Positions 1 through 32,942 of a DNA stretch of 32,942 bases are shown here, piece after piece. The position numbers and the translations under genes were made by a program. The notes beneath the pieces were generated by a model. The model searched no databases. It was not told the origin of the DNA and saw nothing but the letters and a program-made list of their open reading frames with translations. Numbering within the stretch: the stretch's first letter is position 1; every line of letters starts with the position of its first letter. The stretch is taken from the NCBI GenBank assembly GCA_011772475.1, contig WVZK01000143.1, positions 56,436 to 89,377 of the forward strand. Reading direction: 5' to 3'. This DNA comes from Candidatus Aminicenantota bacterium (GTDB lineage: Bacteria; Acidobacteriota; Aminicenantia; Aminicenantales; Aminicenantaceae).

Positions 1-366
1 CTCTCCAGTGCCAACCCAGATTATACCCGGATTGGAAGGAGCAACGTCTACATCTCCGATGGTGCTCGTAGTCTGGTCGTCAAAAATGGGTTCCCAGGTG
101 ACACCGTTGTTGATGGTCTTCCAAACTCCTCCTGAAGCAGTCCCAGCATAAATAACCTTAGGATTTCTTTCTACAACAGCAAAATCATCAATCCGTCCCC
201 CCATGTTGGAAGGGCCGATACATCTCCAATTCAGCCCTTCAAGGACGGATTCCTTGAGAAGAGGCTCAGGCTCTTTCTTGGCCTTCTTCGCGCCGAGGAA
301 AAGGCTTAGGGCCAATGCCATGCACAGTACAAATAGAAACCGAGGCGAGAACATTCCTTTTTTCAT
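1..366 (-). CDS. Partial exported BNR/sortilin-repeat (VPS10-like) protein, N-terminal part; runs off the window edge
   Basis: Own translation from ATG at 366: MKKGMFSPRFLFVLCMALALSLFLGAKK...LNWRCIGPSNMGGRIDDFAVVERNPKVIYAGTASGGVWKTINNGVTWEPIFDDQTTSTIGDVDVAPSNPGIIWVGTGE. Signal peptide plus BNR-type motif. Not in the ORF track because it has no stop inside the window. Confidence 0.85.
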   Translation of the reverse strand, partial: MKKGMFSPRFLFVLCMALALSLFLGAKKAKKEPEPLLKESVLEGLNWRCIGPSNMGGRIDDFAVVERNPKVIYAGTASGGVWKTINNGVTWEPIFDDQTTSTIGDVDVAPSNPGIIWVGTGE

Positions 367-510
367 TCCATATCCTCCTTCGTTCTTACGACAGACGAGA
401 ATTCTGACCAAATACTCATCCTATGTTGTGAAGAGAAAGCAAAAATTATCATAAGACAAAGAAAAAAGTCAAAGCAAAAAAAGCAGGAGGAAAAAACGAA
501 AAAATGGAGA

Positions 511-560
511 AAAAATGGGGCCAGGCCCCATTTTTGAAAGTGGGGCCTGGCCCCATTTTT
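511..560. repeat. Paired GGGGCC(A/T)GGCCCC palindromes forming a 20-bp inverted repeat
   Basis: AAAAATGGGGCCAGGCCCCA (511-530) and TGGGGCCTGGCCCCATTTTT (541-560) are exact reverse complements with a 10-nt loop; each arm is itself a palindrome. Confidence 0.9.
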
Positions 561-719
561 GTACATTTTTGTAAAAGAGAGGATAACCTCACCTTGTGGA
601 TAGAACAACATAAAAAGGGGTCTGCCCTCTTTTTCCCGGATGCGGGGATGCTTCCAACAGACAGCGCCCATAAATGACTTCTTGAAAGAGAAAATCGAAT
701 ATAGTATATTCCCCAGAGG

Positions 720-1712
720 ATGAAATTTCTTTTATTCCTTCTCTCTTTTTTCAACCGCTCAGGATGCCTTATTAAAAATTGGCTTTACAAGAATAAGATA
801 CTAACACCAAAAAAAGCTCCTTTGCCCCTCATCAGCGTGGGAAGCATAGCCTTGGGGGGGACGGGAAAAACGCCACTAGTCATAACCCTGATGAGCTATC
901 TCATCCAGCACGGCTTCAAACCTGCCCTTATCTCCCGCGGGTATAAGGGGAGATGGGAAAAAAGCGGAGGCATTCTCTCTGACGGAAAAAGCATTCTAGC
1001 TCGTTGGGAGGATTCTGGCGATGAACCTTTTATGGTAGCCCAAAATATTCCTCGGGCAGGAATTTTCATCGGCAAAAATCGCCTTCTTTCCTGCCAAAAA
1101 GCAAAAAGCCTAGGCTTTGAGCTTGCGGTGCTGGATGACGGTTTCCAGCATCGCCGTCTCCACAGAGATTTGGACATTGTGCTCTATACTCCGGGAGAAA
1201 GAATTGCATACCGCGAGCCTGTCTCTTCCCTTAAAAGAGCCGACATGATTTTGATGAAGAAAGGAGTCGACTCCCAGAGAAAAAGAAGGATGATGGAACG
1301 TTTTCCTGAACCGAGTGTATTTGTGTGCTCTGTTAAAAATAAGGGCTTCTTCAGGCTGACGGAGAATAAGATACAGCCAGGTGAAAACCTTGGAGGAAAA
1401 AAAGTCCTCGCTTTTTGCGGAATAGCTCGTCCTGAAAGATTCTTATCCATCCTCCACCAAGGAGGAATAAAACCATTGTTTTTCTTTAAGTTTCCTGACC
1501 ATCATCCTTACCCCAAATCTTCTGTAGAAAAAATCACCGATAAATACAAAAAAATCAAGGCCGAAGCAATCATTACTACCGAGAAGGACGCCTTGAAGGT
1601 TATTCACAACGAAAGCCTCAAAAAAATCCCTGCTTATTATCTAAAGATCGACCTCGACGTGGAGGATAATTTTTTCACAAAGATTTCAAATCTACTCCAA
1701 AATTGGGCGTAA
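720..1712 (+). CDS. lpxK: Tetraacyldisaccharide 4'-kinase
   Basis: PLISVGSIALGGTGKTPLV Walker-like motif, ISRGYKG, VLDDGFQHRRLHRDLDIVL; typical LpxK length. Confidence 0.95.
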   Translation: MKFLLFLLSFFNRSGCLIKNWLYKNKILTPKKAPLPLISVGSIALGGTGKTPLVITLMSYLIQHGFKPALISRGYKGRWEKSGGILSDGKSILARWEDSGDEPFMVAQNIPRAGIFIGKNRLLSCQKAKSLGFELAVLDDGFQHRRLHRDLDIVLYTPGERIAYREPVSSLKRADMILMKKGVDSQRKRRMMERFPEPSVFVCSVKNKGFFRLTENKIQPGENLGGKKVLAFCGIARPERFLSILHQGGIKPLFFFKFPDHHPYPKSSVEKITDKYKKIKAEAIITTEKDALKVIHNESLKKIPAYYLKIDLDVEDNFFTKISNLLQNWA

Positions 1713-1721
1713 TATTTTAAA

Positions 1722-2621
1722 ATGGCGAGCTTTAAAGAATTATCGGAATTCTTACTATTTCAAATAACCAAGGCTCCTTTGTCCATTCTCCCCCGCAAGC
1801 TAAGTCTCTCATTGGGGAAAGCATTAGGAATAATCCTTTATTACCTGGATAAAAAGCATCGTCTTATCGCCTTGTCCAACCTGAAAATAGCTTTCGGAAA
1901 GGAATTGTCCACTTCTGAGCTTAAAAAGATAGCCCGCAACTCGTTTATGCATTTCGGAAAGAGCTTCATGGATATCATGAAGCTTCCTCGCCTTACAGAG
2001 GAGAAAAGGAATGCCCTCATAAATGTCGAAGGCGAAGAAAATCTGCATAAAGCTCTTGGAGAAAAAAAGGGGGTGCTCCTTTTCTCTGCCCACTACGGAA
2101 GCTGGGAAATCGCTCCGTTCATTATAGCCAAAAAGGGAAAGCTGAGTGTTATTGCCCGCCCCTTGGATAACAAACTTCTGGAAAAAGAGCTCCTCAAGCT
2201 CAGGACAAGCCAGGGATCAAGCGTCATCTACAAACATCAGGCAACAAAAAAGATACTTCAATCTCTTCGAGAAAAAGAAATGGTTGCCTTTTTGATAGAC
2301 CAGAATGTTCTCAGGAGCCAAGCTGTCTTCGTCGATTTTTTTGGCAAGAAAGCCTCCACAACCCCCAGCCTGGCAGCATTTTTCCTCAGGACAAAATCAC
2401 CCCTTGTACCTGCATTTTGTTATCCCACCCCATCCAATGCCTATCACCTCAAAATATTAAGGCCTCTAAGCATAACCTCGGAAGGAAATTACAGCCAGGA
2501 CGTATTGAAAATTACTCAAATATGCACTAAGATTATAGAAAATCAGATACGGAAAAATCCAGATTATTGGTTTTGGTTCCACAACAGGTGGAAAACGAGG
2601 CCAGAGGAAGAGGAGGCTTGA
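1722..2621 (+). CDS. Lysophospholipid/lipid A acyltransferase (LpxL/HtrB family)
   Basis: Contains HYGSWE, FLIDQN and PDYWFWFHNRWKTRP, characteristic of the LpxL/HtrB family; directly follows lpxK. Confidence 0.9.
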   Translation: MASFKELSEFLLFQITKAPLSILPRKLSLSLGKALGIILYYLDKKHRLIALSNLKIAFGKELSTSELKKIARNSFMHFGKSFMDIMKLPRLTEEKRNALINVEGEENLHKALGEKKGVLLFSAHYGSWEIAPFIIAKKGKLSVIARPLDNKLLEKELLKLRTSQGSSVIYKHQATKKILQSLREKEMVAFLIDQNVLRSQAVFVDFFGKKASTTPSLAAFFLRTKSPLVPAFCYPTPSNAYHLKILRPLSITSEGNYSQDVLKITQICTKIIENQIRKNPDYWFWFHNRWKTRPEEEEA

Positions 2622-2725
2622 ATCTTAAAAATAGTAAAATCCACAATATCCAAGGAAGGAATATTTTGAATTTTATCAAGCTTTTCCGGGTGGCTAAGAG
2701 GCTTTTAAAGGAAAGGGGAAAATGA
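2618..2725 (+). CDS. Possible 35-aa translationally coupled small ORF
   Basis: TTG start overlaps the TGA stop of the upstream acyltransferase (TTGA) and its TGA stop overlaps the ATG of rph (ATGA): (M)[34 protein letters not shown]. Confidence 0.3.
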   Translation: MNLKNSKIHNIQGRNILNFIKLFRVAKRLLKERGK

Positions 2726-3462
2726 GAGCCGATAAAAGATCTTTTGACGAATTAAGACCGATAAAAATCAAACCAGATTATCTGGACTTTGCTGACGGCT
2801 CTGCTTTCATAGAGCTCGGCAAAACCAGAGTCGTAGCTGCAGCTACAATCGAAGAGAAGGTTCCGCCCTTCCTTAAGAACAGCGGAACTGGCTGGATAAC
2901 AGCCGAATACTCCATGCTTCCCCGCTCCACTGAAAAAAGAACCATAAGAGAAAGAACACATCATATTTCCGGACGAAGTCAAGAAATTCAACGCCTCATA
3001 GGCCGCTGCCTTAGAGCTGTGACAGACCTTAGAGTCCTTGGAGAGAAGACTATCATCCTGGACTGCGACGTCCTTCAGGCCGACGGAGGGACGAGAACAG
3101 CCTCGATAACAGCGGGCTGTCTTGCCTTAGCCCTCGCTCTGAAAAAAATGATGGACGAAAAGATCATTGACCGGATGCCCCTCAAATATCTGGTCAGCGG
3201 AGTCAGCGTGGGCATTGTGGAAGGAGAAATGCTGCTGGACCTCGATTACTGCGAAGATTCAAAAGCAGAAATTGACATGAATGTTGTGGCCACAGAGAAA
3301 GGGCAGCTGGTAGAACTACAGGCTACTGCTGAGAAAAATCCATTTTCAAGAAAAGAACTGAGTACTCTATTGAACCTGGCCTACAAGGGAATACAAGAAA
3401 TAACCCAGGTGCAGAAGGACGCCCTCAAGAAAAAGAGCCCTCTCTTCATGGCCTACGGATAA
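2722..3462 (+). CDS. rph: Ribonuclease PH
   Basis: [61 protein letters not shown]. Confidence 0.96.
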
Positions 3463-3476
3463 AAGGAGAAAAAAAT

Positions 3477-4421
3477 ATGAACCGTATTCTTATAACAGGA
3501 GGAGCCGGATTCTTGGGCAGCCATCTTTGCGACTCTGTTTTAAAAAAGGGAGCCGATGTCGTCTGCATAGATAATTTCTTCTCAGGCTCCAAAGATAATA
3601 TCCGACACCTGTTTTCCCATCCTTATTTCGAACTGATCCGGCACGATATCATCCATCCTCTTTTTTTGGAAGTCGATGAAATCTATCATCTCGCTTGTCC
3701 TGCCTCGCCTCTCTACTACCAGCACAATCCGATAAAAACGGTAAAAACCAGCGTTATGGGAACTATCAATATGCTCGGCTTGGCCAAGAGGATAAAGGCC
3801 CGCATCCTCCTCGCTTCCACATCTGAAGTTTACGGGAATCCGACAGTTCATCCTCAGCAAGAAAGTTACTGGGGAAACGTCAATCCTATCGGCATTCGAA
3901 GCTGCTATGATGAAGGAAAGAGAGTAGCTGAAACACTGATGATGGACTACCACCGCCAGAATAACGTTGACACCAGAATAGCCCGTATATTTAACACCTA
4001 CGGCCCGCGGATGGCCCTAAACGACGGAAGAGTCATCAGCAACTTTATAGTTCAAGCCCTTAAAGGAGAACCAGTCACTGTTTACGGAGACGGAAGTCAA
4101 ACGCGATCTTTTTGTTATGTCACTGACCTTGTTGATGCTCTCATGATGACGATGGACAAGCAGGGTTTTGAACAGCCAGTGAACCTGGGAAATCCAGCAG
4201 AATCCACTATCCTTGAGATGGCCGAAAGAATAATCAAACTCACTAAAAGCTCTTCTAAAATAGTCCGCAAGCCTCTGCCCTTGGACGACCCGGTGCGTAG
4301 ATGCCCGGATATCTCTTTGGCCAAAGAAAAACTTGGCTGGACACCGAAGATAGATCTAGAGGAGGGACTGCTGGAAACAATCGCTTACTTTAGAGAAAGA
4401 CTAGGCCTTAACAAAAAATAG
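3477..4421 (+). CDS. NAD-dependent SDR-family epimerase, UDP-glucuronate decarboxylase type
   Basis: [81 protein letters not shown]. Confidence 0.92.
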
Positions 4422-4528
4422 CCCCCCTTATCGTCAGGCACAAATTTTAACCAGCAAAGCTCGTGCTAGAGACAGGTATCAACGAAAAATTGATGCCTGG
4501 CCCCAATTTTTGTAACAGAGCCAGGTCC

Positions 4529-4557
4529 TTGACATCTTTTGAGGCCAAATTTATAAT
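4529..4557 (+). promoter_or_regulatory. Exact-consensus sigma-70 promoter TTGACA-N17-TATAAT
   Basis: TTGACA 4529-4534, 17-nt spacer, TATAAT 4552-4557, upstream of the aminotransferase-pckA pair. Confidence 0.75.
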
Positions 4558-4742
4558 TCCCCACGATGATTGAGGGGAAAATCGGATCAGAGATGCACGT
4601 TATGCCACCCCGATAAAAGCCCAATTCTTATCCCTTTGACAAATAACAATGTATTGCTTTAAAATTCGATTAGGATAAAAAAGGATTGAAAGGCAATCTT
4701 TCACTTTTTCAAAAAATTGTTTATTTAATCTAAGGATTGGAA

Positions 4743-5960
4743 ATGAGTATAAGTCAAATTGCCAGAACAATTAGTGCATCACCCACCCTCGCGCTAAACG
4801 AAAAAGCGGCTATCCTTCGTGAAAAAGGAGAACCTGTCATTCATCTGGGCGCCGGCGAACCAAAGAGCAAAGTGCCCATGGATGCCATTTTGGCAGCAGC
4901 GGCACATCTGAACACTGGGGAAATCAGATATGCGCCTGCTGATGGTATTCCCGCGTTGAAAAAGGCCATAATCCATTATACAGAAGAGCATTATAATCGT
5001 CTTGTGGAGCCGGAAAATGTTATGGCCTCCGGAGGTGCTAAGCAGGCAATCATGGTAGCGTTGCAGGCTATTCTTAATCCTCAAGAGGAAGTCATTTATC
5101 CTGCACCATATTGGGTAAGCTATCCTGAGATGGCTAAGTTATGCGGAGCTATAGGAGTGCCCGTTCTGCCCGAGGATGGCACTTTTTATCCCAGAATTCA
5201 GGATATAGAACAAAAGGTGGGATCTTATACAAAAGCAGTCATAATTAACAGCCCCAATAATCCAACGGGAGCAATGTATTCGGAGGAGTTCATCGCCAAT
5301 GTTGTGGACTTTTGTGAAAAACGGGATTTATATCTAATAATGGATGACATTTACCACCGCCTGATTTTTGATAACAGAAGACCGATTAACTGCTATGAAT
5401 ACGCCAAAGATATATCCGAGAATTCAAAGCTAATTGTAATCAACGGGATTTCTAAACAGTATGCAATGACCGGTTTCAGAATCGGCTGGGCAGTAGCAAA
5501 TAAAAAGCTTATAGAGGTCATGACCAATATTCAAGGACATCAAACTTCGGGACCTTCGGTAGTACTTCAAAAAGCTGCAGTCGGGGCTCTTAATGGAATA
5601 CAATCAAGTGTAGAGAACCTTCGGGTAACCTTGGAGAACAATCGTAATGTTATGATTGAACATCTGAATTCATTCGAGGGAATTAAAGTCACAAAACCTG
5701 ATGGTACTTTCTATTGTTTTGCAGATTTTAGCGTATATGGTAAAGAATCAACTAAAATCTCAGAATTTTTAATTGATAAGGTTCTGGTATTAACCGTGCC
5801 TGGAGTTGAGTTTGGTATGGAAGGTTATATGAGATTGAGCTTCTGCGGTTCAATAAAAGACATCACAGAAGGCATCGAACGTATGAAATGGGCATTAGAC
5901 CCGAATTCTCCGAATGAACTTTATATCGGTGACCGCAAATTAGTGAGGGATTGGACATGA
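4743..5960 (+). CDS. Class I/II pyridoxal-phosphate aminotransferase (aspartate aminotransferase type)
   Basis: INSPNNPTGAMYS, MDDIYHRLIFD, ISKQYAMTGFRIGWAVA. ATG at 4743 preferred over the upstream TTG. Confidence 0.92.
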   Translation: MSISQIARTISASPTLALNEKAAILREKGEPVIHLGAGEPKSKVPMDAILAAAAHLNTGEIRYAPADGIPALKKAIIHYTEEHYNRLVEPENVMASGGAKQAIMVALQAILNPQEEVIYPAPYWVSYPEMAKLCGAIGVPVLPEDGTFYPRIQDIEQKVGSYTKAVIINSPNNPTGAMYSEEFIANVVDFCEKRDLYLIMDDIYHRLIFDNRRPINCYEYAKDISENSKLIVINGISKQYAMTGFRIGWAVANKKLIEVMTNIQGHQTSGPSVVLQKAAVGALNGIQSSVENLRVTLENNRNVMIEHLNSFEGIKVTKPDGTFYCFADFSVYGKESTKISEFLIDKVLVLTVPGVEFGMEGYMRLSFCGSIKDITEGIERMKWALDPNSPNELYIGDRKLVRDWT

Positions 5961-7612
5961 GCAAATACCTCGAATTCGATACACCCGCCACTAAAGAGGC
6001 CAAGGAACTGGCTTCGGACTACAGTCTTAAGAATCACGGACTGGTTCATCTTGAGAGAGTTTTTTGGAATCTGCCGGAATCCGCTCTTTATGAGGAAATT
6101 ATTTTTCGGAATGAAGGACGTATCGCTCATGCAGGTCCCTTACTGGTAAATACCGGAAAACACACAGCACGTGCGGCTGCAGATAAATTTGTTGTAAAGG
6201 AAGAAACCACCGAAGACAATATTTGGTGGGGTGAGTACAACCGTCCATTAAGTGTTGAAAAATTCAATGCACTGTTAACACGGGTGCAGGCCTTTGCTCA
6301 GGACGAAGAATTATTTGTTCAAGATTGCTACGCCGGAGCTGATCCCGAATACCGTATACAGGTGAGAATTATTACAGAGAAAGCGTGGCAAAGTCTATTC
6401 GCCCGCAATATGTTTATTACTACAAATAATCAAGACAAGCTTAAACATTTTGTTCCAGATTTTACCATAATTTCCGTACCTGGCTTTAAATTGGACCCCA
6501 AAATAGACGGCACAAGAACCAACACGGCAATCGTAATTAATTTCGCGGAACGGATGGCTATAATAGCAAATTCCCTATATGGGGGAGAAATCAAAAAATC
6601 GGTCTTTACTATTTTGAATTTCCTTTTGACATTCGATGATGTGCTTCCTATGCATTGTTCCGCCAATGTAGGAAAGGCTGGGGATGGGGCTCTTTTTTTC
6701 GGACTTAGCGGAACAGGAAAAACCTCCCTTTCTGCAGATCCTAAAAGAAGGCTCATTGGTGATGACGAGCATGGCTGGAGTTCAAACGGTGTGTTCAATT
6801 TTGAAGGCGGCTGTTATGCCAAAGTTATTCGTCTTTCCGCTGAACACGAACCACAAATTTATGCTTGCACCAGAAGTTTTGGCACCATTCTAGAAAATGT
6901 GGTTTATGATTCAGTTACTCGCAGGATTGACCTGGACGATGACATAATTACTGAAAACACACGTGCTTCATATCCGCTTGAGTTTATTCCCAATGTAGTA
7001 CCCGAGAAAATGGTAAATTCTCATCCTAAGAACATTATTTTTCTAACATGTGATGCATCCGGTGTTATGCCGCCAATAGCCCGACTTACCCCAGAACAGG
7101 CCCAGTATCATTTTATCAGCGGATACACATCCAAAATAGCAGGAACCGAAATCGGACTCGGTATTGAACCAGAGATCACTTTCAGTGCGTGTTTTGGCGC
7201 CCCGTTCATGGTACGGCATCCGTTTGAATACGCCGAGATGCTTAAGCAACGAATGCTTAAACACGATTCTCAATGCTGGCTGGTTAATACCGGCTGGGTA
7301 GGGGGACGATTCGGTGTTGGTAAACGCATTAGTATTCACCACACACGTAACCTTCTTAATGCAGCCCTGGAAGGCAAGCTGAAAGATGTGGAATTCCGTA
7401 AGGATAAGCTGTTTGGCTTTGAAGTTCCTATTGTTTGCCCGGATGTTCCCGATGATATTCTTGAACCATCCAATTCCTGGGGTGAAAAAGACGAGTATTG
7501 GAAAAAATATGATGCATTAGCGGCACGGTTTATTGAGAATTTTAAACTTTTCAAAAGTGGTTGCTCGCAAACAGTGATTGATGCCGGACCAAAAAGGGTA
7601 TCAAAAGGATAA
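5957..7612 (+). CDS. pckA: ATP-dependent phosphoenolpyruvate carboxykinase
   Basis: FGLSGTGKTSLSADPKRRLIGDDEHGW P-loop, MHCSANVG, NTGWVGGRFGVGKRISI. ATG overlaps the upstream stop. Confidence 0.96.
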   Translation: MSKYLEFDTPATKEAKELASDYSLKNHGLVHLERVFWNLPESALYEEIIFRNEGRIAHAGPLLVNTGKHTARAAADKFVVKEETTEDNIWWGEYNRPLSVEKFNALLTRVQAFAQDEELFVQDCYAGADPEYRIQVRIITEKAWQSLFARNMFITTNNQDKLKHFVPDFTIISVPGFKLDPKIDGTRTNTAIVINFAERMAIIANSLYGGEIKKSVFTILNFLLTFDDVLPMHCSANVGKAGDGALFFGLSGTGKTSLSADPKRRLIGDDEHGWSSNGVFNFEGGCYAKVIRLSAEHEPQIYACTRSFGTILENVVYDSVTRRIDLDDDIITENTRASYPLEFIPNVVPEKMVNSHPKNIIFLTCDASGVMPPIARLTPEQAQYHFISGYTSKIAGTEIGLGIEPEITFSACFGAPFMVRHPFEYAEMLKQRMLKHDSQCWLVNTGWVGGRFGVGKRISIHHTRNLLNAALEGKLKDVEFRKDKLFGFEVPIVCPDVPDDILEPSNSWGEKDEYWKKYDALAARFIENFKLFKSGCSQTVIDAGPKRVSKG

Positions 7613-7620
7613 AAAGAGTT

Positions 7621-8181
7621 TTACTCCAACCTTTTCTCTATCTCCTCGGCCAAAAGATGGAGGAGGAGAAGATGAGCTTCCTGGATCCTGGGAGTGCTCT
7701 CAGAGGATATGTCAAGGAGATAATCGACGAGCGAGCTGAGCTTTCCTCCCCCTCTTCCGGTAAAGGCCACAGTGAGCAATCCTCTCTCTTTAGCGACTTT
7801 CATAGCATCAATAACATTGGGTGAGTTTCCACTCGTGGAAAGGCCTAAGGCAACATCGTCCTTATCTCCAAGTGCATCTATCTGGCGGCTGAATACCTGA
7901 TCAAAAGATGTATCATTGGCGATAGACGTGAGGGAAGAAGTGTCTGTGGTTAAGGATATCGCTCGTATAGGAGCTCTTACCTTTAGAAACTTATTCACAA
8001 GCTCTGCAGCAAAATGTTGAGCCTGGGCAGCGCTTCCACCGTTCCCAAAAACAAGAATCTTATGGCCAGCTCTTAGCCTCTCGACTGAGAGTGTCACTAC
8101 TTTTTCGAAAAGATCACCCTTGGCGGAAAAGAAATCCTCGGCAATTTGTCTCCATTCCTCTATAACATTTTGATAATCCAT
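7621..8181 (-). CDS. gmhA: Phosphoheptose (sedoheptulose 7-phosphate) isomerase, SIS domain
   Basis: ILVFGNGGSAAQAQHFAAELVNKF, LGLSTSGNSPNVI, EAHLLLLHLLAE. Confidence 0.93.
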   Translation of the reverse strand: MDYQNVIEEWRQIAEDFFSAKGDLFEKVVTLSVERLRAGHKILVFGNGGSAAQAQHFAAELVNKFLKVRAPIRAISLTTDTSSLTSIANDTSFDQVFSRQIDALGDKDDVALGLSTSGNSPNVIDAMKVAKERGLLTVAFTGRGGGKLSSLVDYLLDISSESTPRIQEAHLLLLHLLAEEIEKRLE

Positions 8182-8218
8182 CTTCCCTCCTGGCTAAAAT
8201 AAAAGTTTTTTATAATTC

Positions 8219-8914
8219 TCAATCTAATCCACTCTGTATGACGCTTCTGACTTTATTGATAAGCTGAGAGAGGTTGTCCTTGTTGAATCCCTTAATAGAA
8301 ACGGGTGGATGGAACATCACCCCTACCTTTCCCTTTTTTACAAAAAAAGATCCCTTGGGCATAAGTGCGTAGCTGCCCTTTATGCTCACAGGGAATATGG
8401 GAACCTGGCTGTTTATAGCCAGAAAGAATCCTCCCCGTTTGAACGGTTGGAGCTTCCCGTCTCGACTCCTCGTCCCTTCAGGAAAAATCAGAAAGGAAAA
8501 GCCCTTCTCTTTTATCATGCGAGTAGCTCGATCTATGCTCTTTTTTCCTCCTTTTAAGCCTTTTCGGTCAACTGATACAAAACCAACCTGTCTCATGGCA
8601 AGTCCGATTACAGGAATCTTGAAGGCTTCTTTTTTCAGGAGGACTCTAACAAATTGAGGAATGAGCATAAAGATTAAAGGCCCGTCCATTAAACTCAGAT
8701 GGTTGGCCATAAAAACATAAGACGTTCTTTTATCGATTCTGTCGAGTCCGGAAGCATCAAGGCGAATCCCCAATATTTTCGGTCCCAGCCACAAAGCCGC
8801 CTTACCGATCAATATGATTGGCAGAGGAAACTTTAGCGGGTAGCAGAAAAGAAGGACTGGAATGAGAAGAATCGTCAGAAGAATATATATGATCAAAAGG
8901 ATGAATGTTCGCAT
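8219..8914 (-). CDS. 1-acyl-sn-glycerol-3-phosphate acyltransferase (PlsC type)
   Basis: ANHLSLMDG (HX4D) and FPEGTRSRDGKLQPFKRGGFFLA. Confidence 0.93.
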   Translation of the reverse strand: MRTFILLIIYILLTILLIPVLLFCYPLKFPLPIILIGKAALWLGPKILGIRLDASGLDRIDKRTSYVFMANHLSLMDGPLIFMLIPQFVRVLLKKEAFKIPVIGLAMRQVGFVSVDRKGLKGGKKSIDRATRMIKEKGFSFLIFPEGTRSRDGKLQPFKRGGFFLAINSQVPIFPVSIKGSYALMPKGSFFVKKGKVGVMFHPPVSIKGFNKDNLSQLINKVRSVIQSGLD

Positions 8915-8990
8915 TCCTTGTTGAGCAGATTATAGCATAAGTTCTTGAAGAAATGGAGAGTCAGGATATTATATGGGATCAGGCCTTGTC

Positions 8991-9072
8991 AGGGGTCAGG
9001 CCTTATCCAAATGAATGTCATAGGGACAAAAGGCAAGAAAAGTACATTTCCCAGTGATAAGGCCTGACCCCT
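8991..9072. repeat. 17-bp perfect inverted repeat AGGGGTCAGGCCTTATC / GATAAGGCCTGACCCCT
   Basis: Arms 8991-9007 and 9056-9072, 48-nt spacer. Confidence 0.9.
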
Positions 9073-9081
9073 AAAAAGACG

Positions 9082-9112
9082 AAAAAAAGCGACACATTTG
9101 AACTTGTGCCGC
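9082..9112 (-). terminator. Rho-independent terminator after the downstream pilin gene
   Basis: Minus strand GCGGCACA-AGTTCAAA-TGTGTCGC followed by TTTTTTT (one G-U pair). Confidence 0.75.
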
Positions 9113-9137
9113 CCTGTATGGTCTAAGTTTATTTAAG

Positions 9138-9695
9138 TCATGAGCCACGAAACATTATTCGTGGCGCATGGATCCAAGATCCATTTATATTGATCAAATC
9201 ATTGTCGAAATCCGCAATAGAGTTTATCCGGTACATGCCGGCCACAGGATTTGAGGCATTATAAGTAAAACTCTCGTCTCCGCCGTCCTCCCCGTCTCGT
9301 CCTAAGGAAACTATTAAAAAGTCGTCATCGCCTATATCGTCTGCAGGAATATTGTAAACAGAGGATACAGCTGTGCCCGTATAAACCCGAAAAGGATTTC
9401 CCCATTGGTCACTTACAGGGCAAACTCTTAAAAACATAGGGGAAATAGCACTTATGAAATTGTTGCCGGGCGAAAGAGGGCCTGATTGATTTCCAGAATC
9501 AGGAGCATATCCAACCGTAGTTACATAATCTGCACAGGCCGTGGCCAGGTGGACAATTTGCTTCATAGTCTCTTTTTGTTTAGCTTTCTGTATAGCTACT
9601 AGGGCATTGGGGACGACAATCGCCGAGAGGATGCCGACGACAGCAACAACGATGAGCAATTCGATTAATGTGAAACCCCTTGCTTTTTTCAACAT
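9138..9695 (-). CDS. Type IV pilin-like/pseudopilin protein
   Basis: MLKKARGFTLIELLIVVAVVGILSAIVVPN prepilin cleavage/methylation signature. Confidence 0.9.
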   Translation of the reverse strand: MLKKARGFTLIELLIVVAVVGILSAIVVPNALVAIQKAKQKETMKQIVHLATACADYVTTVGYAPDSGNQSGPLSPGNNFISAISPMFLRVCPVSDQWGNPFRVYTGTAVSSVYNIPADDIGDDDFLIVSLGRDGEDGGDESFTYNASNPVAGMYRINSIADFDNDLININGSWIHAPRIMFRGS

Positions 9696-9759
9696 TTGAA
9701 TTCTCTTTTTATAGCGAATCCGGAGATAGGATTATACTCCATTTCGCCGCCAGATAAAA

Positions 9760-9797
9760 GAAGAGGGCGATACACTGCATGATGTATCGCCCTCTTC
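9760..9797 (-). terminator. Strong inter-pilin terminator
   Basis: 15-bp perfect inverted repeat GAAGAGGGCGATACA/TGTATCGCCCTCTTC, 8-nt loop, followed on the minus strand by TTTTA. Confidence 0.8.
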
Positions 9798-9835
9798 AAA
9801 GTTAGGAAAGTACTTTAGCGAGTATCAGCTTGAAA

Positions 9836-10369
9836 TTAGGTACCTGTCGCGGCAGTCCTTGGCGCGCGAATCCAGGAACCATTCCACATTACTAAATCAC
9901 GGTTGAAATGGGCTGCTTGGCTAACCACAAACAATCCAGCTTCAGGATCATTTACGTCGAAGGAAAAAGCTTCTAGCTGTCCAGCACGTCCGTAGGAAGC
10001 AATTACGAAATCATCTCCAGCTGCTCCAGATATTCCATAATTTCCATCACAAGCTGTACCGCAGTAAGCCATGAAATTATTGCCCCACTGGTCGTTAATA
10101 GGGAGAACTTTGACATAGAACGGAGAAAGTGCATCATAGAAAACAGCGGTCGCATCATATTGACCATCTTGTATGGGGGTGACTCCGTTATCAGTAACAT
10201 AATCTGTGACAGCTGTGGAAATGACGGTGATATCTTTCATAGTACTTTTCTGCTTCGCTTTCTGAATAGCGGTAATAGCGTTGGGGATGAGAAGAGCTGC
10301 AAGAATTCCGAGGATAGCAACAACGATAAGCAACTCGATTAGTGTAAAACCTCTAATTCTATTTAACAT
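9836..10369 (-). CDS. Type IV pilin-like protein, probable major pilin
   Basis: MLNRIRGFTLIELLIVVAILGILAALLIPNAITAIQKAKQ; sigma-54 promoter upstream; next to pilR. Confidence 0.9.
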   Translation of the reverse strand: MLNRIRGFTLIELLIVVAILGILAALLIPNAITAIQKAKQKSTMKDITVISTAVTDYVTDNGVTPIQDGQYDATAVFYDALSPFYVKVLPINDQWGNNFMAYCGTACDGNYGISGAAGDDFVIASYGRAGQLEAFSFDVNDPEAGLFVVSQAAHFNRDLVMWNGSWIRAPRTAATGT

Positions 10370-10458
10370 TTAAAAACCTCCTTTACTCTGGTGACTTAAT
10401 TGTATTAGTCCGCCAGAAAATGTTAAATTTGACATTGTTAGATGTGCAATATTTATTA

Positions 10459-10474
10459 AGCAATTTCTGTGCCA
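10459..10474 (-). promoter_or_regulatory. Sigma-54 (RpoN) promoter of the pilin gene
   Basis: Minus strand TGGCAC-AGAAA-TTGCT, full match to TGGCAC-N5-TTGCW, about 90 nt upstream of the pilin start. Confidence 0.88.
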
Positions 10475-10545
10475 AATGAGAAAAATATTAACTTATTGAA
10501 AATAAAAAAGTTATATTTTAATATCTCAATTTTTCAGCTTTAATA

Positions 10546-10581
10546 TGACATCTTTTGTCTCGCTTTTGACAAAATATGTCA
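10546..10581. promoter_or_regulatory. Candidate PilR enhancer (upstream activating sequence)
   Basis: TGACATCTTTTGTC-N8-GACAAAATATGTCA, 13/14 inverted repeat with four TGTC/GACA half-sites, about 70-120 bp upstream of the sigma-54 promoter. Confidence 0.65.
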
Positions 10582-10634
10582 CTTTTCAGGCAAAATTCTA
10601 TTATCTCCTTTAATTTTCTCTTTTATGGGATCTT

Positions 10635-12002
10635 TCAGGGGGATTTTAAGCCAAATTTGTCTATGAGGTACCGCAATGTGCGGTAGCTGACGCCGAGGAG
10701 AGAAGCTGTTTCTTTGAGGTTTCCTTTCGCAACCCGCCTAGCTTCTCTGATATAATCTTGGGCAATCTCATCAAGGTGTGAATTGAGCTTAAAGCCCTTC
10801 TTTAAAAGGGGATTAGCGTCTGGCCTTTTATGAGGTTTTAAAAGTTCTTCAGGAAGGCTCTCTTCTGTTATTGTCCCTCTATCCTCTATGGCGACGATTC
10901 TTTCTATCAGGTTCTCAAGCTCTCTTACATTGCCAGGCCAGGAGTAGGATTCGAAGGCATTCATCACCTCAGGAACAATCCTCTTCATCTTTTTTCCCAT
11001 CTTTTTGCAGTATTTCTTGAGGAAATGAGAGACAAGGAGCGGTAGGTCTTCTTTTTTCTCTCTTAAAGGTGGCATTTCAAAAGAAATGACGTTCAGGCGA
11101 TAAAAAAGGTCTTCCCTGAATTTATCTTCCTCGATTCTCTTCTTTAAATTCTGATTTGTGGCGGCAATGATCCTAACATCAACCGGAATTTCCTCAGTCC
11201 CACCCACTCTTCTTATTTTCTTATCCTGGATAGCCCCGAGGAGTTTCACCTGAGTCCAGGGAGACATCTCTCCCACCTCGTCTAAAAATAAAACTCCTTT
11301 CTCCGCAACTTCGAACATGCCTTTTTTATCAGATACGGCACCTGTAAAAGACCCTTTCACATGGCCAAAAAGCTCGCTCTCCAGTAGATTTTCGGGCAGA
11401 GCGCCGCAGTTCAGGGGAACAAACGCGTTTTCCCAGCGCCGACTCAGAAGATGAACCGCTCGAGCAGCCATTTCTTTTCCCGTGCCGCTTTCTCCAGTAA
11501 TAAGAATAGTGGAATCTGTTGCTGAGACCTTTTCAATCAGGCCGTATATCTCCTCCATTTTCTTGCTTTTTCCCACCATGTTCTTGAAACTGTACTTCTC
11601 CTTGAGCTCCTTTTTAAGAAGAATATTCTCTTCCTTAAGCTTGATCTTTTCCAGTCCTTGCGAAACAATGATTTTCAGCTCTTCTACGTCAAAAGGCTTC
11701 ACAACATAATCTATGGCCCCTGCCTTAAAGGCCTCCACAGCCTGCTTGATCGTCCCGTAAGCTGTTATCATGATGACAGGAATTCCAGGTTTTTTCTCTT
11801 TTATTTTTCTGAGAAGATTCATCCCGCTTATCTGGGGCAGCCTTATGTCGGAAAGGATAAGGTCAAAGTCTTCTTCATCTATCAATTCAAGGGCTTTCTG
11901 AGCAGAGAGGGATTTCTTTACTCTGTAGCCTTCTTTTTTAAAGACTACGTTGAGCATATCGAGGACGCTCTTCTCATCGTCTATTATTAGTATCTTTTCC
12001 AT
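10635..12002 (-). CDS. pilR: Sigma-54-dependent NtrC-family response regulator (PilR)
   Basis: Receiver domain ILIIDDEKSVLDML, AAA+ GESGTGKEMAARAVH, GSFTGAVSDKKGMFE, FLDEVGEM, Fis-type HTH at the C terminus. Confidence 0.93.
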   Translation of the reverse strand: MEKILIIDDEKSVLDMLNVVFKKEGYRVKKSLSAQKALELIDEEDFDLILSDIRLPQISGMNLLRKIKEKKPGIPVIMITAYGTIKQAVEAFKAGAIDYVVKPFDVEELKIIVSQGLEKIKLKEENILLKKELKEKYSFKNMVGKSKKMEEIYGLIEKVSATDSTILITGESGTGKEMAARAVHLLSRRWENAFVPLNCGALPENLLESELFGHVKGSFTGAVSDKKGMFEVAEKGVLFLDEVGEMSPWTQVKLLGAIQDKKIRRVGGTEEIPVDVRIIAATNQNLKKRIEEDKFREDLFYRLNVISFEMPPLREKKEDLPLLVSHFLKKYCKKMGKKMKRIVPEVMNAFESYSWPGNVRELENLIERIVAIEDRGTITEESLPEELLKPHKRPDANPLLKKGFKLNSHLDEIAQDYIREARRVAKGNLKETASLLGVSYRTLRYLIDKFGLKSP

Positions 12003-13323
12003 CTTTATTTTTCTTTACACTTTTTTGTATTTTTGGATTTCCAGGCCCCTCCAGGGGAAGAGTTATTATGATCTCTGTTCCTTTATCAATCTCAGAGTCA
12101 ATCTTGATTTTCCCCTTATAGTCATCCACAATCCGGTGAACAACAGCCATTCCAATCCCCTGCCCACCCTCGAAACCAGAGTAAAAAGGTTCAAAAATCC
12201 TTTCTTTTTCCTCCTCGGTCATACCCTTTCCAGTATCGGCTATCCTTAACTGGATTTTTCCCTTCTTCTCCTGGTTGAAATCAATATTCAACGTTCCGCC
12301 TTCGGGCATGGCTCTGAGGGAATTCTTAATTATATTCCAGAAGAGCTGCTTGAATTGACTGCTGTTTCCATAATATCGAGCATGGACTGATTTAAAGTTC
12401 CCCTCGACCTTAAAATCGCCGTTCAGCTCGCCACTACTCTGGAGCAGGACCACGGTTTCTTCTAAAATATCTGAAAGGTCAATTGAGGAAAATGCTTGTT
12501 TAACCGGGGAAGCTAAATTCAGGAATTGCTCAATGGATCGGGAAACTCGCCCTGATTCCCTGACAATGATATTCATCAGATCTTTTTGCTCGTCATTAAG
12601 GCCTAATTCGTCCTTCAAAACCTGAACAGAGCCAGAGATTGCTGCCAAGGGGTTTCGAATTTCATGAGCTAAGTGGGCGGATACCTCTCCAGCGACCGCC
12701 AGTCGTTTTTTTACTTCAAGCTCTTTTTGTATCAGGCGAAGCTGGTCCCTTGTCTTCTGCAAACTCCCTGTCAGGTAATTCATCAAAAAGGCCACGAGGA
12801 AAAAAGCGCTCCAGGCAATAAAAATATTGTTTATAACAAGTCCCAGAGAAATCTCCAGGATTTCCTCGGGAGCAAAAGAAGGAATGATCCTCCGATACAT
12901 TAAAACCACAAGATAGCCAAAAAAGATGGCAGATAGAGCCGCGGTCAGATATGCAGCCCGTCTTGAGAGGACGATGCTTGCTGCAATTATTTCAAAAATA
13001 TAAAGGAAGTAAAAAGACCCTTGTAATCCTCCAGATATATAGACAAGAGCTGTAATCAGAAGGAGATCGAATAATATTTGAAAGTAGACCTGGATTTTGA
13101 AATACTTTCCCCAGATATAGAAAATAAAATAGATGAGAGACAGAACATAAAATGAGAGGACTAAGTAGTAAAAGGGATTAAGCGGGAGAAAGACTGCCGT
13201 GCTATATTGAATTATAACGGCTGAAACTACAAGAGATGTGACTATGATTAAACGAAGAAGGATTAGCCATAAGATGTATTTTTTTTTTGTGTCTATTTCC
13301 TCAAATTCCAATCTTTTTTGCAT
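11974..13323 (-). CDS. pilS: Membrane sensor histidine kinase (PilS)
   Basis: Six hydrophobic segments then HLAHEIRNPLAAISGS H-box and IADTGKGMTEEEKERIFEPFYSGFEGGQGIGMAVV; overlaps pilR by 29 bp. Confidence 0.9.
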   Translation of the reverse strand: MQKRLEFEEIDTKKKYILWLILLRLIIVTSLVVSAVIIQYSTAVFLPLNPFYYLVLSFYVLSLIYFIFYIWGKYFKIQVYFQILFDLLLITALVYISGGLQGSFYFLYIFEIIAASIVLSRRAAYLTAALSAIFFGYLVVLMYRRIIPSFAPEEILEISLGLVINNIFIAWSAFFLVAFLMNYLTGSLQKTRDQLRLIQKELEVKKRLAVAGEVSAHLAHEIRNPLAAISGSVQVLKDELGLNDEQKDLMNIIVRESGRVSRSIEQFLNLASPVKQAFSSIDLSDILEETVVLLQSSGELNGDFKVEGNFKSVHARYYGNSSQFKQLFWNIIKNSLRAMPEGGTLNIDFNQEKKGKIQLRIADTGKGMTEEEKERIFEPFYSGFEGGQGIGMAVVHRIVDDYKGKIKIDSEIDKGTEIIITLPLEGPGNPKIQKSVKKNKDGKDTNNRR

Positions 13324-13397
13324 TTTAGGCGTTCTTCTGGCTTCTTTTCCATCTCCTAGCTAACGAAGGTTATTTCTCTCCCTTGTTTCTCTTGGCT

Positions 13398-14600
13398 TTA
13401 AAACCGCTGCATTAGACTGAAAACTGGCAGGTACATTGAAATAACAATCGCTCCTATCAAGCCCCCAACCACGATAAGGAGAATAGGCTCTAATATGGAA
13501 AGAAGGGAGCCAACGGCAGCTTCAACCTCATCATCATAAAAATCGGCTAACTTCCCCAACATCCCATCCAAAGTTCCCGTAGCCTCACCCACGCTTACCA
13601 TCTGTGTCACCATTAAGGGAAAATGAGCTTTTTCTCTAAAGGCATCTGTAAGATTTCCGCCCTCTGAGACCACGGTGCGAGCCTCAACAATACGTTCTTC
13701 TAAGATAACATTTCCTGCTGTAGTAGAGGTGATTTTAAGACTCTCCAGCATAGGCACACCTCCAGAAAGGAGAGTGGCTAAGGTTCGTGTGATTCGAGAC
13801 AAGGCCACCTTTTGTAGCAATGTTCCAAAAAGCGGCATTTTGAGCGTTGCCTGATCGATGGCCTTTCTTCCCGCCGTTGTTTTCTTAATGTACCTGAAAA
13901 GAAAAACAGAGCCTATGAGCCCGAGAAAGATAAACACTATATATTTCTGGACAAAATTGCTGACGGCCAGAACCATCACAGTGAGGAGGGGCATATCTGC
14001 TCCCAACTCGATAAAAATATTAGAAAAGACCGGAACAACTTTCCACATCATGAAAATCGTTACTAAGATAGAAAAAATCAAGACGGCCAAAGGGTAGGTC
14101 ATTGCTTGTTTGACCTGGGCCCTTAATTTGACAACATTTTCCAAATACTCGGCTAACCTCCGCAGCATGACATCGAGCGAACCGCTCTGCTCTCCTGAGG
14201 CTACCAGATTGCAGTAGAGGTCATCAAAAACCTTGGGAAATTTCCTTTTGGCCTCATTCAACGTAGAGCCAGCTTCAACATCTTTCCTGATGGTTTGAAT
14301 AACAGTTTTAAAATAAGCATTCTTTGTCTGATCGGCCAGCATGGTCAAGCTTTGAATAAGAGGAAGATCTGCGTCTACTAAAACAGAGATCTGCCTGCTG
14401 TAAACCGCTAATTCTTTGAGCCTTACTTTCTCTCTTTTTAGAAAGGGGATTTTTATCTCGACTCTTTTCTTTGAGACGTCAAAGACAGTTATCTGCTCTC
14501 TCTTCAGGATTCTTGTCAAGTCTGCGATGGACTTAGCAACGCGCTCTCCGTCGACAATATCTCCATAACGATTTTTACCTTTCCAGATAAAAACAGCCAT
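13398..14600 (-). CDS. pilC: Type IV pilus inner-membrane platform protein
   Basis: Two T2SSF domains: YSRQISVLVDADLPLIQSL, LASGEQSGSLDVMLRRLAEYLE, VSVGEATGTLDGMLGKLADFYDDEV. Confidence 0.94.
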   Translation of the reverse strand: MAVFIWKGKNRYGDIVDGERVAKSIADLTRILKREQITVFDVSKKRVEIKIPFLKREKVRLKELAVYSRQISVLVDADLPLIQSLTMLADQTKNAYFKTVIQTIRKDVEAGSTLNEAKRKFPKVFDDLYCNLVASGEQSGSLDVMLRRLAEYLENVVKLRAQVKQAMTYPLAVLIFSILVTIFMMWKVVPVFSNIFIELGADMPLLTVMVLAVSNFVQKYIVFIFLGLIGSVFLFRYIKKTTAGRKAIDQATLKMPLFGTLLQKVALSRITRTLATLLSGGVPMLESLKITSTTAGNVILEERIVEARTVVSEGGNLTDAFREKAHFPLMVTQMVSVGEATGTLDGMLGKLADFYDDEVEAAVGSLLSILEPILLIVVGGLIGAIVISMYLPVFSLMQRF

Positions 14601-14613
14601 CTTGATCCTCCTA

Positions 14614-15732
14614 TTATTCTCTCATTTTAGCCGGAGTATAGCCTTCAGCTGCCGGCTTGCGTACTCCTCCTCTCTCAATTATCTCTGTCAACTCCTCGGG
14701 TTTGTAAGAGACTCTCATGGCAGTCTCGAGGGTGATTTGTCCTCTATGATAAAGGCTGGCTAAAGACTGGTTAAAGGTTAGCATTCCATACTTCTCTTGG
14801 CCCATCTGCATGGCGGAGTATATCTGGTGGAGTTTATTTTCTCTGATTAGATTCCTGACCGCTGCATTAGGGATGAGGATCTCCATGGCCAGGACTCTTC
14901 CACCACCGCCCGCTCGAGGCAAGAGCGCCTGAGTCAACACCGCTTCCAAACACATGGAGAGTGTGATTCGCACTTGGGCCTGGTATTGGGAGGGAAAAAT
15001 ATCGACAATCCTTGAAACCGTCTCAGGGGCTGAATTCGTATGAAGGGTTGAAAAAGTAAGATGCCCGGTTTCGGCAACGTGCAAGGTAGCTTCCACGGTC
15101 GGCAGATCTCTCATCTCCCCTACAAAAACAACGTCTGGATCTTCCCTCAAAACAGAACGAAGGGCGTTGGGATAAGACAATGTATCAGCATGGAGTTCCC
15201 TTTGGTTGATCATTGATTTGCGAGGAGTGAAAAAATATTCAATAGGGTCTTCTATGGTCACTATATGAACGCCCCTTTCTGCGTTGATATGGTCAATCAT
15301 GCAGGCTAGAGTTGTTGACTTCCCGCAACCTGTTGGTCCTGTCACCAAGACTAATCCCCTCGGCAAATAGCAGAGCTGGGCAACTCTTGGAGGAATACCC
15401 AACTTGGGAAAGCTCCACATCTGGCTTAGAAATCTCCTAAAGGCTGCGGCAACTGATCCTCTCTGCATAAACACATTCGCCCTGAAGCGCCCCAAATCCT
15501 TTATGCCAAAAGAGAAATCAAGCTCCAGCTTCTCTTCAAAAGTTTTCTTCTGCTTATCTGTTAACAAACTGTAGATAAGATTCTTGGTCTCAACGGCACT
15601 TAAAGGTTCGTGGTCGAGTGAGATCAATCTGCCATGAACTCTGATCCTAGGTGGGATGTTGGTCGTTATATGTAAGTCACTGGCATCCCTATCACAGGCA
15701 ATCTTAAGCATTTCCTGAATCGTTTTTGTCAT
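14614..15732 (-). CDS. pilT: Type IV pilus twitching/retraction ATPase
   Basis: ASDLHIT, VTGPTGCGKSTTLACMIDHIN, TIEDPIE, VLREDPDVVFVGEMRD, AETGHLTFSTLHTN. Confidence 0.95.
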   Translation of the reverse strand: MTKTIQEMLKIACDRDASDLHITTNIPPRIRVHGRLISLDHEPLSAVETKNLIYSLLTDKQKKTFEEKLELDFSFGIKDLGRFRANVFMQRGSVAAAFRRFLSQMWSFPKLGIPPRVAQLCYLPRGLVLVTGPTGCGKSTTLACMIDHINAERGVHIVTIEDPIEYFFTPRKSMINQRELHADTLSYPNALRSVLREDPDVVFVGEMRDLPTVEATLHVAETGHLTFSTLHTNSAPETVSRIVDIFPSQYQAQVRITLSMCLEAVLTQALLPRAGGGGRVLAMEILIPNAAVRNLIRENKLHQIYSAMQMGQEKYGMLTFNQSLASLYHRGQITLETAMRVSYKPEELTEIIERGGVRKPAAEGYTPAKMRE

Positions 15733-17470
15733 TCGATATCTCCCCGTCTTTTACGGTTTCTCTTAAAACTTCCTCGACCGAGGTTATTCCTTCTTTTATC
15801 TTAATCAATCCGCTTTGACGCAAGGTAATCATTCCCTGCTCCATAGCTATCTGTTTTATCTCCCTGGGTTGTCCCTTTCTTAAAATTACATCTCTTATAG
15901 TATCATTTATTTCCATGACTTCAAAAAGCCCGGTCCTCCCTTTGTAGCCTGTGTCATTGCAGGCAGCACAGCCCTTTGTTTTAAAAGCGGTCACTTTCTT
16001 GGCCTCTTCTAGAGAAAAGCCGATGTCAACTAGGGCTTCAGGAGCAAGCTTTTGTTCTTCGCGACATTTAGTACAGAGGCGTCTTACTAGCCTTTGGGCC
16101 ACGATCAGAACGAGAGAGTCGGAAATCAAAAAGGGCTCGATGTCCATGTTCACCAGCCTGATGATCGTGCCTGCTGCGTCATTGGTATGAACCGTGGAAA
16201 AGACCAGATGGCCGGTTAGTGCGGCTTTAATGGCAATATCAACCGTCTCATAATCCCTCATCTCACCGACAAGCATGATATCAGGGTCTTGCCTTAAGAA
16301 AGATCTTAGAGAAGAAGCAAAATTTAAGCCAATCTCTTCCTTTATATTAACCTGGTTTATCCCAGGCATATAAAATTCTACAGGATCTTCAGCGGTCATG
16401 ATGTTCTTTTCCTGGGCGTTTAAGTTGGAAATAGCGGAATACAAAGTATTCGTTTTACCGCTTCCGGTGGGCCCCGTAACCAGGATAATTCCCCATGGCC
16501 TGACTATAGCTTGTTGAAAAACATCAAGAGAATCCTTCTCAAAGCCTAATTTCGTAAGGTCTAACTTCAACATTTCGCGGTCAAGAATACGAGAAACAAT
16601 TTTCTCCCCAAATATAGTTGGTATGGCAGAGACTCTCATATCAACTTCTTTGCGATTGTTCTCCCCCCACTTTACTCTCATTTTTATCCGCCCATCCTGA
16701 GGCAGCCTTTTTTCTGCGATATCCATGGTTGAGAGGATTTTCACCCTGGAGATCACCGGATTTTTAAACTTCATGGCAAGATCCATCATTTCATGAAGAA
16801 CGCCGTCAATGCGGTATCTCACTCTGAAGGAGCGCTCATAAGGCTCAAAATGGACATCACTGGCTCCTTTTCTTATGGCGTCCATGAATATTGTGTTCAC
16901 AAGGGTGATGACAGGAGCTTCCTCTGTAGAATGAACAAGCTCCTCCATATTATACTCTTGGTCTTCTTCCTCTATAACGTCAACTGCTCCGGTAGCATCA
17001 GTTTGCTCGAATTCTTCGATTATTTCTTTAACACGTATGGAATCAGAAGCGCCGTAGTATTTGTTTATGGCATCATTAATACCCGACTCTGAGGCGATAA
17101 CAGGCTGGATGCTCAAACTTGTGCGAAACCTTACATTTTCGATTACGTCCAAATCTGTCGGGTCAACCATGGCCATCGTTAGAAAAGACCTAATCCTATG
17201 AATGGGCATAATCATGTGTTTTTTGGCGATGTCTACAGGAATAAGATTGATGACATCAGGGTAGACCTCGAATTGACTGAGGTCAATATACGGGTACCCA
17301 AGCTGGCGGCTTAATGCCTGGGCCATTTCTTCTTCAGAAACGTGACCTAAAGTTACTAGGGCACTCCCGATAGAAACTTTATTCTTCTTCTCATAATCAA
17401 GAGCAGCTTTCAGCTGGTCTGTGTTGATTATTTTTTCCCTGATTAGAAGTTCGCCAAGGTTAGATCCCAT
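15704..17470 (-). CDS. pilB: Type IV pilus assembly/extension ATPase
   Basis: MshEN-like N-terminus, ASDVHFEPYE, VTGPTGSGKTNTLYSAI, CTKCRE...CAACNDTGYKGRTGLFE zinc motif; overlaps pilT by 29 bp. Confidence 0.95.
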   Translation of the reverse strand: MGSNLGELLIREKIINTDQLKAALDYEKKNKVSIGSALVTLGHVSEEEMAQALSRQLGYPYIDLSQFEVYPDVINLIPVDIAKKHMIMPIHRIRSFLTMAMVDPTDLDVIENVRFRTSLSIQPVIASESGINDAINKYYGASDSIRVKEIIEEFEQTDATGAVDVIEEEDQEYNMEELVHSTEEAPVITLVNTIFMDAIRKGASDVHFEPYERSFRVRYRIDGVLHEMMDLAMKFKNPVISRVKILSTMDIAEKRLPQDGRIKMRVKWGENNRKEVDMRVSAIPTIFGEKIVSRILDREMLKLDLTKLGFEKDSLDVFQQAIVRPWGIILVTGPTGSGKTNTLYSAISNLNAQEKNIMTAEDPVEFYMPGINQVNIKEEIGLNFASSLRSFLRQDPDIMLVGEMRDYETVDIAIKAALTGHLVFSTVHTNDAAGTIIRLVNMDIEPFLISDSLVLIVAQRLVRRLCTKCREEQKLAPEALVDIGFSLEEAKKVTAFKTKGCAACNDTGYKGRTGLFEVMEINDTIRDVILRKGQPREIKQIAMEQGMITLRQSGLIKIKEGITSVEEVLRETVKDGEISNDKNDSGNA

Positions 17471-17506
17471 TATTGCTCCTTATGGGGTTCCTCTAAAATA
17501 TATAAT

Positions 17507-17523
17507 TTGACAATATTTGTCAA
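17507..17523. promoter_or_regulatory. TTGACAA-TAT-TTGTCAA palindrome at the pilB promoter -35
   Basis: Perfect 7-bp dyad; on the minus strand TTGACA with a TATTTT/TATATA -10 region 15-17 nt downstream. Confidence 0.6.
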
Positions 17524-17672
17524 CTCTTTTCACCTTTGTCTTTCCTAAAACACTTCTTAAAGAATTCATAGGTAATAGACGGTAACTGCCAGTCATTTTT
17601 CTCTTCTTCCCAAAACAATTTCCTCAGATAGAATCCACAGATTAGCTACAGCGAAAGCATATGGTTGCAGAG
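17520..17672 (-). pseudogene. Frame-disrupted coding remnant of unknown family
   Basis: Minus-strand translation LQPYAFAVANLWILSEE... continues in another frame as LRKLFWEEEKNDWQLPSITYEFFKKCFRKDKGEKS*. Confidence 0.3.
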
Positions 17673-17954
17673 AACTCTTATACTGTCAATCATCAGTAGG
17701 GGGGATATGAAAGGTGAATTTTCTATTCATTCCCTCACCTGAAAAGGCTAAAGGGTTCACCGCAGTCGAGGATGTGTGCGAGCCAAAAATCACATTATAG
17801 ATTAGGAGATGTTGAAAAATGGGGATAATCCTCATTTTTTGCCATTTATGCGTTGGTTTTTTAAATTCTGATCTCGTCTGCTGCTAAACGAACAACCTCG
17901 CCTTATTCACTCCTGTTCGTTTTTCTTCCCTTAAAACACAACAAAGAAGACATG

Positions 17955-18581
17955 CTAAAGTCTACCTTTTAATCCTACCAAAAAAATAGTTCCATCAAGC
18001 TCAAAAAAGCCTGGGGCTCCAGAAAACGTACTGAGTTCAAAGTTTAAACCAAACTTCCTGGTAATCCAGAGGATACCTCCAAAGGTAAATTGAAAATAAT
18101 AATAATTTCCCGCTGCAGCAATAGTATCCCCAAACCAAATGTCTTCTATATCCTCACTAATACGAATATAATTATATCTTCCCACAAAATAGGGCTCAAA
18201 GAAATCCATCTTGTAACTAAGAATAGGGCCCGTATAAGCATACATTCCGTTTGCTGTCGCCCCCAAACCAAAAAGACCCGCAGAGGAGAAACCGTTTTCT
18301 ATGGTGTTTGTGAAGGAGTATTTTCCAAAAAGGCCTATGGCAAAAGGTTCAAGATGAAATCCGATATCTAAATTAGATGTCATGCCAACAGCAACTTTAG
18401 CTGCTGGACACCACGCTTCTTCGGCCAAGGGTATTGCTCCTGCATCCAATCCGATTTTTCCTTTGTCTAAAGACCTCGCAGTAAAATTGCTGGATAAAGG
18501 TGCTACACAACCTGAAAGCACCAAGAGAGAGAAACCAAGAAATAAAGCTGGTAATTTTTTTATTTTATGCCTCCTTATCAT
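17955..18581 (-). CDS. Putative outer-membrane beta-barrel lipoprotein
   Basis: Signal peptide with lipobox LVLSGC; alternating aromatic/Gly strands. Confidence 0.65.
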   Translation of the reverse strand: MIRRHKIKKLPALFLGFSLLVLSGCVAPLSSNFTARSLDKGKIGLDAGAIPLAEEAWCPAAKVAVGMTSNLDIGFHLEPFAIGLFGKYSFTNTIENGFSSAGLFGLGATANGMYAYTGPILSYKMDFFEPYFVGRYNYIRISEDIEDIWFGDTIAAAGNYYYFQFTFGGILWITRKFGLNFELSTFSGAPGFFELDGTIFLVGLKGRL

Positions 18582-18617
18582 TGCCCTTAATTAATATAAG
18601 CCTTATAGTAGAGAAGT

Positions 18618-18645
18618 TGTTAAAAATTTGTTTAGATTCTGTAAA
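18618..18645 (-). promoter_or_regulatory. PHO-box-like array, three hexamers at 11-bp period
   Basis: Minus strand TTTACA-N5-TAAACA-N5-TTAACA, then 10 nt to TATAAG. Confidence 0.5.
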
Positions 18646-18662
18646 GCTATCAGCAAGATATA

Positions 18663-19202
18663 TCATTTATAATTACGAATTCGAGCTTTCTTGCGCAATT
18701 TGTCAATTGCCTCTTTTATTTCTAAATCTGACATTCCTTTAATCTGGATATTTATATTTATACCCTCACTTGCACCAATTGCTCCTCCTAATACTGTGCC
18801 TATGATCGAACCAAATAATAATCCTTTTACAATTGTGCTTTCATCAGCAAACATGCTTGAGAAAATAATGGGTGCAGGCTTTCCAATCATAGGAATAACC
18901 GCTGCTCCGATAGCACCTCCAGCGAAAGCTCCAAACGTAGCTCCCACCAAAGCTTTTGATTTCTTTACGATTGTTATAGCTGCAACATCTTTAAAATCAA
19001 CTGATTCGTCTGCCCCTGTTACTGAATCTAACAATAGAAGCGCATTGGGTTTAATTACGATGAGTTCACCTTTAATTTCCCTGCTATCTTTTTTCTGGAT
19101 CAAAAGCACGGCTCCTCGTCTTTCTATTGCTAACATATCTCCTGAAAGGATCGCCAAAGAAAAGACGAGTAACAATGAAACGGACTTTATGTTTTTTTTC
19201 AT
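18663..19202 (-). CDS. Exported glycine-zipper protein of unknown function
   Basis: Signal peptide; two Gly-rich hydrophobic segments ALVGATFGAFAGGAIGAAV and GLLFGSIIGTVLGGAIGAS. Confidence 0.65.
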   Translation of the reverse strand: MKKNIKSVSLLLVFSLAILSGDMLAIERRGAVLLIQKKDSREIKGELIVIKPNALLLLDSVTGADESVDFKDVAAITIVKKSKALVGATFGAFAGGAIGAAVIPMIGKPAPIIFSSMFADESTIVKGLLFGSIIGTVLGGAIGASEGININIQIKGMSDLEIKEAIDKLRKKARIRNYK

Positions 19203-19245
19203 TTTAAGCCTCCATTGCCAATTTAGGCTTTTGTAGGGGGAAAGT

Positions 19246-19284
19246 TGTTAATAATTCGTTAAGAGTTTGTAAAAATTTTGTTAA
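19246..19284 (-). promoter_or_regulatory. PHO-box-like array, four hexamers at 11-bp period
   Basis: Plus strand TGTTAA-N5-CGTTAA-N5-TGTAAA-N5-TGTTAA; minus-strand 10-nt gap to TACAAA. Confidence 0.55.
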
Positions 19285-19387
19285 ATTGCTGGTTTTTGTT
19301 GGAAAATGGGGACAGTTCCGATTTCACATATTTGTGCGATTGATTTCTTCCAATTCTAGAGCTAAGATAAAAAAAAGGGATGTAGAT

Positions 19388-19831
19388 TTGAAAAAACTAT
19401 TATTCCCTTCTTCAATTCTTGTCCTTCTTATGGGGATGATTAACTGCACTTCATACATGGATAAATATCATCAGGGCAGCCAAAAAATTCATTTTTACCA
19501 CGGTCAAAAACTCCAGGATAGATTTATTTCTATCCTAAATTTCACAACTGATGAAATTGAGTTTAAGATTAAAATAGCGTCAAGCCAGTACTATCTTTAC
19601 CACATAATTATAGATGAGGAAGAGGCGTGTATATCAGAAGGATGGTTTCCCACTTCTAAAATTAAAACCGAATTTTATACGGTCAGGATGAAAGCCAAAA
19701 AAGGGTTGAGCTTCCAGCCTGGAAAAAAGTATCGTTTATGCGTTGGTTTCCAGAATCCAGATCTTGTTTACTATCGTACGAACAAATATAAATGTTTTGT
19801 TGATTATGAGTTTGTCCTTCCCGAAGAATAA
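19388..19831 (+). CDS. Small putative lipoprotein
   Basis: TTG start gives LKKLLFPSSILVLLMGMINCTS with a lipobox; better than the track start at 19286. Confidence 0.55.
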   Translation: MKKLLFPSSILVLLMGMINCTSYMDKYHQGSQKIHFYHGQKLQDRFISILNFTTDEIEFKIKIASSQYYLYHIIIDEEEACISEGWFPTSKIKTEFYTVRMKAKKGLSFQPGKKYRLCVGFQNPDLVYYRTNKYKCFVDYEFVLPEE

Positions 19832-19974
19832 AACACAACTTCCCATAAAAAGCGAAATTACCAATATTTAAGTTGACAAGAATTGTCAAATTGTTTTTTT
19901 TAAAGAAACCTATTTAGGAACAAAAATGAGAGCTGGCCTTGGTCTTAGGCCCAAAAGATAAATTCTAAAAACTT

Positions 19975-20652
19975 CTATTGCTTTCGTTCCATGACGATTG
20001 CATCTACTTGGCAGGAGGTAACACAAAGCCCGCAGCCATAACATTTATCTATAGACCATCTTAACTTGTCATTATCCCATGTGCGAGCTTCGAAGACACA
20101 CCGCTCGATGCATGTTCCACAATCTGTACACTTCGTCGGATCAGTTCGAGCGATATACTCAGAACGAGCGATAAGATCTTTTCTTCCATAAGATTTTAAA
20201 AGTTGTAAGTCGTGGCAACAACAGGAACAACAACTACATAATGCAAACAGCTTATAATCTGGTTTGTAGAGGGTTAGGTGCACAAGTCCCCTTTCGTTGG
20301 CCTTGCTCAAGGCTGCCTTTGCTTCCTCCATAGAAATCTTTCGCCCCCTGCCCTCCTTCACATACTTATCCGCTGCCTCGTTCAGCATCAAGCATACATC
20401 CAAGGGATTCTTGCAGCGCTTATAATGGCCCCGGCAGAGACATTCGGTAAGAGCAAATGACTTCGAATTTCGGATGATTTCGATTGCCTGTTCCGTCGGC
20501 AACACCCACTGTTTTGCTTGTAAAGATTCATTAACAGGCACGACTTTGGAAGAGACCTCTATCAAATCCTCTCTCAACCACATTTCATAACGGCGTAATC
20601 TCTTTTCAAGAAATACGTCTTTTGGCTTTACAGCTTTATTTTTCCTCATCAT
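19975..20652 (-). CDS. 4Fe-4S dicluster ferredoxin-type protein
   Basis: CTDCGTCIERC and CYGCGLCVTSC, plus CSCCSCCC and CLCRGHYKRC. Confidence 0.88.
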   Translation of the reverse strand: MMRKNKAVKPKDVFLEKRLRRYEMWLREDLIEVSSKVVPVNESLQAKQWVLPTEQAIEIIRNSKSFALTECLCRGHYKRCKNPLDVCLMLNEAADKYVKEGRGRKISMEEAKAALSKANERGLVHLTLYKPDYKLFALCSCCSCCCHDLQLLKSYGRKDLIARSEYIARTDPTKCTDCGTCIERCVFEARTWDNDKLRWSIDKCYGCGLCVTSCQVDAIVMERKQ

Positions 20653-21611
20653 GACTCCATGTCCAGCGGAAGGGACTTTTTGGCTAGTAGCGCCCTCAAA
20701 TTCCTGGGCAAAATTTCATAATACGTAAGCATGCCCAGCTGCTCCAGCTTTTTGACCAAAGCTTTCGGCAGTTTTTCTATCGGCACTCTGTTCATAATGC
20801 AGGACGTCTCCTCCTTCGAAAAAGCACACGAATTTTCAATCCAATCCCTTTTGGCCTTATTTTCGGGACAGGACTGCTGGCAGTGCAGACAGCCAACTAA
20901 ACTGTTATGCCAGGAAGGTTTAAGCCAAAATGGGAAATCCAGCTTCCGTTCGTTGTGAAAAGTGATGCAGCGTTCAGCGTACAGAAGGAACCTTTCAGGA
21001 CAAATGGCTTGGGTGGGACAGTTTTTTTGACAGGATAAACAATGTCGGCAGCGCTCCATCATCCGTGGCTCAAGCCAGATATCCGCATCCGGAGGAAGGT
21101 CAGAATAAAATGCAGACAGTCTGAAATAACTCCCCATACCTCTGACATAAGCGATGTTGTTTTTTCCGTATTCCGCAAGTCCGCTGCAGACGGCAAGGAT
21201 TTTCAAAGGCAAAGCTGCTTTGGCAAAGCGGAAGTTCTGAGAAAGCGCATAGTCGTCTAGGATTTTAGCAACTTCAGCATCCGTTTCCTTAGAATAATTA
21301 GAAGGAATGAGAACCGGAGCCGTTGTATTGGTTAGGGTAAATGAAACCCTACGGTGAGGTTGAGGAGAGGCAACAACGATAATTGATTTGGCTCTGAGAA
21401 GATTGCCGGGCAAACGGAAGACGAAATCCCTCAGGTGTTCTTCGAATAAATCCCTATTCAACAGGCTGTGCTCACGCCATTCCGTCTGTTTTTGTTTGAG
21501 AGCCTTGACTCTCTTAACGGAGACGATTCGAGCTCTGTGACCTTTGTTTTCCAGCCTGCGATACAATTCTTGTGCTGGAGATACAAAATTTTTATGAACA
21601 AGTTTTGTCAC
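20649..21611 (-). CDS. QueG-like (epoxyqueuosine reductase-related) 4Fe-4S double-cluster protein
   Basis: CRHCLSCQKNCPTQAICPERFLLYAERCITFHNE, CLHCQQSCPENK, SGLAEYGKNNIAYV. Overlaps the downstream gene by 4 nt. Confidence 0.82.
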   Translation of the reverse strand: MTKLVHKNFVSPAQELYRRLENKGHRARIVSVKRVKALKQKQTEWREHSLLNRDLFEEHLRDFVFRLPGNLLRAKSIIVVASPQPHRRVSFTLTNTTAPVLIPSNYSKETDAEVAKILDDYALSQNFRFAKAALPLKILAVCSGLAEYGKNNIAYVRGMGSYFRLSAFYSDLPPDADIWLEPRMMERCRHCLSCQKNCPTQAICPERFLLYAERCITFHNERKLDFPFWLKPSWHNSLVGCLHCQQSCPENKAKRDWIENSCAFSKEETSCIMNRVPIEKLPKALVKKLEQLGMLTYYEILPRNLRALLAKKSLPLDMES

Positions 21612-21627
21612 TTCTCTTACCCTCCTT

Positions 21628-22731
21628 TCAGCTCATTTTTTCCTGTGCATGGTATTCATCAAGTGGCGGCAACTCATATCTCCTCCCTGTATTAAAAGAC
21701 TGCCTTTGGGATTCTTGTCCTTTAATTTGGGGCTTGAATATGATGGCCTTTTCAGAGTTTCGTTTATCCGCTGAATGACGTTTTTCTGATTTGCGGGAAA
21801 CTATGGCCAAAACACCTGCAACCATCAAAATTGTGGCCATAAGTATCCTTGGCGAAAGGGACTCGCCGCCGCCGAACCAACCCACAAAAACAGCGATGAT
21901 AGGATTCACAAAGGCATAAGTGGAAACCTGAGCTGGGGAAACCGTATTCAGGAGCCAAATGTAGGCTGTAAATCCTATAATCGAGCCGAATAAGACCAGA
22001 TAGAACAAAGATGCCAGAGACAAAAAGGACGCGGAGGCAAGAGCCTTGTGTTCCCCAGTCAGAAGACCGACTAAAACAAGAGCCATGCCACCGCAGAGCA
22101 TCATCATCCCAGAGGCCAAAAAAGGACTTTTCGGAAGACTCCCGTATTTTGAATAAACTGAGCCGAAACACCAGGAAATTGTTCCGAAAAGTAGGACCGC
22201 AGCTCCGGCAAGATCCACGGACTGCCCACCAAGAAGTTTTGTAGGCTCGACAATAAGCACCATTCCTAGAAAGCCGAGCGCAAGACCTAAAATCACACTT
22301 CTGCCTATCTTGCTAACAGGGGAGCGAAAATATGAGAGGAGTATCATCCAAATAGGTGTGGTGGCTACGATAAGAGCCGCAACTCCGGATGGAAGGACCT
22401 GTTCGCTCCACGCCAAGGCACCATATCCCCCAAAAAAAAGCAGGATGCCGATGACAACGGCTGTTTTCCATTGTTGGAGGCTGGGATTTGCCTGCCCCCG
22501 AAAACGCGCCAAAGAATATAGGACAATTCCAGCCGATAGAAACCGGCATCCCATCATAAAAAAGGGAGGTATGGTCTCGATTGCAAAGCGGATCGCGAGG
22601 TATGTCGTTCCCCAAATGACGTAGATGGCTGCAAAAGCTATAAATATCTTTATTTTTAAAGGAATGCCACTGGTTTTTTCCATGACCGAACTCCTGGTGA
22701 TGAAACTGTGTTTTCTTGTTGAAGCTATCAT
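21628..22731 (-). CDS. EamA/DMT-family transporter with charged C-terminal tail
   Basis: Ten hydrophobic segments; YVIWGTTYLAIRFAIETIPPFFMMGCRFLSAG. Confidence 0.9.
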   Translation of the reverse strand: MIASTRKHSFITRSSVMEKTSGIPLKIKIFIAFAAIYVIWGTTYLAIRFAIETIPPFFMMGCRFLSAGIVLYSLARFRGQANPSLQQWKTAVVIGILLFFGGYGALAWSEQVLPSGVAALIVATTPIWMILLSYFRSPVSKIGRSVILGLALGFLGMVLIVEPTKLLGGQSVDLAGAAVLLFGTISWCFGSVYSKYGSLPKSPFLASGMMMLCGGMALVLVGLLTGEHKALASASFLSLASLFYLVLFGSIIGFTAYIWLLNTVSPAQVSTYAFVNPIIAVFVGWFGGGESLSPRILMATILMVAGVLAIVSRKSEKRHSADKRNSEKAIIFKPQIKGQESQRQSFNTGRRYELPPLDEYHAQEKMS

Positions 22732-22741
22732 CTTAAACTCA

Positions 22742-22775
22742 ATATAACCTATTAAATTCTATTTGGTGGTTATAT
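22742..22775. promoter_or_regulatory. Operator-like dyad 1, ATATAACC-N18-GGTTATAT
   Basis: Perfect 8-bp arms, upstream of the EamA gene. Confidence 0.6.
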
Positions 22776-22787
22776 GTTACAGAAAAA

Positions 22788-22823
22788 ATTATAACCTGTC
22801 AAGCTTTTTTTGGTAGTTATAAT
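22788..22823. promoter_or_regulatory. Operator-like dyad 2, ATTATAAC-N20-GTTATAAT
   Basis: Overlaps the EamA promoter: minus TTGACA 22797-22802, N17, TAACAT 22774-22779. Confidence 0.6.
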
Positions 22824-22910
22824 AAAAAAGTTGGGATTAAAAGATGGGATGAACCGATTACTGCATTTCAGCCCCAGGAATATCGGCTCATGCTGGGAAA
22901 ACGGCTGAGC

Positions 22911-23555
22911 TTAAGCTGCCGCGGATTGCTCTTTTTGTCGTTTTCGGTAAAAGCGCTTCGCTTTTGCCCTGTTTCCACATTCCATCATATCGCACCATCG
23001 CCTGCTTCTATTCCGACTTTTATCCATAAAGAGATAGCCACAGCCCCTATCATCTGCACACTCTTTCACCCTCTCTAAACCATCCGAAGTCAACAACTCG
23101 GCGGCTGATCGAACGACCGGATCCAACATACAATCAAGCTCTCCTTTTTCCTTGCTTGTGCTCCATATGAAACCATCTTTCGTATGAACTAGCCGCGATT
23201 GCGCCATGGTTTTGGAAAGATTCAGGTTTATCACTGTCATATCCTTTTCTGCTGGAAGATTTCCTATGGATACATCAGAAAAGACGTGATAAATAGCTTC
23301 TCTCAATTCTATGGCCCGTTTCAGCACATCTTCTGCCCTGGATGGTTCCCTTTCTGCCTCGCTAATCAATTCTTGAGCTTCCTTTTCTGAAAGGATTTCC
23401 GATTGAAGTGCCCATTTTACAAGATCATTGTAGGTTTTAAGCTTTTCTTTGGGATGTTCACTTGCGTGCCATGGGGCTGTATTAGCAAAATCCAGGCACA
23501 ATTCCCTGTCTATTTGGCTTTGCCTAATGCTCGCAGAAATCCGATTTTCAATCAT
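22911..23555 (-). CDS. ABATE-domain CGNR zinc-finger transcriptional regulator
   Basis: ELCLDFANT N-terminus; CADDRGCGYLFMDKSRNRSRRWCDMMECGNRAKAKRFYRKR C-terminus. Confidence 0.92.
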   Translation of the reverse strand: MIENRISASIRQSQIDRELCLDFANTAPWHASEHPKEKLKTYNDLVKWALQSEILSEKEAQELISEAEREPSRAEDVLKRAIELREAIYHVFSDVSIGNLPAEKDMTVINLNLSKTMAQSRLVHTKDGFIWSTSKEKGELDCMLDPVVRSAAELLTSDGLERVKECADDRGCGYLFMDKSRNRSRRWCDMMECGNRAKAKRFYRKRQKEQSAAA

Positions 23556-23614
23556 TTAATTTTCCTTAAGCTAGCGGCTATCCGATCTGCCCGCTTATCC
23601 AAAACAATCATTGA

Positions 23615-23644
23615 ATAACCAATGTAAGTATAATAGTAGGTTAT
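23615..23644. promoter_or_regulatory. Operator-like dyad 3, ATAACC-N18-GGTTAT, on the regulator promoter
   Basis: Covers spacer and -10 of minus-strand TTGACA (23650-23655)-N17-TATACT (23627-23632). Confidence 0.6.
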
Positions 23645-23753
23645 AATATTGTCAAATGAAATCTATCTCATACCTGGTGGAATGACAAGAATTTAACTTG
23701 ACAGTCTCTGTCAAGTGATATCTTATTTGTATATCACAAGTAAGGAGGGCAGA

Positions 23754-24698
23754 ATGAAACATTTCATTAAAAGCTGGTTTTTTACTTTATTTTCCGTGTT
23801 TCTGCTTGTAGGATGTGTCACAAAAACAGAGCAGAAGGCCGAACAGGAACAAACCAGCCAACAACGACCTCCCATAATCGATATGCATTTACATGCTCAA
23901 GAAGCCATTTGGATGGAAACTTTGCCTCAATTTCCTTGGCCAGCCACAGGGCCAAAAACAGAAATTAAGGACATATCAGAATTGCTTCCACGAACAGTTG
24001 AAGAAATGAATAAATACAATATTGTGTTGGGCGTTCTTACTCAGGACAATCTTGACGAATTGTACAGATGGAAAGAATATGATTCAAGATTTATGCTTGG
24101 GGCAATGGTTGGAAACCCAAAGGCTGCTGATCTTGAGCGGATTACCAATGATTTTAAAAATGGTAAATTGGAAGTTGTAGGTGAAATAGCTTCCCAGTAT
24201 CACAATTATGCAGCTAATGATCCAGCATTAGATCCATTTTTTGCATTAGCTGAAGAATTTGACGCACCAGTACTCATTCACTGCATGGGAGCAGGAGGGG
24301 GTCTTCATTTCCCTATTGCCAAAGGTAATCCTCTCTTAGTGAGTGAGGTTATAAAAAAGCATCCGAAGCTTAAGATCTACATTGAAAATGCGGCCTGGCC
24401 TTTCTTAGAGGAAATCATTTCATTACTGTACATGTATCCGAATGTTTATGTCGATGTTTCCACGATAACTTGGGTCATTCCTAGAAATGTTTTTCACAGT
24501 TATCTAAAAGATTTGATGGATGCAGGTCTCGGAAAAAGAATAATGTTTGGCTCAGATCAGATGATCTGGCCTGAATCTATCGGTATGGCGATAGAAGCTA
24601 TTGAGTCAGCTGAATTTCTTACAGAAGAGGAGAAAAGGGATATCTTCTATAACAATGCGGCAAGGTTTCTGCGGCTGGAAGAAGAATTAGAGAAATAA
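23754..24698 (+). CDS. Lipoprotein amidohydrolase (amidohydro_2/TatD-like)
   Basis: Lipobox LLVGC, metal-binding IIDMHLHAQE, LIHCMG, RIMFGSDQMIWP; Shine-Dalgarno AAGGAGGG. Confidence 0.85.
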   Translation: MKHFIKSWFFTLFSVFLLVGCVTKTEQKAEQEQTSQQRPPIIDMHLHAQEAIWMETLPQFPWPATGPKTEIKDISELLPRTVEEMNKYNIVLGVLTQDNLDELYRWKEYDSRFMLGAMVGNPKAADLERITNDFKNGKLEVVGEIASQYHNYAANDPALDPFFALAEEFDAPVLIHCMGAGGGLHFPIAKGNPLLVSEVIKKHPKLKIYIENAAWPFLEEIISLLYMYPNVYVDVSTITWVIPRNVFHSYLKDLMDAGLGKRIMFGSDQMIWPESIGMAIEAIESAEFLTEEEKRDIFYNNAARFLRLEEELEK

Positions 24699-24719
24699 AA
24701 CTGTTTTTTGAATCGAGGG

Positions 24720-25028
24720 TTAGCGTGTCTCCTTCTTCAAAACAAAGCGTTTATCCGCACAGGAGACACAGATCTTATCGGCTTTACGAACGTTGGGCCT
24801 TTTTGCTGTGGCAATATGTGGTTCTCCACTTTCTGGCAATTCTTCAGCCCCTACGAACAGGCGTTGAATAACCAGATTGCACTTTTCTGGATTGTCTTTT
24901 CTTGTAGAACAGAGCATGTATACGCCCTTTATTTCTTCTCCTTCGGCTTTGTACCATAACCCACATCGATCACAGTAGCCAAGCACATCATATTGCTTCA
25001 CATCTTGGAGACAATATTTACATATCAT
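24720..25028 (-). CDS. Small zinc-ribbon-like hypothetical protein
   Basis: MICKYC...YCDRCGLWY...ICVSC with paired CxxC. Confidence 0.55.
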   Translation of the reverse strand: MICKYCLQDVKQYDVLGYCDRCGLWYKAEGEEIKGVYMLCSTRKDNPEKCNLVIQRLFVGAEELPESGEPHIATAKRPNVRKADKICVSCADKRFVLKKETR

Positions 25029-25096
25029 CTTTCATCTCCATTTCGGCTCTAAGAAAATTTTATTCCCAGGTGGACGTGAAGTCAAGGACTGGGGCT

Positions 25097-25160
25097 GGAA
25101 AAGATGGCCCGCTTGGAGAGACTCGAACTCGCGACCAGTCGGATAACCAACGAGGCATAT
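25097..25160 (-). pseudogene. tRNA remnant (3' half of a tRNA-Arg-like gene)
   Basis: 25097-25136 matches 29861-29900 (3' half and 3' flank of tRNA-Arg) at 35 of 40 positions; no D-arm or matching 5' acceptor strand. Confidence 0.6.
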
Positions 25161-25400
25161 TAAGTCCAAGGCATGTGGAAACACAAGAGAATATCAAATA
25201 TCCACTCCTAAAATTTTAAAAATAAATAAGTCAAGCTTTTTTACTATGAACTCGTCTAAATAATATGAATATCTACAAGTTTCTTGCACTCTGACGAAAA
25301 AGCATTTTAAAGGTAGATTCGATGTAGATATGTTGCATGCCTTACAAATTCCTAAGCCTCTTCCTTTTTTATCCGATCGATTATTTGTTGGAGTTTTGAA

Positions 25401-27785
25401 ATGTTTAAAAACTATCTAAAAATCACATTGAGAATCATAAAACGCTATAAAGGATATTCATTCATCAACATCACGGGACTTGCTGTGGGTTTGGCCTGCT
25501 GCATCTTGATCCTGTTGTGGGTCCGCAACGAGTTGAGCTACGACACGTTTCACGAAAAGGGGGAGCGGATTTTCAAAGTTACCATCGAATCACATCAGCC
25601 TGATGGCAGAATCGAACCGCTTTCAAGCACGCAATTTCCTTTAGCACCCGCCTTGAAAGAAAGATATCCGGATATTCAAGAAGCAACCAGAATCTTTAAG
25701 GCTAAGGCCCTAGTCAGGTATGGAGCTAAAGCCTTTAATGAAGACCGATTTTTCTTCACAAATCCTTCATTCTTCGAGATGTTCACATTTCCTCTTGTAA
25801 GAGGCAATCCTCAAACAGCATTATCCGGTGCCAATTCTATAGTGATCACTGAAAATATGGCACAAAAATATTTCGGCAATAAGGATCCCATCGGGAAAGT
25901 TTTGGCTGTCAATGTAAATAGAGATTTTGTTGTCACTGGTGTGATGAAGAATATACCGGCCAATTCTCATATTCAGTTTGATTTCCTGGTGCCTGGCGGA
26001 ATCTTAGAGAATTTAAGCAGGAAACGACTTCGGCAAGAATGGGATGCCAGCGGCCTTAATTCCTGGGGATCAACGTATGTAGACACCTATGTGATGACCC
26101 AGGAATTTTCGTCCTTTCTGGATGTGGAACAGAAGATCTCAGGGTTTTTGAAGGAAGTTGGTACTAGGCAGTTTCTAAGTAGGTGGATGTTAAGGATGCA
26201 GCCCCTTTTTCAGGTTTATCTATTTCCGATCAATGGAAGCAATACGGTTGTCAAATATTTGACCATTTTTACGATTATTGCTCTTGTTGTCTTGATGATT
26301 GCCTGCATCAATTTCATGAACCTGACCACTGCTCACTCTAGTAAAAGGGCACAGGAAATTGGGATGAGAAAAGTAGTTGGTGCCCGGAGAGGGGATATTG
26401 TCAAGCAGTTCGTTGGGGAGGCTTTTTTGATATCATTGGTTTCGTCCGGAGTGGCTGTTTTTCTAGTTTCTGTTTTTCTTCCTGTCTTTAATATCCTTTC
26501 AGGAAAACAACTCTCTTTTACAGATTCCGTCGATCTATCTCTGTTATTGGGGCTGCTTGGCATAACCGCCTTAGCCGGAGGATTGTCAGCCATTTATCCA
26601 GCTCTTTTTCTCTCCTCATTCAGACCGATTGAGATCTTAAAAGGATCATTAAGTTCGGGTTTGAAAAAAGCACTGTTTCGACGAGTCCTGGTCGTTGTCC
26701 AGTTTTCGCTTTCCATCATTTTCATCATCGGAACAATCGTCATCTACTCCCAACTCGAATACATGCGCAAAAAGGACTTGGGCTATAACAAAGAAAATCT
26801 CATCTATCTTTCACTCCAAGGTGATATTCAGAATAAATACCAGCTCTTAAAGAATGAACTGGTACAAAGTCCCAATGTCATGAGTGCCACAGCTAGCAAT
26901 GCGCTGCCTCTTTTTTTGGACACGGGTGCGGGAGGATTGGATTGGGAAGGAAAAGATCCAAAACTTGATGCTAGTTACAATTATGCATCGGTTGATTTTG
27001 ACTTTATTGATACCTTTCAGATGGAAATTGTATTAGGCAGAAATTTCTCAAAGGAAGTCATCTCCGATACCTCGAATTACATCCTGAACGAGACAGCGAT
27101 AAACGAAATGAGTTTAAGCGATCCTATAGGGAAATGGTTTAGTATGTGGGATATGGAAGGAAAGATTATCGGAGTGGTCAAGGACTTCAATTTCAAGCCC
27201 CTTCGTACGGGAATTAAACCATTAATTTTGACTCCGAAGGCAATGCCCTATACTTATCTCATCATTAGAATCCCTTCTAAGAATTACACATCAGCCATAA
27301 AGTATTTGGAGGGGGTATGGAAGAGGATCAATCCTGAATACCCATTCGATTATCATTTTCTGGATGAGGATTTCGATAGACTCTATTGGGATGAACAACG
27401 TCTAGGAAAGATCTTTGGCTATTTCTCATGCCTTGCCATCTTTATCGCCTGTCTCGGTTTGTACGGCCTGGCTGCATTTGTCGCTGAGCAGAAGACCAAA
27501 GAAATAGGTATCCGGAAAGTGTTGGGAGCTTCAATCTTAGGGATTACCGTCATGCTGTCTAAGGAATTCACCAAATGGGTATTGCTAGCAAATGTGATTG
27601 CATGGCCGGTTGCGTATTTTGTGATGCATATGTGGCTCCAGAACTTTGCTTATCGGACCCACATGAGGCTGTGGGCGTTTATCCTTTCAGCGGCCCTGAC
27701 TTTGATTATTGCCATTCTTACAGTCAGTTACCAATCCCTAAAAGCCGCAGCAGCAAATCCTGTGGACTCTTTGCGGAATGAATGA
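25401..27785 (+). CDS. FtsX/MacB-type ABC transporter permease, 794 aa
   Basis: FINITGLAVGLACCILILLWVRNELSYD, MRKVVGARRGDIVKQFVGEAFLIS, EIGIRKVLGASI; MacB periplasmic and two FtsX regions. Confidence 0.93.
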   Translation: MFKNYLKITLRIIKRYKGYSFINITGLAVGLACCILILLWVRNELSYDTFHEKGERIFKVTIESHQPDGRIEPLSSTQFPLAPALKERYPDIQEATRIFKAKALVRYGAKAFNEDRFFFTNPSFFEMFTFPLVRGNPQTALSGANSIVITENMAQKYFGNKDPIGKVLAVNVNRDFVVTGVMKNIPANSHIQFDFLVPGGILENLSRKRLRQEWDASGLNSWGSTYVDTYVMTQEFSSFLDVEQKISGFLKEVGTRQFLSRWMLRMQPLFQVYLFPINGSNTVVKYLTIFTIIALVVLMIACINFMNLTTAHSSKRAQEIGMRKVVGARRGDIVKQFVGEAFLISLVSSGVAVFLVSVFLPVFNILSGKQLSFTDSVDLSLLLGLLGITALAGGLSAIYPALFLSSFRPIEILKGSLSSGLKKALFRRVLVVVQFSLSIIFIIGTIVIYSQLEYMRKKDLGYNKENLIYLSLQGDIQNKYQLLKNELVQSPNVMSATASNALPLFLDTGAGGLDWEGKDPKLDASYNYASVDFDFIDTFQMEIVLGRNFSKEVISDTSNYILNETAINEMSLSDPIGKWFSMWDMEGKIIGVVKDFNFKPLRTGIKPLILTPKAMPYTYLIIRIPSKNYTSAIKYLEGVWKRINPEYPFDYHFLDEDFDRLYWDEQRLGKIFGYFSCLAIFIACLGLYGLAAFVAEQKTKEIGIRKVLGASILGITVMLSKEFTKWVLLANVIAWPVAYFVMHMWLQNFAYRTHMRLWAFILSAALTLIIAILTVSYQSLKAAAANPVDSLRNE

Positions 27786-28019
27786 AAATAGGATAAGACT
27801 CCTCAGACTGGCAACAACTGGCTCTTATTAAGAAGAATCCATTTTAATTCTGTGGACGTGCCGGGGACGAAAACGATCCTGGATTCCAGCTTCATTTCTC
27901 TGATTTCATGAAAAACAGCTAATAAAAATTTACAGGTAAACATAATAATACTTAGACGACACAAGCAAATGAAAATGTGACAGAATCGTACACACGGTTT
28001 TGAGTTAATTACATCGGGA

Positions 28020-28056
28020 AGGGGGTTGAATCTTCGTGATTCAGCCCTCTTTATTT
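28020..28056 (+). terminator. Rho-independent terminator-like hairpin
   Basis: AGGGGGTTGAATC-TTCGT-GATTCAGCCCTCT followed by TTATTTT. Confidence 0.65.
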
Positions 28057-28088
28057 TCGCGGTTTTAATTATTCGATTGTAATGGAAC

Positions 28089-29606
28089 CTATTTTACTTT
28101 TTTATTTGTCGACTCATGAATCACGTCATCCATATCGCGATGAATCATATTCCGCAGTTCATCGGTCCATATATTATGGCCCCCGCTGGGCAGGAATCGG
28201 ATATCCGAGTGAATACCTTTCTTCTGTAGAATTTTTTGGAAGGAATGAACAGGCCTGTTCAGCCCAAAACTGTCATCTTCGGCCACATAGATGTGAATTT
28301 TGTCCTGCAACAATTTCCGTTTTTTCCGGTCCAGCCTGGAAACGACTTTACTCAAGTCGTGTTTTTCCCAATGAGTGGCTACCTCTGAGTTTATCAATCC
28401 GGTATCCCAATCAAAAAGACGTTGAGGCTGTCCGTCGCTGTTTCTTCTGCTGAAAGCGGCATCAAATGAATACATCTGTTCGCCCCACCCCGCGATTCGA
28501 TCGAGCCCGACAAAATCTTTCATGGAAATTTTTTCAAGCAGATATTTTATTTCTCCCTTTGAATCAAAATACATATTGGCATTTTTCTCGTAGATGTTTG
28601 TCCCTGTAAAGTCGGTAAAATCGACTGGATCAGGAGATGCGACGTATGCACTTCCAAACTGATTCGAGTAGTTGATCAATAGCCACAGTCCTGCCCAGGC
28701 CCCAGAGGATTGCCCCAAAAGAAATCGGGTTTGAGGATCTTTATTGACTCTGTATTCATTTTCGATGAAGGGCACTAACTCCCGAAAAAACGTCTCTTCC
28801 CTCGGGCCGTTTGTTTCTGAACTACAAAAAACATGATAACCTGCACGGAACTCATGATTAACGAATACAAACACTTTCTCCTCACCGAAGCCGTACATAC
28901 CGTATCGTTTCTGAGGATATTCGGCCAACGCGTCATAGTGTGATGATCCCCATCCACCGAAGACATAAACACTAGGATATGTTCGGGTGCTGTCGGTGAA
29001 ATAGCTTCTGGGGAGTATGACCGCGGCCTGAATGGAGTGTGGTTCTCTATAAAATTCAGTTAACAATGGGCTGTCAAGATTTACCTCTTTGACGAATTCT
29101 TTTTCGGCAAACTTTTGTGGCCCACTCAGAGATATGGTAAAAAGCAGGTCAAGCGGCCTGCACATCTTGCCCTTCTCAATGTAGACTATATTTTTGATTG
29201 TGAGTGCATTGCCCTTGGCTTCCAGTGATCTTGCTTTTTTGTTGATCTTCAGGACCGCTTGTACTCCATACCATCCGTTCAGAGAATTCAGGTTTCCCAT
29301 CCAGCTGGTCGCATTCGAGCCATCCAAAACAACGGATTCCCCGGGTTTCCAGTTGCTGAAATCGCAAGCAAATGTCGGTTGAGAATCAAACAGGTCGGGA
29401 TTGTTAATGGGCTTATACACGTTATTATGAAATCCTACGATAATCCTTCCATCAATCGGAGTTTTGCTTATCTTATCTGTATAAGAAAATCGGATTTTGA
29501 AATCATAAAGGCCATTCAGAGATGAAGACTCTGTTTGTCCGGATATAGAATATAGAATCGTAACTTGCAAAAAGATCACGACTGCAATAAACCGGAATCT
29601 TTTCAT
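28089..29606 (-). CDS. Exported alpha/beta-hydrolase, putative esterase family
   Basis: Signal peptide; YPSVYVFGGWGSSHYD, nucleophile elbow LLGQSSGAWAGLWL, late His GGHNIWTDE. Confidence 0.82.
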   Translation of the reverse strand: MKRFRFIAVVIFLQVTILYSISGQTESSSLNGLYDFKIRFSYTDKISKTPIDGRIIVGFHNNVYKPINNPDLFDSQPTFACDFSNWKPGESVVLDGSNATSWMGNLNSLNGWYGVQAVLKINKKARSLEAKGNALTIKNIVYIEKGKMCRPLDLLFTISLSGPQKFAEKEFVKEVNLDSPLLTEFYREPHSIQAAVILPRSYFTDSTRTYPSVYVFGGWGSSHYDALAEYPQKRYGMYGFGEEKVFVFVNHEFRAGYHVFCSSETNGPREETFFRELVPFIENEYRVNKDPQTRFLLGQSSGAWAGLWLLINYSNQFGSAYVASPDPVDFTDFTGTNIYEKNANMYFDSKGEIKYLLEKISMKDFVGLDRIAGWGEQMYSFDAAFSRRNSDGQPQRLFDWDTGLINSEVATHWEKHDLSKVVSRLDRKKRKLLQDKIHIYVAEDDSFGLNRPVHSFQKILQKKGIHSDIRFLPSGGHNIWTDELRNMIHRDMDDVIHESTNKKVK

Positions 29607-29631
29607 GATGCCTCCCTTTAAATATCAACCA

Positions 29632-29732
29632 TTATTTATCCTTAGGTTCTTATAATTTTTTCTGAGCATTTATGCTGTTCGGATTGATTTCCAACGCCTT
29701 TTCATAATATTTAATGGCTAATTAGGCGTATA
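29632..29732 (-). pseudogene. TPR-repeat C-terminal remnant
   Basis: Minus translation LAIKYYEKALEINPNSINAQKKL*EPKDK* with in-frame stops. Confidence 0.55.
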
Positions 29733-29868
29733 TAAGAAATACGTCAAATCCGGATAAATGGTTGACCTGAATAGAGGAATTTGAAATGTTGTTTAGATTA
29801 TTCTGTAGAGAACACATTCTGTCTCAGAGCTGATACCATGGAGAACTATTGAAAAATAAAGGAAAGGC

Positions 29869-29945
29869 TGGCGCGCCTGGAGAGACTCGAACTCCCGACC
29901 CGCTGCTTAGAAGGCAGCTGCTCTATCCGACTGAGCTACAGGCGC
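29869..29945 (-). tRNA. tRNA-Arg (anticodon TCT), CCA encoded
   Basis: GCGCCTGTAGCTCAGTCGGATAGAGCAGCTGCCTTCTAAGCAGCGGGTCGGGAGTTCGAGTCTCTCCAGGCGCGCCA folds as a full cloverleaf. Confidence 0.95.
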
Positions 29946-30014
29946 GTACTTGATACTATTATATCTCAATCGGCTTCGATATCCGATTGTTGCTTTATCT
30001 ATCTTAGGCTTTAA

Positions 30015-30089
30015 TCGGGGAGATCGGATTTGAACCGACGACCTCCTGCTCCCAAGGCAGGCGCGCTAACCAGGCTGCGCTACTCCCCG
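30015..30089 (-). tRNA. tRNA-Pro (anticodon TGG), CCA not encoded
   Basis: CGGGGAGTAGCGCAGCCTGGTTAGCGCGCCTGCCTTGGGAGCAGGAGGTCGTCGGTTCAAATCCGATCTCCCCGA folds as a full cloverleaf. Confidence 0.95.
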
Positions 30090-30123
30090 AGACCTTTAAG
30101 AAGAACGCACATCCCATGCGGGA

Positions 30124-30177
30124 AAAAGGGGACAGTCCCCATTATATAAAAAAAAATGGGGACAAACCCCATTTTTT
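30124..30177. repeat. Paired GGGGACAGTCCCC / GGGGACAAACCCC palindromes
   Basis: AAAAAGGGGACAGTCCCCATT and AAAATGGGGACAAACCCCATTTTT between tRNA-Pro and mutL. Confidence 0.8.
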
Positions 30178-30229
30178 TCAAGGCTTTGGAGCCCGCTAAT
30201 GTTAGCAAAACAGAAAAAAGTTGTCAATT

Positions 30230-31951
30230 TCAGGTTCTTTTTAGACCCCGCTCTATTTCCTTCTTCTCTATCTTGACAATGATGGGTCTTCCGTGAGGGC
30301 AAAGGGATGAATTTGAGGTTTTAAAAAGCTCTTCCACCAGATAATTCATCTTCTCGAACGATAAAACCTCCCCTGCTTTTACAGCGGTCTTGCAAGCCAG
30401 TGTAGCTAACAGTCTCTTTTTTTTATCCTCAATTTGCTCTCCCTTCTTTTCTTCAAGAAGAGAGATAAATATATCCTTTGCTTCCTCTTCTTTAAATATA
30501 TCAGGGTACTCTTTTAAGGCAAAGCTCTGCCCTCCCATGGCCTCCACCCTGAACCCAGCCTCTTCCAGCAGGGCTTGATTGTTTTCAAAACTCAAAAGCC
30601 GGGAAGGAGAGAGCTCGAAAATAATAGGAAGAAGAGCTAATTTTTGAGGCCATTTCTTTTCTTTATCAATCTCTTCGTACTTTTCAAAAAGAACTCGCTC
30701 ATGGGCATTGTGCTGATCGACGATGAGTATGCCTTCCTCAGAAGAAGCAACTATGTATATATCCAGATACTGCCCCAGGACTCGCGGGTATGTCTCTTTT
30801 CTCTTTTCCAGAGGAGTGAACAAATCTTTCCATTCTAGCTGCCGTTCTTCGGCTCTCATAAAAGCGGGCGCGCCTCTTTTTTCTTCAATCCTGAAGTACC
30901 TTTTTTCTTCCATCCTTAAATCTATTTCTTCTTCCTTGGAGGGATAAATCTTTTTTACTCCCTTCTCCTTGAGGATGGCGTGCTCTATACTCCGGTTTAC
31001 TAGCTGAAATACTGGGCGGGAATCTTTAAACCTGACTTCTGCTTTGGCTGGATGGACATTTATGTCGACCTCAGGATAGGGCCAGGTCAGAAAAAGAAAA
31101 GATTCAGGAAACGTATCTTTTTCTAAAAAGCCTCTGTAAGCCTGATTCAAGGCGGCCAGGAGAGTTTTATCTCTTACCGGTCTTTTATTCACATAAAAGA
31201 GCTGGAGGGTTCTATCTCGATGCCCTGATGGCGGTAGAGAGGAATACCCATAAAGCTTCCTGTCATCTTCCTCGTAATCAACCTCCAGGAGTCTCTCTAA
31301 AAGGGATTTCCCGAAAACCTGATAAATCCTTTCCTTAAGACTGCTCACAGGGGGATAATCAAAGACCTGCCTTTTTCCGTGGATTAGGGAAAATCTCACT
31401 TCCGGGTAAGCTATGGAAATATAGGTCATGAATTTCACAATAAGGTTAAGTTCAGATCTGTCCGAGCGGAGAAATTTCTCCCTTGCGGGTAAATTAAAGA
31501 ATAGATCTCTGACTTCAACTGATGTTCCCAGCGGAAAAGCGATATCTGATGTTCCGATAAGCTTGTCTCCTTCTTTTTCGATTAAAGTACCCTTTTCGTC
31601 TTTGCCATCCGATGTCTTTAAAACAACCCTGGAGACAGCGGAGATACTGGGCAGAGCCTCGCCTCTAAAACCCAGGGTTGAAATCAGGCTGAGATCTTCA
31701 ACGCTTCGAATTTTACTGGTTGAATGCCTTTCAAAACAGAGCTTGGCATCTTCTTGGCTCATTCCATGGCCGTTGTCCGCAACTCTTACCAGTTTCTTTC
31801 CTCCGGATTGAAGCTCGACTTTTATCTCCGAAGCATTAGCGTCCAGAGAGTTTTCCACCAATTCCTTGACAACAGAGAAAGGTCTCTCGATGACTTCACC
31901 GGCAGCAATTTTCTGGGAAATATCAGGTGGGAGGAGGATAATTTTTTTCAT
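30230..31951 (-). CDS. mutL: DNA mismatch repair protein MutL
   Basis: IAAGEVIERPFSVVKELVENSLDANA, DNGHGM, FERHSTSKI, TLGFRGEALPSI; C-terminal LATLACKTAVKAGE, CPHGRPI. Confidence 0.97.
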   Translation of the reverse strand: MKKIILLPPDISQKIAAGEVIERPFSVVKELVENSLDANASEIKVELQSGGKKLVRVADNGHGMSQEDAKLCFERHSTSKIRSVEDLSLISTLGFRGEALPSISAVSRVVLKTSDGKDEKGTLIEKEGDKLIGTSDIAFPLGTSVEVRDLFFNLPAREKFLRSDRSELNLIVKFMTYISIAYPEVRFSLIHGKRQVFDYPPVSSLKERIYQVFGKSLLERLLEVDYEEDDRKLYGYSSLPPSGHRDRTLQLFYVNKRPVRDKTLLAALNQAYRGFLEKDTFPESFLFLTWPYPEVDINVHPAKAEVRFKDSRPVFQLVNRSIEHAILKEKGVKKIYPSKEEEIDLRMEEKRYFRIEEKRGAPAFMRAEERQLEWKDLFTPLEKRKETYPRVLGQYLDIYIVASSEEGILIVDQHNAHERVLFEKYEEIDKEKKWPQKLALLPIIFELSPSRLLSFENNQALLEEAGFRVEAMGGQSFALKEYPDIFKEEEAKDIFISLLEEKKGEQIEDKKKRLLATLACKTAVKAGEVLSFEKMNYLVEELFKTSNSSLCPHGRPIIVKIEKKEIERGLKRT

Positions 31952-32001
31952 CGGATTTATTTTATCCTTATTTTAATCCGATGACTACATAAAAAAAGGT
32001 T

Positions 32002-32037
32002 GAGATTGCCGCGCTCCCTTCGGTCGCTCGCAATGAC
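32002..32037. repeat. Short palindromic intergenic repeat (GATTGC...GCAATGAC type)
   Basis: GAGATTGCCGCGCTCCCTTCGGTCGCTCGCAATGACATT, ATTGC/GCAAT ends with an inner GCGAG-type stem; placed just after a stop codon. Confidence 0.65.
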
Positions 32038-32039
32038 AT

Positions 32040-32732
32040 TTATTTGGATGCATCCGAAGGCTGACATATGTAGATCAGCTGCATAGGCAAAAAGTCCTTT
32101 ATCTCAAGAACTTCATAGTTCGCATCATAAATCACTTTAAGCATTGTATGCATCGTGTAAAGCTCTCGATCTTTGCTATCCCATCCAGGTAATTCCGAAT
32201 CCATCTTCTGTGCATCCCACTGGATAAAAACCAGTTTCCCCTTCTCTTTTAGGCTATTGCGGATATTGTTAAGGAACACCGTTTTTTCTTTTACTAAATG
32301 AATGGTATTCACTATCAAAACCAGGTCAACAGACGCCTTCGGTATCATTGGATCATCTTCTTTGCCGTGAATTATGCTGATATTATCCAAACCTGCTTCT
32401 TTCCGGCTCTTATCCAAAAAGGCGAGTGCATTTTCGTCAATGTCGGAAGCATATACTTTCCCTGTCCTCCCTACTCTTTTTGACAGCTTGAGGGTGAAAT
32501 ATCCGATTCCTGATCCGACATCAGCCACGTGCATCCCCGGTCCGATATCAAGTTCATTCATTACACGTCGAGGCATCTGCCAATACAATCGATCTTCGTA
32601 CCGTTTCTGTCGCTCTTCATATTGTTTGAGGCCTGTATGCTTGTGTTGATGCTCCTGGTCTTGCCAGCTAAAACCAATGGACGAAATCACAAAGAAGATA
32701 GTACATAGAACAGTAATGGAATTTTTTTTCAT
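32040..32732 (-). CDS. Class I SAM-dependent methyltransferase-like protein with N-terminal signal/anchor
   Basis: Signal-like N-terminus; VADVGSGIGYFTLKLSKRVG motif I, YASDIDENAL, LVLIVNTIH. Confidence 0.85.
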   Translation of the reverse strand: MKKNSITVLCTIFFVISSIGFSWQDQEHQHKHTGLKQYEERQKRYEDRLYWQMPRRVMNELDIGPGMHVADVGSGIGYFTLKLSKRVGRTGKVYASDIDENALAFLDKSRKEAGLDNISIIHGKEDDPMIPKASVDLVLIVNTIHLVKEKTVFLNNIRNSLKEKGKLVFIQWDAQKMDSELPGWDSKDRELYTMHTMLKVIYDANYEVLEIKDFLPMQLIYICQPSDASK

Positions 32733-32942
32733 GTTTCCATACTCCTTTCGTATTTATTAATAATATATACGTATTTAGAACCATTTGATACATGATATAT
32801 TGACTGTGCCTGAGAACTATAGCCCCGATTTTTATAAGTTTAACCGTTCTTATTATTCATTTTGGCTGTCATGATTATTATCTATCTTGTTATATAATAA
32901 CAACTTAGGATGATTTTGTTATGTGCTTTTTGATCTTAATAT

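Follow-up and report, generated by a model that had tools for sequence, protein, structure and literature searches.

Autoregulated local repressors encoded beside an exporter gene are familiar from circuits of the TetR and LacI type. Among regulators that combine an ABATE domain with a CGNR zinc finger, the closest described protein is Jann_2411 (PDB 3h0n), the first ABATE/CGNR structure, reported in 2009, in which the ABATE domain is joined to a treble-clef CGNR zinc finger with four cysteines (PMC2954205). A dimer was reported and a role as a DNA-binding regulator was predicted; the paper gives neither a DNA site nor a target nor a ligand (PMC2954205). Local control of an EamA transporter gene is described for Pseudomonas aeruginosa, where the Lrp/AsnC regulator PA2577 controls the EamA-like gene PA2576 (PMC8707732); that regulator belongs to an unrelated family. 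An earlier note on the DNA analyzed here had called ABATE/CGNR operators poorly described. In the open-access literature searched (subscription papers were outside its scope) we found no operator, target, or ligand for this family, the one relevant paper being the 2009 structure.

We analyzed a window, meaning the whole stretch of 32,942 nucleotides, in which an ABATE/CGNR regulator is encoded among three inverted repeats (dyads). The features concerned are as follows.

19975-20652, minus strand: 225-aa 4Fe-4S protein with Fer4 domains, third gene of the presumed target operon, with a 4-base overlap with the preceding gene
20649-21611, minus strand: QueG-related Fe-S protein, second gene of the presumed target operon
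21628-22731, minus strand: EamA-family exporter (Pfam PF00892), the presumed target gene; start probably the ATG at 22683 after AGGAG
22744-22773, unstranded: candidate operator dyad 1, ATAACC-N18-GGTTAT, tandem partner of dyad 2
22774-22802, minus strand: putative EamA operon promoter, TTGACA-N17-TAACAT, -35 at 22802-22797 and -10 at 22779-22774; relatives have the same -35/-10 arrangement
22791-22820, unstranded: candidate operator dyad 2, ATAACC-N18-AGTTAT, with the EamA -35 inside it as TTGACAGGTTA on the minus strand
22911-23555, minus strand: regulator gene, 214 aa, ABATE domain (PF07336) and CGNR zinc finger (PF11706)
23615-23644, unstranded: candidate operator dyad 3, ATAACC-N18-GGTTAT
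23627-23655, minus strand: putative regulator promoter, TTGACA-N17-TATACT, -35 at 23655-23650 and -10 at 23632-23627, read from the sequence

The window regulator has the same two-domain build as Jann_2411. Its N-terminal ABATE domain scores 73.3 bits against a Pfam cut-off of 24.4, and its C-terminal CGNR zinc finger scores 56.1 bits against a cut-off of 24. The four zinc-binding cysteines and the CGNR motif are present, and C166, C172, C188, C193, and G194 are invariant among 21 sequences. A C-terminal helix is predicted at residues 193-213, which include R196, A199, and Y203. The AlphaFold model of the regulator, built from 21 relatives, has a mean pLDDT of 85, and its sole PDB match below an E-value of 0.001 is 3h0n (E 1.3e-6). 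For the EamA exporter, the nearest NCBIfam model is YedA, below its cut-off.

The three dyads are very probably the operators of an autorepressing ABATE/CGNR regulator encoded between them, which would control the EamA exporter/Fe-S operon by direct binding, repression, and ligand release. The likeness to TetR and LacI circuits lies in the regulator gene next to a transporter target, the operators on both promoters, and the one-locus regulon. The difference is that the DNA is predicted to be read by a treble-clef zinc finger instead of a helix-turn-helix, and that the dyads usually come as tandem pairs. The combination of autorepressor and exporter is a known kind of circuit; the operator, and a likely code for the CGNR type of zinc finger, appear to be new. 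Compared with the Jann_2411 paper, we propose a site, a register, a promoter context, and a correlation between residue and base, and the conserved site makes the 2009 prediction of DNA binding testable.

ATAAC-N20-GTTAT occurs without mismatch at 22744-22773, 22791-22820, and 23615-23644, exactly where the earlier note had placed three dyads. Its description of five of the six half-sites as ATAACC or a close form also holds, since five read ATAACC and the sixth (22815-22820) is AGTTAT, or ATAACT on the other strand. When one mismatch is allowed, the window contains these three dyads only, with 0.74 expected from shuffles. The dyads might also be matches arising by chance in AT-rich promoter DNA, and 3 of 100 window shuffles did give at least three near matches. 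However, in the 3.14 Mb genome (204 contigs) the three window dyads, spanning 901 bp, stand alone among the zero-mismatch matches listed, and the spacer-specific conservation upstream of orthologues described below falls to zero in resampled controls, so we regard chance as a negligible explanation. A genome-wide search for single dyads with one mismatch was uninformative (83 places, compared with 99 in the reversed control).

Conservation was first apparent within the family of the window's genome, where the regulator is present in 5 of 38 genomes, the window's own counted. Two relatives retain both the regulator and EamA. In these orthologous pairs (L007/L012 and L008/L011), which had been proposed as the place to look, the dyad and its spacing recur: ATAACC-N18-GGTTAT precedes the regulator, as a single dyad equivalent to dyad 3 (L011, L012), and a dyad pair precedes EamA. 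In two other relatives of the family the regulator and a QueG-related gene diverge, and two dyads lie in the promoter region that they share. QueG-related genes are the divergent neighbor of the regulator in L014, L016, and L022 and lie on the same side in L018; both target types, EamA and QueG-related, are joined in the window operon.

The recurrence extends far beyond the family. A scan of a genome collection yielded 25 loci, which come from Aminicenantes, Desulfobacterales, Bipolaricaulota, Chloroflexi, Bacteroidetes/Ignavibacteria, Acidobacteria, and others. At almost every locus of L011-L029 there is xTAACC-N18-GGTTAx or a form that differs from it by one or two letters, mostly as tandem pairs 47-48 bp apart. 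The starts of dyads 1 and 2 are 47 bp apart, an offset shared by 12 other dyad pairs. The motif suggested earlier, ATAACC-N18-GGTTAT, needs to be narrowed accordingly: its TAACC-N18-GGTTA core is invariant across relatives, whereas its outer A/T varies with the regulator subfamily.

We then searched 396 genomes of the same phylum from DNA alone for the tandem pattern TAACC-N18-GGTTA-N17..22-TAACC-N18-GGTTA. It gave 8 matches, with 0 for the reversed pattern, and a profile search placed every one of the 8 immediately upstream of an ABATE/CGNR gene. In the converse test, PF11706 was found in 60 of the 396 genomes, which together with the earlier loci gave 96 distinct regulators, 84 of them with usable upstream DNA. 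Exact TAACC dyads were found for 40 of these regulators at spacer 18, for 7 at spacer 19, and for 1 each at spacers 17 and 20, a sharp peak at 18 followed by 19; resampled controls gave 0.0 at spacers 17-20. With TAACC, ACACC, or TCACC accepted as the core, a dyad is present for 64 of the 84 regulators, although a few cases with TCACC are doubtful. Two or more dyads are present for 39, and in most of these the starts are separated by 44-48 bp. At the thresholds used, no dyad was found at the other 20. A divergent subfamily has AACACC-N18-GGTGTT, in which the half-site letters are changed and the register is kept, as would follow from a register set by the protein. Single dyads, at the regulator promoter of the window and in several subfamilies, point to the 30-bp dyad as the operator unit.

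Some matches were not counted as established, namely TCACC half-sites with one mismatch and spacers of 8-10, where there was some excess or stray matching. Certain regulators lacking a spacer of 17-20 have TAACC/GGTTA in a different arrangement. At L048 and in B. cenocepacia (L121), it occurs at spacer 8, about one helical turn shorter. The Edaphobacter regulators (L030-L032) have TAACCGGTTA, with no spacer. Neighboring genes also recur. At several dyad-bearing loci of different phyla (L017, L018, L021, L023), the closest divergent gene is a small ORF of about 70-82 aa, and a Pfam scan of one such ORF gave no match. DinB-like (DinB_2) genes recur next to dyad-bearing CGNR regulators (L020, L023, L027, L028, L029), and L029 also has a DoxX-like gene; these DinB_2 and DoxX-like neighbors hint at a role in detoxification or stress.

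The operators lie on the regulator's own promoter and on the target promoter, a layout conserved in relatives. In the genomes checked, tandem sites occur solely at the regulator locus, and in six genomes single TAACC-N18-GGTTA dyads outside that locus occur at about the control rate, so the regulon looks local. The window's genome contains two other exact TAACC-N18-GGTTA sites, at G000:C81:4033-4060 (L140) and G000:C110:10292-10319 (L139), which are probably due to chance.

The outer base of the half-site varies with one residue of the regulator. Where the column of window Y203 is Tyr, the outer base is G in 4 of 128 half-sites; where it is Arg, G is found in 79 of 86. This column ranks first of 195 alignment columns across 71 regulators (phi 0.94, 0.85 of 0.94 bits). 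The runner-up (phi 0.67) is the column of A199, one turn away on the same helix. The rule was first seen in the set of 84 regulators, and plasmid regulators scored later follow it, with G in 29 of 32 half-sites for Arg and in 0 of 10 for Tyr. On a tree built from the ABATE domain only, residue 203 changes 5-7 times, and only 2-3 supported independent pairs differ; these are always concordant where the base differs, and they are too few for significance in a sign test. Since the outer base tracks a residue of the regulator's C-terminal helix, the covariation suggests that the dyad DNA is read by the CGNR protein itself. An alternative, which we consider very unlikely, is that the dyads are bound by a transcription factor encoded at some other locus, whose control of CGNR genes in many phyla would be coincidental. 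Against it, every tandem site of the DNA-only search adjoins a CGNR gene, the half-site letters follow a CGNR helix residue better than any other column, and single dyads away from the locus occur at about the control rate.

The position of the dyads on the promoters bears on how the CGNR protein would act. The earlier note had the dyads overlying both promoters, and the geometry read directly from the sequence agrees: dyad 2 lies over the EamA -35, dyad 1 adjoins the -10 of the same promoter and spans the start site, and dyad 3 spans the regulator -10 and part of the spacer. This bracketing of promoters is conserved among relatives. Of 35 tandem pairs, 31 have TGTCAA directly after TAACC in the gene-proximal dyad, that is TTGACAGGTTA, which corresponds to a -35 facing the target and away from the regulator; next comes a -10-like element that adjoins the other dyad or overlaps with it. 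That other dyad contains the regulator -10 at about a dozen loci. Coverage of the -35 and start site and of the regulator -10 supports occlusion of both promoters, and the position of the dyads over -35 and -10 elements argues for repression, though it is no proof. The CGNR protein might instead bind the dyads and activate, or activate at one promoter and repress at another, and the Jann_2411 paper suggests only a signal-dependent regulator (PMC2954205). We consider activation unlikely, because the paired dyads hold the target -35 and start site, and the loci with the regulator -10 inside a dyad have the same occluding layout.

Secondary structures in RNA or DNA, such as attenuators, and the ends of mobile elements could also take the form of inverted repeats. 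Here, however, the arms are short (5-6 bp with an 18-nt loop), the dyads lie partly on promoter DNA that is not transcribed (the -35) in a fixed register with the promoter elements, and they occur at unrelated target genes, which makes this origin highly improbable.

We therefore return to the autoregulating CGNR repressor that had been suggested for these dyads, which is supported by the conservation, the 8 of 8 matches from DNA alone, the covariation, and the promoter positions. The regulator would bind as a dimer, each subunit placing its C-terminal treble-clef zinc-finger helix on one TAACC half-site. The two half-sites would be about 23 bp apart, center to center, which to our knowledge is wider than in TetR or LacI operators. 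Two dimers on the tandem dyads would bracket the EamA promoter from its -35 through the start site, and a single dimer at dyad 3 would cover the regulator's own -10. In the absence of a signal, the regulator would repress both genes; a ligand bound to the ABATE domain would release it, and the exporter/Fe-S operon would be expressed.

The dyad pattern is conserved in at least eight bacterial phyla. Plasmid-borne regulators of Alpha-, Beta-, and Gammaproteobacteria, Deinococcus, and Bacillota have altered half-sites in the same geometry. Those of Rhizobium, Agrobacterium, and Shinella have GTAACG-N18-CGTTAC beside EamA, those of Caballeronia and Paraburkholderia have GTAACC-N19-GGTTAC pairs, and those of Pantoea and Sodalis have N18/N19 sites. 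In Deinococcus there are CTTACC-N18-GGTAAG pairs adjoining an MFS gene, and in Mesobacillus there is ATAACT-N18-GGTTAT. Among the proteins with the half-site TAACG, the Arg of the CGNR motif is replaced in most (CGSH, CGSA, CGVH), and one keeps it (CGTR). The eponymous Arg196 may read the inner G, because it is lost in most of the rhizobial proteins with this half-site. The dyad was not seen at three Streptomyces loci. On the Streptomyces plasmids of L130 and L131, short GAACC/GGTTC inverted repeats, unlike the dyad studied here, lie upstream of CGNR genes and are possibly an actinobacterial variant.

Bacterial CGNR regulators may share one operator grammar, a generalization to which we give an even chance. 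It would consist of two half-sites of 5 bp whose register is fixed (spacer 17-20), frequently as two promoter-bracketing tandem dyads. A few residues on a single face of the C-terminal helix would determine the half-site letters, residue 203 specifying the outer base. For the widespread ABATE/CGNR family, our analysis offers a predicted binding site and, in the link from one amino acid to one DNA base, an initial recognition rule. Targets can be listed genome by genome, including EamA, MFS, DinB-like, QueG-like, and alpha/beta hydrolase genes. The conserved site would also yield a DNA code for a type of zinc finger whose specificity is apparently undescribed. If the shared grammar is true, the operators and targets of many unstudied regulators would be predictable from protein sequence.

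Two more perfect inverted repeats, CTTGACAGTCTCTGTCAAG and GTGATATCTTATTTGTATATCAC, are located at 23699-23738 of the window. They overlie the promoter region of a plus-strand amidohydrolase lipoprotein gene that starts near 23754 and have the appearance of operators for a different regulator. For GTGATATCTTATTTGTATATCAC, a single near match lies at another place in the genome, C141:47824.
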